Shown: in pieces, positions 1-64,000 of the stretch
Layout: each line of letters begins with the position of its first letter
How positions within the stretch are numbered: the first letter of the stretch is position 1
Assembly (NCBI RefSeq): GCF_023555375.1
Contig: NZ_JAJSEE010000001.1
Coordinates: 62,001 to 126,000 of the forward strand
Direction: 5' to 3'
DNA: 64,000 nucleotides
Origin: Guyparkeria hydrothermalis
GTDB lineage: Bacteria > Pseudomonadota > Gammaproteobacteria > Halothiobacillales > Halothiobacillaceae
Translations under genes and position numbers: made by a program
The notes under the pieces: generated by a model
Seen by the model: the letters and a program-made list of their open reading frames with translations, nothing else
Told to the model about the DNA's origin: nothing
Databases searched by the model: none

Positions 1-593
1 TCGTCACCCACTTCCTCGAAGACCTTCTTCACCTGGTCGAGGTTGTTGTACTCGACCGTGGTGGTCAGGTCGGCGAACGCCTTCGGCACGCCCGGCGAGC
101 TCGGCACGCCATGGGTGAGCGCCCCGGAGCCGGCCTCGACCAGCAGCGAGTCGGAATGGCCGTGGTAGTTGCCCTGGAACTTGACGATGCGGTCGCGGCC
201 GGTAAAGCCGCGCGCGAGGCGAATGGCGCTCATGGTCGCCTCGGTGCCCGAGGACGTCAGGCGCACCATGTCCATCGACGGCACCAGCTCGCAGAGCAGA
301 TCGGCCATGCGCGTCTCGCTGACCGTCGGCGCCCCGAACGACAGGCCGCTCTTGGCCGCCTCGCGGACCGCGTCGATCACCTCGGGATGCGCGTGACCCA
401 GGATCATCGGCCCCCAGGAACCGACGTAGTCGATGTAGGCCTGGTCGTGCTCGTCGAAAAAGCGTGCGCCCTCGGCGCGCTTGACGAAGACGGGATCGCC
501 GCCGACCGAACCGAAGGCACGCACCGGCGAATTCACCCCACCGGGGATGTGGGCCTGGGCGCGTTCGAACAGCTCGTGGTTGGATGCGGTCAT
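1..593 (-). CDS. hemL: glutamate-1-semialdehyde 2,1-aminomutase, N-terminal part
   Basis: PLP-dependent enzyme that converts glutamate-1-semialdehyde to 5-aminolevulinate in the C5 route to heme and cobamides; cytoplasmic. The visible 197 residues begin [13 protein letters not shown] and carry the family-typical stretches [12 protein letters not shown] (about residues 17-28), [29 protein letters not shown] and [11 protein letters not shown]. The frame is open to the left edge, so the PLP lysine and the C-terminal half lie outside the window. It is the last visible gene of a minus-strand run after thiE (72 bp gap). The identification rests on collinear motifs and is secure; only completeness is unknown. 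Confidence 0.95.
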
Positions 594-665
594 CTGGGGA
601 TTCTCCGGATCGTGATGAGTTCTTGAAACCTAGGAAATGGGGACACGGCGTTTGCGGGTGTCGGA

Positions 666-1307
666 TCAGGCCGCCACCATGGCCCGCGTCAGCGACTCGG
701 CGGCGGCGCGGATATCGGAGGCGGCAAACACCTCGCTGATTACCGCGATCATGTCGGGGCGATGCACCATCAAGTCCGCCACGTTGCTCGCCGTGATGCC
801 GCCGATGCCACACACGGGGCGGCCGAGGGTCTCCCGGGCCCAGCCGAGTACGTCGGCGGGCGCCCCGGGGGCATGCGGCTTGGTCGGCGACGGGAACATG
901 GCCCCGAAGGCCAGGTAGTCGGCCCCTTCCGCCGCGGCACGCTCGGCCCGAAGCCGGTCAGCATAGCAAGACACGCCGATGATCGCATCGAGCCCGGCGG
1001 CCTCGAAACGCGCCCGCGTGTCCATCAGCGCGTCGTCGTCACGCCCGAGGTGCACGCCGTCGGCCCCAACCTCGATCGCCAGGGACACGTCGTCGTTGAC
1101 GATGAACACCCGGCCGTGACGACGACACAGCTCGGCAAGCGCCGCGGCCTCGTCTCGGCGTCGAGCGACCTCATCGCTCTTGTCGCGGTACTGGACGATG
1201 CGCGCCCCGCCCTCGATCGCCTCGGCCACCGCGCCGACGAGCGCCTCGCGCTGGAACCGGGTGGTGTCGGTGATCACGTACAGTCCGCTCAGGTCGTCAC
1301 GGCTCAT
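666..1307 (-). CDS. thiE: thiamine-phosphate synthase
   Basis: Joins HMP-pyrophosphate and the thiazole phosphate to give thiamine monophosphate. The 213-residue TIM-barrel protein shows the family landmarks in order: LYVITD near the N-terminus, QYRDKS, FIVNDDVSLAIEVGADGVHLG (NDD magnesium and HxG substrate region), GVSCY, FGAMFPSPTKP and the GIGGI phosphate loop near residue 168. Length is normal for a single-domain ThiE. Its ATG overlaps the end of glk by 4 bases (ATGA), which implies translational coupling. I saw no TPP riboswitch before it, as expected for an internal operon gene; no other thi gene is in the window. Confidence 0.95.
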   Translation of the reverse strand: MSRDDLSGLYVITDTTRFQREALVGAVAEAIEGGARIVQYRDKSDEVARRRDEAAALAELCRRHGRVFIVNDDVSLAIEVGADGVHLGRDDDALMDTRARFEAAGLDAIIGVSCYADRLRAERAAAEGADYLAFGAMFPSPTKPHAPGAPADVLGWARETLGRPVCGIGGITASNVADLMVHRPDMIAVISEVFAASDIRAAAESLTRAMVAA

Positions 1308-2359
1308 CGTTCATCCCGTGTGTGGTTGATTTGCTGCTCCGCCAGCCGCCTGGCCCCGGTGATTCCCAGTTCCCCGTCGGCGACCACCCACAGCGGCAAA
1401 CGGCCCAGCATGGTCGCAAACCGGCCCTTGTCGAGAAAGCCCTCGAGCGTGTGCTCGCGCAGAAACGGCAGGACATGCCCCACCAACCCGCCGGCGATGA
1501 ACACCCCGCCCGTCGGCAAGGCCTTGAGGGCGATATTGCCGGCCTCCGCGCCGAGGATGCGCGCGAACAACCGACAGGCGATCACCGCGCACTCATCCGA
1601 CCCGTCGCGTGCCCAGGCCGTGATCCGGGCATTGGGATCGGCGGCGGCCGCGAGCTGCTCGTCGGCATCCGTGGCGCAGCGCCCCAACTGGGCGTGACGG
1701 GCGAAGGCGTACAGCGACGAAAACCCATCCCCGCTGAGGATGCGCTCGTAGCTGACGTGCCCACCGAAACGCCCGCGCAGATAGGCCAACAGCGCGGTCT
1801 CGCGCTCGTCATTGGGGGCAAAGTCACAGTGCCCGCCCTCGCTGGGCATGGGGTGATGACGACTGCCGTCATGGAAGAACAGGGCCTCGCCCAGGCCGGT
1901 GCCCGGTGCGATCACGGCGGCATGGCCCTGTGCATGGCTGTGGGCATCCCCGATCGCGGCTTCCGGGTTGAGGTTGACGCGCGTGTCGACCGGGCTGGCG
2001 AGCGCACCCAGCCCGACGGCAATCAGGTCATTGACCAACCGCACGGGACAGCCACCCAGCTGCTCGCCGATGGCCGCAGCGAAAAGGGTCCAGGGCAGAT
2101 TGGTCGCCCGCACACGCGCCTCGGCCCCCTCACCATCGACGGGCCCGGCCACACCGAACGCCGCGGCCTCGATGGTCCGCCCTTGCGCCCCCCTCCGTTG
2201 GCCGGCGAGGTCGAGAAAGGCCGCAAGCAGGGTGGCGAAATCCGCGTGGTCACGACTGGGCAGCGTGCGCACGAAGCACGCCGTTGCCGCCCCGGGCTCG
2301 AACAACGCCAGGCGCGCCCGTGTGCCGCCGATATCTCCGGCCAGGATCATCCGGTTCAT
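1304..2359 (-). CDS. glk: glucokinase
   Basis: ATP-dependent phosphorylation of glucose to glucose 6-phosphate, cytoplasmic. The 351-residue protein has the phosphate-1 loop GDIGGTRARLALFE at residues 8-21, PGTGLGEALFF in the middle, EGGHCDFAP (the Glk-family counterpart of the zinc-less glucose site) and a C-terminal GGVFIAGGLVGHVL adenosine region. This is the bacterial Glk (non-ROK) family; a ROK kinase is encoded separately at 25056-25967. The start overlaps the stop of the upstream phosphorylase-kinase-like gene by 4 bases and the stop overlaps thiE by 4, so the three are surely cotranscribed. The pairing suggests that free glucose made from stored or imported glucan is phosphorylated here. 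Confidence 0.93.
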   Translation of the reverse strand: MNRMILAGDIGGTRARLALFEPGAATACFVRTLPSRDHADFATLLAAFLDLAGQRRGAQGRTIEAAAFGVAGPVDGEGAEARVRATNLPWTLFAAAIGEQLGGCPVRLVNDLIAVGLGALASPVDTRVNLNPEAAIGDAHSHAQGHAAVIAPGTGLGEALFFHDGSRHHPMPSEGGHCDFAPNDERETALLAYLRGRFGGHVSYERILSGDGFSSLYAFARHAQLGRCATDADEQLAAAADPNARITAWARDGSDECAVIACRLFARILGAEAGNIALKALPTGGVFIAGGLVGHVLPFLREHTLEGFLDKGRFATMLGRLPLWVVADGELGITGARRLAEQQINHTRDER

Positions 2360-5300
2360 TCCTTCACCTCCCTCTGCATCCCGGCACCGCCGGCCGCCCC
2401 GGCCTGCCCGGCGGCATCCGCGGTCAACAGGTAATCCAGCGCCTTGCCCACCCAGTGGGCGACGGCCCGTGGCGACCGGCGGTAGAACGCCTGCCAGGCA
2501 TCCGCCCTCGCGTCGTCGTAACGACCGGCATCGTCGGGGTGCTCGGCCATCCAGGCCAGCCGCACGGCGTGGCCGATCACCACGTCGAGCACCAGCGGTT
2601 CCTCGATCACCAGATCCTCGCCGGCCGTCAGGATCTCGATCAACGCGACGATCGCCTCGACGGTCAGCTCGCGGTACTCGGGCGCCTCGATCCGGTTGAG
2701 TCGATGCTCGACGGCCAGCGCGAAATTGTGTTCCCTCGCCGTCGACTGCCCCCGGTAGACCTGGCTGTCGAGGACGTTGCGCGAGTCGTAGCGGTTGCCG
2801 ATCACCAGCGCCGGGACGTGGCCCAGCAATTCCCAGACCCCCTCGTAGAATCGTTCCGGCAAGCGACTCATCGCCCCACCGATTTCGCGCTGGTGATACC
2901 AGTCGACCCCTCGTTCGTCCCCTGCGCCCGCGTCGTGCGCATACGGTCGATTGAGCGGCATGGGATCCTGCGGGGTCAGCGTCTCGCTCCGCGGTGCGAC
3001 CGTCGCCACGCCGCCACCATCGCGTCGATGCAACGCCTCGAGCCGTTCAGGACGATCACGCCAGTCGATCGCCTCGCGCAGCCGCTGCCGCAATTCCTGT
3101 GGTGCCATGGACACGAGCTCGTCCAGCGCCTGCGCCGGTGAGGTGCCGGACTCACGCGCCCGCAAGGCGACCAGGATCTGCAGCAACGGCCCCGTGCGCA
3201 GCGTGAGCACGTGATCAAACAGCTCCGGCGAGGCCCGCAGCCAGGCACCCAGGTGGATGACCAGTTCCTGCGTCAAGGCCCGTTCACGGGCATCGTCACC
3301 GCAGTAGGCGTGGATCCGGCGCAGGATCTCGCGGTTGGAAATCGGCGCGTCGATCACCGCCCGTCGGCTGTAGGAACGCCCCACGGCCACGCGCTTTTGT
3401 CGCACCACGAGATCCATGAGGGCCACCTCGAGAAACCCGTCGACCACCCCGACGAGATCGGCGGCCAGTCGCATCACGCGCCACGCCGCCACGCGTTGGG
3501 CCAGGCGCAACAGCGCCATACCGTGCGCGTGCCAGTCACCCACCCGGCCATCGATATCGGCAAACCGCCGCTCGGACGACACATCGGCGGCGCGCAGCCA
3601 ACGGAGCAAGGCGAGCCGCTCGTCGAGCGCGACAGCCTCGCCGAAGGCGGCCGTCAGCGCATCGACCGACGGCGATTCGCCCAGCGACGCGGCCAGACCG
3701 TCGACGTCGCCCCCGCACTCCCAGCGGCCGGGAACGAACGGCTCGGCCGGCCGAGCCGGCGGCAGCTCGCCAGGCAACACCCAGCGTGACGCGGACTCGA
3801 CCAGGGTATCCAGGTGAGCGAGCGTCACCGGCATCCCGTCCAACGCCCCGTTCTCCAGTTCGCGGCAGAAGGACAGCACGGCCTCGCCTCCCGCACCATC
3901 GAGCATCCACTCGTCCACCGGGATCACCCAGATCGGGTGGCTTGCCCCATTCGCGTGCCGGGCCAGGTAGGCCAGGCTGGTCCGGATCTCGTGGACCAGC
4001 AACTCGGCATCCCGGCCGAGCAGGAAGGTGTCGCTATCGAACAGCGCCGGCAGCACGGCGGTCTCGCCACGGTCGGTTGCGACGACCCGGGCCGCCGACA
4101 GACCCAGCAGGCGCCGGGCCGGACGGCCGGTCAGCGCCAGGTGGCCATTGGCCCCGAACGAGGCAAGGCGCTCGACCAGGGTGTCGGCGGTGATCACCGA
4201 CGTGCGTTGCCGGCCCTCACGCGTCACATGGCTCACGCCCGCCGCCGCGAGTCGATCGGCGACCGTCTCGGTCCGTGCCAGCAGCGCCACGCCGATCTCC
4301 TGCGTGGTCAGTCGCTCGGCACCACGATGCCGCCCGATCGGGTCGATGTCCGCCGGGCGGATGCACCCGGCAAGCAGCAACCGCCCGACCACCCACAGGC
4401 TCTGTGCCCAGACGAGTGGTCGGTTCTCGTTTGCCAATCGGTTGACCGAACCGGGCCGCTTCCGCTCGGCCTCGATGGAATCGGCCGGCACGAAGTAGAG
4501 CTCGGGCAACACCGGGGCCCCGCCCTCGCAGACCGCCACGGACTCGATCTGGCGGTGGACGGCCCGGGCCGACGCCAGGTCGCCGGCGAAACAGGCGTTG
4601 ATCAACCGGTAGGTGAAAAACAGCGGCCACTCGCACTCGATGCGGGCGAATGCCTCGAGCTCCTCCGGCTCGTAATGCAGCTTGGATTCGTCCTCGATCG
4701 CCGTCTGATGGCCGTCGCGCAGAAAGCGCTTGTAGCCGTAGCATCCCGCCAGGCGGGTGTCGATGCGCTCGATCACCTCGGCGGCCTTCTCACCGGCGGC
4801 AAAGGCGGGAAAGCCGGTCACGGCGAGCAAGGCCGAGTCGATTTCCTTGGAGGCCGACTCGCGGGGCAGGATCGAGTCCAGACACTGCCTCACCCGGGCG
4901 ATGTCGTCCGGCACGACCAGCAACCGGCTACGCGCATCGCCATTGGCGCCGAACAGGTCGAAGCCGTCGGCGGCCTCCAGCGCGGCCAGCACCAGGCCGA
5001 GCGAACTGGCGTTGAGTTCCCGTACGCCGTGGTTGATCTTGTTGCCGCGTTCCCAGATGCCGTAATCGGGCACCACGTAGGCGCGCGAGAGGTACCAGAC
5101 CAGGTTCTGGACGAAATCGACCTCGTCGCGTCCCTGCACGATGGTCAGACCGGAGGCGGTCATCTGCACCAGCATCAACAGGTACAGCGAGGTGGCGTCC
5201 AGTTGCAGGTGCCCCCAGTCCTCGTCACCCACCACGGCCTCGCCGGTCGCCGTGTCGTACTTGGCATGCAGCGCATCGATGGGGTCGAGGCTTGCCTTGA

Positions 5301-5631
5301 ATCGCTCGACCCGATCGGCCTGCCGCATCATGGCCATCAGCAGGCCGCGCATGTTGCGCACCACCGCCTGCTCCAGCTCGAAGGCACGCGACGTCTCACC
5401 GGCACGCCGGCAGGCGATGCCCAGTGTCCAGGGGCCGAGGATGCTGTAGACGTTGTCCCGTACCCAGGCATCGGTGTAGTCGCCGTGGGCGGTCACCGCG
5501 GTGCTCGCGGGCAGGAGTCCCGAGATCGGGTGCTGGCGATCGAGGATATGGCGACGGACCTCGACGAACAGCGCATCGAGCGACACGCCGTCGTCGGCAG
5601 GTGAACTGGGCAGGGCGTGACCGGACGTCAT
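2356..5631 (-). CDS. phosphorylase b kinase alpha/beta-like (GH15-type) protein
   Basis: A large cytoplasmic protein of about 1091 residues. Its first third resembles the glucoamylase-like (alpha/alpha)6 domain of animal phosphorylase kinase regulatory subunits: DAWVRDNVYSILGPW, LEQAVVRNMRGLL, DEDWGHLQLDATSLYLL, ASGLTIVQGRDEVDFVQNL and GIWERGNKINHGVRELNASS. Similarity also appears near the C-terminus (LPERFYEGVWELL, VEHRLNRIEAPEYRELTVEAI), so homology seems full length and not only catalytic-domain. Databases usually call such bacterial proteins GH15. No kinase catalytic subunit or glycogen phosphorylase is nearby; glk follows with a 4-base overlap, supporting a role in glucan or glucose metabolism. 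I chose the ATG at 5631; an in-frame GTG at 5640 is the alternative. Biochemical function is unproven. Confidence 0.85.
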   Translation of the reverse strand: MTSGHALPSSPADDGVSLDALFVEVRRHILDRQHPISGLLPASTAVTAHGDYTDAWVRDNVYSILGPWTLGIACRRAGETSRAFELEQAVVRNMRGLLMAMMRQADRVERFKASLDPIDALHAKYDTATGEAVVGDEDWGHLQLDATSLYLLMLVQMTASGLTIVQGRDEVDFVQNLVWYLSRAYVVPDYGIWERGNKINHGVRELNASSLGLVLAALEAADGFDLFGANGDARSRLLVVPDDIARVRQCLDSILPRESASKEIDSALLAVTGFPAFAAGEKAAEVIERIDTRLAGCYGYKRFLRDGHQTAIEDESKLHYEPEELEAFARIECEWPLFFTYRLINACFAGDLASARAVHRQIESVAVCEGGAPVLPELYFVPADSIEAERKRPGSVNRLANENRPLVWAQSLWVVGRLLLAGCIRPADIDPIGRHRGAERLTTQEIGVALLARTETVADRLAAAGVSHVTREGRQRTSVITADTLVERLASFGANGHLALTGRPARRLLGLSAARVVATDRGETAVLPALFDSDTFLLGRDAELLVHEIRTSLAYLARHANGASHPIWVIPVDEWMLDGAGGEAVLSFCRELENGALDGMPVTLAHLDTLVESASRWVLPGELPPARPAEPFVPGRWECGGDVDGLAASLGESPSVDALTAAFGEAVALDERLALLRWLRAADVSSERRFADIDGRVGDWHAHGMALLRLAQRVAAWRVMRLAADLVGVVDGFLEVALMDLVVRQKRVAVGRSYSRRAVIDAPISNREILRRIHAYCGDDARERALTQELVIHLGAWLRASPELFDHVLTLRTGPLLQILVALRARESGTSPAQALDELVSMAPQELRQRLREAIDWRDRPERLEALHRRDGGGVATVAPRSETLTPQDPMPLNRPYAHDAGAGDERGVDWYHQREIGGAMSRLPERFYEGVWELLGHVPALVIGNRYDSRNVLDSQVYRGQSTAREHNFALAVEHRLNRIEAPEYRELTVEAIVALIEILTAGEDLVIEEPLVLDVVIGHAVRLAWMAEHPDDAGRYDDARADAWQAFYRRSPRAVAHWVGKALDYLLTADAAGQAGAAGGAGMQREVKE

Positions 5632-5710
5632 GCGATACACCGGGTGGTCGTTGCTGTCGTCCAGTATGGGGGCGATGGCGCTTGCCGACCAGAGGCCGGC
5701 ACGTTCGTGG

Positions 5711-6676
5711 TCAGTGACGGGTGGACTCGGGCGGCTCGACGCTCTCGCTGGTGAGCAGCTGCTCGACGTCGACGCGATCGAAGCGATACAGGCTGCCGCA
5801 GAAGTCGCAACGGATCTCGATGACGTCCGGCGTTTCCTCGCTGTCCAGCGTGGCCTCGAGTTCCTCGCGGCCGAGACTGGTCAGCATCTGGCCGACGCCC
5901 TCGCGAGTGCAACCGCAGTTGAACGCCACGCGGGCCACGTCGTGGATGCGCAGCGCCTCCTGGTGGAACAGCCGGTGCAGCAACTCCGGTGCCGAGACCT
6001 GTCGCATCTCGCGACGTCCCTGGTCACCGAGCAGGGTGTCCACGAGCTTGCCGACGTGCTCGAACCCGCGGGCCGCCGCGCCGGCCGTCGGCACGATCCC
6101 GCCGGTCTCGGGCATCTGCTGGATCAGCATGCCGGCGGTCACCTCGTCATCCGCGGCCAGGACCAGCCGGGTGGGGAGTTGCTCGGACTGCTGGAAATAA
6201 CCCTCGATGGCGTTTTCCAGGCCGGCGCCCGCGATCGGAACCAGCGACTGATAGCGCGCGCCGTCCTCGGGTTCGATCGTCAGCACCAGCTGACCGCGGC
6301 CCAGTTGCTCCTCGAGGTGATCGCCCGCCTCGGCGAGGCGCTCGTCGTCCCACTTGGCCATGCAGCGAAAGCGCCGGTCGGAGGTGACCTGCACCACCAG
6401 CAGGCTGATCGGGCCGCGGCCGGCAAACTGGAGCACCAGCCGCCCCTCGAACTTGAGGCTGGCCACCATCAGCACGGCCCCGGCCACCGCCTGGCCGAGC
6501 AGGCTGGCCACCGCGGGCGGGTAATCGTGGTTCTCGATCGCCGCCTGCCAGGTGGTCTCCAGGCGCAGCGAGACGCCCCGCACCCGCCCGTCCTCGAAGG
6601 AAAAGCGGAACAGCTCGTCGCCCTGCGGCAAACGCTGCCAGTCGATCGATTCGGCCTTGCCGGTCATTTCGCTCAT
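5711..6676 (-). CDS. hslO: Hsp33 redox-regulated chaperonin
   Basis: Holdase chaperone switched on by oxidation. The 321-residue protein keeps the C-terminal zinc-binding redox switch: CGCTREG (CxC) near residue 255 and CDFCGSLYRF (CxxC) near residue 292. The N-terminal substrate-binding domain reads DELFRFSFEDGRVRGVSLRLETTW. The start is backed by GGAGAG four bases before the ATG. It follows gatB by 27 bp on the same strand and precedes the phosphorylase-kinase-like gene by about 80 bp, so it may link two parts of one long transcript. All four zinc cysteines are present, so it should be functional. Confidence 0.95.
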   Translation of the reverse strand: MSEMTGKAESIDWQRLPQGDELFRFSFEDGRVRGVSLRLETTWQAAIENHDYPPAVASLLGQAVAGAVLMVASLKFEGRLVLQFAGRGPISLLVVQVTSDRRFRCMAKWDDERLAEAGDHLEEQLGRGQLVLTIEPEDGARYQSLVPIAGAGLENAIEGYFQQSEQLPTRLVLAADDEVTAGMLIQQMPETGGIVPTAGAAARGFEHVGKLVDTLLGDQGRREMRQVSAPELLHRLFHQEALRIHDVARVAFNCGCTREGVGQMLTSLGREELEATLDSEETPDVIEIRCDFCGSLYRFDRVDVEQLLTSESVEPPESTRH

Positions 6677-6703
6677 GAGACTCTCCGGTTGGCGTGCGTC
6701 GGC

Positions 6704-8173
6704 TCAGTCGCCGTCCAGGCGGCGCTTGAGCACCTCGTTGACCGCCTGCGGGTTGGCCTTGCCCTTGGCGGCCTTCATCACCTGGCCGACGAAGAAGCCA
6801 AACAGCTTGTCCTTGCCGCCGCGGTAGGCCTCGACCTGGCCGGGGTTGGCGGCGATCACCTCGTCGACCATCGCCTCGATCGCGCCGGTGTCGGAGATCT
6901 GCTTCAAGCCGCGCGCCTCGATGATCGCGTCGACCGAGCCGCCCTCCTCGGCCAGGGCCTCGAAGACCTCGCGCCCGAGCTTGTTCGAGAGGGTGCCGTC
7001 GCCGATCCGCTCGAGCAGGTCGGCCAGCTTGTCGGCCGGGACCGGGCAGTCGCCGATCTCGAGCTCGAGGCGATTCAACAGCGCGGCGACCTCGCCCATC
7101 ACCCAGTTCGCGGCCAGCTTGGGATCGGCACCGTCGCGCGCAATCACCGCCTCGAAGTACTCGGCGGTCGCACGGCTGGCGGTCAACACGCCGGCGTCGT
7201 AGGCACTCAGACCGTACTCGGACTGGTAGCGGCCGGCCTTGGCGTCCGGCAGCTCGGGCAGCTGGGCGCGCCAGGACTTGATCGTCGCCTCGTCCAGCAC
7301 CACCGGCAGCAGGTCCGGACAGGGGAAGTAGCGGTAGTCGTCCGCGTCTTCCTTGGTGCGCATCAGGCGGGTCTCGTCGCGGTCCGGATCGTACAGGCGC
7401 GTGCACTGGACCACCTCGCCGCCGGTCTCCAACAGATCCACCTGGCGCTCGATCTCGAACTCGATCGCCCGCTGCAGGAAACGGAAGGAGTTGACGTTCT
7501 TGATCTCCGCGCGGGTACCGAAGGCCGTCTCGCCCTCGGGGCGCACCGAGACGTTGGCATCGACGCGGAACGAGCCTTCCTGCATGTTGCCGTCGCAGAT
7601 ACCCAGGTACTGCACGATCGCGTGGATCTTGCGGGCGTAGGCGACCGCCTGCTCGGGGGTGCGCATGTCCGGCTCGGAGACGATCTCGATCAGCGGGGTG
7701 CCGGCCCGGTTGAGATCGATGCCGGTCATGCCGTGGAAATCCTCGTGCAGCGACTTGCCGGCGTCTTCCTCGAGGTGGGCGCGGGTGACGTTGATGGTGT
7801 GCTCGCGCGCCTGCTTGCCCTCGCCGGTGGTGATCGTCACCTGGCCGCCGACGACGATTGGCCGGGCCAGCTGCGTGGTCTGGTAACCCTTGGGCAGGTC
7901 CGGGTAGAAGTAGTTCTTGCGGTCGAAGCTCGAGACGCGCGAGATCTCGGCGTCGATGGCCAGGCCGAACAGCGAGGCCATGCGGACCGCGCCCTCGTTG
8001 AGCACGGGCAGAACGCCCGGCAGCCCGAGGTCGACGGCGCAGGCCTGGGCGTTGGGCTCGGCGCCGAAGGCGGTCGACGCGCCGGAGAAGATCTTGGAAC
8101 GGGTGGCCAGCTGGGCGTGGATTTCCAGCCCGATGACCGCTTCCCAGCCCGAAGGGATGACGTAGTCAGACAT
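6704..8173 (-). CDS. gatB: Asp-tRNA(Asn)/Glu-tRNA(Gln) amidotransferase subunit B
   Basis: GatB activates the misacylated tRNA and accepts ammonia from GatA. The 489-residue protein begins [22 protein letters not shown]; the signature cradle-domain region ([10 protein letters not shown]-like text [16 protein letters not shown], then [17 protein letters not shown]) is at about residues 50-90, and a YqeY-type tail domain ends in [12 protein letters not shown]. The frame stays open 25 codons upstream but the conserved N-terminus and a weak AAGGG place the start at 8173. gatA lies 19 bp upstream, hslO 27 bp downstream. Presence of GatCAB implies transamidation for Asn- and/or Gln-tRNA in this organism. 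Confidence 0.96.
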
Positions 8174-8192
8174 GTCGTTTTCTGCCCTTCGC

Positions 8193-9671
8193 TTAGTGGT
8201 TGGAGGAATCGCCGCCCAGCGACGGCATGCGGGTGTGCCAGTCGACACGCTGCTGGTACTGGTGGGCGACGTTGAGCAGGCGCGCCTCGTCGAAGTGGCG
8301 GCCGATCAGTTGCAGGCCGACCGGGCGCCCCGCGACGAAACCGGCGGGCACCGACATGCCCGGCAGTCCGGCCAGGTTCACCGGGATCGTGAAGATGTCC
8401 TCGAGGTACATCTTGGCCGGGTCGTCGCTGTGCGCGCCGCGGTCGAATGCCGGGGTGGGCGTGACCGGCCCGGCGATGACGTCGCACTGTTCGAAGGCAC
8501 GCTGGAAGTGATCGGTCACCAGGCGGCGGGCCTTCTGCGCGCGGCGGTAGAAGGCGTCGTAGTAGCCGGCGGACAGCGCGTAGGTGCCCACCAGGATGCG
8601 GCGCTTGACCTCCGCGCCGAAGCCCTCGGAGCGGCTGCGCTCGTAGAGATCCTGCAGGTCCTTCGGATCCTCGCAGCGATAGCCGAAGCGCACGCCGTCG
8701 AAGCGCGACAGGTTCGAGGAGGCCTCGGCCGGGGCGAGCAGGTAGTAGGCGGCCAGCGCGATGTCGGCGTCCGGCAGGTCGATCTCGACCGTTTCGGCAC
8801 CGGCGGCGCGCAGCTCGTCGATCGCCGCCGTCACGGCGTCGCCCACGGCCGGGTCGAGCGCCTCGGAGAACCATTGCCTGGGGATGCCGACGCGCAGACC
8901 GGCGATCGAGTCGTTCAACGTGGCGGCGTAGTCGGGCACCTCGCGGTCGGCGGAGGTCGAATCCCGCTCGTCGAACCCGGCCATCTCGCCGAGCACCGTG
9001 GCGCAATCCTCGGCGGACTTCGCGATCACCCCGCCCTGGTCGAAGCTCGAGGCGTAGGCGATCATCCCGTAACGCGAGACGCGGCCGTAGGTGGGCTTGA
9101 TGCCGGTCACGCCGCAGAAGGCGGCCGGCTGGCGGATCGAGCCGCCCGTGTCGGTGCCGGTGGCGAACGGCACCAGCCGCGCGGCGACGGCCGCGGCCGA
9201 CCCACCCGACGAGCCACCCGGTACCGCGTTCGTGTCCCAGGGGTTGGCGACCGCGCCGAAGTGACTGTTCTCGTTGGACGAGCCCATGGCGAACTCGTCC
9301 ATGTTCGCCTTGCCCAGCAGCACGGCACCGCTCCGGGTCAGGCGTTCGTGGACGGTCGAGTCGTAGGGTGCGACCCAGTCGGCCAGCATGCGCGAACCGC
9401 AGGTGGTGCGCGTGCCCTTGGCACAGAAGATGTCCTTGTGCACGTAGGGGATACCGGCCAGGCGACCGGTCTCCGAGGCGGGCTCGACCGGCTCGACCCG
9501 ACTGACCAGGCTATTGAGCGACGGATCGATCGTCTCGATGCGTGCGGCGAATGCCGCGGACAGGTCGTTAGCGGTGTACTCGCCGGCGGCCAGTCCCGCG
9601 CGCAACTCGGCGATCGAGGCATTGATCAGGGCGGCATCCCCGCCACGATGCGGAATATCACTGGTGGACAC
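8193..9671 (-). CDS. gatA: Asp-tRNA(Asn)/Glu-tRNA(Gln) amidotransferase subunit A
   Basis: Amidase-signature subunit that releases ammonia from glutamine. The 492-residue protein has the catalytic Ser-cisSer-Lys set: Lys in [10 protein letters not shown] and the serines in [15 protein letters not shown], plus [20 protein letters not shown] start at 9671 is preferred because AAGGGG lies ten bases upstream; an in-frame TTG at 9695 would add eight residues without homology. It follows gatC by 82 bp and precedes gatB by 19 bp. Length and motifs are ordinary for the family. Confidence 0.95.
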
Positions 9672-9753
9672 GAAAACTAATCCCCTTGCAGGCAATGTGG
9701 GTCGTTGTCGGCATACATGACGACCGGGCCGGGCGCGGCCGGCCGGGTTCGAC

Positions 9754-10041
9754 TCATTCGATGACCTTGGGCACCAAAAACAGGCCGTTTTCCTGTGCCG
9801 GGGCGGCGGCCATCAGGGTCTCGCGGTCGTCGGTCTCGGTGACCTCGTCGGGACGCAGCCGCTGCACTTGGTCGAGCGGATGGGCCATCGGCTCGAGGTC
9901 GTTCAGCCTCGGGTCGTCAAGGCGGTCGGCCTGCTCGAGGATCCCGTTGATATCCGAGCGCAGCGCCTCGGCCCAGTCCGGCTCGACGGCGATCCGGGCG
10001 AGGTGCGCCACCGCTTGCAGTTGATCGTTGGTCAACGACAT
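9754..10041 (-). CDS. gatC: Asp-tRNA(Asn)/Glu-tRNA(Gln) amidotransferase subunit C
   Basis: Small belt protein that stabilises the GatA-GatB complex. The 95 residues read [21 protein letters not shown] at the N-terminus, the typical GatC helix, and include LEPMAHPLD and [13 protein letters not shown]. Of two in-frame ATGs three codons apart, the one at 10041 has GAGG at a workable distance, while for 10050 it is too close. First gene of the gatCAB-hslO transcript; its 5' side is a long non-coding region shared with the divergent mreB. Confidence 0.94.
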
Positions 10042-11536
<1,495 letters not shown>

Positions 11537-11547
11537 CGGCGCCGGTC

Positions 11548-12486
11548 ATGGCGCTTTTCGATTCCCACCGGCCCGGACTCAACCTGCTCCTGGTGCTGGT
11601 GGTGGTATCGATCGCCCTGATGAGCCTCGACCGGATCGGCACCCGCTGGGTCGGTCAGCTCGATCAGGGGCTGGGCGGGGCGACCGACGGCATCATCAAG
11701 ACCATCCACCAGCCGGTGGTCATGGCCCGCGGCATCGGGCAATGGTTCGTGGAACGCCGCGAGCTGCACGCCGAGGTCGAGCGCCTGCGCGAGGAGAACA
11801 CGCTGCTACGCGGCCAGATGCAGCAGTTCGTCGCCCTGCAACGCGAGGTAGACGAGCTCCGCGCCATGCTCGACGGCGAGGCGAGCACGATTCCGGGCGT
11901 ACTGCTCGCCCGGCGCATCGGTCACCCGCCCAGCCTGCGGGGCAATCTCTTCACCATCGGGCGCGGCTTTGGCGATGACGTGCGCCCCGGCGACCCGGTC
12001 ATCGACGCCCACGGGGTGGTCGGCCAGATCCTGCGCAGCACGCGCTTTGGGGCGACCGTCATCCAGCTGACCTCTCGCGACCACATGCTCTCGGTCATCC
12101 TCGGCGATACCGGCCGCAGTGCCCTGCTCCGGGGCACCGGCGACCGGCAACTGGTCGTTGAACGCGTGCCCGAGCGCACCGCGATCGAACCGGGCGACCT
12201 GCTGACCACCTCCGGCATCGACACCGCCTTCCCGCGCGGCTACCCGGTCGCCCGCGTGTCCACCATCGAGATGGACGAGGCCCAGGGCTTCATCCGGCTG
12301 ATTGCCGAACCGGTCGCCGACCTCGAACGTCTCGATCACGTGCTGGTGATTACCGAGCCCCCGGATGCCCCGGATGCCTCGCCCAAGGCAGGCGGAACAC
12401 CCGGGGAGACTCTCGAGCGCCCGGCCGTCGCGCCGGCACCAGACGAGTCCGCCACGACGGCTACGGGGGAGAGCGATGACGACTAG
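11548..12486 (+). CDS. mreC: rod shape-determining protein MreC
   Basis: Bitopic inner-membrane protein that links MreB to periplasmic wall enzymes. The 312-residue sequence shows a short cytoplasmic start, one membrane helix at about residues 10-27 (LNLLLVLVVVSIALMSL), a coiled coil at about 70-110 (ELHAEVERLREENTLLRGQM), then the two beta-barrel domains with GRGFGDDVRPGDPVI and VVGQILRSTRFGATVIQLT. The C-terminal 35 residues are Pro/Asp-rich and probably disordered. It overlaps the mreD start by 11 bases. Confidence 0.95.
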   Translation: MALFDSHRPGLNLLLVLVVVSIALMSLDRIGTRWVGQLDQGLGGATDGIIKTIHQPVVMARGIGQWFVERRELHAEVERLREENTLLRGQMQQFVALQREVDELRAMLDGEASTIPGVLLARRIGHPPSLRGNLFTIGRGFGDDVRPGDPVIDAHGVVGQILRSTRFGATVIQLTSRDHMLSVILGDTGRSALLRGTGDRQLVVERVPERTAIEPGDLLTTSGIDTAFPRGYPVARVSTIEMDEAQGFIRLIAEPVADLERLDHVLVITEPPDAPDASPKAGGTPGETLERPAVAPAPDESATTATGESDDD

Positions 12487-12949
12487 CTGGTTCGCGATTC
12501 TCCTGACGAGCATTGCGGCGCTGGCACTGACCCTGCTGCCGCTGCCGGCGGCCGTGCAGGTGCACAACCCGCAATGGCTGCTGCTCACGGTGATCTTCTG
12601 GTCGCTCTACCGCCCGGCTCAGGCCGGACTGATCTATGCTTGGATCGCCGGGCTGATGCTCGACGTGGCCACCAACGGGCTGCTGGGACTCAACGCCCTG
12701 CTGTTCACCCTGACGGTCTTCCTCGTCCTGTCCCTGCGACAACGCCTCAGCGTGGCCCCACTGCTCTCCCAGGCGCTGCTGATCGCGACATTCACCCTGG
12801 TGTTCCTGATGGTGGCCCTGTGGGTCGAGGGCGTGGCCAACGATCTGGTCTCCATGGCCACCTACCTCTCGCGGGCGCTGAGCAACCTGGCGGCCTGGCC
12901 GGTGGTGTTCTTCCTGCTCAGCCGACTGGCACGCATCTCGGAGCGTTGA
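12476..12949 (+). CDS. mreD: rod shape-determining protein MreD
   Basis: Integral membrane partner of MreC. The 157-residue protein has about five hydrophobic helices (ILLTSIAALALTLLPLP, LLLTVIFWSLY, the GLIYAWIAGLMLDVATNGLLGLNALLFTLTVFLV block, and two C-terminal helices). The GLMLDVATNGLLGLNAL stretch is typical of MreD. The frame is open 37 codons further upstream inside mreC, but the conserved start is the ATG at 12476. Convergent with dgkA, 35 bp away. Confidence 0.93.
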   Translation: MTTSWFAILLTSIAALALTLLPLPAAVQVHNPQWLLLTVIFWSLYRPAQAGLIYAWIAGLMLDVATNGLLGLNALLFTLTVFLVLSLRQRLSVAPLLSQALLIATFTLVFLMVALWVEGVANDLVSMATYLSRALSNLAAWPVVFFLLSRLARISER

Positions 12950-12984
12950 CCCGGAGCTCGGGCCTCCCCGGGCCCGGGACCACG

Positions 12985-13347
12985 TCAGTCGAACAACAGC
13001 ACGCCCCAGACCACGGCGGCGATCACGATCGCCATCAACACGGCCGCCGAGCCGACGTCCTTGGCGCGTCCGGACAGCTTGTGCGGATCGTGTCCGATAC
13101 GATCGACCACCGCCTCGATTCCGGTGTTGATCAGCTCGACCATCAGCACCTGCAGCACGACCGCGATCAGCAGCGCCCGCTCAAGCGCGGTGTCGCCGAC
13201 GAACCACGCCGCCGGCACGGCCCCCAGCGCCACCACGATCTCCTGACGGAACGCCTCCTCCTTGCGCCATGCCGCGCGTAACCCTTGCAGGGAATAGCGC
13301 AACGCAAACCACACGCGCCGGAGCCCGTAATTCTGTTCGGATGCCAT
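12985..13347 (-). CDS. dgkA: diacylglycerol kinase
   Basis: Small trimeric inner-membrane kinase that recycles diacylglycerol to phosphatidic acid. The 120-residue protein matches the family length and has the catalytic stretch RKEEAFRQEIVVALG (Glu near residue 30) and VELINTGIEAVVDRIG (family signature, Glu near residue 70), with three membrane helices. Start at 13347 is chosen because GGAGAG precedes that ATG; an upstream in-frame start would add 17 unrelated residues. It follows gcvH on the same strand by 73 bp. Confidence 0.95.
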   Translation of the reverse strand: MASEQNYGLRRVWFALRYSLQGLRAAWRKEEAFRQEIVVALGAVPAAWFVGDTALERALLIAVVLQVLMVELINTGIEAVVDRIGHDPHKLSGRAKDVGSAAVLMAIVIAAVVWGVLLFD

Positions 13348-13420
13348 CGGCCTCTCTCCGGCTTGGTATCGAGCCTGTCTTTCGTCCCTGGCGGCCAATC
13401 GGTCAAACGCGCCGCCGCGG

Positions 13421-13801
13421 TCAGTCGGTCGCCTCGAGCATGCGCCCGTACTCGTCGGGGCTCATCCAGTCGGCCGGTTCGCCCTCCATGCGGATCTTGA
13501 GGATCCAGCCCTCGTCGAGCGGATCGTCGTTGATCAGTTCGGGACTGTCCTCGAGTGCCTCGTTGATCTCGAGCACCTCGCCATCAACCGGGCAAAGCAC
13601 GTCCGATGCCGCCTTGACCGACTCGAGCGTGGCGCAAGGCGCGCCCTCGGAAACCGCCTGCCCGACGTCCGGCAGGTCGGCGAACACCACGTCGCCCAGC
13701 ATCTCCTGACCCTGCTCGGTCACGCCCACGGTGATTACGTCGTCCTCGACGGTGTACCACTCGTGGGTTTCGCCGTAGCGCCGATCCTGCCGAATTTCCA
13801 T
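13421..13801 (-). CDS. gcvH: glycine cleavage system H protein
   Basis: Lipoyl carrier protein of the glycine cleavage system. The 126-residue protein has HEWYTVEDDVITVGVTEQG at the N-terminus and the lipoylation site in ATLESVKAASDV (Lys near residue 65). AAGGAG lies six bases before the ATG. gcvT and gcvP are not in the window; a free-standing H protein can also take part in lipoate transfer. The downstream gene is dgkA, which has no evident metabolic link. Confidence 0.95.
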   Translation of the reverse strand: MEIRQDRRYGETHEWYTVEDDVITVGVTEQGQEMLGDVVFADLPDVGQAVSEGAPCATLESVKAASDVLCPVDGEVLEINEALEDSPELINDDPLDEGWILKIRMEGEPADWMSPDEYGRMLEATD

Positions 13802-14040
13802 GGGCGACTCCTTACATCAGGTTAAGCGGGTAAACAGGCCCGCGATTCTGGCACAAACCACGGCCCTTCTCGATTACCGGCCTCGCCACACCGCGGCATT
13901 TGCCGCACCGCATGGGCCACCTGCCACGGATTGCCTCCCTCGGACAACGACAAATCAATGGGTTATCGATGGCCCGGTTTCTGCAAACCAGAGGGGAACC
14001 AATCGTGACGTATAACGAACCATCGAGGGATGACCACCGC

Positions 14041-16083
14041 ATGACCGTCTGCCGCCCCCTGCATCGACCCACCCTGCTGCGCGCCTCGATCCTCGCCGGC
14101 CTGATGACCACTTGCCAGGCCGCTGAGGCCGAGGGCCTGGAGACGATCCTGATCACCGCCGCCGAACCGCCGGCGATCGACGAACCGGCCACGCTGACGG
14201 GCGAGGAAACCGCGCCCAGGGCCGACCTGGCCGAAACACTGCGCGAGATCAGCGGGGTGGAGGCCGGCAGGATGTCGGGGCACGGGCTCGATCCGATCAT
14301 TCGCGGGCAACGGGAACACCAGCTCAATGTGCTCCTCGACGGCGCGGGCATCGCCAACGCCTGCCCCAACCGCATGGACCCGCCGACGAGCTTCGGCAAT
14401 CTGGCCGGCTTTGATGCCGTCGAGGTACACAAGGGGGTGACCTCCCTCACCCGGGGCCCGGGCGGCAGCGGCGGCCGCATCGAGCTCACCCGCAACACCG
14501 TCGAGCGTGCCGCCGAAGCCGGCATGCAGTCACGCCTCGGTTTTGCCACCAGCAGCAACGGCCTGGCCGACCAGACCAGCGCGGACGTGCTACTCAGCGA
14601 CGGCAACGCCTACGGCCGCGTGATCGGCCAGATCGGCAACGGCGAGAACTACGAGGACGGTGACGGCAACGAAGTGCCCTCGTCGTTCAAGCAGCGCAGC
14701 GGCACGATCATCGGCGGCTACCGCGTGTCGGAGGCGACCGGTATCGAGGTGTCCATCGATCGCAACCGGATGCTCGATACCCGCTACGCCGGTTCCGGCA
14801 TGGATTCGGTGTTCGACAACGCCACCATCTATCGCCTCGACGGCCGTCTCGGCGATCTCGAGGGTCCGGTCGATGCCCTGCGGCTCGAGGTCTCGCGCGC
14901 GAATGTCGATCACCTCATGGACAACTACAGCCTGCGCGAGCTTACCGCCCCGATGCCCATGGAAGCGCCGGCCGAATCGCACACCACCACCGCGCGCCTG
15001 ACCGCGTCTTCCCGCATCCACCAGGTCGAGCTCGATTACGGCCTCGATTTCCAGCGCGTCGAACAGGATGCCCAAGCGTTCAATGGGATGACCGACATGC
15101 TGATGTTCCGCCAATGGCCCGATGGCCGGACCGACCAGATGGGTGCCTTTGTCGAAGGCGACTGGCAAGTGGATGCACGCAATGCGCTGCGCGCCGGCCT
15201 GCGGGTGGATCGTTTCGAGAGCGAGATCGATTCGCGCCTCGACAAGAGCATCGCGACGCACCCGATGGTGCCGATCGCCATCCGCGAGTCCGCCCGAGAG
15301 ATGAAGAGCGACTCGGCGATCAGCGCCCTGCTCCGCTACCACCACACGTTCACCGGCAATCTCGCGGGGCACGTGGGGATCAGCCGAACCGCGGTCGCCC
15401 CGAACCTCACCCAGCGCTACCTCAGCACGCTGATGAACGGCAACCTCATGAAGGTGGGCAACCCGGACCTCGAACCCGAGATCCATCACCAGGTCGAGAC
15501 CGGCCTGTCCTGGCAAGGCGAGCGGCTCGTTACCAACGCCAACCTGTACGTCGACCAGGTCGACAACTACATCCTGCAGGATCGGCAGATCGCGGGCCTG
15601 ATGCCGATGACCACGAGTTTCCGCAACGTCGACGCGCGCCTTTACGGCGGCGAGCTCGACCTGAGCTACGCGGTGACCGACTGGTTGACGACCCAGGCCC
15701 AGGTCAGCTACGTGCGTGGCCGCAACACCAGCGATTCCCGCGATTTGCCGCAGATCCCGCCGTTGTCGGGGAATCTCGGCCTGCACGCCGAGCGAGGCGC
15801 CCTCGACGGCGCCGTGGTCCTGCGCTGGGCCGCGCGCGCCGAGGCCATCGATGAACAAAGCGGACTCGACACCTCCGAGACCGCCGGCTACGCCGTGCTC
15901 GACCTCACTGCCGGCTACGACATCCACCGCCACTGGCGCCTCGAGGCCGGTATCGACAATCTCTTCGACCGAACCTACGCCCAGCACGTCAACCGTGCCT
16001 ACAGCAGCGTGTTCGGCGACCCGACCGCGCGCATCAACGAACCGGGCCGCACCGTCTGGGCGCGCCTGACCGCCACCTTCTGA
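14041..16083 (+). CDS. TonB-dependent copper receptor, OprC/NosA-like
   Basis: Outer-membrane 22-strand barrel with plug, 680 residues after choosing the ATG at 14041, which gives a clean signal peptide (TLLRASILAGLMTTCQAAEA). The plug contains the family-typical NACPNRMDPPTSFGNLAGFDAVEVHKG. As I recall it, the OprC copper site is a CxxxM and HxM pair about 180 residues apart; here Cys108-PNR-Met112 and His291-Leu-Met293 stand 183 apart, supporting copper as the substrate. The barrel ends NEPGRTVWARLTATF with the usual terminal Phe. No TonB, NosZ or copper ATPase is adjacent. A strong terminator follows. An upstream in-frame start at 13900 would place 47 non-signal residues in front and is disfavoured. 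Confidence 0.88.
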   Translation: MTVCRPLHRPTLLRASILAGLMTTCQAAEAEGLETILITAAEPPAIDEPATLTGEETAPRADLAETLREISGVEAGRMSGHGLDPIIRGQREHQLNVLLDGAGIANACPNRMDPPTSFGNLAGFDAVEVHKGVTSLTRGPGGSGGRIELTRNTVERAAEAGMQSRLGFATSSNGLADQTSADVLLSDGNAYGRVIGQIGNGENYEDGDGNEVPSSFKQRSGTIIGGYRVSEATGIEVSIDRNRMLDTRYAGSGMDSVFDNATIYRLDGRLGDLEGPVDALRLEVSRANVDHLMDNYSLRELTAPMPMEAPAESHTTTARLTASSRIHQVELDYGLDFQRVEQDAQAFNGMTDMLMFRQWPDGRTDQMGAFVEGDWQVDARNALRAGLRVDRFESEIDSRLDKSIATHPMVPIAIRESAREMKSDSAISALLRYHHTFTGNLAGHVGISRTAVAPNLTQRYLSTLMNGNLMKVGNPDLEPEIHHQVETGLSWQGERLVTNANLYVDQVDNYILQDRQIAGLMPMTTSFRNVDARLYGGELDLSYAVTDWLTTQAQVSYVRGRNTSDSRDLPQIPPLSGNLGLHAERGALDGAVVLRWAARAEAIDEQSGLDTSETAGYAVLDLTAGYDIHRHWRLEAGIDNLFDRTYAQHVNRAYSSVFGDPTARINEPGRTVWARLTATF

Positions 16084-16125
16084 TCCCTTGCTCTCTCCAG
16101 ACTGTCACGCCGCGGCGTGGCCTTG

Positions 16126-16152
16126 CGGCAGCCATGGGCTGCCGTTTTTTTT
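16126..16152 (+). terminator. rho-independent terminator after the copper receptor
   Basis: CGGCAGCC-ATG-GGCTGCCG forms a perfect 8-bp stem followed by eight T. It lies 43 bp after the receptor stop. Confidence 0.9.
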
Positions 16153-16189
16153 GCTGCCGAGATCGCCCCACGCACGCCGGCACCGCAAA

Positions 16190-16225
16190 CGAAAAGCCCC
16201 GTGCCGGCATGCACCGACACGGGGC
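16190..16225 (-). terminator. rho-independent terminator after the sigma-54 activator
   Basis: On the minus strand GCCCCGTG and CACGGGGC pair around a loop of about 14 bases and are followed by TTTT. It lies 23 bp past the stop of the activator gene, facing the terminator of the convergent receptor gene. Confidence 0.8.
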
Positions 16226-16248
16226 TGAGGGCCCGATGAGCCGCGCCG

Positions 16249-17220
16249 CTATTCGATGGCAAACTTCTTCAGGCGATAGAGAAACGTATCGCGACTGAGA
16301 TGGAGCAGGCGCGCGGCGCGCGACTTGTTGCCACCGCTCTGGACCAGGGCCTGGCGCAGCAGGTCGCTCTCGACGGCCTCCAGGTCGACGCCGCCCTCAG
16401 GCAGCAGGAAACCGGGGGCGATCGGTCCGCCGTGCTCGCTCTGGGCCGCCGAGCGCATCGCCGGCGGCAATGCCTCGACGTCGACTACCCCACCCGGGTG
16501 GAAGATCACCAGCCGCTCGGCGAGCTGCTTGAGCTCCCGGACGTTGCCCGGCCAGCGGTAGCGCCGCAGCACGCCGGTGGCACGCGCGGTCAGCCGCGGC
16601 AAGGCCACCCCGTTGCGGGCCGCGTTCTCCTCCAGAAAGCGGCCGAACAGCCAGTCGACGTCGCCCTGACGATCCCGCAGCGGCAACAGCTCGATCGGCA
16701 CGCCCGCCAGGCGGAAGTACAGGTCGGCGCGGAACTCGCCTGCCTCGACCATGCCGGCGAGATCCCGATGAGTCGCCGCCACCACGCGCAGGTCGACCCG
16801 GCGCGTGCCGGTCTCGCCCACGGCGCGCGTCTCGCCGCTCTCCAGAAGCCGCAGCAGTTTGGCCTGCAGCGCCAACGGCAACTCGCCCAACTCGTCGAGA
16901 AACAGCGTGCCGCCATCGGCCTGGTCGACCAGGCCCGGCTGGTCGGCGAGCGCCCCGGTGAACGCCCCACGCCGATGGCCAAACAGGGTCGATTCGGCCA
17001 GCTCGTCGGGAATGGTGGCGCAGTTGACCGTCACCAGCGGACGCGCGGCGCGCGGCGAGCCGGCGTGGATGGCCCGGGCCGCCAGTTCCTTGCCGGTGCC
17101 GGTCTCGCCGGTGATCAGCACCGTCGCCTCGGTCGCCGCGACCAGCCCGATGCTGCGCAGCGTGGACTCGAAACGTGGCGACTGGCTCTGCAATGCCTCA
17201 AGATAGGGGTTCGCGTTCAT
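16249..17220 (-). CDS. sigma-54-dependent transcriptional activator without a sensor domain
   Basis: A 323-residue AAA+ enhancer-binding protein. It has Walker A GETGTGKE, the sigma-54 contact loop GAFTGA (intact), Walker [13 protein letters not shown], a sensor I region and [18 protein letters not shown], then a Fis-type HTH at the C-terminus ([25 protein letters not shown]). The N-terminus is only about 20 residues before the AAA+ domain, so there is no receiver, GAF or PAS domain; it resembles PspF-like regulators in architecture. The start at 17220 ([14 protein letters not shown]) replaces a longer frame from 17271. Target genes are not evident; amt at 45579 has a sigma-54 promoter but its site is NtrC-like. 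Confidence 0.9.
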
Positions 17221-17329
17221 GACTTTGTGTCCGCAACGTGACTGGTTCGGGCGGTAGTCTACCGCCGCCAACCGTCATGATAAAGCAGGCTTTTGCCACC
17301 CAAACCCGACTCAATCACCCGGAGATACG

Positions 17330-18595
17330 ATGCCCGATTCGGTCACCGACAACCTCGAGTGCTACATCGTCGGCGGCGCCGTGCGCGATCGATTGCTCGG
17401 TCGCGAGGTCGTCGACCGCGACTGGGTCGTGGTGGGGGCCACGCCCGAGGCAATGCTCGAACGCGGGTTTCGCCAGGTCGGCGCCGATTTTCCCGTGTTC
17501 CTGCATCCCGAGACCGGTGAGGAGTACGCGCTGGCCCGCACCGAGCGCAAGCAGGGCCGGGGTTACCACGGCTTTGCCGTCCACGCCGCCCCCGAGGTCA
17601 CGCTCGAGGACGATCTCGCGCGGCGGGATCTGACCATCAACGCGATGGCGATGCGGGAGGACGGCGAACTGGTGGACCCCTTCGGCGGTCAGGCCGATCT
17701 CGAGGCGCGCCGACTGCGCCACGTCGGCCCGGCCTTCGTCGAAGACCCGCTGCGCGTACTGCGCGTGGCGCGCTTCGCCGCGCAACTGGGCGCACACGGC
17801 TTCGAGGTCGACGGTGCCACCGCCGCGCTGATGCGGGAGATGAGCCACAGCGGCGAGCTTGCCGACCTGGTCCCGGAACGCGTCTGGGCCGAGACCGTCA
17901 AGGCCCTGGGCACCGAGCGGCCCTCGCGTTACTTCGCGGTGCTTCACGAGGTCGATGCCCTCGGCGCGACCTTCCCCGAGGTCGAGGCCCTGTTCGGCGT
18001 GCCACAGCCCGAGGAATACCACCCGGAGGTAGACACCGGCATCCACACCCTGCTGGTGCTGGATGCCGCCGCCGGGCTGAGCGACTCGGTCGCGGTGCGC
18101 TTCGCCGCCGTCTGCCACGACCTGGGAAAGGCCCTGACCCCGCGCGAGGAATGGCCGAGTCACATCGGCCACGAACGGCGTGGCATCCAGCCGACCCGGG
18201 CGCTCTGCGAACGCCTGCGCACCTCCAAGGCGGTCCGCGAACTGGCCATCACCGTCACCGCCCAGCACGGTCGCATCCATCGGGCCCTGGAGATGCGGGA
18301 TGCCACGCTGGTGGACCTGCTCGACGAGCTCGACGCCCTGCGACGCCCGGAACGCTTCGACGACATCCTCACCGTCTGCCACGCCGACTCGCGCGGCAAA
18401 CCGGGCAAGGAATCGGTCGACTACCCGGAGGGCGACTGGCTGCGCCGGGTGCGCGCCGCGGTCGCGGCCGTCTCGCCCCAGCCGTTGCTCGAACGGGGCA
18501 TTCGCGGCAAGGCACTCGGCGAGGCCCTGAGGCGGGAACGCATCCGTGCGGTCGCTGCCTTGCGCGCGGCCCCGGAAGACGGCGACTCGACCTGA
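17330..18595 (+). CDS. cca: multifunctional CCA tRNA nucleotidyltransferase
   Basis: Adds or repairs the 3' CCA of tRNA. The 421-residue protein has the class II nucleotidyltransferase head (YIVGGAVRDRLLG, DRDWVVVG with the catalytic Asp pair near residues 29-31), RRDLTINAMA and EDPLRVLRVARFAAQ, then an HD phosphohydrolase domain (FAAVCHDLGKALTP near residue 255), which in Gammaproteobacteria gives phosphatase and 2',3'-cyclic phosphodiesterase activity. Length equals the Gammaproteobacterial form. Its last 175 bases are also read antisense by the extended hydrolase frame described next, a consequence of the repeat inserted 9 bp after the cca stop. Confidence 0.96.
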   Translation: MPDSVTDNLECYIVGGAVRDRLLGREVVDRDWVVVGATPEAMLERGFRQVGADFPVFLHPETGEEYALARTERKQGRGYHGFAVHAAPEVTLEDDLARRDLTINAMAMREDGELVDPFGGQADLEARRLRHVGPAFVEDPLRVLRVARFAAQLGAHGFEVDGATAALMREMSHSGELADLVPERVWAETVKALGTERPSRYFAVLHEVDALGATFPEVEALFGVPQPEEYHPEVDTGIHTLLVLDAAAGLSDSVAVRFAAVCHDLGKALTPREEWPSHIGHERRGIQPTRALCERLRTSKAVRELAITVTAQHGRIHRALEMRDATLVDLLDELDALRRPERFDDILTVCHADSRGKPGKESVDYPEGDWLRRVRAAVAAVSPQPLLERGIRGKALGEALRRERIRAVAALRAAPEDGDST

Positions 18596-19785
18596 GTCAC
18601 CAGGGGAAACTCTGCACGATTCGATGGCATCTCTGGCTCGCGGGTTTGTTCGCAATCAAGGCGCCGGACCGAAGGCGGGCTTATTGCCCGTCGAGGGACG
18701 GCAACGCCGAGTGCGGACAAACCCGCGAGCCCCGTCCGGGCGGGCCTCCAAGGGCCCCATCTGCGGCGTTGCAGCCCTTGTAAAGGGCGACGGCCCTTCT
18801 CGGCGGACTGCGCCTTGCATCTGGGCCCTTGGAGGTCCCGCAGAGACGTCATCGAATCGTGCAGAGTTTCCCTAGCCGGCGTGCCAGCCTCGGCGCTCGC
18901 ATGAACCGGCCCGGGCATCCCATCATCCGGGGTTGCCGGACCAAGTAAGAACCGCGACACCGTCGCCAGCACTTCCTCGCCGAACGGGAACACGTTCGAC
19001 AGGCTGATCACCAGCCCGGCATGACGCAGGTTATCCACGCGCAACAACTCCACCGGCACGCCGGACTGTTCCAGCCGGCGGGCGAGGCGCTCGGTGTTGC
19101 GCGGATCGACCACCGGATCGTCCGCGCTCACCACCAGCAGCGTCGGCGGCACGTCGGCATCGACCCAGTTGACCGGCTGGCTGGATGCCAACGGGTCGGC
19201 CGGCTCGAAGATGCGCTCGAGCGTGGCGTCGTTCAACGGCAGGAAATCGTAGGGGCCGGCAAGTCCCGCCCAGCTGGCAATCCAGTCGCGCCCGCCACCC
19301 ACGGACTCGAGATAGCGTGCATCGGTGACCAGCATCGCGGCGTTGTACGCGCCGGCCGAATGCCCCAACAGCGATAGCCGTGCGGGATCGCCGCCGTACG
19401 CCGTGGCCTGCTCGCGGGCCCAGGCCACCGCGCGGGCCGAGTCGCACAGGAACGCCGGGTAGCGCACCTCCGGGTAGACGCGGTAGTCCGGAATCATCAC
19501 CACCAGTCCGCGACTCGCCAGTGTCCGCCCCAGGAACCCGTAGGTGGAACGATCGCCCGACTGCCAGCTACCGCCCCAGAAAAACACCACCACGGGCGCG
19601 TCGGTCGCATCGACGGGGCGGTAGACGTCCAGCGACAACTCGCGCTCGGCATCGAAGACCACGTCACGGGTCACGGCCACCGATTCGCTCGGTGCGAGTG
19701 ACTCGAGGACCCGCGCCCCCGAACAGGCAGTCAGGTTCAGCAGGGTCACACTCGCCGCGGTGATCGCGGTCAGGATTCGTTTCAC
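18421..19785 (-). CDS. alpha/beta hydrolase lipoprotein, C-terminus extended by a repeat
   Basis: A lipoprotein of the BD-FAE/esterase type: signal MKRILTAITAASVTLLNLTAC with lipobox Cys21, oxyanion region FFWGGSWQSGDR (about 69-79), nucleophile GHSAGA with Ser143, acid in SADDPVVDP (about 220-228) and His in NLRHAGL (about 255). The recognisable enzyme ends by residue 304. From 305 to about 393 the frame runs through the inverted-repeat element at 18604-18872, which has no stop in this frame, and then 61 residues antisense to cca. The native stop was therefore probably lost on insertion. Whether the long form is stable is unknown. A carboxylesterase or lipase role is likely; substrate unknown. 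Confidence 0.8.
   Translation of the reverse strand: MKRILTAITAASVTLLNLTACSGARVLESLAPSESVAVTRDVVFDAERELSLDVYRPVDATDAPVVVFFWGGSWQSGDRSTYGFLGRTLASRGLVVMIPDYRVYPEVRYPAFLCDSARAVAWAREQATAYGGDPARLSLLGHSAGAYNAAMLVTDARYLESVGGGRDWIASWAGLAGPYDFLPLNDATLERIFEPADPLASSQPVNWVDADVPPTLLVVSADDPVVDPRNTERLARRLEQSGVPVELLRVDNLRHAGLVISLSNVFPFGEEVLATVSRFLLGPATPDDGMPGPVHASAEAGTPARETLHDSMTSLRDLQGPRCKAQSAEKGRRPLQGLQRRRWGPWRPARTGLAGLSALGVAVPRRAISPPSVRRLDCEQTREPEMPSNRAEFPLVTQVESPSSGAARKAATARMRSRLRASPSALPRMPRSSNGWGETAATAARTRRSQSPSG
18604..18872 (+). repeat. structured inverted-repeat element, copy A
   Basis: A 269-bp unit bounded by 32-bp terminal inverted repeats (18604-18635 and 18841-18872, beginning GGGAAACTCTGCACG). 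Inside lie two arms: 18636-18654 with 18712-18730 (19 bp, one mismatch or wobble) enclosing a hairpin at 18674-18692, and 18742-18757 with 18823-18838 enclosing the hairpin GCCCTT-GTA-AAGGGC at 18774-18788. Nearly identical units occur at 37038-37305 (opposite orientation) and 58497-58764. It starts 9 bp after the cca stop and interrupts the 3' end of the opposing hydrolase gene. No transposase is encoded; it looks like a non-autonomous (MITE-like) element. Arms and boundaries were read directly. Confidence 0.92.
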
Positions 19786-19832
19786 GCGTTTGCTCCGTGG
19801 TCATCGCGCAGGGCCACGGAGTGTAGACCGAC

Positions 19833-22184
19833 TCAGCGCGCGCGGGATGACCGGATGCGTGCCCGTTCGCGCAATTCATGCGCCGCGGCGACCAGGTTGC
19901 GCAATCCGGCGCGCACCTCCTCCCAGCCGCGCGTCTTGAGCCCGCAGTCGGGGTTCACCCACAATCGGTCGGCCGGCACCTTGTCCAGCGCCAGTTCCAG
20001 CCGGTCGACCATCTCCGCCACGCTCGGGATCAGCGGCGAGTGAATGTCCCAGACGCCCGGGCCAATCTCGTTGGGATACTCGAACTCGGCGAAGGCATCC
20101 AGCAACTTCATGTTCGAGCGGGTCGTCTCGATGGTGATCACGTCGGCATCCAGCGCGGCGATGGCCGCGATGATGTCGTTGAACTCGCTGTAGCACATGT
20201 GGGTGTGGATCTGGACGTCGGTCGGTGCCAACGCGGTCGCAAACCGGAAGGCGCGCACGGCCCAGTCGAGATAGCCATCCCAGCCGGCGCGGCGCAGGGG
20301 CAATCCCTCGCGGAAGGCCGGCTCGTCCACCTGGATCGCGGCGATACCGGCGGCACACAGGTCGGCGACCTCCTCGCGCAGCACCGCGGCAAGCTGGTAG
20401 GCGACCGCTTCACGGGACAGGTCATCGCGCACGAACGACCAGGAGAGCATCGTGACCGGGCCGGTGAGCATGCCCTTGACCGGCCGATCGGTGAGCGACT
20501 GGGCATAGCGACTCCACTCGACGGTCAGCGGACGAGCACGCGCCACGTCACCCCAGATGATCGGCGGCTTAACGCAGCGAGATCCGTAGGACTGCACCCA
20601 GCCGGCACGAGTGAAGGCGAATCCATCCAGTTGCTGACCGAAGTACTCGACCATGTCGTTGCGCTCGGGCTCGCCGTGCACCAGGACGTCGAGACCCAGG
20701 GCTTCCTGCTCGGCGATGGTGTCGGCGATCGAGGCACGCATCGCCCGTTCGTAGGCGTTCGTGTCGATTTCCCCGCGCCGATGGGCCCGGCGCGTCGCCC
20801 GGATCTCGTCGGTCTGCGGGAACGAGCCGATGGTCGTGGTGGGAAACGCCGGGAGCCTCAACCGGGCCTGCTGGGCCCTGGCCCGATCGGGGTAGGCGTG
20901 ACGGCGGACGGGTTCACGGTCGAGCGATCGACTCAACCGCTCGCGGCGGGCGTCATCCCGTCGTCCCGGCAACGCGGCCAGACGCTGGCGGGCGGCCGTG
21001 GCCGCCTCGATCTCAGGGGCAATGGCGTCGCGCCCCTCGGCCAGCCCCCGCGCCAGCAATTGCAGTTCAACCAGTTTCTGACGCGCAAAGCTCAAATTCT
21101 CGACCAAGGCTGGCGGCAGCGCCGTGTCAGCCTGGGACTCCTCGCCCGCGTCGAGGGGCAGGTGCAACAGCGAACAGCTCGGCGCCAGCCACAGGCGGTC
21201 TCCCAAGCGTCGATGCAGCGGCTCGAGTCGATCAAGCAGCGCGGCCAGGTCGGCACGCCAGATCGAGCGACCGTCCAGCACCCCCGCCGAGAGCACCTTG
21301 AACGCCGGCAGACGATCGGCAATCGCGTCGAGCTCGCCACCGGACGAGGCATCGACGTGAAGGCCATCGACCGGCAGGCCGGCCAGCAGGGACAATCGCC
21401 CGTCGATCGGCGCAAAGTAGCTTGCCAGCATCAGGCAGAGTCCCGGTGTCTTCACGCGGTGATAAACCGGCTCGAACGCGGCCAGCCAGTCGGCCGGCAG
21501 ATCCAGCCCGAGGATCGGCTCGTCCAGTTGCACCCACTCGGCGCCCAGGGCCGCGATCTCGCTCAACAGCGCGGCGTAGGCATGGGCGAGTTCCGGCGCC
21601 CGGGCCAGGCGCTCCTCCCGGCTGGCACCCCCGCTCAACCACAGGAAGGTCAGCGGCCCGATCAGTACCGGCTTGCTGGACGGATCGTCGGCGAGCGACT
21701 CCTTGATCTCGTCGAGCAGGCGCCCGGCATCGAGCCGGAATGGGCGTGCCGCGTCCAGCTCGGGCACCAGGTAGTGATAGTTGGTATCGAACCACTTGGT
21801 CATCGCCAGCGGCGCGAGGCTGCCCTGCTCTCCTTGTTGCCCACGCGCCAGGGAAAACAGCGAGTCGAGGTCATTGGGCCGGTCGCCGAACCGTTGCGGT
21901 GCCTGGCCGAACAACAGGCACAGGTCGGCCATGCCGTCGTAGAACGTGAAATCGCCGCAGGCCGGACGCGTGATACCGGCCTCACGGTGCCATCGGCGGG
22001 AATCGTCGCGCACCTGGCGGGCGGTCTCGTGCAGGGCGACCCGATCGGACGTCCCGCGCCAATGGTCCTCGAGGGCCCACTTGAGGGCACGATTCTGACC
22101 GATGCGGGGGAAGCCGAGGGTGTGGGTGACGAGCTTGTTGGTGAAGGGCGTATGGGTGACGGGCGGGATGGTCGCGGCGGTCAT
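19833..22184 (-). CDS. metE: cobalamin-independent methionine synthase
   Basis: Transfers methyl from 5-methyltetrahydropteroyl-triglutamate to homocysteine with a zinc site; cytoplasmic. The 783-residue protein starts with HTLGFPRIGQNRALKWALEDHWRG and shows FPTTTIGSFPQTDEIR at the start of the C-terminal barrel, then the zinc and homocysteine region HTHMCYSEFNDI and VNPDCGLKTRGWEEV. The ATG at 22184 is used; the longer frame to 22235 adds 17 unrelated residues. Only 88 bp separate it from the upstream cyclase gene, and no cobalamin or SAM riboswitch was seen there. It ends 47 bp before the hydrolase gene. Confidence 0.96.
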   Translation of the reverse strand: MTAATIPPVTHTPFTNKLVTHTLGFPRIGQNRALKWALEDHWRGTSDRVALHETARQVRDDSRRWHREAGITRPACGDFTFYDGMADLCLLFGQAPQRFGDRPNDLDSLFSLARGQQGEQGSLAPLAMTKWFDTNYHYLVPELDAARPFRLDAGRLLDEIKESLADDPSSKPVLIGPLTFLWLSGGASREERLARAPELAHAYAALLSEIAALGAEWVQLDEPILGLDLPADWLAAFEPVYHRVKTPGLCLMLASYFAPIDGRLSLLAGLPVDGLHVDASSGGELDAIADRLPAFKVLSAGVLDGRSIWRADLAALLDRLEPLHRRLGDRLWLAPSCSLLHLPLDAGEESQADTALPPALVENLSFARQKLVELQLLARGLAEGRDAIAPEIEAATAARQRLAALPGRRDDARRERLSRSLDREPVRRHAYPDRARAQQARLRLPAFPTTTIGSFPQTDEIRATRRAHRRGEIDTNAYERAMRASIADTIAEQEALGLDVLVHGEPERNDMVEYFGQQLDGFAFTRAGWVQSYGSRCVKPPIIWGDVARARPLTVEWSRYAQSLTDRPVKGMLTGPVTMLSWSFVRDDLSREAVAYQLAAVLREEVADLCAAGIAAIQVDEPAFREGLPLRRAGWDGYLDWAVRAFRFATALAPTDVQIHTHMCYSEFNDIIAAIAALDADVITIETTRSNMKLLDAFAEFEYPNEIGPGVWDIHSPLIPSVAEMVDRLELALDKVPADRLWVNPDCGLKTRGWEEVRAGLRNLVAAAHELRERARIRSSRAR

Positions 22185-22272
22185 GTCGGTGACTCTCGAT
22201 AATGGATGTGGATTCACCCTATCGAAAGACAACATGCATTTCGTCGCGCCTTATTCTCTTTTTACATGATTT

Positions 22273-24525
22273 TCATTCATGACTGGTGGAGTCGGATGCC
22301 GCGACCAGGTCACGATGGAAGACCACGGTGTCGTCACGCTTCTCCTTGGCGCGGTACATGGCCGCGTCGGCGCGCCGCATCAGGCCATCGAGCGTGTCGG
22401 CATCGTCCGGGAACCGGGCAAAACCGATCGATGCCTGCACGTGGATCAGCTGCGCGGTGCCACCGAGCATCATCGGCTCCCGCAGCGCCTCGAGCAGTGC
22501 GTCACCCAGGCGGACCATGTCCGCGTCGTTGCGCACCCCGTAGAAGGCGACCACGAACTCGTCGCCGCCCAGTCGCGCCACGATGTCCTCGCGACGACCC
22601 ACACCGGAGAGGCGCCGTGACACCTCGCGCAGCACCTCGTCGCCGACGTGGTGCCCCAGGGTGTCGTTGATCGGCTTGAAGCCGTTGAGATCGACGAACG
22701 CCAACGCGATGCCCGTACCCTCGCGGATGGCATGCAACCGGGCCTGTTCGAAGCGTTCCTCGAGCCCGGAGCGGTTGAGCGTGTCGGTAAGCGGGTCGTG
22801 CAGGGCGCGATGGTGCATGGCCTGCATGCGGCGATGGCGAACGGTGACGTCGCTGATCACGGCGACGTAGCGGCTCACCCGGCGACGATCGTCACGGATC
22901 AGGTCGACCGACCAGCCCAGCACGCGCTCGCGACCGTCCGGCAGCCGACAGGCCAGCTCCTCGGTCCAGCGCCCGCGCTGGCGCAGGCCGCGGACACAGG
23001 CCTCGAGTCGTCGACGGCTGTGATCCAGTACCTCGGGGGTGGTCAGGCGCGCCCCGACCAGTTCCTTGGACGACTGCCCCACCAGCCGCTCGAAGGCCGG
23101 GTTGACGGCCAGCACGTGCCGGAAACGGTCGAGGATGACGATGGCGTCCCCCGCCCCCTCGAACACGGCCGTGGCCAGCCCCTCGAGCTGCTCGAACGCC
23201 TGCCGGTCGGAGAGATCGGTGAGCGTGCCGACCAGGCCGGACTGCCCTTGCGCCGCGGTGGCAACCGGTTCGACGCGCACCTCGGCGGGCACTTCCGTGC
23301 CGTCGTTGCGCACCAGCCTCGTGGTCAACACGACGCGCTCGAGGCGCGATTGACCGGTGCCGGCGCGGCCACGCCCCCGCATGCGCTCGGCCGCCTCGCG
23401 GATGCGTCGCCGTTCCTCCTCGGGAAAGAGGTTGAGCCAGGACGCCCCGATGACGCCCTGTTCGGAACGTCCCACCATCCGCTCGTAGGCCGGGCTGACG
23501 TACACCAATTGTCCGCGGCGATCGGTGCGAAACACCACGTCGCTCACGTTGGAGGTCACGTCACGCAACAGTCGCTCGGAATCGACCAGAGAACGCTGCT
23601 GTGCCTGCCAGCGCACGGCCAGCCAGATCACCAGCAGGCCGACCAGCACGGCGAGCAGCTCGGCGGCGCGCGTCAACCACGTGACCATCGCGGGCGGCTG
23701 GCTGGGCTGCATGGCCAGTTGCCAGCGCCCGTCCAGGGCGATCACGGGGGTGGTCAGGACATCGCCTTCGGCGAACAGCTCCGGTTGGCCCAGGAAGACC
23801 GCCCCGTCCGCCCCGAGGCCATCCATGCCGCGCACGGCCAGGCTGCCCTCGTTCAGTCGGTCGCTCACCCCGGCACTCTCGAACAGCCGCATGACGTCGA
23901 TGGGCGTGGATACCACGCCCCAGTACTCTTCGGCCCCGTCACCGTCGGTGTCGAAGAAGACCGGCACCCGGTGGATGACCGCGTAACCGCCCTGCACCAG
24001 CTCGTAGGGCCCGCCCAGCACGGGTTCACCCGTCTGCATCGCGCGGCGCAACGACGTCCCCTGAATCGGATGAGCGGCGAGATCCACGCCGATTGCCGCC
24101 TCGTTGCCCTCGAGCGGAATGCTGATCTGGATGACGTTGTCCGGGGCGATCGCGATCGACCGGATTACCGGCGTGCGTTCGAGCATCCGGTCGGCGACGG
24201 AGCGCAGGCTGTCGACGTCGAGCCCGTGGTTGACCTCGATCATCGCCCCAACACCGTCGGACACATTCGAGGCCTGGTTGAGCTGGGATTCGATGCGCGT
24301 GCGGATCTGGGCCAGGTCATCCAGATCGGCCTGCAGGACCGCCGTGGTCAATTGCCGTTCGACCACCCACGTGGAGGCCAGCAGCACGCCACTGACCACC
24401 AGGCCGGCGACCAACGACGGAAGCATGCGCTTGAGACGGGCATAGCGAGGCCGCGAGCCGCCACGAAACGGCCCCGGCATATCCTGGTTTTCGGCCCGCC
24501 GGCCGGTGTGGAGACTGCCCACCAC
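22273..24525 (-). CDS. membrane diguanylate cyclase with CHASE-like sensor and two PAS domains
   Basis: Makes cyclic di-GMP. The 750-residue protein has TM1 at about residues 36-54, a periplasmic CHASE-like domain to about 285 (VDSLRSVADRMLERTPVIRSIAIAPDN, GGPYELVQGGYAVIHRVPVF), TM2 at about 290-308, two PAS domains (about 320-445 and 450-570) and a GGDEF domain with the intact GGDEF signature at 653-657 and a full RxxD product-inhibition site just before it (RRED). No EAL domain. The GTG start at 24525 has AAAGGAGAG immediately upstream. Signal sensed is unknown. It stands alone between metE and a small membrane-protein gene. Confidence 0.9.
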   Translation of the reverse strand: MVGSLHTGRRAENQDMPGPFRGGSRPRYARLKRMLPSLVAGLVVSGVLLASTWVVERQLTTAVLQADLDDLAQIRTRIESQLNQASNVSDGVGAMIEVNHGLDVDSLRSVADRMLERTPVIRSIAIAPDNVIQISIPLEGNEAAIGVDLAAHPIQGTSLRRAMQTGEPVLGGPYELVQGGYAVIHRVPVFFDTDGDGAEEYWGVVSTPIDVMRLFESAGVSDRLNEGSLAVRGMDGLGADGAVFLGQPELFAEGDVLTTPVIALDGRWQLAMQPSQPPAMVTWLTRAAELLAVLVGLLVIWLAVRWQAQQRSLVDSERLLRDVTSNVSDVVFRTDRRGQLVYVSPAYERMVGRSEQGVIGASWLNLFPEEERRRIREAAERMRGRGRAGTGQSRLERVVLTTRLVRNDGTEVPAEVRVEPVATAAQGQSGLVGTLTDLSDRQAFEQLEGLATAVFEGAGDAIVILDRFRHVLAVNPAFERLVGQSSKELVGARLTTPEVLDHSRRRLEACVRGLRQRGRWTEELACRLPDGRERVLGWSVDLIRDDRRRVSRYVAVISDVTVRHRRMQAMHHRALHDPLTDTLNRSGLEERFEQARLHAIREGTGIALAFVDLNGFKPINDTLGHHVGDEVLREVSRRLSGVGRREDIVARLGGDEFVVAFYGVRNDADMVRLGDALLEALREPMMLGGTAQLIHVQASIGFARFPDDADTLDGLMRRADAAMYRAKEKRDDTVVFHRDLVAASDSTSHE

Positions 24526-24635
24526 CGATCTCTCCTTTGATGCGGATTACCCGATAAAACCAGTCTAGCTTAGAGCGCGGTCCGTACGGCTAGTCAGCCT
24601 AGGCAAATGCTGGCTCTTTTCCGGATTCGACAAAC

Positions 24636-24664
24636 GAAAAGGCCGGTGCCTTGCGGCACCGGCC
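24636..24664 (-). terminator. rho-independent terminator
   Basis: On the minus strand GGCCGGTGCC and GGCACCGGCC form a 10-bp stem with a 4-base loop, followed by TTTT. It lies 57 bp past the stop of the small membrane-protein gene at 24722 and ends the transcript from the upstream minus-strand genes. Confidence 0.85.
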
Positions 24665-24721
24665 TTCCTCAATTCGGGTTCCCGGGTGGTCCGGACTCGA
24701 CCACCGAGCGTTCAAGCGGCG

Positions 24722-24874
24722 TTAGCTGTGCTGATGTTGGTGCTGTCGCTCTTCCTGGGCGTGCTTGGCCTCGCCCGACTTCTTCCACAGCATCCAGAAG
24801 GCGTACAGAGGCATGCCGATGATGCCGATCATGGCGAGGATGCTGACCAGTACGATTTGCAGTTCGATGTCCAT
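24722..24874 (-). CDS. small single-pass membrane protein with His-rich tail
   Basis: A 50-residue protein: MDIELQIVLVSILAMIGIIG begins one strong membrane helix (about residues 5-27), followed by a basic stretch WKKSGEAKHAQEERQ and the tail HQHQHS. GGAGG lies nine bases before the ATG at 24874, and a terminator follows, so it is likely expressed. An in-frame start at 24904 would add ten residues but lacks the ribosome-binding site. I do not recognise the family. The size and layout resemble small accessory subunits of respiratory or transport complexes and the terminal His repeat could bind metal; both are guesses. Confidence 0.65.
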   Translation of the reverse strand: MDIELQIVLVSILAMIGIIGMPLYAFWMLWKKSGEAKHAQEERQHQHQHS

Positions 24875-25055
24875 CACAATCAACCTCCGATTGTTTGATC
24901 GCATGACCGCCTTGGTCAGGCCAGGTCATGGGTCTGAATCTAGACCCTGCTTATGGACCTATCAACCCAGCGCATCACTGCAGTATTCGCCGGAGTGAGC
25001 GATCGATCGGCAAACAGCGTCAGCGCAGGCGTTGGCCCGGCGAATCGGCCAGAAA

Positions 25056-25967
25056 TTAGGCAAGGGACTCGCCCAGGAACGCCGCCCCGCGTACCCCGCT
25101 CGAATCACCGAAACGTGGCGGCACCAGACGCGTGCTGATCGGGTCGGAGAAGACGAACTCGTCCCACTGCGCCGGGACGTTCTGGTAGAGCCGGTCGACG
25201 TTCGACATCCCGCCGCCGAGCACAATCACGTCAGGATCGAACAGGTTGATGACGTGCGCCAGCGCGCGTGCCAAGCGCCGCTCGTAGCGGAGGAGGCTCG
25301 CGTTGGCCACCTCGTCGCCGTCCAGCGCACGGGCCACGATGGCCTCGCCGGTTAGCGACTCGCCGCTGCGCTCGGCGTGATCGCGCTCGAATGCCGGCCC
25401 GGAGAGCCATTGCTCGATGCACCCGTTGAGGCCACACCAGCATGCCGGGCCGGGCGACTCGTCACCCTCCGCCCAGGGCAACGGGTTGTGCCCCCACTCG
25501 CCGGCGATCGCGTTACGCCCGACCAGCACCCGGCCATCGATCACCAGCCCGCCGCCCACGCCGGTACCGAGGATCACGCCGAACACCGAATCGGCACCCG
25601 CCGCGGCCCCGTCATCCGCCGATTCGGACAGCGCGAGGCAGTTGGCGTCATTGGCCATCAGCACCTCGCGCCCCAGGCGGGCCTCGAGATCCGCCTTGAG
25701 CGGTCGGTCGTTGAGTACCACGGAGTTGGCGTTCTTGATCAGGCCGGTACGCGGCGAAATCGTGCCGGGGGTGCCCACCCCGATGCCGTCGGCCCGACCG
25801 CACTCGCGCTCGGCGCGTTCGATCAGCGCAGCCATGCTCTCGACCGTCCCGGCGTAGTCACCCTTGGGCGTGGGTTCGCGCTCCCGCCAGCGGATGTGGT
25901 TGTCGGGGTCCAGTACCGCCACCTCGATCTTGGTGCCCCCCAGGTCGACGCCCAGTCGATTGCTCAT
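25056..25967 (-). CDS. ROK-family sugar kinase
   Basis: Phosphorylates a hexose, probably fructose, glucose or N-acetylglucosamine. The 303-residue protein has the ATP loop GVDLGGTKIEVAVLD at residues 5-19, GTGVGGGLVIDG, the ROK sugar motif NAIAGEWGHNPL and the zinc motif CWCGLNGCIEQWLSG (CxCGxxGCxE). This pattern is that of Mak/NagK-type bacterial ROK kinases and not of ROK repressors, as there is no HTH. The start at 25967 is supported by the conserved N-terminus. Gene tpx lies 110 bp upstream. It differs in family from the Glk at 1304-2359, so the organism has two hexose kinases here. Confidence 0.9.
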   Translation of the reverse strand: MSNRLGVDLGGTKIEVAVLDPDNHIRWREREPTPKGDYAGTVESMAALIERAERECGRADGIGVGTPGTISPRTGLIKNANSVVLNDRPLKADLEARLGREVLMANDANCLALSESADDGAAAGADSVFGVILGTGVGGGLVIDGRVLVGRNAIAGEWGHNPLPWAEGDESPGPACWCGLNGCIEQWLSGPAFERDHAERSGESLTGEAIVARALDGDEVANASLLRYERRLARALAHVINLFDPDVIVLGGGMSNVDRLYQNVPAQWDEFVFSDPISTRLVPPRFGDSSGVRGAAFLGESLA

Positions 25968-26077
25968 CGCCTTATTCCCCTGCTCGAAAAGACAACGGCC
26001 CGGCCGCGATCCGTTCACGTGCCGGGCCGATGGTCGCCCGGCACCCCGCGGGTGCCAGGCAGTCGGTAGTTCTTTCG

Positions 26078-26575
26078 TCAGAGCGCGCCGAGGGCGGCCT
26101 GGTAGTTCGGCTCGTCGGCGATCTCGCCGACCTGCTCGACGTGGCGCACCGTGTTGTCGGCATCCAGCACCACGACGGTACGGGCGGCCAATCCGGCCAG
26201 CGGGCCGTCGGCGATGCGCACGCCGTAATCGTCGAGGAACTCCGGATGACGGAAAGCGGACAGGGTGACCACATCATCGAGCCCCTCGGCGCCACAGAAG
26301 CGACCCTGCGCGAACGGCAGGTCCATCGAGATGCACAGCACGACCGTGTCGTTGAGTTCGCCGGCGCGGCGATTGAACTCGCGCACCGACTGGGCGCAGG
26401 TGCCGGTATCCAGGCTCGGGAAGATGTTGAGCACCTTCTTCTTGCCGGCAAATGCCTCCAGCCCCTTGTCGGAAAGATCGCTCGCGGTCAGCGAGAACGC
26501 GGGCGCCTTGTCACCCACGGACGGCAGCGCGCCGGCAACGTTGACGGGCGAGCCCTTGAATGTGACCTGGGACAT
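26078..26575 (-). CDS. tpx: thiol peroxidase, atypical 2-Cys peroxiredoxin
   Basis: Reduces lipid and hydrogen peroxides with thioredoxin. The 165-residue protein has the peroxidatic Cys60 in [15 protein letters not shown] and the resolving Cys94 in GRFCGAEG, at the E. coli Tpx spacing, with [11 protein letters not shown] at the N-terminus. An AGGAGGCAA-like ribosome-binding site precedes the ATG. It sits between the HAD phosphatase gene and the ROK kinase on one strand. Confidence 0.96.
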
Positions 26576-26672
26576 GGATTGCCTCCTTTCTCTTGGGCCA
26601 GTCGAACTGGCTGAAATGATTGTCGAAATGGGTCGAAATGGCGGTGGCCTCGCAGGGCGCCGCCAGTGCGTA

Positions 26673-27143
26673 TCAGTTACGCAGCGTCGCGATCAGCCGC
26701 TTGGGTTTCAAGAGTAGATCAAGGGCGCTGTTGATGTCGGGGCAGATCACGTCGCAGGCATCCAGCGCGTGGCGTGACAGCCCTTCCGGTTGCATCACGC
26801 CGACACCCAGCACGGCCTCGGCCAGCATCAGGGCATCGTTGCGCCCGTTGCCGATGGTGACGCATTCACGCGCCGAGAGCGTGCGCACGTAGCGCTGCTT
26901 GGCCTCGTCCTGCAGGTGGTCGGACAAGGTCGAGAGCGTCACCGGCAGGTCCGCCAGTCGCCCCTCGACGTCACCGTAGGTATCGGCGGTGATGACGTGG
27001 ACGTCCAGGTGCTTGGACAGCTCGTGCAGGCGCTCGCCCACGCCTTCGACCAGGGCGCCGTCGAGCGCGAGCGTGCCGTTGTAGTCGAGCACCAGGTGCG
27101 ACAGGTGCAGGACGCCCCGACTGGGGATGGTGATTTCGAGCAT
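26673..27143 (-). CDS. HAD-superfamily phosphatase resembling a soluble P-type ATPase domain
   Basis: A 156-residue single-domain HAD protein. Motif I is [13 protein letters not shown] (DxNGT, nucleophile near residue 19), motif II is VITADTYG (Thr near 53) and the motif III/IV region is [21 protein letters not shown]. This layout without a cap domain is often annotated as soluble P-type ATPase-like phosphatase. It begins three bases after the apbC stop, with GAGGAG formed from the end of apbC, so the two are cotranscribed. Substrate unknown. Confidence 0.8.
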
Positions 27144-27146
27144 GGT

Positions 27147-28271
27147 TTACTCCTCGATGACGATTTCGGGTCCGGCCTGTTGCTCCGAACGCACGGCACG
27201 CCCAAGGCCCGCGGCAAGCCGTCGCGCGGCCTGACGGTAGGTGCCGGCCAGCGCGCCGGACGGGTCCTTGGCGACCGTCGGGGTGCCGGCATCCAGGTCC
27301 TCGCGGATCCGCAGATCCAGGGGCAGGCGGCCCAGCAAGTCGGTGCCGTACTGACTGGCGATCGATTCGCCGCCGCCCTCGCCGAAGATCGCCTCGACGT
27401 GACCGCAGTTCGAGCAGACGTGGGTCGCCATGTTCTCGATCACGCCCAGGATCGGCACGTTCACCTTGTTGAACATGGTGATCGCCTTGCGCGCGTCCAG
27501 GGTGGCGATTTCCTGCGGGGTGGTGACGATCACGCTGCCGGCCACCGGCACCTTCTGCGCCAGCGTCAGCTGCACGTCGCCGGTACCCGGCGGCATGTCG
27601 ACGATCAGGTAATCCAGGCCGTCCCAGCGGGTGTCGTTGAGCAACTGCATCAGGGCCGAGGTGACCATCGGGCCACGCCACACCATCGCCGATTCCTCGT
27701 CGACCAGGTATCCGATCGACATGGTCTGCAGGCCATGGGCCTCGACCGGGGCCATCGACTTGTCGTCGACCTGGCGCGGCTTCTCGTGACTACCCAGCAT
27801 GCGCGGCTGGCTCGGGCCGTAGATGTCGGCATCCAGCAGCCCCACCTTCGCGCCATCGGCCGCTAGGGCCAGGGCGAGGTTGATGCTAGTGCTGGACTTG
27901 CCCACGCCACCCTTGCCCGAGGCCACCGCGATGATGTTCTTCACGCCCGGCAGGGGCTTGCCATGCAGGGCCGAGCCCTCGGGGGCAACAAAGGCCACCG
28001 TGACGGCGGGGGCAAGCGAGGCATCAACGCCGGCGACTGCCTCGCGAACCCGACTGGTCAGCTCGGCCTCCCAGTCCCCCGGCGGGTAGTCGAGCACGAT
28101 ATCGATCTGGCATGACTTGTCGCCGCATTCGACACGCTCGACCGCCCCCGACTCGGCCAGCGTCTGGTCGTTGTTGGGATCGTGAATCGCCTCGACCGCT
28201 CGCTGGATCTCGGCAGTTCGTTCGTCGTTGGCGTTGCGCTTCTTGCCGAACAGGCCCATCAATCTCGTCAC
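27147..28271 (-). CDS. apbC: iron-sulfur cluster carrier Mrp/ApbC
   Basis: P-loop ATPase that carries and transfers [4Fe-4S] clusters. The 374-residue protein has an N-terminal MIP18/DUF59-like region (about 20-95), the deviant Walker A SGKGGVGKSSTSINLALALA near residue 117, DADIYGPSQPRMLG, DYLIVDMPPGTGD (Walker B) and the cluster ligand pair CSNCG near residue 285. M1 at 28271 and Met5 at 28259 are both possible starts. It leads a pair with the HAD phosphatase gene. ppsA ends 53 bp upstream on the same strand. Confidence 0.94.
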   Translation of the reverse strand: MTRLMGLFGKKRNANDERTAEIQRAVEAIHDPNNDQTLAESGAVERVECGDKSCQIDIVLDYPPGDWEAELTSRVREAVAGVDASLAPAVTVAFVAPEGSALHGKPLPGVKNIIAVASGKGGVGKSSTSINLALALAADGAKVGLLDADIYGPSQPRMLGSHEKPRQVDDKSMAPVEAHGLQTMSIGYLVDEESAMVWRGPMVTSALMQLLNDTRWDGLDYLIVDMPPGTGDVQLTLAQKVPVAGSVIVTTPQEIATLDARKAITMFNKVNVPILGVIENMATHVCSNCGHVEAIFGEGGGESIASQYGTDLLGRLPLDLRIREDLDAGTPTVAKDPSGALAGTYRQAARRLAAGLGRAVRSEQQAGPEIVIEE

Positions 28272-28324
28272 TCCGCTATTGGCTTAGCCCCCTAGGGTAG
28301 CAAAATCGGACCAATCCGGTCTGG

Positions 28325-30718
28325 TTATGCCAACCGTTTTTCGGCCTCGAGCACCGTCTGCTGCATGGGCAGGAGACTGTCAGGGTTGAGCGACAGGCTC
28401 GAGATGCCCTGCTCGACCAGCCACTCGCTGATCTCGGGGAAATCCGAGGGCGCCTGACCGCAGATCCCGATGTACTTGCCCTGCTCGCGGCAGGCGGCGA
28501 TCGCCATGGCCATGAGCTTCAAGACCGCCGGGTTGCGCTCGTCGAGCCCCTCGATCAGCGAGGAGTCGCGATCGACCCCCAATGTCAGCTGAGTGAGATC
28601 GTTCGAGCCGATGGAAAAGCCATCGACGTGCTCGAGGAATTCCTCGGCGAGCAGTGCATTGGCCGGGATCTCGCACATCAGGTAGACATTGAGGTCGTGC
28701 CGGCCGCGCTCCAACCCCGCCTTGGCCATCAGGGCCAGCACCCGGTCGACCTCCTCGACGCTGCGTACGAAGGGCAACATCACCTGGGCATTGGTCAGGC
28801 CCATCCCCTCGCGCACGCGCCGCAGGGCCTCGCACTCGAGCAGGAACGCCTCGGCGAACGACTCGGCGTAGTAACGCGACGCCCCGCGAAAGCCGAGCAT
28901 CGGGTTTTCCTCGTGGGGCTCGAACCCCGCCCCGCCGACCATCGCGGCGTACTCGTTCGACTTGAAGTCCGACAGGCGCACGATCACCGGCCGCGGGTGG
29001 AAGGCCGCCGCGATCGTGCCCACGCCCTCGGCGAGCTTCTGGATGTAGAACTCGCGTCGATCGGCGAAACCCACGGTGTGCCGATCGATCTCGGCCTGTG
29101 TCTTGGCATCCAGCTGGTCATATTCGAGCAACGCCCGCGGGTGAATGCCGATGCGGTTGTTGATGATGAATTCCAGTCGCGCCAGGCCCACGCCCGCCGC
29201 CGGCAGCGAGGCCAGCCGGAAGGCCTGCTCGGGATCGCCGAGATTGATCATCAAGTCGGTGCGCGTGGTCTCGGTCCCCGACAGGTCGAGCCGCTCGACC
29301 GTGAACGGCAGCACGCCGCGATAGACATGCCCGGTGCTGCCCTCGGCGCAGGAGACGGTCACCTCCTCGCCGTCGGGCACCCGCTCGGTGGCATCGCCGC
29401 AGCCGACGATCGCCGGAATGCCCAGCTCGCGGGCGATGATCGCGGCGTGACAGGTCCGTCCACCCCGGTTGGTGACGATCGCCCCGGCGCGCTTCATGAT
29501 CGGCTCCCAGTCGGGGTCGGTCATGTCCGTGATCAGGATCTCGCCGTCGTCGAGCTTCGCCATTTCGGCCGAAGACTCGATCGTCCGGGCGCGCCCGGCG
29601 GCAATGCGCTCGCCGACGCTCTTGCCTTCGACCAGCACCTCGCCCCGCTCTTCCAGCCGGTAGGTGGCGTGGGTGGCGGCCTCGCGCTGCGAGTGGACCG
29701 TCTCGGGACGGGCCTGGAGGATGAACAGCTCACCACTGTCGCCGTCCTTGGCCCACTCGATGTCCATCGGGCGGAATTCGCCGGCCTGCTCGCTGTAGTG
29801 GCGCTCGATCTCCACGGCAAAGCGGGCCAGCGTCAGCACCTCCTCGTCGGTGATCGCAAAACGCTGGCGCTCCTCGACCGGCACGTCGACGTTGCGGGTC
29901 GAGGCACCGTGGCGGGCATCCTCGGTGTAGATCATGCGGATCGCCTTCACGCCCAGCTGGCGCGAGACGATCGGGCACAAGCCTTCCTCGAGCTTTGGCT
30001 TGTAGACGTAGAACTCGTCCGGGTTGACCGCCCCCTGCACCACGTTCTCGCCCAGCCCGTAGGCCGCGGTGATGAACACGGCGTCCCGGAAGCCCGACTC
30101 GGTGTCGATGGTGAACATCACCCCCGAGGCGGCCTTGTCCGAGCGCACCATCTTCTGCACCCCGGCCGAGAGGGCCACCGCCATGTGATCGAATCCCTGG
30201 TGCACCCGGTAGGAGATCGCCCGGTCGGTGAACAGCGAGGCGAACACGTGGCGGATGCTGTCGATTAGGGCCTGTTCGCCGGCGATGTTGAGATAGCTTT
30301 CCTGCTGGCCGGCGAACGAGGCGGTAGGCAGGTCCTCGGCGGTGGCCGAACTGCGCACGGCCACGTCCGTGTTCTCGCCGTACTCCTGGCCCAGTTCCCG
30401 GTAGGCCGCGACGATCTCCTCGGCAAGGTCCGCCGGCACCTCACCCTCGGCAATCCAGCCGCGGATCTGCCGTCCGGCCTTTTCCAGCGCGGTGACGTCG
30501 TTGGTATCGAGCGAACCGAGTACCTCGCCGATCCGGTCGGTCAGATCGTTGTGCTCGAGGTAATGGCGATAGGCCTCCGCGGTCGTCGCGAACCCGTCGG
30601 GCACCCGCACGCCACGCTCAGAAAGCTGGGCGACCATCTCGCCCAGGGAGGCGTTCTTGCCCCCCACCGTGGCCACGTCGTTCATGCCCAGTTCGGAAAA
30701 TCGCCGCACAAAGCGCAT
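28325..30718 (-). CDS. ppsA: phosphoenolpyruvate synthase
   Basis: Converts pyruvate and ATP to PEP, AMP and phosphate; a gluconeogenic entry step. The 797-residue protein has the N-terminal ATP-grasp domain (VGGKNASLGEM, RSSATAEDLPTASFAGQQES), the phosphohistidine region GGRTCHAAIIARELGIPAIVG (His near residue 421) and the C-terminal PEP barrel with GSNDLTQLTLGVDRDS and CGQAPSDFPE. The start at 30718 has GGGAGAGG upstream. In an autotroph or organic-acid user it would feed hexose synthesis together with the class I aldolase at 57395. Confidence 0.97.
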   Translation of the reverse strand: MRFVRRFSELGMNDVATVGGKNASLGEMVAQLSERGVRVPDGFATTAEAYRHYLEHNDLTDRIGEVLGSLDTNDVTALEKAGRQIRGWIAEGEVPADLAEEIVAAYRELGQEYGENTDVAVRSSATAEDLPTASFAGQQESYLNIAGEQALIDSIRHVFASLFTDRAISYRVHQGFDHMAVALSAGVQKMVRSDKAASGVMFTIDTESGFRDAVFITAAYGLGENVVQGAVNPDEFYVYKPKLEEGLCPIVSRQLGVKAIRMIYTEDARHGASTRNVDVPVEERQRFAITDEEVLTLARFAVEIERHYSEQAGEFRPMDIEWAKDGDSGELFILQARPETVHSQREAATHATYRLEERGEVLVEGKSVGERIAAGRARTIESSAEMAKLDDGEILITDMTDPDWEPIMKRAGAIVTNRGGRTCHAAIIARELGIPAIVGCGDATERVPDGEEVTVSCAEGSTGHVYRGVLPFTVERLDLSGTETTRTDLMINLGDPEQAFRLASLPAAGVGLARLEFIINNRIGIHPRALLEYDQLDAKTQAEIDRHTVGFADRREFYIQKLAEGVGTIAAAFHPRPVIVRLSDFKSNEYAAMVGGAGFEPHEENPMLGFRGASRYYAESFAEAFLLECEALRRVREGMGLTNAQVMLPFVRSVEEVDRVLALMAKAGLERGRHDLNVYLMCEIPANALLAEEFLEHVDGFSIGSNDLTQLTLGVDRDSSLIEGLDERNPAVLKLMAMAIAACREQGKYIGICGQAPSDFPEISEWLVEQGISSLSLNPDSLLPMQQTVLEAEKRLA

Positions 30719-30785
30719 TACTGCCTCTCCCTTGATCAATCCCGGCCGCCCCGAATCGCCTGACCCGATCGCCTGGCCATGGCCC

Positions 30786-30819
30786 GGACAATGGCCCTGG
30801 TGCCCAGGGCCTTGTGTCC
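30786..30819 (-). promoter_or_regulatory. inverted repeat in the ppsA leader or promoter
   Basis: GGACA-AT-GGCCCTGG-TGC-CCAGGGCC-TTG-TGTCC: two nested perfect arms of 8 and 5 bp, symmetric, 68-101 bp upstream of the ppsA start. It could be an operator or a leader hairpin; there is no adjoining T-run on either strand, so it is not an ordinary terminator. Confidence 0.5.
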
Positions 30820-30871
30820 ATGACCTTGGGTCGAGCTTAGCACCGGCCGAGGTGTCGTTGCGGGAACCTTT

Positions 30872-30900
30872 TTGACAATATTCGATCGGACGAATGTATA
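30872..30900 (+). promoter_or_regulatory. sigma-70 promoter of the metallo-hydrolase gene
   Basis: TTGACA at 30872-30877 and TGTATA at 30895-30900 are separated by exactly 17 bp, 29 bp before the ATG at 30929. The spacer contains the inverted repeat ATTCG-ATCGGA-CGAAT, which could be a repressor site. Confidence 0.7.
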
Positions 30901-30928
30901 CTCGACCACCCCCTCACTGGAGAGACCC

Positions 30929-31873
30929 ATGCAACGACTCACCGCCCTCCTCGCCGGCACGCTGGCCCTGCTGACCACCGCCCTCGGCCATGCCGATGGC
31001 GAGACCACCTACCAGCCGACGGCCGAGCCGGTCACCGACTCGGTGTACGCGATCATCGGGCCGACCGATGCCCGCACCTACGAAAATCACGGCATGAACG
31101 CCAACTACGGGGTGATCGTGACCGACGAGGGCGTGATCCTGATCGACTCCGGCCCGGGTGCCTTCAGCGGCCCGTACATCGAGCGAGCCGTCGCCAAGGT
31201 CAGCGACCAGCCGATCCGCTGGGTGGTCAATATCGGCGTGCAGGACCATCGCTGGCTGGGTAACGATTACTTCCAGCAACAGGGTGCCGAGGTCATCGCC
31301 CTCGAGCAGACCGTCGAGTCGCAGCAGGAATTCGCCGACCAGCACATGGAAGGTCGACTGCCCGAGGCACTGGGCGAACGTTTCGAGGGCACCAGGCCGG
31401 CCTATGCCGACCGGGTCCTCGATGGCGAGACCACCTCCATCACGCTCGGCGGCACCGAGATCGACCTCTCCCTGACCAACGCCCACTTCCCCGGCGATGC
31501 CATGGCCTACCTGCCGGAAAGCGACGTGGCGTTCACCGGCGACCTCGTCTACGTCGATCGCCTGCTGGGCATTCACCCGTGGTCGAACCCGCAGAACGGC
31601 CTGGAGGCCTTCGCCCGACTCGAGGAAATCGACCCCGAACACGTCGTGCCGGGCCATGGCCGCGTCAGCGACATGGAGCGTGCCCGACGCGACAGCGGCG
31701 ATTACTACGACTTTCTGGTCAACACCGTCGGCGAGGCGGCCCGCAACTTCGAGGCCATGAGCGACGTGATGAATGCCAACGACGACCTCGAGGCCTTCAA
31801 GTATCTCGAGCACTACGACAGCTGGCATCGCACCAACATGAACCGCACGTTCATCCTGTTCGAAGGCATGTAG
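30929..31873 (+). CDS. exported MBL-fold metallo-hydrolase, SoxH-like, altered zinc motif
   Basis: A 314-residue protein with a signal peptide (MQRLTALLAGTLALLTTALGHADG) and the metallo-beta-lactamase fold: NYGVIVTDEGVILIDSGPG, NAHFPGDAM, VAFTGDLVYVDR and VVPGHGRVSD are all in order. The HxHxDH site normally found after the second motif is replaced by NIGVQDHRWLGN: two His are missing while Asp-His remain. The sequence otherwise looks like the periplasmic SoxH/quinoprotein-associated group found in sulfur oxidisers and methylotrophs. GGAGAG precedes the ATG. A longer frame from 30872 would include the promoter and is rejected. Followed by a strong terminator; monocistronic. Activity is uncertain. 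Confidence 0.82.
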   Translation: MQRLTALLAGTLALLTTALGHADGETTYQPTAEPVTDSVYAIIGPTDARTYENHGMNANYGVIVTDEGVILIDSGPGAFSGPYIERAVAKVSDQPIRWVVNIGVQDHRWLGNDYFQQQGAEVIALEQTVESQQEFADQHMEGRLPEALGERFEGTRPAYADRVLDGETTSITLGGTEIDLSLTNAHFPGDAMAYLPESDVAFTGDLVYVDRLLGIHPWSNPQNGLEAFARLEEIDPEHVVPGHGRVSDMERARRDSGDYYDFLVNTVGEAARNFEAMSDVMNANDDLEAFKYLEHYDSWHRTNMNRTFILFEGM

Positions 31874-31922
31874 GGGGAACGGCAAGCGCCCCCGGTCGCA
31901 TCAGGCGGGCGTCGGCGACGGA

Positions 31923-31949
31923 AAACGGGGCTTTTCGCCCCGTTTTTTT
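31923..31949 (+). terminator. rho-independent terminator
   Basis: AACGGGGC-TTTT-CGCCCCGTTTTTTT: a 6-7 bp GC stem with seven T, 50 bp after the metallo-hydrolase stop. Confidence 0.9.
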
Positions 31950-31974
31950 CGTGCCTTGCCTCACCCCTTGCTTA

Positions 31975-32193
31975 CTACCGCTCCGGGCGAGCCTTCTCGA
32001 TCCGGCTTACCGCCAGGCGGTCATCCCCGGGAAGCACCACCCAGTCCTCGCCGTGATCGGTAACCACGTCGATGACCCGAATGCGCCGCCAGCGACCATC
32101 CACCTGGACCTCGGCGTGCCGCTTGTGCAATGCCGCAGCCTCCAGCACGTCCACGATGCCGCAGCGGAAATCGGCGCCCGACTCCTCACCCAT
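31975..32193 (-). CDS. small protein, possibly Rof-like (Rho-binding)
   Basis: A 72-residue cytoplasmic protein starting MGEESGADFRCGIVDVLEAAALHKRHAEVQVDG. The pattern of a Cys near the start, a leading helix, then short strands (RWRRIRVIDVVTDHGEDWVVLPGDDRLAVSRIEK) recalls the Rof/YaeO Rho-binding antiterminator fold, but I see no decisive motif. The ATG sits inside ATGGGTGA, overlapping the stop of the upstream membrane-protein gene, which argues for translational coupling and for a real gene. Function unproven. Confidence 0.55.
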   Translation of the reverse strand: MGEESGADFRCGIVDVLEAAALHKRHAEVQVDGRWRRIRVIDVVTDHGEDWVVLPGDDRLAVSRIEKARPER

Positions 32194-32866
32194 GGGCACG
32201 ATCCGCGGCGGGCGTGGTCCCGCCGGATCGGCGGTCCATCAGGTACAGCCCCAGGGCAAGGAGGAACAGCACCGGCAGGGCCGACTCCATGCCCTCTTCT
32301 AGGGAAAGCATCACCATGTCGATGTTCTCCGGCAGCGTAATGTCGAACTGCACCCGCAGGATTGACGGGCCACGGTCGACGGCCTTGAGGATCGGCGAGA
32401 TCGCCACCGCGAACAGGGCGAGCCAGCCCCAGGGACGACGCCAGCCGCCACGCCCGACGATCTCCCGTCCGCCCAGCACCAGCAACCAGATCAGCGTGAT
32501 CGTCAGCCCCACCGCGACGGCGCCGGCGATCAGCTTTTCGGCCATCGGGACGCCGGTCATCTGGTAGTAGTCGGACTTGAACAGGCTGTCGGTGGTGAAC
32601 TTCTTGTGCCAGCCCTCCTCGCGGGCAGCCAGTGCCGCGGCAATCACGGCCATGCCGATGCGACGCGACAGGCGGATTGGTCTGGCAAACAGCAGCACCG
32701 CGGCCAGAACCAGCCAGAACACCGCGCTCAAGTCTTCAAACCAGCCCGTTTCACTGAACAGGGCGTCCGCGCGCTCGGGCGGTAGCACCAGCCCCAGGTA
32801 GACGAGCCAGGCGGCATAGACCGCCAGCGCCAAGCCCGTCAGGGCCACGATGGAACGTTGATTCAT
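32186..32866 (-). CDS. integral membrane protein, unknown function
   Basis: A 226-residue protein with about six membrane helices: residues about 6-27, 40-60, 68-85, 118-140, 150-165 and 200-218. Between helices lie a basic cytoplasmic segment (REEGWHKKFTTDSLFKSDYYQM) and RGPSILRVQFDITLPENIDMVMLSLEEGMES. I do not recognise the family. The ATG at 32866 is chosen over a TTG at 32881. It is coupled to the small downstream gene by an 8-base stop/start overlap. Confidence 0.75.
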   Translation of the reverse strand: MNQRSIVALTGLALAVYAAWLVYLGLVLPPERADALFSETGWFEDLSAVFWLVLAAVLLFARPIRLSRRIGMAVIAAALAAREEGWHKKFTTDSLFKSDYYQMTGVPMAEKLIAGAVAVGLTITLIWLLVLGGREIVGRGGWRRPWGWLALFAVAISPILKAVDRGPSILRVQFDITLPENIDMVMLSLEEGMESALPVLFLLALGLYLMDRRSGGTTPAADRAHG

Positions 32867-32941
32867 GGAATGACCGTCCAAAAAATCGCCATGCTACCCA
32901 GCCGGCTTCAACGCGGCAACGCGCGGCCCGTCAGATCGACG

Positions 32942-33670
32942 CTAATCGACGTAGGGCCCACGCTGACGGATCGGCTCACCGTGCGGACGGCCGGCCGCCA
33001 CCATCACCTCGCTGTCGTCGACCGCCTCGAGCTCGATCCGCGTCTCGCCGTCGAGGAAGGCGGCCTGCGCCGGCGAGAGCGACTGCCCGTTGATCCGCGC
33101 CGCGCCATCCTTGAGATAAACGATCGCCCGCCAACCGGCAGGCAAGGCGATGGCGTGCCGACCGCCGGCATCGAGCAGGACATGGCGATACAGGGCGTCG
33201 GTCTTCAAGACGACCCGTCCGCCCTCGCCGGCAATGCGCCGCTCGCGTCCGCCCTCGAAGTCGACCTCGGGCACCGTCTCGGCCGGGGCTTCCTCGTAGG
33301 CAGGCTCGCTGGCCTTCAACCGACGCGGGAGGTTCACCCACAGCTGGATCCCGCTGGTGGTCTCCTCGACCGAGGGCATCTCGGAGTGGACGATCCCCGC
33401 CCCGGCCGTGAATCGTTGCGCGCCACCGGGCCCGACCGTCGAGACGTTGCCGAGGTTGTCACGATGCTCGATCTCGCCACGGAACAGGTAGGTGATCGCC
33501 TCGAAGCCCCGATGCGGGTGTTCGGGAAAGCCCGTCCCCGGGCCGAGCTCGAAGTGATCGAACATCACGAACGGGTCGAAGTTCATGAACGCCGGCAGCG
33601 GCAGATGGCGCTTGACCCGTGCGCCGGCCCCCTCGGCCATCACGGTGGCATCCCGGATCTCGATACTCAC
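32942..33670 (-). CDS. pirin-family protein
   Basis: Bicupin iron protein; some members are quercetin 2,3-dioxygenases, others are regulators. The 242-residue protein has the metal site in the N-terminal cupin: FPEHPHRGFEAITYLF (two His) and the later His and Glu in AGAGIVHSEMPS. FDPFVMFDHFELGPG near residue 31 is the pirin signature. It overlaps the stop of the glutathionyl-hydroquinone reductase gene by 4 bases (ATGA). The pairing suggests a joint role with quinone or flavonoid-like electrophiles, which is inference. Confidence 0.92.
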   Translation of the reverse strand: MSIEIRDATVMAEGAGARVKRHLPLPAFMNFDPFVMFDHFELGPGTGFPEHPHRGFEAITYLFRGEIEHRDNLGNVSTVGPGGAQRFTAGAGIVHSEMPSVEETTSGIQLWVNLPRRLKASEPAYEEAPAETVPEVDFEGGRERRIAGEGGRVVLKTDALYRHVLLDAGGRHAIALPAGWRAIVYLKDGAARINGQSLSPAQAAFLDGETRIELEAVDDSEVMVAAGRPHGEPIRQRGPYVD

Positions 33671-34668
33671 AGCAACACCTCGCGCTCGTCACGGTGAACG
33701 CCGCGATGATGCGGCTGGTCGAAGTCGATCTTGGGCCCGCGCGGCACGATGCCGGTGGGATTGATCCAGTCGTGGCTGACGTAATAGTGGTGCTTGATGT
33801 GATCGAGGCGCACCGTCTCGGCCACACCTGGCCACTGGTAGAGCTCACGGGTGAACGCCCACAGGTTCGGGAAGTCGACGAGCCGGTTCCGGTTGCACTT
33901 GAAGTGACCGTGATAGACGGCGTCAAAGCGCGCGAGGGTAGTGAACAGGCGCCAGTCGGCTTCCGTGATCCGGTTGCCGACCAGGTAACGCTGGCCGGAC
34001 AGTCGCTCCTCGAGCTCGTCAAGCACCTCGAACAGGCGGTCGAAGGCCGCCTCGTAGGCCTCCTGCGTGGTGGCGAACCCCGCCCGGTACACGCCGTTGT
34101 TGACGTTGTCGTAGACGGTGGCGTTGATCTCGTCGATCGCCCCCTGCAAATCGGCCGGATAGTAGTCGTGCCGGTTGCCGGTCAGGTCGTCGAAGGCCGA
34201 GTTGAACATGCGGATGATCTCGGACGATTCGTTGTTCACGATCGTCTGGCGCTGCTTGTCCCAGAGCACCGGCACGGTGACGATGCCGCTGACCTTGGGA
34301 TCGGCCCGGGTGTACAACTGGTGGAGGTGGTGCGCGCCCATCTGGCTGTCCGGCGTGGCACCGGGAAATTCGCCGAAGTGCCAGCCCTCGGCTTGCATGT
34401 GCGGGTGGACCACGTCGACGCTGATCAGGTCCCGGAGCCCCTTGATGGCCCGGAAGATCAACGTGCGATGCGCCCAGGGGCAGGCGTAGGAGACGTAGAG
34501 GTGGTAGCGCCCGGCCTCGGCCGGGAAGCCACCCTCCCCGGTCGGCCCCGGCGAGCCATCCGGCGTGATCCAGTGACGGAACATCGAGTCCTTGCGGACG
34601 AACTCGCCGCCCTCGGACTCGGATTCGAACCAATCGGTATGCAGTTTCCCCTCGATGAGCAGACTCAC
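33667..34668 (-). CDS. yqjG: glutathionyl-hydroquinone reductase (Xi-class GST)
   Basis: Removes glutathione from S-glutathionyl-hydroquinones. The 333-residue protein has the catalytic Cys in SYACPWAHRTLIFRAIKGL (near residue 58), the thioredoxin-fold region VPVLWDKQRQTIVNNESSEIIRMFN and the helical GST domain with LSGQRYLVGNRITEADWRLFTTLARFD. The GTG at 34668 follows AGGAGA by five bases and gives the N-terminus VSLLIEGKLHTDWF expected for the family; the longer frame to 34773 is non-homologous. Forms an operon with the pirin gene. Confidence 0.94.
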   Translation of the reverse strand: MSLLIEGKLHTDWFESESEGGEFVRKDSMFRHWITPDGSPGPTGEGGFPAEAGRYHLYVSYACPWAHRTLIFRAIKGLRDLISVDVVHPHMQAEGWHFGEFPGATPDSQMGAHHLHQLYTRADPKVSGIVTVPVLWDKQRQTIVNNESSEIIRMFNSAFDDLTGNRHDYYPADLQGAIDEINATVYDNVNNGVYRAGFATTQEAYEAAFDRLFEVLDELEERLSGQRYLVGNRITEADWRLFTTLARFDAVYHGHFKCNRNRLVDFPNLWAFTRELYQWPGVAETVRLDHIKHHYYVSHDWINPTGIVPRGPKIDFDQPHHRGVHRDEREVLL

Positions 34669-34897
34669 GCGTTTCTCCTGGCACTGTGCTGGCAAGCGCC
34701 GGAGTATGGACCAGATTTCCGGTGACGTTGTCGAACTATTCGAAACCTTTGATTCGATTCGGTAATATCTCATCCGGCCGCGACGGATACCCGACTTATG
34801 CCCCGATCACGAGATTCTGTGGCGAAAACAACGCCCTGACGGGCATTTCGCCCTACCATGAGGGGACATTCGCCCTTCGATAATCGACGACCGCCTC

Positions 34898-36148
34898 ATG
34901 CCCCTACTGTTCGACACCCCTTGGCTGACCCTACTGGCTGGCGCCGCCCTGATCGGACTGGCCTTCGGCGCCATCGCCGCGGCCACCCGCTACTGCAACA
35001 TGGGCGCGGTGTCCGACTGGGTGCTGACCGGCGATCCGGGCCGGATGCGCGCCTGGCTGTTGTCGATCGCGGTGGCCATCCTCGGGGTCGCGCTGCTCGA
35101 GACCGGCGGGGTATTCGATCTCGACCAGACGCGGGTGAACTACCGTGCCGCCGACTTCCCATGGCTGCGCTACCTGCTCGGCGGCCTGCTGTTCGGCGTG
35201 GGCATGGTGCTCGCCGGCGGCTGCACCACCAAGACGCTGGTCAACATCGGCCAGGGGGACATGAAATCGCTGTGGGCCTACGCCGTGGTGGGCGTGACCG
35301 CCGCCGGGCTGCTCTACTGGCCCGAGGCGCGCTGGTTCGTCGACCAGACGCTGGCCTGGCCGCACTTCAGTTTCGAGGCCATCTCGATCGGCCACCAGGA
35401 TCTGGGCGCCCTGCTCGCGGGCATCACTCCGGGCGGGTCATTGGAACACTGGCGACTGGCCATCGCGCTGGTCGTCACGGTCGGGCTGCTCGCCTGGCTG
35501 TGGCGGATGGATCATGGACAACGCATGCGTCGTGCGGACGTGATTGGCGGGCTGGGCATCGGCCTGGTGATCACCGCCGGCTGGCTCTGGACCGGCTCGC
35601 CCATGGGGCAGGTCCTGATGAGCGAGGCGGCCCTTGCATTCGACCCGCCCAAGGGTACCGGCACCCAGTCGCTGAGTTTCGTTGCGCCGGCCGCCGAGGT
35701 GCTCCGCCTGGCCGAATCGCCGGCGCTAGGTCTCGTGACCTTCGGCATCGTCGCCATGCTCGGGGTCATCGTCGGCGCCGGCATGTGGGCCGTGGTGCGC
35801 GGCCATTTCCGACTGCAGGGATTCCGTGCCTGGTCGCAGTTCGGCACCTACTCGATCGGCGGGCTCTTGATGGGTACCGGCGGGATCATCGCGATGGGCT
35901 GTTCGGTGGGCCAGGGCCTGTCCGGCGCCTCGACCCTGGCACTGGGGAGCCTGATCGCCCTGGGCGGCATCGTGCTGGGCGCGTTCGTGACGCTCAAGAT
36001 CATGCTTTACCGCGCGCTCTACCCCGAAAGCCGCCGGCGCTCGCTGACCTGCGCGTTGCTGGCCGACCTGCGCCTGATCCCGCGCCGCTGTCACCCCTTC
36101 CGAGACGAAGACCCGACCGGCGAGCGACCGAGCGGCTGCTCGCGGTAA
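34898..36148 (+). CDS. YeeE/YedE-family transporter, TsuA-like thiosulfate importer
   Basis: Inner-membrane protein of 416 residues with about ten to twelve helices in two inverted halves. The three cysteines considered to relay thiosulfate in TsuA are all present: Cys33 in ATRYCNMGAVSD, Cys109 in LAGGCTTKTLVNIGQG and Cys335 in IAMGCSVGQGLSG. The tail RRCHPFRDEDPTGERPSGCSR adds two non-family cysteines. No TusA/YeeD gene follows directly, unlike the yeeE-yeeD arrangement. Presence fits an organism that takes up reduced sulfur. Convergent with the lipoprotein gene at 36219. Confidence 0.88.
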   Translation: MPLLFDTPWLTLLAGAALIGLAFGAIAAATRYCNMGAVSDWVLTGDPGRMRAWLLSIAVAILGVALLETGGVFDLDQTRVNYRAADFPWLRYLLGGLLFGVGMVLAGGCTTKTLVNIGQGDMKSLWAYAVVGVTAAGLLYWPEARWFVDQTLAWPHFSFEAISIGHQDLGALLAGITPGGSLEHWRLAIALVVTVGLLAWLWRMDHGQRMRRADVIGGLGIGLVITAGWLWTGSPMGQVLMSEAALAFDPPKGTGTQSLSFVAPAAEVLRLAESPALGLVTFGIVAMLGVIVGAGMWAVVRGHFRLQGFRAWSQFGTYSIGGLLMGTGGIIAMGCSVGQGLSGASTLALGSLIALGGIVLGAFVTLKIMLYRALYPESRRRSLTCALLADLRLIPRRCHPFRDEDPTGERPSGCSR

Positions 36149-36188
36149 GACGGGCACTCGCGTTCAGCGCTGCCCGACAGCCCTCGAC

Positions 36189-36204
36189 CGATTCGGTCGA
36201 ATCG
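36189..36204. repeat. perfect 16-bp inverted repeat between convergent genes
   Basis: CGATTCG-GT-CGAATCG lies in the 70-bp gap between the transporter and lipoprotein stops. It has no T-run; it may be a weak bidirectional terminator or a protein site. Confidence 0.45.
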
Positions 36205-36218
36205 ATTCGGCCGGGGGC

Positions 36219-36893
36219 TCAGTCGTCGCCCGACTCGATCCGCAACAACGGTGCCCGCCCGTCGACCAGCACCTGCTCGGCCAGCGCGGCCGGGTAGTCG
36301 AGCGACACCCGGGTACCGGCCTCGAGTACACGCGACTCGCTCCAGTCGGCCTGTCCGCCGTCCTCGTAGCGGGCCAGCCGGTAGACGAATGCGTCGTCCT
36401 CGTTGTTCACCAGCGTCAGCCGGGTGGTGATCCGCGGGTTGTCATCCAACCCGGTCTGGCCACGCACCCGCTCGATGTTGCCCTGCACGTAGTCCGGCAA
36501 GCCGACCGAGAGCGTCTGCTCGTGCAACTTGACGTTCACGTGCGACAGCCCGCCCAGCGCCTCGCCGGGCATGGCATCGAAGACGAACATGTTGCGAAAT
36601 GTGGTCTCGGCGCCTGAGTCGGTCACGCGGCAGGCGCGGTAACGGGTGTCCGGAAACACGCCGGAGAGCACCCAGGTGGTCCAGCCCGCGCTCCCGTCGC
36701 GCACGTTGCTCCGGGGGCCGCGATCGCAGTCGTCCGTGCCGACCCGGCTGGTGGCGAACAGCCCGCGGGTTTCCCGATCCCTGATGTCGCTGACCCGGAG
36801 TTCGGCCTCCACCTCGGCCTGGCAGCCGGTCAGGAGTGCGGACAGGCCGATGCCGGCCAGCAACAAGGGCATCAGGACGATACGACGGGGCAT
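36219..36893 (-). CDS. lipoprotein, unknown function
   Basis: A 224-residue protein with a lipoprotein signal (MPRRIVLMPLLLAGIGLSALLTGC, lipobox LLTGC, Cys24). The mature part is beta-rich with a Cys pair (DDCDRG and YRACRVTD), and ends EQVLVDGRAPLLRIESGDD. Text such as NPRITTRLTLVNNEDDAFVYRLARYEDG suggests an immunoglobulin-like domain. I do not recognise the family. The residue after Cys is Gln, consistent with outer-membrane sorting. Upstream lies the repeat-rich non-coding stretch 36894-37321. Confidence 0.75.
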   Translation of the reverse strand: MPRRIVLMPLLLAGIGLSALLTGCQAEVEAELRVSDIRDRETRGLFATSRVGTDDCDRGPRSNVRDGSAGWTTWVLSGVFPDTRYRACRVTDSGAETTFRNMFVFDAMPGEALGGLSHVNVKLHEQTLSVGLPDYVQGNIERVRGQTGLDDNPRITTRLTLVNNEDDAFVYRLARYEDGGQADWSESRVLEAGTRVSLDYPAALAEQVLVDGRAPLLRIESGDD

Positions 36894-37017
36894 GGCAACC
36901 TCACGGTCTCGCGCAACGACCAGTCGTCCTCGGATTGACAGACGCCCGGCCGATCAGGGTGTTGACGGGGAAGCGGAGTCTAGCACCCGTCCCGCGCGCC
37001 CGGCGGGGCTTGGCATT

Positions 37018-37035
37018 CATTCGTGCAGGGTTTCC
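37018..37035 (-). repeat. solitary element end next to copy B
   Basis: CATTCGTGCAGGGTTTCC matches the right terminal repeat of the short element D (CATTCGTGCAGAGTTTCC) with one change. No matching partner end was seen nearby. It is separated from copy B by two bases, so B appears to have inserted against an older decayed element. Confidence 0.7.
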
Positions 37036-37037
37036 TC

Positions 37038-37305
37038 GGGAAACTCTGCACGATTCGATGACGTCTCTGCGGGACCTCCAAGGGTCCAGATGCAAGGCAC
37101 AGTCCGCCGTGAAGGGCCGTCGCCCTTTACAAGGGCTGCAACGCCGCAGATGGGCCCTTGGAGGCCCGCCCGGACGGGGCTCGCGGGTTTGCCCGCACTC
37201 GTCGTTGCCGTCCCTCGACGGGCAATAAGCCCGCCTTCGGTCCGGCGTCTCGATTGCGAACAAACCCGCGAGCCAGAGATGCCATCGAATCGTGCAGAGT
37301 TTCCC
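37038..37305 (-). repeat. structured inverted-repeat element, copy B
   Basis: A 268-bp copy in the opposite orientation to A and C, with the same 32-bp terminal repeats, both internal arms and the GCCCTT/AAGGGC hairpin. It differs from A by a handful of substitutions and one missing C. Its end lies 16 bp before the ATG of the Na/Pi cotransporter gene, so it now forms most of that gene's upstream region. The rest of the 36894-37321 gap holds the solitary end and no gene. Confidence 0.92.
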
Positions 37306-37321
37306 TAGCTATCATGACCCC

Positions 37322-39112
37322 ATGAACCTTCACCTGATACTCACCTTCCTGGGCGGCGTGGGCCTGTTTCTGCTGGGCATGCGCCTGATGACCGACGGCC
37401 TCAAGGTCGCCGCCGGCGATGCCCTGCGCGAGATACTCGCCCGCGGCACGGCCACCACCCCACGCGGCATCGTCTCCGGCATCGGCATCACGGCGGTGGT
37501 GCAATCCTCGTCGGCCGTGATCTTCGCCACGGTCGGCTTCGTCAATGCCGGTCTGCTGACGCTGTTCCAGGCGATCGGCGTGATCATCGGCAGCAACATC
37601 GGCACCACGGCCACCTCGTGGCTGGTCGCGCTGGTCGGCTTCAAGGTCGATCTGCAGGCCCTCGCCCTGCCGGCGGTGGCCATCGGCATGCTGCTGCGAG
37701 TCACCGGCCAGGGCAAGCGACGCGCCTACCTGGGGGATGCCCTGACCGGCTTCGGCATCTTCTTCCTGGGGCTGGACGTGCTCAAGACCGCGTTCGGCGA
37801 TTTCGGTCAGGGCTTCGACCTCGCCGACCACACGGGCAACGGCATACTGAGCCTGCTGATGTTCGTCGCCATCGGCGTGGTCATGACCGTGGTGATGAAC
37901 TCGTCGAGTGCCTCGCTCGCGATCACGCTCACGGCGGCCGGCACCGGCCTGATCCCGTTGACCGCGGCGGCCGCCATGGTGATCGGTGCGAACGTCGGCA
38001 CCACCTCGACGGCCCTGTTCGCGGTCATCGGCGCGACCTCTTCGGCCAAGCGCGCCGCGGTGGCCCACGTGCTGTTCAACGTGGTGGTCGGCATCGTCGC
38101 CTTTGTCTCATTGCCCGCCCTGCTCTGGCTGGTGGCGCAGACCGCGCAACTGATGCGCCTGGAGCCGGGCCCGGCCACCTCGCTCGCGATCTTCCACACC
38201 ACCACCAAGCTGCTGGGCATGGCGATATTCTGGCCACTGACACCACGGCTGGTGTCGTTCCTCGAGACGCGGTTTCGCAGCGCCGAGGAAGACGAGGGTC
38301 AGCCACGGCATCTCGACCGCCACATCGCCAGCACCCCGGACCTCGCGCTCGATGCGCTGAACATGGAATTGAAGCGCATCGGCGAGATCGCCCGGCGTGG
38401 CGCGCGTGACGTGGTGAGCATGGAGGGCTCGGCGGCCATCGATCGGCTGCACCGTGACCGCGCCATCGTTGACCGGCTGATCCTCGCCTGCGTGGAATTT
38501 TCCAACCGGGCCCAGTACGGCGAGATCCCCGCCTCGATCGCCGAGGGCTTCCCGCTGGCCATGCGCATCAGCCGCTACTACGGCGACATCGCCGAACACG
38601 TCGAGGAGATCGCCAAGCTCGAGGCCACCCTGACCGCGCCCACCGACCCGGCAATCGCCGAGGCACTCACCGAGTTCCGCCGCGAGACGGCGCACTTCCT
38701 CGCCCTGGCCGACCCGGACGCCGAGGGCTTCGAGATGAAGCCGATCAAGCGCGCGATCAAGGACTTCGCTGACGACTACCAGGCGCTCAAGGCGCTGTTG
38801 TTGCGCGCCGGCGCCGACGACCGCCTGCCCGTGCGCCAGATGGTCGCCCGGCTCGACGAGTTGAGCCACGTCCGGCGCATCGTCGACCAGTCCTACAAGG
38901 CGGCGAAGTACACCCGCCGTCTGCGCAAGCAGCTTTACCAGCACCGTGACGAGGGTGCGCGCCCCGAGGACACCGACACCTACCGGGACGACGCCGTCAT
39001 GGAGATGACCAACGCCGCCACCCCGACGACGGCAGAGCCCGCCGAGTTAGCGGATACGATGGGACAGTCAGGCTCGGGCGACCGGGACGAGGAATCCGAC
39101 AGGCCACGGTAA
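37322..39112 (+). CDS. Na/Pi cotransporter family protein with PhoU-like domain
   Basis: Sodium-phosphate symporter of the NptA/YjbB type, 596 residues. The N-terminal half has eight or nine helices with the two QSS-type repeats: GITAVVQSSSAVIFATVGFVNAG (about 55-77) and VVMNSSSASLAITLTAAG (about 190-207). The C-terminal part (about 330-560) is helical and PhoU-like. The ATG at 37322 fits the conserved start MNLHLILTFLGGVGLFLLG; an in-frame GTG at 37292 lies inside the inserted repeat. No clear Shine-Dalgarno precedes the ATG, probably because the insertion replaced it. No pst or pho genes nearby. Confidence 0.9.
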   Translation: MNLHLILTFLGGVGLFLLGMRLMTDGLKVAAGDALREILARGTATTPRGIVSGIGITAVVQSSSAVIFATVGFVNAGLLTLFQAIGVIIGSNIGTTATSWLVALVGFKVDLQALALPAVAIGMLLRVTGQGKRRAYLGDALTGFGIFFLGLDVLKTAFGDFGQGFDLADHTGNGILSLLMFVAIGVVMTVVMNSSSASLAITLTAAGTGLIPLTAAAAMVIGANVGTTSTALFAVIGATSSAKRAAVAHVLFNVVVGIVAFVSLPALLWLVAQTAQLMRLEPGPATSLAIFHTTTKLLGMAIFWPLTPRLVSFLETRFRSAEEDEGQPRHLDRHIASTPDLALDALNMELKRIGEIARRGARDVVSMEGSAAIDRLHRDRAIVDRLILACVEFSNRAQYGEIPASIAEGFPLAMRISRYYGDIAEHVEEIAKLEATLTAPTDPAIAEALTEFRRETAHFLALADPDAEGFEMKPIKRAIKDFADDYQALKALLLRAGADDRLPVRQMVARLDELSHVRRIVDQSYKAAKYTRRLRKQLYQHRDEGARPEDTDTYRDDAVMEMTNAATPTTAEPAELADTMGQSGSGDRDEESDRPR

Positions 39113-39210
39113 GGCGAAAAACGGCAGCCGGCTCACTGCCGCTGCCTCCGGGGGACGCCTTGGCCGCACAATCTGACGCCCATGGCATGAGGCCTATACC
39201 CGGGAGCAAC

Positions 39211-39242
39211 AAAAAGGCCACCGACCCAGTGGATCGGTGGCC
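39211..39242 (-). terminator. rho-independent terminator after katG
   Basis: On the minus strand GGCCACCGA and TCGGTGGCC pair (9 bp) and are followed by TTTTT, 45 bp past the katG stop. Confidence 0.88.
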
Positions 39243-39286
39243 CTTGTCGAACATGCTCGCCGGCGTTGCCGGCGGCAGCCTAGCGG

Positions 39287-41862
<2,576 letters not shown>

Positions 41863-43344
41863 ATGCACCCACCTCAGCCGCCCCGCCACCGCCGCTACCG
41901 TCCCGGCAAGCGCAGCCTGATTGCCCTGCTCTCGATCGGGCTGATCGCCTGGCTGGCCATGGGCGCCTGGCATGTCTACAAGCCCATGCCCGGCGGGCTG
42001 GACGTGGCCACGCCGTGGGTCCCCGCCGAGGAGGTGCGCTTTCTCGCCGACACGACCTACACGGCGCCCGACGGGACGCGCGTCAGCGACCAGCGGATAT
42101 TCGATGCGATCCGGGAAATGATCGTCGGGTCGCAACGGCTGCTCGTCCTCGACATGTTCCTGTTCAACGATTTCGCCGGCGAGACCGGTGACGGTCATCG
42201 CCCGCTGTCGACCGAGCTGACCCAGGCGCTGATCGACCAGCGAGGCCGACAGCCCGATCTCAAGGCCGTGCTGATCACCGACCCGGTCAATACCGCGTAC
42301 GGCGGTGTGGCCGCTGACCACCTCGGCAAACTGCGAGATGAGGGGGTTCGGGTCATCACTACCGACCTCGACCGTCTGCGCGATCCGAACCCCTTGTGGT
42401 CCGGGTTGTGGCGGCTGTGCTGCCGATGGCTGGAGAGCGAACCCGGCGCCGGATGGCTGCCCAACCCCCTGGCCGAGGACCGTGGCGCCACGCTCGCCGC
42501 GTGGATGCGGCTGCTCAATTTCAAGGCCAACCACCGCAAGACCGTGATCGCCGATCGGGGGGAGCAATGGATCGGGCTGGTGACCTCGGCCAACCCGCAT
42601 GACGCGAGCAGCCGGCATGGCAACGTCGCCCTGCGGTTTGCCGGCCCGGCCGCCCTGGACCTGCTAGCGACCGAGCAGGCCGCCGCCGAGCTGTCCGGCG
42701 CCGAGCGCGCCTTCGCCCTCCCCTCGCCCCCGCGGGGCGACCCCCTCGACTCGAAGGAAGGACGGTTACGGGTACTGACCGAGGCACGTATCCGCGAGGC
42801 CGCCGTCGCAATGATCCAGGCGGCGGAGGACGGCGAGCGACTGGACCTGGCGATGTTCTACCTCTCGCACCGGGAGGTGATCGATGCCCTCAAGCAGGCA
42901 GCCGCACGCGGGGTGGCGCTGCGCGTGCTGCTCGACGCCAACCACGATGCCTTCGGCCGGGAAAAGAGCGGCATCCCCAACCGGCCGGTCGGAATGGAGT
43001 TGCACCGAGCGGGCGTCCCGGTGCGCTGGTGCGATACGCGCGGCGAGCAGTGTCACAGCAAGATGCTGCTCCATCGCCAGGCCGATGGCTCCGGTCGGCT
43101 GCTGCTCGGGTCGGCGAATTTCACCCGCCGCAACCTCGACAACTTCAACATGGAGACCAACGTCGAATGGCAGGCCCCGCCCGATCACCCGGCGCTCCGC
43201 GAGGCCATGGCCTTTTTCGATACGCGCTGGTGCAACACCAACGGCGAGCACCACAGCCTGCCCTTTGCCGAGTACGCCGACGACTCGTGGTGGCGTTACT
43301 GGCGCTACCGACTGATGGAGGCGACCGGCCTGTCGACGTTCTGA
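41863..43344 (+). CDS. phospholipase D-family protein, membrane anchored
   Basis: A 493-residue protein with one N-terminal membrane helix (about residues 19-36, SLIALLSIGLIAWLAMGAW) and two PLD half-sites: HRK at 224-226 followed by GLVTSANPHD, and HSK at 398-400 followed by LLLGSANFTRRNLDNFN. Two HxK sites are needed for one active centre, so it should be catalytic as a phospholipase or phosphatidyl transferase; it differs from classical ClsA in having a single anchor. A GAGG precedes the ATG by six bases. The end is 7 bp from the convergent Pcm-Ere gene. Confidence 0.85.
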   Translation: MHPPQPPRHRRYRPGKRSLIALLSIGLIAWLAMGAWHVYKPMPGGLDVATPWVPAEEVRFLADTTYTAPDGTRVSDQRIFDAIREMIVGSQRLLVLDMFLFNDFAGETGDGHRPLSTELTQALIDQRGRQPDLKAVLITDPVNTAYGGVAADHLGKLRDEGVRVITTDLDRLRDPNPLWSGLWRLCCRWLESEPGAGWLPNPLAEDRGATLAAWMRLLNFKANHRKTVIADRGEQWIGLVTSANPHDASSRHGNVALRFAGPAALDLLATEQAAAELSGAERAFALPSPPRGDPLDSKEGRLRVLTEARIREAAVAMIQAAEDGERLDLAMFYLSHREVIDALKQAAARGVALRVLLDANHDAFGREKSGIPNRPVGMELHRAGVPVRWCDTRGEQCHSKMLLHRQADGSGRLLLGSANFTRRNLDNFNMETNVEWQAPPDHPALREAMAFFDTRWCNTNGEHHSLPFAEYADDSWWRYWRYRLMEATGLSTF

Positions 43345-43351
43345 CCGGGCC

Positions 43352-45352
43352 TCACAGGCCGAAGGGATACGTATCCGCCGCACCCTCGAGCGCTCGGCTG
43401 TCCAGCGGCGTCACGGCCCGACTGCGGTCCACCCAGACGTACTCGTCGAACTGGCGCGGCAGCTCGGCGTGAAAGTAGTGACTGGCGCGTTCGGTTTCCG
43501 GACGATAGATCACCCCGACCGCCCGTTCCAGGCGTGACTCGGCCAAGCCCTGGCGTACCTGGGGGTCGCCGCCCCGGCCCAGCGGCAACAGGAAACCGGC
43601 CCGACCGGTCTCGTGGCAGAGACGCTCGTAGCTGTCTGGCAACGCCGGGCGCAACGTCTTGATCTCCATCGGTTCGTCCCAGTTCGAGGCCGCCGCCACC
43701 GTGCCGGTGTCCGTGCCGAAACCGATCGAGTAGACGGCCTCGCCGAATCGGGCCCGACACAACTGGCCGATATTGAATTCGCCGCGCCGCGACATGTCGG
43801 TAGCCCGTGCATCGCCCACGTGCGAGTTGTGCGCCCAGACCACGCCACGGCTGTCCTCGCCGTGATGAGCCAGCAACGCCTCGAGGGTCTCGAACATGTG
43901 GCCATCGCGAAGGTTCCAGGCACTACGCGAGCCGTAGAACATCGAGCGGTAGTACTCCTCGGCGTTGGCGATCAGGCGGGCATTCTGCACCGCGTCGAGG
44001 AACCGGTCGCCGTCCTGCTCGGCGTACCGACGGTGACGTTGCTGCAGATCGCGCAGCATCGCCACCACCGGTCGCTCGCAGCCGGCATAGCCTGGGCTCA
44101 GCGACATCCGGGCATAGTCGGCCGGGTCGGGTTCGAAGGGCGTCAGGCAGCCGTAGCGCTGCCGGGCAACGGCGGCGGCCTCCGGGTCGACGTCGTCGAG
44201 GTAGTCGAGCACGGCCGCGATCGAGTTGTAGAGGCTGTAGAGGTCCAGGCCGTGAAAGGCGACACGATCGGCGGGCGCCCGATCGGCATTGTGCTCGCGC
44301 AACCAGTCGACGAACCCGCGCACCTCCGCGTTGCGCCACATCCAGGTGGGAAACCGGGCAAAAGCGGTCCATTCGGATGGCGGGTACTCGGCGTGTCGCA
44401 CGTAGTGATCGATGCGGGCGGCATCGGGCCAGTCGCCCTCGATGGCGACGAAATCGAACCCCTTCGCCTCGATCAGCGCCCGGGTAATCCGTTGGCGGGC
44501 GCGGTAGAACTCCGAGGTGCCGTGGGAGGCCTCGCCGATCAGCACCAGACGCGAGTCGCCGATGCGCTCCAGCAGGCCGTCCAGCGGCAGGTCGTCGACC
44601 GCATCGAACCCTTCGGCCACCGCCGCCATGCGGCGACCGAGTGACTGATCGCGTGGCGACATCGTGCGCGGGCCGGCCCGCGGCGAACGGGCGCGAGCCT
44701 CGTCCCGGCCGGCCTCGCCCAACAGCGGGAGGAAGCTCACGTCGGCCAGATCCTCGGTGCGATACGCGTTCTCGCCCAGGCGCGTGATCCGCACCAGCTC
44801 CTGCGCCTCGTCGTCCTCACCCACCGGGATCACCAATCGGCCGCCAATCGCCAGCTGGCGCTTGAGTCGATCCGGGACACCGGGGCTCGCCGCGGCCACC
44901 ATGATTGCATCGAAGGGCGCCGCCTCGGGCCAGCCCAGCGACCCGTCGCCCTCGCGCACCTCGACATTCCCAACCCCCTGGTCGCTCAACGCGCGACGCG
45001 CCTGGGTGGCGAGCTCCCCGATGCGCTCGATGCTGTACACCGCGGCGGCGATCCGCGCGACTACCGCCGCGGCGTAACCCGAGCCGGTACCGATGTCGAG
45101 CACGCGCTCACCCCCCTTGAGATCGAGCGCCTCGATCATCATCGCGACCACCCAGGGCTGGGTAATGGTCTGACCGGCGGCGATCGGCAGCGCGGTGTCC
45201 TCGTAGGCGAACTCGCGCAGGTCCTGCGGCACGAACGCCTCGCGTGGCACCTGCCGCATCGCCTCGAGCACCTGGGGTGATCGGACGCCTCGAGCTCGCA
45301 CCTGGTGTTCAACCATCGTCTCGCGACGGAATTTCCAGTCTGAATCGGTCAT
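43352..45352 (-). CDS. fusion of protein-L-isoaspartate O-methyltransferase and erythromycin esterase-like domain
   Basis: A 666-residue two-domain protein. Residues about 1-213 are a complete Pcm: RRETMVEHQVRARGV, AGQTITQPWVVA and the SAM loop VLDIGTGSGYAAAVVAR (85-100). After a charged linker (about 214-237), residues 245-660 form an EreA/B-like hydrolase: LVLIGEASHGTSEFYRAR with the family His and Glu, FVAIEGDWPDA and VVWAHNSHVGDARATDM with the second His pair. No frameshift lies between the domains, so this is a true fusion. Pcm repairs isoaspartyl damage; the Ere-like domain is of the succinoglycan/erythromycin-esterase superfamily, whose bacterial substrates are mostly unknown, so resistance should not be assumed. 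Similar fusions are known to me in other bacteria. Confidence 0.88.
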   Translation of the reverse strand: MTDSDWKFRRETMVEHQVRARGVRSPQVLEAMRQVPREAFVPQDLREFAYEDTALPIAAGQTITQPWVVAMMIEALDLKGGERVLDIGTGSGYAAAVVARIAAAVYSIERIGELATQARRALSDQGVGNVEVREGDGSLGWPEAAPFDAIMVAAASPGVPDRLKRQLAIGGRLVIPVGEDDEAQELVRITRLGENAYRTEDLADVSFLPLLGEAGRDEARARSPRAGPRTMSPRDQSLGRRMAAVAEGFDAVDDLPLDGLLERIGDSRLVLIGEASHGTSEFYRARQRITRALIEAKGFDFVAIEGDWPDAARIDHYVRHAEYPPSEWTAFARFPTWMWRNAEVRGFVDWLREHNADRAPADRVAFHGLDLYSLYNSIAAVLDYLDDVDPEAAAVARQRYGCLTPFEPDPADYARMSLSPGYAGCERPVVAMLRDLQQRHRRYAEQDGDRFLDAVQNARLIANAEEYYRSMFYGSRSAWNLRDGHMFETLEALLAHHGEDSRGVVWAHNSHVGDARATDMSRRGEFNIGQLCRARFGEAVYSIGFGTDTGTVAAASNWDEPMEIKTLRPALPDSYERLCHETGRAGFLLPLGRGGDPQVRQGLAESRLERAVGVIYRPETERASHYFHAELPRQFDEYVWVDRSRAVTPLDSRALEGAADTYPFGL

Positions 45353-45437
45353 GGCTCACCCCCGACGGGAACCGTCATGGAACACGAGGTCAGGTGAGCA
45401 TAGTCAATGCACTATCGAACGACGCCCGCCGCCGTTT

Positions 45438-45454
45438 TTGCACCCCGGTTGTGC
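45438..45454 (+). promoter_or_regulatory. NtrC-type binding site upstream of amt
   Basis: TGCACCCCGGTTGTGCA matches the NtrC consensus TGCACC-N5-GGTGCA at all but one position. Its centre lies about 108 bp upstream of the predicted amt start site. A weaker half-site (TGCAC at 45469) follows 31 bp later, close to the three-turn spacing of NtrC enhancer pairs. Confidence 0.65.
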
Positions 45455-45527
45455 ATGCATGGGCGTCTCTGCACCAGAGAGACGCATTCGTTGCCGGTCG
45501 ACTGCCCCTTAATGCGGCATGTGGCCA

Positions 45528-45543
45528 TGGAACGATTCCTGCC
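45528..45543 (+). promoter_or_regulatory. sigma-54 promoter of amt
   Basis: TGGAACGATTCCTGCC fits TGGCACG-N4-TTGCW with the essential GG and GC dinucleotides spaced by exactly ten bases. Transcription would begin near 45554, 25 bp before the amt ATG, and an NtrC-like site lies at the proper upstream distance. Confidence 0.72.
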
Positions 45544-45578
45544 TATGGTGCAAGCAACCCTTCAGACCGGAGACTTCG

Positions 45579-46772
45579 ATGGAAACGTTTCAGGACGGTG
45601 CGAACACCTTCTTTCTCTTGATCGGTGCGGCCATGGTGCTGGCCATGCACGCCGGCTTCGCCTTTCTCGAGGTGGGCACGGTGCGCGAGAAGAACCAGGT
45701 CAACGCCCTGGTCAAGATCATCGCCGATTTCGCCGTCGCGACGATCGCCTACTTCTTCATCGGCTACTCGATCGCCTACGGGATGGACTTCTACGCCGCG
45801 GCCGCCGAGCTCAATGTCGGCAACGGCTACGAGCTGGTGAAGTTCTTCTTCCTGTTGACCTTCGCCGCCGCCATCCCGGCCATCGTCTCCGGCGGCATCG
45901 CCGAGCGGGCCAAGTTCTACCCGGTGCTCGCGGCGACCTTCCTGATCGTGGCGTTCATCTACCCGGTCTACGAGGGCATGGTCTGGAACGGCCGGTTCGG
46001 CCTGCAGGGCTGGCTGGAATCCACCTTCGGGGCCGGCTTCCACGACTTCGCCGGCTCCATGGTGGTGCATGGCATGGGCGGCTGGATCGCCCTGGCCGCG
46101 GTCTTGCTGCTGGGGGCGCGTCGCGGGCGCTACGGCAAGCACGGCATGGCCGCCCACCCGCCGTCGAGCATCCCGTTTCTCGCCCTGGGTGCCTGGATCC
46201 TGACCGTGGGCTGGTTCGGGTTCAACGTCATGTCGGCCCAGTCGGTCGAGGCGGTCTCGGGGTTGGTCGCGCTCAACTCGCTGATGGCGATGGTCGGCGG
46301 CGTGCTCGCCGCCCTGTTCGTCGGTCGCAATGACCCGGGCTTCGTCCACAACGGTCCGCTGGCCGGGCTGGTGGCCATCTGCGCTGGCTCGGACATCGTC
46401 CACCCGCTGGGCGCACTCGCGATCGGCGCGATTGCCGGTGCCCTGTTCGTCGCGACGTTCATCCTCACCCAGAACCGCTGGAAGATCGACGACGTGCTGG
46501 GCGTGTGGCCACTGCACGGGCTGTGCGGCGCCTGGGGCGCGATTGCCGCCGGCATCTTCGGGCTGGAGGCGCTTGGCGGCATGGGCGGCGTGAGCCTGGT
46601 TTCGCAGCTGATCGGCACCACGGTGGGCGTTTCCATCGCGCTGGCCGGCGGCTTTCTCGTCTACTGGCTGCTCAAGCGCAGCGTCGGCATCCGCCTGACC
46701 GAAGAACAGGAGTTCGAGGGCGCGGACCTGTCGATCCATCGCATCAGCGCCACCCCGCCCAACGGAAGCTGA
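45579..46772 (+). CDS. amt: ammonium transporter
   Basis: Trimeric ammonium channel of the inner membrane. The 397-residue protein has eleven helices. The twin pore histidines are in MVVHGMGGWIALAA and PLHGLCGAWGAIAAG, and the start METFQDGANTFFLLIGAAMVLAMHAGFAFLEVG is typical of the bacterial Amt subgroup lacking a signal peptide. The ATG at 45579 has GGAG six bases upstream; a longer frame to 45519 would include the promoter. The C-terminal tail KRSVGIRLTEEQEFEGADLSIHR is the segment that meets GlnK, although glnK is not adjacent. Regulation by NtrC and sigma-54 is indicated by the upstream sites. Confidence 0.95.
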   Translation: METFQDGANTFFLLIGAAMVLAMHAGFAFLEVGTVREKNQVNALVKIIADFAVATIAYFFIGYSIAYGMDFYAAAAELNVGNGYELVKFFFLLTFAAAIPAIVSGGIAERAKFYPVLAATFLIVAFIYPVYEGMVWNGRFGLQGWLESTFGAGFHDFAGSMVVHGMGGWIALAAVLLLGARRGRYGKHGMAAHPPSSIPFLALGAWILTVGWFGFNVMSAQSVEAVSGLVALNSLMAMVGGVLAALFVGRNDPGFVHNGPLAGLVAICAGSDIVHPLGALAIGAIAGALFVATFILTQNRWKIDDVLGVWPLHGLCGAWGAIAAGIFGLEALGGMGGVSLVSQLIGTTVGVSIALAGGFLVYWLLKRSVGIRLTEEQEFEGADLSIHRISATPPNGS

Positions 46773-46860
46773 TTCGACACCCGGTCCGGCACGGACCCAA
46801 CGCCAATGCAGGCCGCCCGGGCATCCGGGCGTCGATCGAAGGCCCGGTGACGCCAGCGCG

Positions 46861-49203
46861 TTACCGGGCCTTTTGCTGGTACATGGCCTCGTCGGCGGCC
46901 TGCAGCAAGGCCTCCGGCGTCGTGCCGTCGGTCGGGTAGACCGCCGAACCAATACTGACCGTAACCCGCACGGTCAGCCCGTCGAGCGTGATCGACCGCT
47001 CGACCACCTCGCCGAGCTTTTCGGCGACGGTGCGTACGTCCTCGGCATCGGCCGGACGCACAACCAGCACCGCGAATTCGTCGCCACCGAGACGCGCCAC
47101 GCTGTCGGTCTCGCGTGTCGCCTCCTGCAGCCGACGCACCAGGGTGACCAGCACCTGGTCCCCCACGTCGTGGCCATGGGTGTCGTTGATCGGCTTGAAG
47201 TCGTCCAGGTCGAGGTAGAGCACCGCGACCAGGTCGCCGTGGCGCTCGGCCTCGGCGATCGCGCGAGTCAGGCGCTCGTGGAACAGCACCCGGTTGGCCG
47301 CGCCTGTGAGCGGATCGTGATGGGCCCGGTACCACATGCGCCGCTCGCGATCGTGGATGTCGCTGATGTCGCTGAACAGCCCGACCAGCCGGCGTTCCCC
47401 CCAGTCGAGGGTCAGTGCCGTCAGCGAGAGCAACACCGGCGTGCGCTCGCCCCGTTTCCGATCGAGCAGCATCAGTTCGCCTTCCCAGGAGCCCTGTTCC
47501 CGCGCCTCGCGCCAGGCGGCGGGAAGGTCGACGGCATCGTCGCGAGCGGTACTGGCAAAGATCGTCTGCACGTGCAGGGACGTGGACTGCGTCTCGTCCA
47601 CGCCGACCAGTCGCCGGAACGAGGCGTTGCAACGTTGCACGAGCCCCTCGGTGTCGCAGACGAAGATCGCCTCGTGCGCCGACTCGATGATCGCCTCGGA
47701 TTCCAGTCGGCTTTCCGCCAGCGCACGCTGCTCACTGACGTCCTGAACGGTGCCGATCATGCGCTCGCGGCGATCTGCGCCGGTCTCCACCACGCCGCGC
47801 TCCAGCACGTGGCGCACCTGCCCGTCCGGGCGCAGGATGCGATGCTCGATCACGTAGGGAGCGCCGGTGGCGAACGAGTGTTCGGCGGCCTCGGCCACCC
47901 GGTCGCGGTCGGCCGGGTGCACCAACGCCATGAACGACTCGTGGGTGGGTCGGAAGGATCCCGGAGAGACCCCGAAGATGTCGTACACCTGGTCCGACCA
48001 ACGGATCTCGCCATTCGGGCCGTCCGATTCCCAGCTGCCCAAACGGGCGATCCACTGCGCCTGCTGGAGACGTTGGTGTTCCTCGTGCAGATCGGCAAGC
48101 AGTTGCGCCCGCGCGCGGTTGCCGAGGTAATCCCGCCGATCGAGCACCAGCAGGGTTGCGATGACCAGCAGCAACAAGCCCAGGGCGATCGCGATCTTGA
48201 GCCACATCCAGCCCCACGAGACCGCCGCCTCGGGCGCCCGCTGAAAACGCATGATCCAGGCCGCCGAGTCGCCGAGCGTGTTCTCGACCGGCAGGAATGA
48301 GATCACCACCGGGCTGGGGGCAAGCGTGACCAGCGAGAACGCCCGCCCCTCGGGAAGCTTCTCCGCGGCTCGATCGGCCACGGCGGCTTCCAGCGCGTCC
48401 ACCTCGGATTCGCTCCAGTTGCCCGCCGGCGGCAACAGGGCCGGGTTGCTGAAGGGATCGGCCTCCTTGTCACGCAGGTAGTCCGGATGCAGCGGGGTGC
48501 CCGCGTAGTAGCGTTCGCGCGGCTCGCTCCAGACCGTCGAGTCGACCAGCGACTGCGGCAGGATCAGCCGATACAGGCTGGCATCGAGATCGACGTGGTG
48601 GAGCAGGAAGGTGCGAAACGAGAACGAGGCCTCGACCGAGCCCACGAACTCGCCTTCGTGCAGCAACGGGTAGATGTGACGAAAGCCGTTGTAGACCCGA
48701 CCTTCCTCGAAGCCGAACACGGGGCGTCGGGTCTCGTTGACCAATCGCAGGCCGGCACGCACGTCCCAGAGATCGTCGCCGAACGCGTCCGGGCGATGAA
48801 AGCGCAGGAAACTCACCGCGCCGGGCAGGTGGTAGTGCAGCTGGCGAAACCCGTTCTCGCGCATCCGCTTGTAGACCGGCTCCAGCCGGGCATGGAGTTG
48901 CTCGCGCAGGCGTGCGCGCTCGGCCGGGTCCTCCGTGCTCGCCGCCCGGTGCATGAGCTCGAGTACCACCGGTGTACGCAGGTGATCGGTGACCACCTCG
49001 TCTGCCAGCGTGCGCTGGTAGCTCTTGAGGAGGTCGTACTCCATCGCCAGGTGATTCAAGGTCTCCTTGGCCAGCGAGCGCTTGAGGTCGCGATGCGAAT
49101 CGACGAACGTCCACACCAGCACGGCAAACCCCACCAGCACGGTCAGGATGACCAGCGCATGGCGAAGGTAGAGGCGTCTGATGGGGGCGTGGTTCAGCGG
49201 CAT
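46861..49203 (-). CDS. membrane diguanylate cyclase with double-Cache-type sensor and PAS domains
   Basis: A 780-residue protein: TM1 at about residues 15-36, a periplasmic sensor to about 330 that contains GFRQLHYHLPGAVSFLRFHRPDAFGDDLWDVR in pieces typical of the dCache_3 double sensory domain, TM2 at about 337-357, two PAS domains (about 385-500 and 510-620) and a GGDEF domain with the intact signature at 706-710 and an RxxD inhibition site (RETD) before it. No EAL. The ATG at 49203 (MPLNHAPIRRLYLRHALVIL) is preferred to a GTG at 49230; neither has a strong ribosome-binding site. Second cyclic di-GMP synthase in the window and not closely similar to the first in its sensor. Confidence 0.88.
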   Translation of the reverse strand: MPLNHAPIRRLYLRHALVILTVLVGFAVLVWTFVDSHRDLKRSLAKETLNHLAMEYDLLKSYQRTLADEVVTDHLRTPVVLELMHRAASTEDPAERARLREQLHARLEPVYKRMRENGFRQLHYHLPGAVSFLRFHRPDAFGDDLWDVRAGLRLVNETRRPVFGFEEGRVYNGFRHIYPLLHEGEFVGSVEASFSFRTFLLHHVDLDASLYRLILPQSLVDSTVWSEPRERYYAGTPLHPDYLRDKEADPFSNPALLPPAGNWSESEVDALEAAVADRAAEKLPEGRAFSLVTLAPSPVVISFLPVENTLGDSAAWIMRFQRAPEAAVSWGWMWLKIAIALGLLLLVIATLLVLDRRDYLGNRARAQLLADLHEEHQRLQQAQWIARLGSWESDGPNGEIRWSDQVYDIFGVSPGSFRPTHESFMALVHPADRDRVAEAAEHSFATGAPYVIEHRILRPDGQVRHVLERGVVETGADRRERMIGTVQDVSEQRALAESRLESEAIIESAHEAIFVCDTEGLVQRCNASFRRLVGVDETQSTSLHVQTIFASTARDDAVDLPAAWREAREQGSWEGELMLLDRKRGERTPVLLSLTALTLDWGERRLVGLFSDISDIHDRERRMWYRAHHDPLTGAANRVLFHERLTRAIAEAERHGDLVAVLYLDLDDFKPINDTHGHDVGDQVLVTLVRRLQEATRETDSVARLGGDEFAVLVVRPADAEDVRTVAEKLGEVVERSITLDGLTVRVTVSIGSAVYPTDGTTPEALLQAADEAMYQQKAR

Positions 49204-49383
49204 CCGTCGTCCGTCGGTGGTCGCTTGCACCGGGACGACGTACCCGCCCCGGGAGCTGGTGCTGGGGCGAGCTTACAACTTGTGGCGCCCCCGGGCCTGA
49301 GCGTTCACCGGGGCGCGCCGTGGACCAAGGGTTCAATTACCCCCTATCGATCGCTTTGGGGGCGGCAGACCGGATCGATGGAA

Positions 49384-50685
49384 TTACCCGCGCGGGATCG
49401 ACGAGACCGAGTCGAGGACGTGAGACGCGCCTTCGCGGATTTCCTCGACGATCGCCTCGACCGATCGGACCTGTTCCCGGCCCAGGTCGGCCACCCGGCT
49501 GGCGTTTTCGATGCGCTGGACGATGTCGCCGGTGTAGTCGAGGTTGCCCCGGATGACCTCGGCGATCTCACCGGTCGCGGCACTGGTGCGCGCGGCCAGC
49601 TGGCGCACCTCGTCGGCCACCACGGCGAACCCCCGCCCCTGCTCGCCGGCACGGGCCGCCTCGATCGCGGCGTTCAGCGCCAGCAGGTTGGTCTGGTCGG
49701 CCACGGCGCTGATGGTAGCGACGATGGTCTCGATGTTCTTGGATTCGTCGTTGAGGTTGCCGATCACCGCCTTGGCCTCGGCAATCAGGTCGCGGATCTG
49801 CTCGGAGGTCTCGATCGACGTGCGCAGCGAGTCGGCACCGCGCGCGGCGATGTCGGCGGTCTGCTGGGCGGTCGAGTAGGCAACCGACGAGGCGTCCCGC
49901 GTCTGCTCGGCGGCCAGCACCGCCTCGGTCACGTCGGTGGCGAACTTGATCACTTTTTCCACGCGTCCGTCCTCATCGAAGATCGGGTTGTAGGTGGCCT
50001 CCAGCCAGACCTCCGCGCCGTTGGCGCGATAGCGGCGGAAACGGCCGGAGCGAAACGCCCCGTCGGCCAGCTCCGACCAGAAATCCGGGTGCTCGCGATA
50101 GAAGGCGTCGTCGCAGAACATCCGGTGGTGTTTGCCGCGCACCTGCTCGCGCGAGTACCCCACCGTGTCGAGGAAATTGCGATTGGCGTCGATGATCGTG
50201 CCGTCCGGGGTGAACGAGATCACCGCCATGGATCGATCCAGCGCCTTGAACATCGCCTCGTGTTCGCGCAGCTCTTCGGCCCGCTCGGTCACGTCCGAGG
50301 CGATCTTGACCACCCGCTCGACCCGGCCGTCCGCCGACTTGACCGGGAAATAGGTGGCCTCCAGCCAAAGGCGATCACCGCCTGCCGTCACCCGCGGGAA
50401 GGTCCCGGAGTGCGACTCCCCGCTGCGCAGGATCTCCCAGAACCGCTGGTAGGCGGTGGATGCGGCGTAATCGTCGTCGCAGAACAGGCGGTGGTGCGCC
50501 CCGATCACCTCGCCACGTGATCGCCCGACCGTCTCGAGAAAACGCGCGTTGACGTCCAGCACATGACCATCCGGGCTGAACTCGATGTAGGCGACCGAAT
50601 CGCGCACCGCATCCAATACGGCGTTTCGTTGGCGCAGCTGGTCCTGGCACTCGGCCAGTTCGTGGTGCAGACGACGATTGAACAT
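49384..50685 (-). CDS. soluble PAS-PAS methyl-accepting chemotaxis protein
   Basis: A 433-residue cytoplasmic chemoreceptor without membrane helices. Two PAS domains, about 20-125 and 140-250, repeat the same wording ([29 protein letters not shown] and [29 protein letters not shown]), so they arose by duplication and may bind heme or flavin. The signalling domain holds the kinase-control tip [19 protein letters not shown] and [19 protein letters not shown]. The C-terminal coil after the tip is short, and no CheR-tethering pentapeptide is seen. GGAGG precedes the ATG at 50685 by eight bases; the longer frame to 50928 runs through the promoter. Probably senses redox or oxygen from inside. Confidence 0.9.
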
Positions 50686-50737
50686 CTTCGATTCCTCCCG
50701 ACCGGCTCGCACCCGACGGGTGCGTCGGCCGGCGTGT

Positions 50738-50768
50738 TTGTATCGGTATTGTATACCTCTTGTATAGG
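50738..50768 (+). promoter_or_regulatory. three TTGTAT repeats with exact 11-bp period
   Basis: TTGTATCGG (50738), TTGTATACC (50749) and TTGTATAGG (50760) repeat every 11 bp, about one helical turn. They lie 53-83 bp upstream of the chemoreceptor ATG and about 180 bp upstream of trpB. The remaining 176 bp to trpB hold no gene that I can support. The array looks like a cooperative protein-binding site. Confidence 0.55.
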
Positions 50769-50944
50769 TTATGCAGAACTTTATGCACCCCAATGGGGAA
50801 GGCAGGACCGGAAAGACCACGACAACCGGGACGAACGGCTCGAGGAATGCCATTCCGCCATCCGGTTCGCCGTCGGGCTTGGCAACGCCTGCCCGGCGTT
50901 GGATCATGCAGGCACGCAACCCAATCACTTGGCAGGGAGTTTGA

Positions 50945-52138
50945 ATGTCTTATCTCAAGGATTTTCCGAACAAGGAAGGCTACTTCGGTGAATTTGGAGG
51001 CGCTTTTCTTCCCCCCGAGCTCGAACCGCACTTCGCCGAGATCGAGCAGGCCTACCGGCGCCTGATGCGCTCGGCCGACTTCCTCAACGAACTGCGCTAC
51101 ATCCGCAAGCACTACCAGGGCCGCCCCACCCCGGTTTACTACGCGCACAACCTCAGTGCCGATGTCGGCGCGCACCTCTACTTCAAGCGCGAGGACCTCA
51201 ACCACTCCGGCGCGCACAAGCTCAACCACTGCATGGGCGAGGCGCTGCTCGCCAAGCACATGGGCAAGAAGAAGCTGATCGCCGAGACCGGCGCCGGGCA
51301 GCACGGCGTGGCCCTGGCGACCGCGGCGGCCTACTTCGGCATGGAATGCGAGATCCACATGGGCGAGATCGACATCGCCAAGGAGGCGCCCAACGTCACG
51401 CGCATGAAGCTGCTCGGGGCCAACGTGGTGCCGGTGGGCTTCGGTGGCCGCAGCTTGAAGGAAGCGGTGGACTCGGCCTTCCAGAGTTATCTCTCGCAGG
51501 CCGACGAGGCGATCTTCGCGATCGGCTCGGTGGTCGGCCCGCACCCCTTCCCGCAGATGGTGCGCAACTTCCAGTCGGTGATGGGCCTCGAGGCGCGCGA
51601 GCAATACCTGGAGATGACCGGCGAGCTGCCGGACCACGTCACCGCCTGCGTCGGTGGCGGCTCCAACGCCCTGGGGATCTTCGCGGGCTTTATCGACGAT
51701 GACGACGTGCAGCTCCATGGCGTCGAGCCGCTGGGCAAGGGCACCGAGCTCGGCCAGCACTCGGCGACCATGACCTTCGGCAAGCCGGGCATGATCCACG
51801 GCTTTAAGTGCCTGCTCCTGAGTGACGAGGAAGGCAACCCGGCGCCGGTGCACTCGATCGCCTCGGGGCTGGACTACCCCGGTGTCGGCCCCGAGCATTC
51901 CTACCTCAAGACCTCCGGTCGGGTGAACTACCACGCGATCAGCGACGACGAGACCCTGGACGCCTTCTACAAGATCTCGCGGCGCGAGGGCATCATCCCG
52001 GCCCTGGAATCGGCTCACGCGATCGCCTGGGCGATGAAGTTCGGTCGGGAGAACCCCGGCACCACCATCCTGGCCAACCTCTCCGGGCGCGGCGACAAGG
52101 ACATCGACTACGTCACGGAGCATTTCGGTCATGGCTGA
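50945..52138 (+). CDS. trpB: tryptophan synthase beta chain-like protein, without trpA nearby
   Basis: PLP enzyme of 397 residues, condensing indole with serine in the TrpB reaction. PLP Lys92 lies in [18 protein letters not shown], catalytic Glu114 in [12 protein letters not shown], the phosphate loop in [10 protein letters not shown] and the pyridine-contacting Ser in SGRGDKDI. The active site is therefore intact, but the wording around Lys92 (canonical HTGAHKINN) and in the COMM domain ([12 protein letters not shown]) is divergent. trpA and other trp genes are absent; the gene overlaps purT by 8 bases. It may be a stand-alone or secondary TrpB. AGGGAG precedes the ATG. Confidence 0.85.
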
Positions 52139-53342
52139 TCACGGCAGCATCGACACCCGCGCGGCGCAACTGGGCGCCCCCGGCTCGCCCGAGGCGGTCC
52201 GCCTGATGCTCCTGGGTGCCGGCGAGCTCGGCAAGGAGGTTGCCATCGAGGCCCAGCGACTGGGCCTGGAGGTGATCGCGGTCGACCGCTACGCCAATGC
52301 GCCGGCCATGCAGGTCGCGCATCGCTCGCACGTGATCGACATGCTCGACGGTGCGGCCTTGAAGAGCGTGATCACCCAGGAGATGCCGGCCTTGATCGTC
52401 CCGGAAATCGAGGCGATCGCCACCGCCACCCTGCTCGAGCTCGAGGCACAGGGCTTCGTGGTCACCCCGAACGCCCGCGCCGCGCGGCTGACCATGGACC
52501 GCGAGGGCATCCGCCGACTGGCCGCCGAGACCCTCTCCCTGCCGACCAGCCGGTTCGCCTTCGCCGAGACCGAAGCGCAGTTCCTCGATGCCATCGATCA
52601 GATCGGCACGCCCTGCGTGGTCAAGCCGGTGATGAGCTCGTCGGGCAAGGGCCAGTCGCTGGTGCGCGAGCCGGGCGCGGCACTGCGCGCCTGGGAATTC
52701 GCCCAGTCCGGCGGCCGGGCGGGACGGGGCCGGGTGATCGTCGAATCGTTCATCGACTTCGACTACGAGATCACCCTGCTCACCGTCCGCCATCGCGGCG
52801 GCATCACCCTCTGCCCGCCAATCGGTCACACCCAGGTCGACGGTGATTACCGCGAGAGCTGGCAGCCGCACCCGATGAGCGAGACCGCGCTGGCACGGGC
52901 CGGGGAGATATCGCGTACCATCGTCGAGGAACTGGGCGGCTACGGGATCTTCGGTGTGGAGCTGTTCGTCAAGGACGACCAGGTCTGGTTCAGCGAGGTC
53001 TCGCCGCGCCCGCACGACACGGGGCTGGTGACCCTGGTCTCGCAGGACCTGTCGGAATTCGCCTTGCACCTACGGGCGATGCTGGGTCTCCCGGTGCACG
53101 AGATCGCCCAGCGCGGCCCGTCGGCCTCCTGTGCCATCGTGCGCGAGGGCGAGAGCAGACACCCGGTACTGACCGGGACGGCGGCCGCGCTGACCGAACC
53201 CGGCACGGAACTGCGGCTGTTCGGCAAGCCCGTCGTCTCCGGCAAGCGCCGCCTGGGCGTGGCGCTGGCCCGAGGCGAGTCGATCGAGCAGGCGCGCGAG
53301 CGTGCCCGTCGCTCGGCCGGCTCGATCCAGCTCAAGCCGTGA
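52131..53342 (+). CDS. purT: formate-dependent phosphoribosylglycinamide formyltransferase
   Basis: ATP-grasp enzyme that formylates GAR with formate in purine synthesis. The 403-residue protein has the N-terminal pre-ATP fold ([41 protein letters not shown]), [13 protein letters not shown] as the ATP loop, and [27 protein letters not shown] as the metal-binding stretch. Its ATG lies inside the end of trpB (ATGGCTGA overlap), so translation is coupled. zntB follows after 28 bp. Confidence 0.97.
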
Positions 53343-53370
53343 GCCCCTCGCGCATTCGGGAGAAACGCCG

Positions 53371-54309
53371 ATGAGTACGCGTCAGAGTATTCGCCTCGAT
53401 GGCAGCGGCGGTCGGGCCGGCCCGCAGCAGCAACCGGCCGGCACCTGGGTGCGCTTCAACTGGGAGGACGCCGACGACCGGGCCTGGCTCGAGGACGAGG
53501 CCGGTGTCGACGAGCTGGTCGCCGACAGCCTGCTCGCCGAGGACACGCGCCCGCGCGTGGTCGAGCACGACAACGGCCTGATCCTGATCCTGCGCGGCGT
53601 GAACCTCAATGCCGGCAGCCGTCCCGAGGACATGATCTCGCTGCGGTTGTGGTTCGACGGCGAGCGGCTGATCAGCACCTCGCGTTATCCGCTGCGCACC
53701 GTCGAGGGGATCATTGACCAGCTCGAGCGCGGCACCGGGCCCACGACGCTGGCCGACCTGCTGATGGAACTGGTCGAGGGCCTGGCCGAGCGCACGGACG
53801 AGCTGATCGAGTCGATCGAGGAGGAAATCGACGATCTCGAGGCGCAACTGCTCGACGGCGCCGACCGCGAACTGCGCGGCCGGATCGGCCAGATCCGCCG
53901 CAGCATCATCGTCATCCGCCGCTATCTCGCGCCGCAGCGGGACGCGCTGGCCCGCCTGTCGACCATCAACCGGCCCCTTCTCGCCTCGCTGGATCGCGGC
54001 CGCATCCGCGAACAGGCCGACGCGCTCACGCGCCTGGTCGAGGACCTGGACATGGCCCGCGAGCGCGGCGCCATGATCCACGAGCAACTGCTCACGCGGC
54101 TGTCCGATCAGCTCAACACCCGCATGTACATCCTGTCGATCGTGGCGGCGATCTTCCTGCCGCTGGGTTTCGTGACGGGGCTGTTCGGCATCAACGTGGG
54201 CGGCATGCCCTGGGTGGAGACCCCGATGGGCTTCTGGTGGGTGGTGCTGCTGATCGCCGCGATCGGGGTCGGGCTGGGCGTGTGGCTCAAGCGACGCCGC
54301 TGGTTCTAG
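53371..54309 (+). CDS. zntB: CorA-family zinc transporter ZntB
   Basis: Inner-membrane divalent-cation channel/transporter of 312 residues. The long N-terminal cytoplasmic part contains the helical funnel (about 140-250), followed by two C-terminal helices (about 252-272 and 283-303). The loop motif is GINVGGMPW, the GxN of the family in the ZntB-like form and not the YGMNFxxMPE of CorA, so zinc is more likely than magnesium. The ATG at 53371 has GGGAG eight bases upstream. The stop codon TAG overlaps the first base of the short repeat element D. A ZIP-family transporter lies convergent just beyond it. Confidence 0.85.
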   Translation: MSTRQSIRLDGSGGRAGPQQQPAGTWVRFNWEDADDRAWLEDEAGVDELVADSLLAEDTRPRVVEHDNGLILILRGVNLNAGSRPEDMISLRLWFDGERLISTSRYPLRTVEGIIDQLERGTGPTTLADLLMELVEGLAERTDELIESIEEEIDDLEAQLLDGADRELRGRIGQIRRSIIVIRRYLAPQRDALARLSTINRPLLASLDRGRIREQADALTRLVEDLDMARERGAMIHEQLLTRLSDQLNTRMYILSIVAAIFLPLGFVTGLFGINVGGMPWVETPMGFWWVVLLIAAIGVGLGVWLKRRRWF

Positions 54310-54509
54310 GGAACCTCTGCACGAATGCCATACCACTCTGGCCTGGCGAGCCGTTGTAAGAACAAGACGAGTCGTCGCCGGTACGCTCCGTGGCCACATC
54401 GAGGCGACGCAACGCGGAAAATGGCGGCTCGACAGGCCCCATAGGGCGCGCCTTGCATCTGGCCGGATCAAGGCACGCAGAGCGGCGTGCCATTCGTGCA
54501 GAGTTTCCC
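54309..54509 (+). repeat. short divergent inverted-repeat element, copy D
   Basis: A 201-bp unit with terminal repeats related to those of A-C (left GGGAACCTCTGCACGAATG, right end the complement of GGGAAACTCTGCACGAATG) but a different core. It shares the internal GCGCCTTGCATCTGG near its right end with A-C. Flanks are CTAG on the left and CTAC on the right if the outer G is counted as target. It starts in the zntB stop codon and ends two bases before the ZIP gene stop. Confidence 0.82.
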
Positions 54510-54511
54510 TA

Positions 54512-55348
54512 CTAGCTACCCAGCGCCACGTCCAGCACCATCATCACGATGAACCCCCCGATCACGCCCAGCGTGGCGGCATCGGCGTGGCCGCTGCGCT
54601 GCGCCTCGGGGATCACCTCCTCGACCACCACGAAGATCATCGCCCCGGCGGCAAAGGCAAGCGCGTACGGCAGGATGGGCTGCCAGAACAGCACCGCGGC
54701 CGCGCCGATCACCCCCGCGATGGGTTCGACCACGCCGGACAGCTGCCCGTACCAGAAACTCTTTCTCCGGCTCATCCCCTCGCGGCGCAGCGGCATGGCA
54801 ACCGCCATGCCCTCGGGGAAATTCTGGATACCAATGCCCACGGCCAGGGCAATCGCACCACCGAGGCTGGCCTGGTCAAGTCCGTGGGCGAGCGCGCCGA
54901 AGGCCACGCCGATCGCCAGCCCCTCCGGGATGTTGTGCAGGGTGATCGCCAGCACCAGCAGGGTCGTTCGCCGCCAGGTGGTGGGGACGCCTTCGGCCTC
55001 GTGCATGGGGGCGTTGAGGTGAAGGTGGGGCAGGATCCAGTCGGCTCCACGCAGGAACGCCGCCCCCAGCGCAAAGCCGACCGCCGCCGGAAACCACGCC
55101 GGCACGGCAAGCTCGCCCGCCATCTCGATGGACGGCGCCAGCAGCGACCAGAAACTGGCGGCAATCATCACCCCCCCGGTGAAACCGAGCAGGATGTCGA
55201 GCAAACGCCGGTTTTCCCGGTCGGTAAAGAACACCGGCGAGGCGCCGGCCGCGGTCATGCCCCAGGTGAACAGCGTGGCGACCAGGGCCTGCATGATCGG
55301 CGAGGCGTTCAGAAAGGCCTGCCATGGCGCGAGAAGCCAGTCGATCAC
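54512..55348 (-). CDS. ZIP-family metal transporter
   Basis: Zinc/iron importer of the GufA/ZupT branch, 278 residues with eight helices. The metal path is visible as [19 protein letters not shown] in helix 4 and [24 protein letters not shown] in helix 5. A His-containing loop ([14 protein letters not shown]) precedes helix 4, as usual. Convergent with zntB; the pair would handle zinc import and export, though they do not share a promoter. Divergent from dodecin on its other side, 180 bp away. Confidence 0.92.
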
Positions 55349-55528
55349 ACCGTCTGCCCTGCATTGGTTTCACACCGGCATTCGCCGCGCATCCGATCCC
55401 TCCCCTAGTTCGTCAACATCATAGCCGAGCAGCCCGACGCGTTACGACGACCGGCCACGCACGTGATCCCGCCTTGTCGTCTAAGCTATTGATGGTACTC
55501 GCCAAACCCACATGAAAGGAGGTGAGCC

Positions 55529-55735
55529 ATGAGCAACGACATGCTGAAGGTCATCGAAGTGTTGGCCGAATCCGAGCAGTCCTGGGAAGACGCCGCCAAC
55601 CAGGCGATCGCCAAGGCCAGCCGCAGCATCCACGGCATCAAGTCGATCTACATCAAGGACTTCGAGGCCAAGGTTGAGGACAACCGCATCACCAGGTACC
55701 GGATCAACGCCAAGATCACCTTCGAGCTCGACTGA
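55529..55735 (+). CDS. dodecin
   Basis: Small dodecameric flavin-binding protein that buffers FMN/FAD or lumichrome. The 68 residues match the family end to end: MLKVIEVLAESEQSWEDAANQAIAKASRSI (flavin-stacking Trp19), GIKSIYIKDFEAKVEDNRITRYRINAKITFELD. AAAGGAGGTGAGCC precedes the ATG, a very strong ribosome-binding site that suggests high expression. A terminator follows directly; monocistronic. Confidence 0.96.
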   Translation: MSNDMLKVIEVLAESEQSWEDAANQAIAKASRSIHGIKSIYIKDFEAKVEDNRITRYRINAKITFELD

Positions 55736-55760
55736 GCGAAAAGGCGAAGCGAAAGGACCG

Positions 55761-55792
55761 ACCGGCCCTGCGCACTGGGGGCCGGTTTTTTC
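55761..55792 (+). terminator. rho-independent terminator after dodecin
   Basis: ACCGGCCC and GGGGCCGGT pair around a loop of about eight bases, followed by six T. It lies 26 bp after the dodecin stop and just before the convergent phhB stop. Confidence 0.9.
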
Positions 55793-55818
55793 GTGCGTCG
55801 ATCAGGCCCTCCACCGCC

Positions 55819-56166
55819 CTACTGTTCGGCGGCCACCTTGTCGGTGCGCGCGGCCATGATGAAATCGTTGCGGTGCAGGCCGCGGATCTTGTGGCTCCAC
55901 CACGTGACGGTCACCCGGCCCCACTCGGTCAGCAACGCGGGATGGTGTCCCTCCGACTCGGCGATCTCGCCCACGGCGTTGGTAAACGCCAGGGCGCTCG
56001 CAAAGTCGTCGAAACGGAACACGCGCTCGAGCTGCCGTACCCCGTCGCGTGTGACCACCTGCCAGTCATCCCGCAACTCCTTCTGCAACGAGGCGATCTC
56101 GTTGTCGTCCAGGGTGGGCGCATCGGCCCGACAGGCCTCGCAGTGGTTCGCTGCCAGTTCGCTCAT
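55819..56166 (-). CDS. phhB: pterin-4a-carbinolamine dehydratase
   Basis: Dehydrates 4a-hydroxytetrahydrobiopterin in pterin recycling. The 115-residue protein has the catalytic EGHHP motif near residue 75 and the conserved [21 protein letters not shown]. The N-terminus [17 protein letters not shown], with a Cys pair, is common in Gammaproteobacterial members. The ATG at 56166 is chosen with GAGG ten bases upstream; the longer frame to 56286 is not homologous. Phenylalanine hydroxylase is not in the window. Confidence 0.93.
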
Positions 56167-56401
56167 GCGTTTCTTACCTCGTCGACGTCGAAACTCGGGA
56201 CGCGCCGCCCAATTCGGGGCGGCAACAACGTCACCGGACTGTAGGCAACGGCAGTGCCCTCGTCCATCGCTGTCCTTATTCGACACGGCGTGTTAGTTTG
56301 TATAGCTATCTAAACAATTGCGGCACGACGCGGCCACTCATTCCCTTCGTTGGCCCCAGTGATATTGAAGTCGTGCCGCTCTCCGTACACCGAGGTGCAC
56401 G

Positions 56402-57298
56402 ATGACCGAAACACAACACCACCATCGGCTGGGCCTGATCCTGATGGCCCTCGCCGTCCTGACCATCCCGATGTCGGACACCATCGCCAAGTGGCTCTCG
56501 GCCGAGCTGTCGGTCGGCGAGATCGCCTGGCTGCGATTCGTGTTCCAGACCCTTTTCCTGCTGCCGTTCCTCGCCATCTATCGGGCCGGCGGTCGCCTTC
56601 GGGCCCTCCATCTACTGCTCGGCACATTGATTGCCGCCTCGATCCTGTTTCTGTTCTGGGGGCTGGCCCACCTGCCGCTTGCCAACAACATCGCGTTGTT
56701 CTTTGTCGAGCCGTTGATCCTGGTCATCTTCTCCGCCCTGTTCCTGGGCGAGCGCATCACCATTCGGCGCTGGATCGGGGTACTGGGCGGACTGGCCGGT
56801 GCCGTGGTCATCCTGCGTCCGAACTGGAGCGCCTACGGGCTGGCCTCCCTGCTCCCCATCGCGGCGGCGGCCTGCTATGCGGGCTATCTGACCGCCACCC
56901 GCGCCTGGGCCAGCGCCCCTCGCCCGCGGGATGCCCTGGTGCTGCAATTCTGGGTGGGCGCGGCCGCATCAGCGATCATGCTGGGCTTCATCCTGTTCGG
57001 CCAGGGCTTCGACTGGTCGCTCACCCATTGGGCGATGCCCAGCCCCTCACAATGGGTCTGGCTGGCCACCGCCGGCGTGCTCGCGGCCTTTGCCCACGTG
57101 CTGATCGCGATGGCCTTCGCCCGCAGCGACGCCAGCCTGCTCGCGCCGCTGCAGTACCTCGAGATCTTCGGCGCCACCCTGCTCGGCTGGCTGATCTTCA
57201 GTGAATGGCCGGATGCCTTCACGATCCTCGGCGGCCTGATCATCGTTGCCGCGGGCCTGGTGGTGATCCGCGAGCGGCCGGTCGAGGCGCACCCCTGA
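56402..57298 (+). CDS. EamA/DMT-superfamily transporter
   Basis: A 298-residue inner-membrane protein with ten helices in two EamA repeats (about 10-140 and 155-290). The first half contains IPMSDTIAKWLSAELSVGEIAWLRF and ANNIALFFVEPLILVIFSALFLGERI, the second DASLLAPLQYLEIFGATLLGWLIFSEWPD, both classical for the 10-TMS drug/metabolite exporters. Substrate cannot be predicted. It is divergent from phhB and convergent with the aldolase gene. Confidence 0.9.
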   Translation: MTETQHHHRLGLILMALAVLTIPMSDTIAKWLSAELSVGEIAWLRFVFQTLFLLPFLAIYRAGGRLRALHLLLGTLIAASILFLFWGLAHLPLANNIALFFVEPLILVIFSALFLGERITIRRWIGVLGGLAGAVVILRPNWSAYGLASLLPIAAAACYAGYLTATRAWASAPRPRDALVLQFWVGAAASAIMLGFILFGQGFDWSLTHWAMPSPSQWVWLATAGVLAAFAHVLIAMAFARSDASLLAPLQYLEIFGATLLGWLIFSEWPDAFTILGGLIIVAAGLVVIRERPVEAHP

Positions 57299-57338
57299 CC
57301 GCCCCACCAGACACGCGCAGGAAAGCCGTTGCGCAGAC

Positions 57339-57366
57339 CAAAAAAATCCCGCCAGATGGCGGGATT
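57339..57366 (-). terminator. rho-independent terminator after the aldolase gene
   Basis: On the minus strand AATCCCGCC-ATCT-GGCGGGATT forms a 9-bp stem followed by a run of T. It lies 29 bp past the aldolase stop. Confidence 0.9.
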
Positions 57367-57394
57367 GTCGTATTGAGTTGAGGGACCGCCCGTA

Positions 57395-58441
57395 TCAGGC
57401 GCTTTCCATGTCCTCGCTGTACTTGCCGAGGCTCGCCAGGCCGTTGTACTTCGCCCGCGTCAAGGCGCGCTGCTGTGCCTCGGCCACGTTGCCCGGCTCG
57501 CCCTTCCAGTAGTTGAGCGCCGGGCCCTGGATGGCTCGGGCATAGGAGAAGGTCAGCGGCCACGGCAGGCGATCGCCGTGGCGGGTGTGCATGGCGTTCA
57601 GGTGCGCGGTGGATTCCTCGACGCCCTGACCACCGGAGAGGAACACCACGCCACCGAGTGCGGCCGGCACGGTGCGACGCAGGGTCTCGACGGTGCGATC
57701 GGCCACCTCGTCGACGCCGGCACGGTTCGAGGCGCCCTTGCCCGAGATCACCATGCTGGTCTTGAGGATCACGCCCTCGAGCATGACGTTCTGGTGATAG
57801 AGCTGGCGGAAGACCTCATTGAGCTCCTCCTCGGTGACCCGCTCGCAGGTGGTGATGTCGTGATCGCCGTCGATCAGCACCTCGGGCTCGATGATCGGCA
57901 CCACCCCCGCCTCCTGGCACAGCGCAGCGTAGCGCGCCAGGGCGTGGGCGTTGGCCTCGATGCAGCCACGGGTCGGCAGGCCCTTCGCCGTGTCGATCGC
58001 GATCACCGCACGCCACTTGGCAAAGCGCGCGCCCATCTCGTAGTACTCGGCGAGGCGCTCGCGCAGCCCGTCGAGGCCCTCGGTGACCTTCTCGCCGTCC
58101 GAACCGGCGAGCGGCTTGGCACCGGTGTCAACCTTGATGCCGACCACTTGGCCTCGCTCGCGCATCACGTCGATGAAGGACTTGCCGTCCGCCGTGGACT
58201 GGCGAATCGTCTCGTCGTAGAGGATCGCCCCGCTGACGTATTCCTCGAGGTTCGGCGTGGTCAGCAGCAGCTCGCGGTACTCTCGCCGCTTCTGCTCGGT
58301 GGGCTCGATGCCGACGGCCTCGAAGCGCTTGTTGCAGGTGCCGTTGCTTTCGTCGATGGCCAGTATGCCCTTGCCGGGGGCGACCATCGCCTTGGCTGTC
58401 TGGATCAACTCGTCGGCCTTCTCGGGACGATACATGGTCAT
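57395..58441 (-). CDS. class I fructose-bisphosphate aldolase
   Basis: Schiff-base aldolase of glycolysis and gluconeogenesis. The 348-residue protein resembles the animal/plant-type class I enzyme: GKGILAIDESNGTCNKRF (24-41), GIKVDTGAKPLAG with Lys103, Glu183 region VPIIEPEVLIDGDHD and the Schiff-base Lys227 in LEGVILKTSM. SGGQGVEESTAHLNAM closes the phosphate site. AAGGAG lies seven bases before the ATG at 58441. The frame continues upstream through repeat C and into the CopD-like gene, but that extension is not homologous. Repeat C begins 55 bp upstream of the start, so the promoter lies in those 55 bp, in the repeat or beyond it. Confidence 0.95.
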   Translation of the reverse strand: MTMYRPEKADELIQTAKAMVAPGKGILAIDESNGTCNKRFEAVGIEPTEQKRREYRELLLTTPNLEEYVSGAILYDETIRQSTADGKSFIDVMRERGQVVGIKVDTGAKPLAGSDGEKVTEGLDGLRERLAEYYEMGARFAKWRAVIAIDTAKGLPTRGCIEANAHALARYAALCQEAGVVPIIEPEVLIDGDHDITTCERVTEEELNEVFRQLYHQNVMLEGVILKTSMVISGKGASNRAGVDEVADRTVETLRRTVPAALGGVVFLSGGQGVEESTAHLNAMHTRHGDRLPWPLTFSYARAIQGPALNYWKGEPGNVAEAQQRALTRAKYNGLASLGKYSEDMESA

Positions 58442-58496
58442 GCGCGAACTCCTTGATTCCGTGAATGAAATCGTGTCGTGAAAAGTGACCGCCCTA

Positions 58497-58764
58497 GGGA
58501 AACTCTTCACGATTCGATGGCATCTCTGGCTTGCGGGTTTGTCCGCAATCAAGGCACCGGACCGAAGACGGGCTCGTTGCCCGTCGAGGGACGGTAACGC
58601 CGAGTGCGAACAAACCCGCGAGCCCCGTCCGGGCGGGCCTCCAAGGGCCCATCTGCGGCGTTGCAGCCCTTGTAAAGGGCCACGGCCCTTCACGGCGGAC
58701 TGCGCCTTGCATCTGGGCCCTTGGAGGTCCCGCAGAGACGTCATCGAATCGTGAAGAGTTTCCC
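58497..58764 (+). repeat. structured inverted-repeat element, copy C
   Basis: A 268-bp copy in the same orientation as A. Both ends carry the same change: CTCTTCACG on the left and CGTGAAGAG on the right, where A and B have CTCTGCACG/CGTGCAGAG, so the outer stem stays perfectly paired. The internal hairpin (GACGGGC-TCGTT-GCCCGTC) is fully Watson-Crick here but has a G-T pair in A. It lies between the CopD-like gene and the aldolase start and makes up most of the 58442-58827 gap. Confidence 0.92.
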
Positions 58765-58802
58765 GAGACAATAGCCCCTCGCGGGCCGGTTTTTCAATCC
58801 GG

Positions 58803-58826
58803 CACGCGCCACGCGCCACGCGCCAC
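58803..58826. repeat. 7-bp tandem repeat
   Basis: CACGCGC is repeated three times with a partial fourth unit directly after the stop codon of the CopD-like gene. A simple repeat prone to slippage; no function evident. Confidence 0.75.
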
Positions 58827-58827
58827 C

Positions 58828-59280
58828 TTAGAGGTACGCACCGCCCCCGCCGATCGCGATGCTCACCAGACCCAGCCACATGATGATGTGCACCAGCCGG
58901 CGGATCCGCGGGATCATCTCCCCGGCACGCGACCAGTCCTCGGCGGCCACGGCCAGGTGCAGTTGCCGGTACGGCCCGAAGGCGAGCACCACGAAGGCGA
59001 TGATGGTCAGCCAGCCGAACAGCTGCATGCCGTGCAGGTAGCCCGGCGAGGCAAACCCGCCGAAGCTGGAGAACAGCAGGCCGTAGCCGCTGATCAACAG
59101 GGCGGCGATCAGCACCCACACCCAGCGGAAGAAACGAGTGAACACCCGATCCCAGAGCGAGACCCGCTCGGGGCCGGAGAGAAAGCCCACCGACGGGCGC
59201 AGAATCACGTAGGCGTAGAACACGCCGCCGATCCAAAGGACCGCGGCCAACAGATGGATTACCTTGAGCAAACCGGTCAT
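58828..59280 (-). CDS. CopD-like small integral membrane protein
   Basis: A 150-residue protein with four membrane helices. The start MTGLLKVIHLLAAVLWIGGVFYAYVILRP and the later GYLHGMQLFGWLTIIAF and RRLVHIIMWLGLVSIAIGGGG repeat the His-containing helices typical of CopD/DUF families that bind heme or copper. It ends with a TAA followed by a 7-bp tandem repeat. djlA lies 31 bp upstream on the same strand. Copper handling is possible but unproven. Confidence 0.75.
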   Translation of the reverse strand: MTGLLKVIHLLAAVLWIGGVFYAYVILRPSVGFLSGPERVSLWDRVFTRFFRWVWVLIAALLISGYGLLFSSFGGFASPGYLHGMQLFGWLTIIAFVVLAFGPYRQLHLAVAAEDWSRAGEMIPRIRRLVHIIMWLGLVSIAIGGGGAYL

Positions 59281-59311
59281 GTCGTCATTCCTCTGCGTTT
59301 ATGGGGTCGTG

Positions 59312-60094
59312 TCAGGTGTTGGCCTGTCGTGACCGACGGACGGTCTCGTAGGCGTTCTGGATTTCCTGGCTGCGCTCCTTGGCGAGCTCCACCATCGAGT
59401 CGGGCAGCCCCTTGGCGATCAGCTTGTCCGGGTGATGCTCGCTCATCAACTTCCGATAGGCACGCTTGACCTCGGCGTCGGTCGCCGAGCGCGTCACGCC
59501 TAGCGCCTGGTAGGCGTTTTCCAGCGCCGCGGCCGTGGTCGGCGCCCCCGGGCCACGCTGGTAATGTCCGGCCAACAGTGCCTCGAGCCGGGAGAAGTCC
59601 GCATCCGAGACGCCGAGGGCGTGGGCGATGCGCAACAAAGCCTCGCGCTCGGCCGGCGCGATCTGACCGTCGGCGAACGCCGCCTGGATCTGGATTTCCA
59701 GGAACACGCGCAGCAGCGTCGGCTGGCTGCCACAAACGCGCACGAAGCGACGGATGCTCTCGTCGGGGTCGAAGTCACGCGCCTTGCCGCGGTTGAACGC
59801 CTCGATCGCCCGCTTGCGACGCCCCTTGGTCAGGCGCATCTGCGTCATGATTTGCTCGGCGGCACGAATCTCCGCCTGCGTGACCTGGCCGTCGGCCTTG
59901 CAGACGTGACCGAGCACCGTGAAGGTGGTCTCGAAGAAGGTCTGTTGCACCTCGAGCAGTCGCCCGCCGACGCGCTTGATCCGGCCGACGAAACGATCGA
60001 GAAAGTGCCCCAGCAACAGCCCGATGCCTGCGCCAATCCACCCGAAGATCCAGTAGCCGATGCCGGCCCCCGCCAGCTTTCCAATCCAGGACAT
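59312..60094 (-). CDS. djlA: co-chaperone DjlA
   Basis: Membrane-anchored J-domain partner of DnaK. The 260-residue protein has an N-terminal glycine-rich membrane helix (about residues 7-32, GAGIGYWIFGWIGAGIGLLLG), a TerB-like helical domain (about 55-175, with ADGQVTQAEIRAAEQIM and ADGQIAPAEREALLRIA) and a C-terminal J domain ending the protein, with HPD at 221-223. This order is that of DjlA. The J domain starts AYQALGVTRSATDAEVKRAYRKLM. Confidence 0.94.
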   Translation of the reverse strand: MSWIGKLAGAGIGYWIFGWIGAGIGLLLGHFLDRFVGRIKRVGGRLLEVQQTFFETTFTVLGHVCKADGQVTQAEIRAAEQIMTQMRLTKGRRKRAIEAFNRGKARDFDPDESIRRFVRVCGSQPTLLRVFLEIQIQAAFADGQIAPAEREALLRIAHALGVSDADFSRLEALLAGHYQRGPGAPTTAAALENAYQALGVTRSATDAEVKRAYRKLMSEHHPDKLIAKGLPDSMVELAKERSQEIQNAYETVRRSRQANT

Positions 60095-60327
60095 GCGTCA
60101 TCCCATTAGTGAACCGAACGTGCAGTGTGCCAAAAACGAGTGCGCCTGGTCCTGCCACCGCCCAGGTTCCGACGTCCCGCTGACATGCCACCCCCGCCCG
60201 GCGGGGCGGATCGATGCCCGAATCCCATCCCAACCGTCCCGCGAGACAGGTACACTCGGGCGGGTCCATCCACCCCGGATCCACACGGCCCGCGACCCGC
60301 GTCGCGCTCAACAGGGAGACTGCCGCC

Positions 60328-60924
60328 ATGGGAACTGAAACCTGGATCGTGATCGGCATCGTGGCGATCGCCGTCGTCTACGTCATCCACGTCTACAACA
60401 AGCTGACCTCGTACCAGACCCAGTACGAGAACGGTTTCGCCCAGATCGAAACCCAGCTCAAGCGCCGCCACGACCTGATTCCCAACCTGGTCAACACGGC
60501 CAAGGGCTACCTCGAGCACGAGGCCTCGGTACTCACGGAGGTGACCGAGGCGCGCGCCGCGGCCGAGAAGGCCGTCGAGGCCGCGCATGACCGCCCGGGC
60601 AACCCGGAGACCATGGACCTGCTCTCCCGGGCCGAATCCGCGCTCAACAGCGGTCTGGGCCGCTTGAACGCCACCTTCGAGGCCTACCCGGATCTCAAGG
60701 CCGACGCCAACATGCGCCAGCTCTCCGAGGAACTGGCCACCACGGAAAACCGGGTCGCCTACGCCCGCCAGGCCTACAACGACCTGGTGCAGAAGTACAA
60801 CGAGTATCGCCGCTCCTTCCCGCCGGTGATGATCGGCAAGCTGGTCGGCCACGGCCAAGACGCCCGGTTGCTCGAGTTCGAGGACAGCGAGGCCATCCAG
60901 AAGGCCCCTGAGGTCAGCTTCTGA
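60328..60924 (+). CDS. lemA: LemA family protein
   Basis: A 198-residue protein with one N-terminal membrane helix (about residues 5-23, WIVIGIVAIAVVYVIHVYN) and a long helical bundle: QYENGFAQIETQLKRRHDLIPNLVNTAKGYLEHE is the LemA signature. The ATG at 60328 has GGGAG upstream; the frame open to 60214 is not homologous. It precedes an M48 protease gene by 11 bp, a pairing seen in many bacteria in which the two are thought to act together at the membrane. Confidence 0.94.
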   Translation: MGTETWIVIGIVAIAVVYVIHVYNKLTSYQTQYENGFAQIETQLKRRHDLIPNLVNTAKGYLEHEASVLTEVTEARAAAEKAVEAAHDRPGNPETMDLLSRAESALNSGLGRLNATFEAYPDLKADANMRQLSEELATTENRVAYARQAYNDLVQKYNEYRRSFPPVMIGKLVGHGQDARLLEFEDSEAIQKAPEVSF

Positions 60925-60935
60925 GTCGACCGACG

Positions 60936-61940
60936 ATGGATTTTCGCGAACAACAGGACCTGGCGCGGCGACAGACACGGATACTCGTGGGACTGTACGT
61001 GCTCCTGCTGATCGTCGCGGCGGCGGCCGTGGGCGGGCTGGTCTGGCTCGCCCTGACACTCGGCGAGCAGGCCCAGGCCAACCAGCCGGGTGCCGTATCC
61101 AGCCTGCCGACCGACGCCACGTGGCAGGCCGTCGCCTGGGCGGCCGGCCTGACTGGCGGCGGCATCCTCCTGGTCACCCTGTTTCGGTGGTTCACGCGCT
61201 CGGACGGCGCCAAGGTCGCCCAGTCGCTCGGCGGGCGAGAGCTCACCGGCGCGGGCGAAACCAATCTCAGCCCGGCCGAACGCCAGTACCTGAACGTGGT
61301 CGACGAGATGGCGATCGCGGCCGCCCTGCCCCGGCCGCGCGTGTTCGTGCTCGACCGTGAGGCCGGGATCAATGCCTTCGCCGCCGGCACGAAACCGGAG
61401 AACGCCGCCGTGGCCGTGACCCAGGGCGCGCTGGACAACCTGAGTCGTGACGAGCTGGCCGGGGTGGTCGCCCACGAGTTCGGCCACATCGCCAATAGCG
61501 ACATCAAGCTCTCCGTGCGCGTGGCGGCGATGGTGTTCGGCTTTACCTTTCTGTTCTTCGTCGCCCGCTGGTGGTTCCACGTCGGCGTGGGCCCGGGCCG
61601 GCGGGACGCCCGCCTGCGCATCGCCATGCTGGTGGGCGCGGCGGCCATCGCGCTGGTGGGGCTGCTGACCGTGTTCTTCGGTCGCATCCTGCAAGCGGCC
61701 GTCAGCCGCCAGCGCGAGTTCCTCGCGGATGCCTCCGCCGTGCAGTTCACCCGCTATCCCGACGGCCTGAAAAGCGCCTTCGAGAAACTCAAGGGCGGCG
61801 CCTCCTCCCGGGTGGAGTCCGACGCCGCCGCGGAGATGAACCACGCCTTCCTGTTCCGCGCCGGCGGCGCCCGCCTGTTCGACACCCACCCGCCGCTCGA
61901 CGAACGGATTCGGCGGCTGGAAGGCCAGCCGTCGCCGTAG
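60936..61940 (+). CDS. M48-family membrane metalloprotease
   Basis: HtpX-related zinc protease of 334 residues. Two N-terminal helices (about 15-40 and 64-86) precede the catalytic domain with HEFGH at 180-184, a further pair of helices (about 194-210 and 220-240) and the third zinc ligand in SRQREFLADASAVQF. The C-terminal text FDTHPPLDERIRRLEG is also family-typical. It is larger than HtpX at its N-terminus and pairs with lemA. Its TAG stop falls inside a REP-like repeat (61936-62009). Confidence 0.9.
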   Translation: MDFREQQDLARRQTRILVGLYVLLLIVAAAAVGGLVWLALTLGEQAQANQPGAVSSLPTDATWQAVAWAAGLTGGGILLVTLFRWFTRSDGAKVAQSLGGRELTGAGETNLSPAERQYLNVVDEMAIAAALPRPRVFVLDREAGINAFAAGTKPENAAVAVTQGALDNLSRDELAGVVAHEFGHIANSDIKLSVRVAAMVFGFTFLFFVARWWFHVGVGPGRRDARLRIAMLVGAAAIALVGLLTVFFGRILQAAVSRQREFLADASAVQFTRYPDGLKSAFEKLKGGASSRVESDAAAEMNHAFLFRAGGARLFDTHPPLDERIRRLEGQPSP

Positions 61941-62009
61941 GAGCGGCTGTTGGCCGCGAAACGCACAGGTGGCAACATCAAGCTATCGCGCCTGAAGGCG
62001 CTCCTACGG
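61936..62009. repeat. inverted pair of REP-like palindromes
   Basis: CCGTAGGAGCGGCTGTTGGCCGCGA (61936-61959 region) and, inverted, TCGCGCCTGAAGGCGCTCCTACGG (61986-62009). Outer arms CCGTAGGAGCG and CGCTCCTACGG are perfect, and each unit is itself a hairpin. The GTAGGAGCGGC core is the widespread pseudomonad/xanthomonad REP type. The first unit contains the protease stop codon. Confidence 0.85.
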
Positions 62010-62039
62010 GGCACGATGGCTTGGCGGTCGTCGCCGTTC

Positions 62040-63185
62040 TCAGTGGATCGGTTCGTGGGTGAACTCGATCACGGCGCGGGCGTCATCCGCTGCCTGGGCA
62101 AAGGCATCGGCGCCGGTACCGCTGTAGGTCGAACCACCGAACACGGCATCCATGATCGATTCGGTCCGCTCCACGAAGACGCCGTCGCCGTCCGGGTCGG
62201 TCAGGTAGGTCACGCTGCCGCCGTGAATCGCGGTTCGATCATAGGCGAACCCGGATAGATCGTAATAGCCGTCCTCGGCATTGTTGATACCGAGAATGGT
62301 GTTGAGGTAGACCACCGTATCGACCGTGATCGCTTTCGTCTTGGACGCGGCGCCCCCCAGGAACGCGGCGGCCTCCTGCAACGTCCAGCTGCCCTCGGTG
62401 AGCGCGGCCCGGTACAGCGACAGGTTCGCCAGCGGCGAGTCGATGGTCAGTTCATTGCCATCGGCATCCACCACCAGGAACCGACCGGCGGCATCGGTCT
62501 CGATCTCGCCATCGGCATCCAGCGACAGCGTGCGTAGCGCCTCCTCGAACGCGTGGTCCAGCACGGATGGCGGGGCACGGCCGACGTTTAGCCGCTCGAA
62601 CTCCACTTCCTGCAACGCGTTCTCGTCGACCACCTCGGTAAAGCCTTCCGCCTCGGGGTCGTCGGAGGCGTAGGGGATCACGTTGCCGTCGGCATCCACG
62701 AACTGCACCCGCCCCAGGTTGTCCAGCTCGGGCGAGCCGTCGGGTTCCCGCAGGATCACGTAGAGATCCCCGTACAGGCTGCCCTTGCCCGCCGAACCGC
62801 CTTGAATGCGATCGAGGCTGTCTCGCCCCTGGCCGCGGAACACGCTATCGACCAGGTGCTGACTTCCGGACCCGGCATGGCCGCCGCCCTTGCCCCCGGT
62901 GCCACCCTTGCCGCCCGGACCTTTCTTTCCATGGTCGCTGTCGGCGTGATCGTCCGTGTGGTCATCGGTGTGCGTCGTGCCGGTATCGTGGCCGCCGCCG
63001 GACGAATGCCCGCCACCGGCATGCCCCCCGGAATGACCGCCCTCGGCCGCCTGAACGGCCGGGACGGCGGTAAACGGCGCGGCAGGCCCCCTGTCGATGA
63101 ACATCGACCCCGAAACCAGCCCGGCGACGGCCAGGCTGGCAAACAACGGTCGATACGTGGTCTTGACCGAATTCGTGATCGTCAT
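62040..63185 (-). CDS. secreted His/Asp/Gly-rich protein, paralog 1
   Basis: A 381-residue exported protein of unknown function. The signal peptide is MTITNSVKTTYRPLFASLAVAGLVSG and beyond, cleaved near AVQAAEG. Residues about 45-100 are a low-complexity Gly/His/Asp/Lys segment (GGHSGGHAGGGHSS, HTDDHTDDHADSDHGKK) that could bind metal. The rest is an acidic domain with repeated FVDADGN and LVVDADGN turns reminiscent of calcium loops, ending EFTHEPIH. GAGGGG precedes the ATG at 63185 by six bases; the longer frame upstream runs antisense over the neighbour. The next gene upstream is a paralog with the same C-terminus (FIHEPIH). I do not recognise a named family. Confidence 0.75.
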   Translation of the reverse strand: MTITNSVKTTYRPLFASLAVAGLVSGSMFIDRGPAAPFTAVPAVQAAEGGHSGGHAGGGHSSGGGHDTGTTHTDDHTDDHADSDHGKKGPGGKGGTGGKGGGHAGSGSQHLVDSVFRGQGRDSLDRIQGGSAGKGSLYGDLYVILREPDGSPELDNLGRVQFVDADGNVIPYASDDPEAEGFTEVVDENALQEVEFERLNVGRAPPSVLDHAFEEALRTLSLDADGEIETDAAGRFLVVDADGNELTIDSPLANLSLYRAALTEGSWTLQEAAAFLGGAASKTKAITVDTVVYLNTILGINNAEDGYYDLSGFAYDRTAIHGGSVTYLTDPDGDGVFVERTESIMDAVFGGSTYSGTGADAFAQAADDARAVIEFTHEPIH

Positions 63186-63246
63186 TTGAATCCCCTCGGG
63201 ATTACCCGTTTGTGCTGATTGCTCGTCTTTCTTGAGAGCAATGGCG

Positions 63247-63273
63247 AAAAAAGACCCCCGGTGTACGGGGGTC
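63247..63273 (-). terminator. rho-independent terminator between the two paralogs
   Basis: On the minus strand GACCCCCG and CGGGGGTC form an 8-bp stem with a 5-base loop and a run of six T, 40 bp past the stop of the upstream paralog. Confidence 0.88.
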
Positions 63274-63312
63274 TTCAAGATGGCTACCAGCCATTCCACC
63301 TCACCAGGCGAA

Positions 63313-64000
63313 TCAGTGAATCGGTTCGTGGATGAACTCGATGACCTGCACGGCGTCGTCCGTGGACAAGGCGTAGCCCGTGGCGCCCTCGCCAGTGGCG
63401 GCTTCGCCATCGAACACGGCATCGACCAGCGGCTCGGTGACCGTGATGTAGGTCCCGTCACCTTCCGGATCGGTCAGGTAGCTCACCATGACACCGTCAT
63501 ACGCCTCGAGGCGATCGTAGGTGAAGCTCGCCAGGTCGACCCAATCCATGGTGGTGGCGCCCGTGTCCGGATCCGTGACCTCCTGGTTCAGGCCGAGGAT
63601 GGTGTTCAGGTAGACCACCATGTCGAGCGTCACGTTGCCGAACTTGCTCGCCGCGGCGGCCAGCAGGGAGTCGGTCTGGTCCAGGGTGAACGTCTCGTTG
63701 CCATCGATGTCGTCGTTCAGGCGGATAATCGCGTCCTGGTAGAGCGCCAGGTTCTCGAGCGGGGAGTCGATGGTGTAAACCACACCGTCAGCGTCCTCGA
63801 TCACGATGCGACCGGCCGCGTCGAACTCGAACACACCATCGGCATCCAGCGCGATCGTCTCGAGTGCCGTGTCAAGCGAGTGGCTCAGCACCGCCTGCGG
63901 AGACCGGGCGAGGTTCAGGCGGTCAAACGCGACTTCCTGAAGCAGAGACTCGTCGGCCACCTCCGTGAAGCCCTCGTCTTCCGGATCATCGGAGAGGTAC
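63313..64000 (-). CDS. secreted acidic protein, paralog 2, partial
   Basis: The frame is open to the right edge, so the N-terminus is missing; about 228 residues are visible. It aligns throughout with paralog 1: YLSDDPEDEGFTEVADESLLQEVAFDRLNLARSP matches YASDDPEAEGFTEVVDENALQEVEFERLNVGRAP, TIDSPLENLALYQ matches TIDSPLANLSLYR, VVYLNTILGLN matches VVYLNTILGIN and both end HEPIH. The order suggests a tandem duplication. A terminator separates it from paralog 1. Function unknown. Confidence 0.8.
   Translation of the reverse strand, partial: YLSDDPEDEGFTEVADESLLQEVAFDRLNLARSPQAVLSHSLDTALETIALDADGVFEFDAAGRIVIEDADGVVYTIDSPLENLALYQDAIIRLNDDIDGNETFTLDQTDSLLAAAASKFGNVTLDMVVYLNTILGLNQEVTDPDTGATTMDWVDLASFTYDRLEAYDGVMVSYLTDPEGDGTYITVTEPLVDAVFDGEAATGEGATGYALSTDDAVQVIEFIHEPIH

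Follow-up and report, generated by a model that had tools for sequence, protein, structure and literature searches.

The window analysed here, a stretch of 64,000 nucleotides from Guyparkeria hydrothermalis, contains three copies of a short palindromic repeat that very probably represents a family of non-autonomous miniature transposons (MITEs) with IS5-type ends. The repeat is unnamed in the literature searched and occurs at about 40 places of this one Guyparkeria-type genome. Its units are short and lack a transposase gene, are bounded by terminal inverted repeats, and are associated with a target duplication and with an empty site in relatives. Movement of the element is deduced from sequence comparison, no transposition having been observed.

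Copies in the window and their neighbours

The three copies, on the plus, minus and plus strands, respectively, are 94–97% alike in pairwise blocks. The relevant features of the window are as follows:

18601..18604, no strand: 4-bp target position on the left of copy 1; it reads CAGG and is regarded as decayed
18604..18872, plus strand: copy 1 of the element; with a 4-bp duplication, the limits of the element proper are 18605-18871
18604..18634, plus strand: left terminal inverted repeat of copy 1
18635..18731, plus strand: inner arm 1 of copy 1, a long hairpin enclosing a further hairpin
18740..18841, plus strand: inner arm 2 of copy 1
18842..18872, plus strand: right terminal inverted repeat of copy 1
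18872..18875, no strand: 4-bp target position on the right of copy 1, reading CTAG
37014..37035, minus strand: end of a further, decayed copy beside copy 2, with 3 mismatches against the end pattern
37038..37305, minus strand: copy 2 of the element (CTAG at 37305-37308; CTCG on the other side, plus strand)
58497..58764, plus strand: copy 3 of the element, flanked by CTAG (58494-58497) and, at the opposite end, by CGAG

A previous reading of the window from its letters alone (the sequence-only reading) had described three near-identical units at gene edges, each with CTAG beside one end only, and all of this was borne out. In copy 1, CAGG stands on the left and CTAG on the right; read in element orientation, copies 2 and 3 have CTAG on one side and CGAG on the other. 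The limits that it had given to the units are right in position, with each end one base too wide under the 4-bp duplication model. Copy 1 lies between the tails of the genes for a CCA tRNA nucleotidyltransferase and an alpha/beta-hydrolase, and a Na/Pi cotransporter ORF begins less than 25 bp past the end of copy 2. Copy 3 has a CopD-like ORF on its upstream side and, just downstream, another ORF which, going by its translation in place of a family match, we take to be a class I fructose-bisphosphate aldolase. The same insertion as copy 3 is present in the same orientation in a sister species (G001; L071). Elsewhere in the window (62040-63630), two adjoining stretches are alike at 70–82% identity in blocks, which is likely to be a tandem gene or domain duplication.

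Fold and modular anatomy

The units have the architecture that the sequence-only reading had described, namely terminal inverted repeats and two inner arms with further hairpins. The outer stem pairs query positions 1-31 with 239-269 (30 pairs) and the two separate inner arms span query positions 32-128 and 137-238, each enclosing a further hairpin. Folded as RNA with four flanking bases on each side, copy 1 reaches −200.1 kcal/mol versus a shuffle mean of −119.2 (z −15.8); folded as DNA, it gives a z of −13.4 versus shuffles. The earlier view that such a nested fold is unusual for a MITE is weakened by passages of the literature that present stable stem-loops as a usual feature of MITEs in bacteria (PMC10969869, PMC2229807).

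In most copies the inverted-repeat ends start with GGAANNTCTGCACGA, with variant copies starting with GGAAGGTCTG or GGAACCTCTG, among others. The interior is modular. Three units of 176–178 nt are without arm 2, and seven units of 340–352 nt have an extra block of about 72 nt in this arm. As read from the alignments, L052 is without most of arm 1, L051 has arm 1 inverted, L046 has a different insert, and some copies display a longer hairpin tip in arm 1.

Copy number and spread

In the genome of origin (2.43 Mb, 9 contigs) we found 98 matching pieces, which we read as at least 40 places; this is a lower bound, as 40 of the 110 first-look candidates were scored, and 3 of the 40 places sit at contig starts and may be parts of shared copies. 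We were able to define both ends for 37 units of 159–352 nt, too short to hold a transposase gene, the other three being cut by contig starts. Thus, the repeat coincides with assembly breaks, with three contigs of this genome starting inside the element.

A search of relatives for the unit, as the sequence-only reading had envisaged, recovered the family from 17 of the 57 genomes searched (own included). Within Guyparkeria, a genus of sulfur oxidisers, it is present in 10 of the 11 genomes searched and absent from G003, which is 64% complete. Outside the genus it is found in 4 of 16 other members of the family, with partial matches in 3 more distant genomes. Among named records, the exact end was recovered in 9 stretches from Guyparkeria sp. 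SCN-R1, a Guyparkeria MAG and Halothiobacillus-labelled MAGs. Among 369 genomes drawn across the class, the exact end GGAANCTCTGCACGAATC was found in five: three of the genus, G338 (one match) and G172, a member of another family (20 matches); it was absent from a fourth genome of the genus, G005. G172 has 42 matching pieces of the element (the L224-L253 region set), with up to 87% identity, and 4 of the 10 units listed from it have the duplications CTAG, CTAG, CTAA and CTTG. This scattered presence across genomes suggests that the element may have spread by horizontal transfer, including to G172. Searches of plasmid records for the element and of viral contigs for its exact end returned no match.

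Parts of the element also recur in other contexts. In G041, a genome of another family, palindromic repeats that otherwise differ from the element (L148, L149, L174) contain the tip of arm 2 (query 160-215, GTTGCAG..CTTG..AAGGG..CTGCGCCTTGC) in a form about 84% alike, a module shared with an unrelated genome. A 21-nt form of this tip is present in two viral contigs. Further, a second, shorter MITE family of about 150–180 bp was found in the sister-genus genomes G021 and G019 (L158-L162, L164). Its ends, GGAATCTCTGCACGAATCCATC / GGAAGGTCTGCACAAA, have the same end core as the element; thus, there is more than one MITE family with such an end in the taxonomic family.

Target duplication and empty sites

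Insertion of the element duplicates 4 bp of a Y-W-W-R-like target. We compared the left and right flanking 4-mers at 100 sites, one per direct-orientation orthologue cluster (inverted orthologues were not merged, and units under 0.55 identity were left out). They are identical at 31 of these sites, whereas 2000 shuffles gave 8.8 on average and never more than 19, which supports the earlier proposal of a mobile unit with an IS5-like tetranucleotide target. The identical 4-mers are CTAG (12 sites), CTTG (6), TTAG, TTAA and CAAG (3 each) and four others found once each. The targets are thus 4 bp long and YTAR-like, as looked for in an IS5-derived MITE, a YTAR target being a mark of the IS5 group. 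At the remaining 69 sites, which include all three window copies, the 4-mers are unequal, and this is taken as decay of the duplication.

TA lies on both sides at 30 of the 100 sites. Where the outer bases of such sites are non-complementary, L027, L043, L075, L080 and L142 fit a 4-bp duplication exactly and L111 does not; these five exact fits versus one misfit favour a 4-bp over a 2-bp duplication.

Empty sites were sought in the genus with the joined flanks of 12 sites of the genome of origin, and the 30 returned loci were aligned. The site of L032 is flanked by CTTG on both sides in the genome of origin and is empty in relatives, with a single CTTG in all four aligned loci (L192, L205, L198 and L207, from three genomes). 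This is the empty site with one tetranucleotide for which the sequence-only reading had pointed to relatives. The sites of L022, L029 and L044 are likewise contiguous in relatives, but with changes around the junction; those of L024, L027 and L028 gave alignments with gaps or mismatches; and for L016, L017, L018, L019 and L033 no junction-spanning alignment was present among the 30 aligned loci. We also observed that decayed ends of other copies adjoin intact copies, as at 37014-37035 in the window and in the flanks of L026, L039 and L140. Thus, units seem to insert beside or into older ends.

The search for a transposase

The sequence-only reading had attributed the movement to an IS5-type transposase acting in trans. 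The IS5-like 4-bp duplication agrees with this proposal, but profile searches of the 11 genus genomes (PF01609, NF033581) recovered no IS5-type transposase that was intact. PF01609 matched in one of the 11, at L069 of G002, whose ends, as read from its sequence, are unrelated to the element. NF033581 was above the cut-off in none of the 11, with weak fragments in G002, G008 and G003; the fragment of G002 lies at a contig end, where a full copy is possible, and its visible end reads differently. In G172, there was no match to PF01609, and the sole match to NF033581 is a fragment with other ends. The IS5 fragments L257 (G172) and L258 (G002) were both read as having a different, GGCACCTCGA-like end.

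The closest candidates come from the sister genus. Here, L210 is a complete IS5 element (NF033581, E 6.6e-89) with ends GGAAGGTCTGATCAAT and a TTAA duplication, and GGAACCTCTGATTGAA lies near the contig-cut L213 and near the fragment L217. We scanned 19 genomes of relatives for isolated ends and then examined 16 stretches. No autonomous element with the full end was found in the genome of origin, in the 19 relatives or, by one exact pattern, in the 369 genomes of the class; the search yielded only isolated ends, fragments and the shorter MITE family of G019 and G021. With neither an intact transposase nor an element with the full end recovered, the parent is lost or unsampled. The missing source in the genome lowers the case for derivation from IS5 but leaves it possible, as the source may have been lost.

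We also considered that the mover might be a transposase outside the IS5 group, for example of the IS630/Tc1 type with a TA duplication, or an unrecognised enzyme common to the genus and G172. TA is indeed the commonest target core, and the element is abundant in G172, which, like most of the genus, has no PF01609 match. Yet the duplication is of 4 bp, the CTTG and CAAG targets are without TA, and the ends of the element resemble IS5 ends over 10 bases; we therefore regard a mover of this kind as improbable. Its specific IS630/Tc1 version, with a 2-bp TA duplication, was rejected on the 4-bp duplication, the CTTG/CAAG targets and the lack of any PF13358 match in the 11 genus genomes. Under the favoured derivation from IS5, an IS5-group transposase from a relative would have mobilised the units in trans through a cut-and-paste mechanism, recognising them by their ends, and this source would since have been lost from the genus or have escaped sampling.

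What the stems record

The sequence-only reading had likened the branched unit to a structured RNA. On such an account, the copies would be a structured non-coding RNA gene family, or a cis-acting RNA on a mobile unit, with the branched fold kept by selection. The very stable branched fold speaks for it, and it predicts both covariation and an excess of G–T over A–C summed across all cells.

Covariation was assessed on 91 independent sites and compared with 300 shuffles, kinship between copies staying in the data. Pairs with double Watson–Crick changes number 21 of 30 in the outer stem, 19 of 38 in the main helix of arm 1, and 5 of 18 and 10 of 22 in the outer and inner parts of arm 2. The fraction of Watson–Crick cells and the number of double-change cells exceed all 300 shuffles in all four stems, as the RNA account would have it. 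Counted by pairs, double changes surpass all the shuffles in three stems, the outer part of arm 2 having 5 versus a shuffle maximum of 6. When the 3' partner was slid by 1–3 columns, the double-change pairs, observed at 21, 19, 5 and 10, came to no more than 12, 10, 6 and 7; for the inner part of arm 2, one such slide gave 38 double-change cells compared to 58 observed. Most of the covariation signal thus comes from the outer stem and arm 1. A covariance test of the arm pairs, on which the structural claim had been staked, hence came out mixed: the cells beat the shuffles in all four stems, but slid arm 2 gives similar pair counts.

If RNA were selected, one-sided changes should favour G–U over A–C on the RNA strand. 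Pair states were counted on 109 copies (orthologues included). From these, as from the 91 independent sites, the contig-cut L041, L053 and L054 and other units under 0.7 identity had been left out. Among the 109 copies, rare states (seen at most 3 times) comprise 89 G–T versus 94 A–C cells (p 0.77), and singleton states 22 versus 35 (p 0.11). The rare mismatches are thus equal, with no G–U preference on either strand, and selection on RNA is not indicated. Summed over all cells, G–T exceeds A–C in the outer stem (135 vs 80), the main helix of arm 1 (189 vs 50) and the inner part of arm 2 (524 vs 41), with 26 vs 40 in the outer part of arm 2. This summed excess is borne by a few old shared pairs (e.g., 46/114, 47/113, 162/213, 163/212 and 166/209); moreover, the structure was folded from one copy with G–U allowed and A–C never, so that G–T is favoured by construction.

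Copies of the same insertion offer a more direct view. In direct comparisons we counted 6 double Watson–Crick changes versus 84 one-sided and 2 other double changes, with about 2.6 two-sided changes expected; in inverted comparisons the counts are 4 versus 95 and 5, with about 4.1 expected, these comparisons being not all independent. Compensatory change within one insertion, which was expected to be strong, is too weak to build on.

A crude ORF count around 34 copies gave 14 versus 4 codirectional neighbours (8 convergent, 5 divergent and 3 undecided), an orientation bias that agrees with an RNA but is suggestive only. Against an RNA also stand the loss of whole arms in some copies, the reversal of the element at orthologous sites (below), and Rfam, which gave no match at gathering scores; the one weak match near copy 1 has an E of 0.22 and 21 bits compared to a gathering score of 90. 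On the balance of rare G–T and A–C states, the one-sided changes and the Rfam result, we rejected a structured RNA as the main reading and consider it very improbable. Palindromic arms are by themselves no evidence of RNA function. In a family of miniature transposons, they would most simply be a DNA-level property of units able to fold back, which selection on active copies, template switching or both would maintain. As strong stem covariation of this kind could be misread as RNA function, the balance of rare G–U and A–C mismatches and the orientation at orthologous sites serve as guards against such a misreading.

Same insertion, opposite orientation

An unexpected result was that, at several sites, sister species carry the same insertion turned around with respect to each other. 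Orthologous sites were found by matching flanks between the fetched copies and were compared in genome orientation. This gave 12 clean sites, at five of which the orientation is opposite: L034, L097 and L117 vs L100; L043 vs L080; L045 vs L109; L101 vs L113 and L116; and L124 vs L128. The seven single-orientation sites are L021/L071, L025/L081/L085, L049/L141, L073/L079, L090/L093, L104/L115 and L125/L132. A sixth opposite-orientation site, L030 vs L087, is doubtful: the site is shared, but the units are only 88.7% alike and are not close relatives. L021/L095 and L046/L130 were dropped as lying at different positions, and L123, which clustered with L030, was not counted as the same insertion. 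At the five inverted sites, the interiors are 90–97% alike in element orientation versus 65–82% when reversed; for L043 and L045, which are without arm 2, the orientation was judged from arm 1.

The near-perfect inverted ends might allow in-place inversion of the interior: the 31-base ends could recombine with each other, or the template could be switched across the hairpin during replication. Either would suffice, and a recombinase or transposase could also be responsible. Template switching can both invert loops and make compensatory changes, according to a passage of PMC8794818.

Alternatively, the opposite orientations might have arisen by independent insertions at the same target, or by excision and re-insertion by a transposase; this bears on orientation only and is compatible with the units being MITEs. 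That target regions can be hit twice is indicated by L021/L095 and L046/L130, which lie at different bases, and L030/L087 and the ranks of L101/L113 as each other's relatives (14 and 13) point the same way. However, the oppositely oriented units of L043/L080 and of L124/L128 are mutual closest relatives among the copies compared, the closest relative of L100 is L034, at its own site, and L101/L116 rank 2 and 2 (L045/L109 rank 1 and 3). Accordingly, we give such repeated insertion or re-insertion a small but real chance, with in-place inversion preferred. A bolder version of in-place inversion would have the units act as genus-wide invertible intergenic switches that flip often, via their inverted ends or a dedicated recombinase, and reversibly alter the expression of neighbouring genes; this we hold to be very improbable.

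Comparison with known systems

The IS5 elements of the sister genus (L210, L213, L217) share with the element the first 10 bases of the end (GGAAGGTCTG / GGAACCTCTG, as in its variants), and the TTAA duplication of L210 is of 4 bp, as is that of the element. In contrast, they have a transposase gene, which the element lacks, and the ends differ beyond these 10 bases, the rest being ATCAAT / ATTGAA in the sister-genus IS5 and CACGAA in the element.

Among small repeats of other bacteria, the Correia repeat enclosed elements of Neisseria are, in the passages of PMC2229807 devoted to them, likewise short and mostly intergenic, with inverted-repeat ends and size variants that differ by an internal block. 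Unlike the element, they have TA at their ends and a 24-bp end repeat (PMC2229807). Promoters and an IHF site are reported for them in parts of PMC2229807 and PMC10969869; copy 1 has no promoter-like match, although with about 0.1 expected by chance this is a weak contrast. ERIC, RUP and other small bacterial repeats are similarly non-autonomous, stem-loop forming and mainly intergenic, and for most a matching transposase was not found or not sought, as also described in passages of PMC2229807. There, they are given as about 100–200 bp long, A+T-rich and mostly with TA ends, whereas the element is about 266 bp long and multi-armed with a 4-bp duplication. The BrickBuilt MITE of Porphyromonas gingivalis resembles the element in its IS5-like ends and long predicted stem-loops; as far as the relevant sections of PMC4596501 describe it, it differs in being minisatellite-based, in its end sequence, and in sharing its genomes with full IS5 elements whose ends are similar.

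The sequence-only reading knew of no named family with this layout, and we found none matching the repeat in the literature searched. Inversion (noted for the Correia elements of Neisseria gonorrhoeae in part of a review), size variants, and MITEs with IS5-like ends and long stem-loops are all known; thus, each feature of the element has a precedent. Within the literature searched, the family and its end sequence appear to be new, and the comparison between species adds a record, from outside Neisseria, of a single MITE insertion found in reversed orientation.
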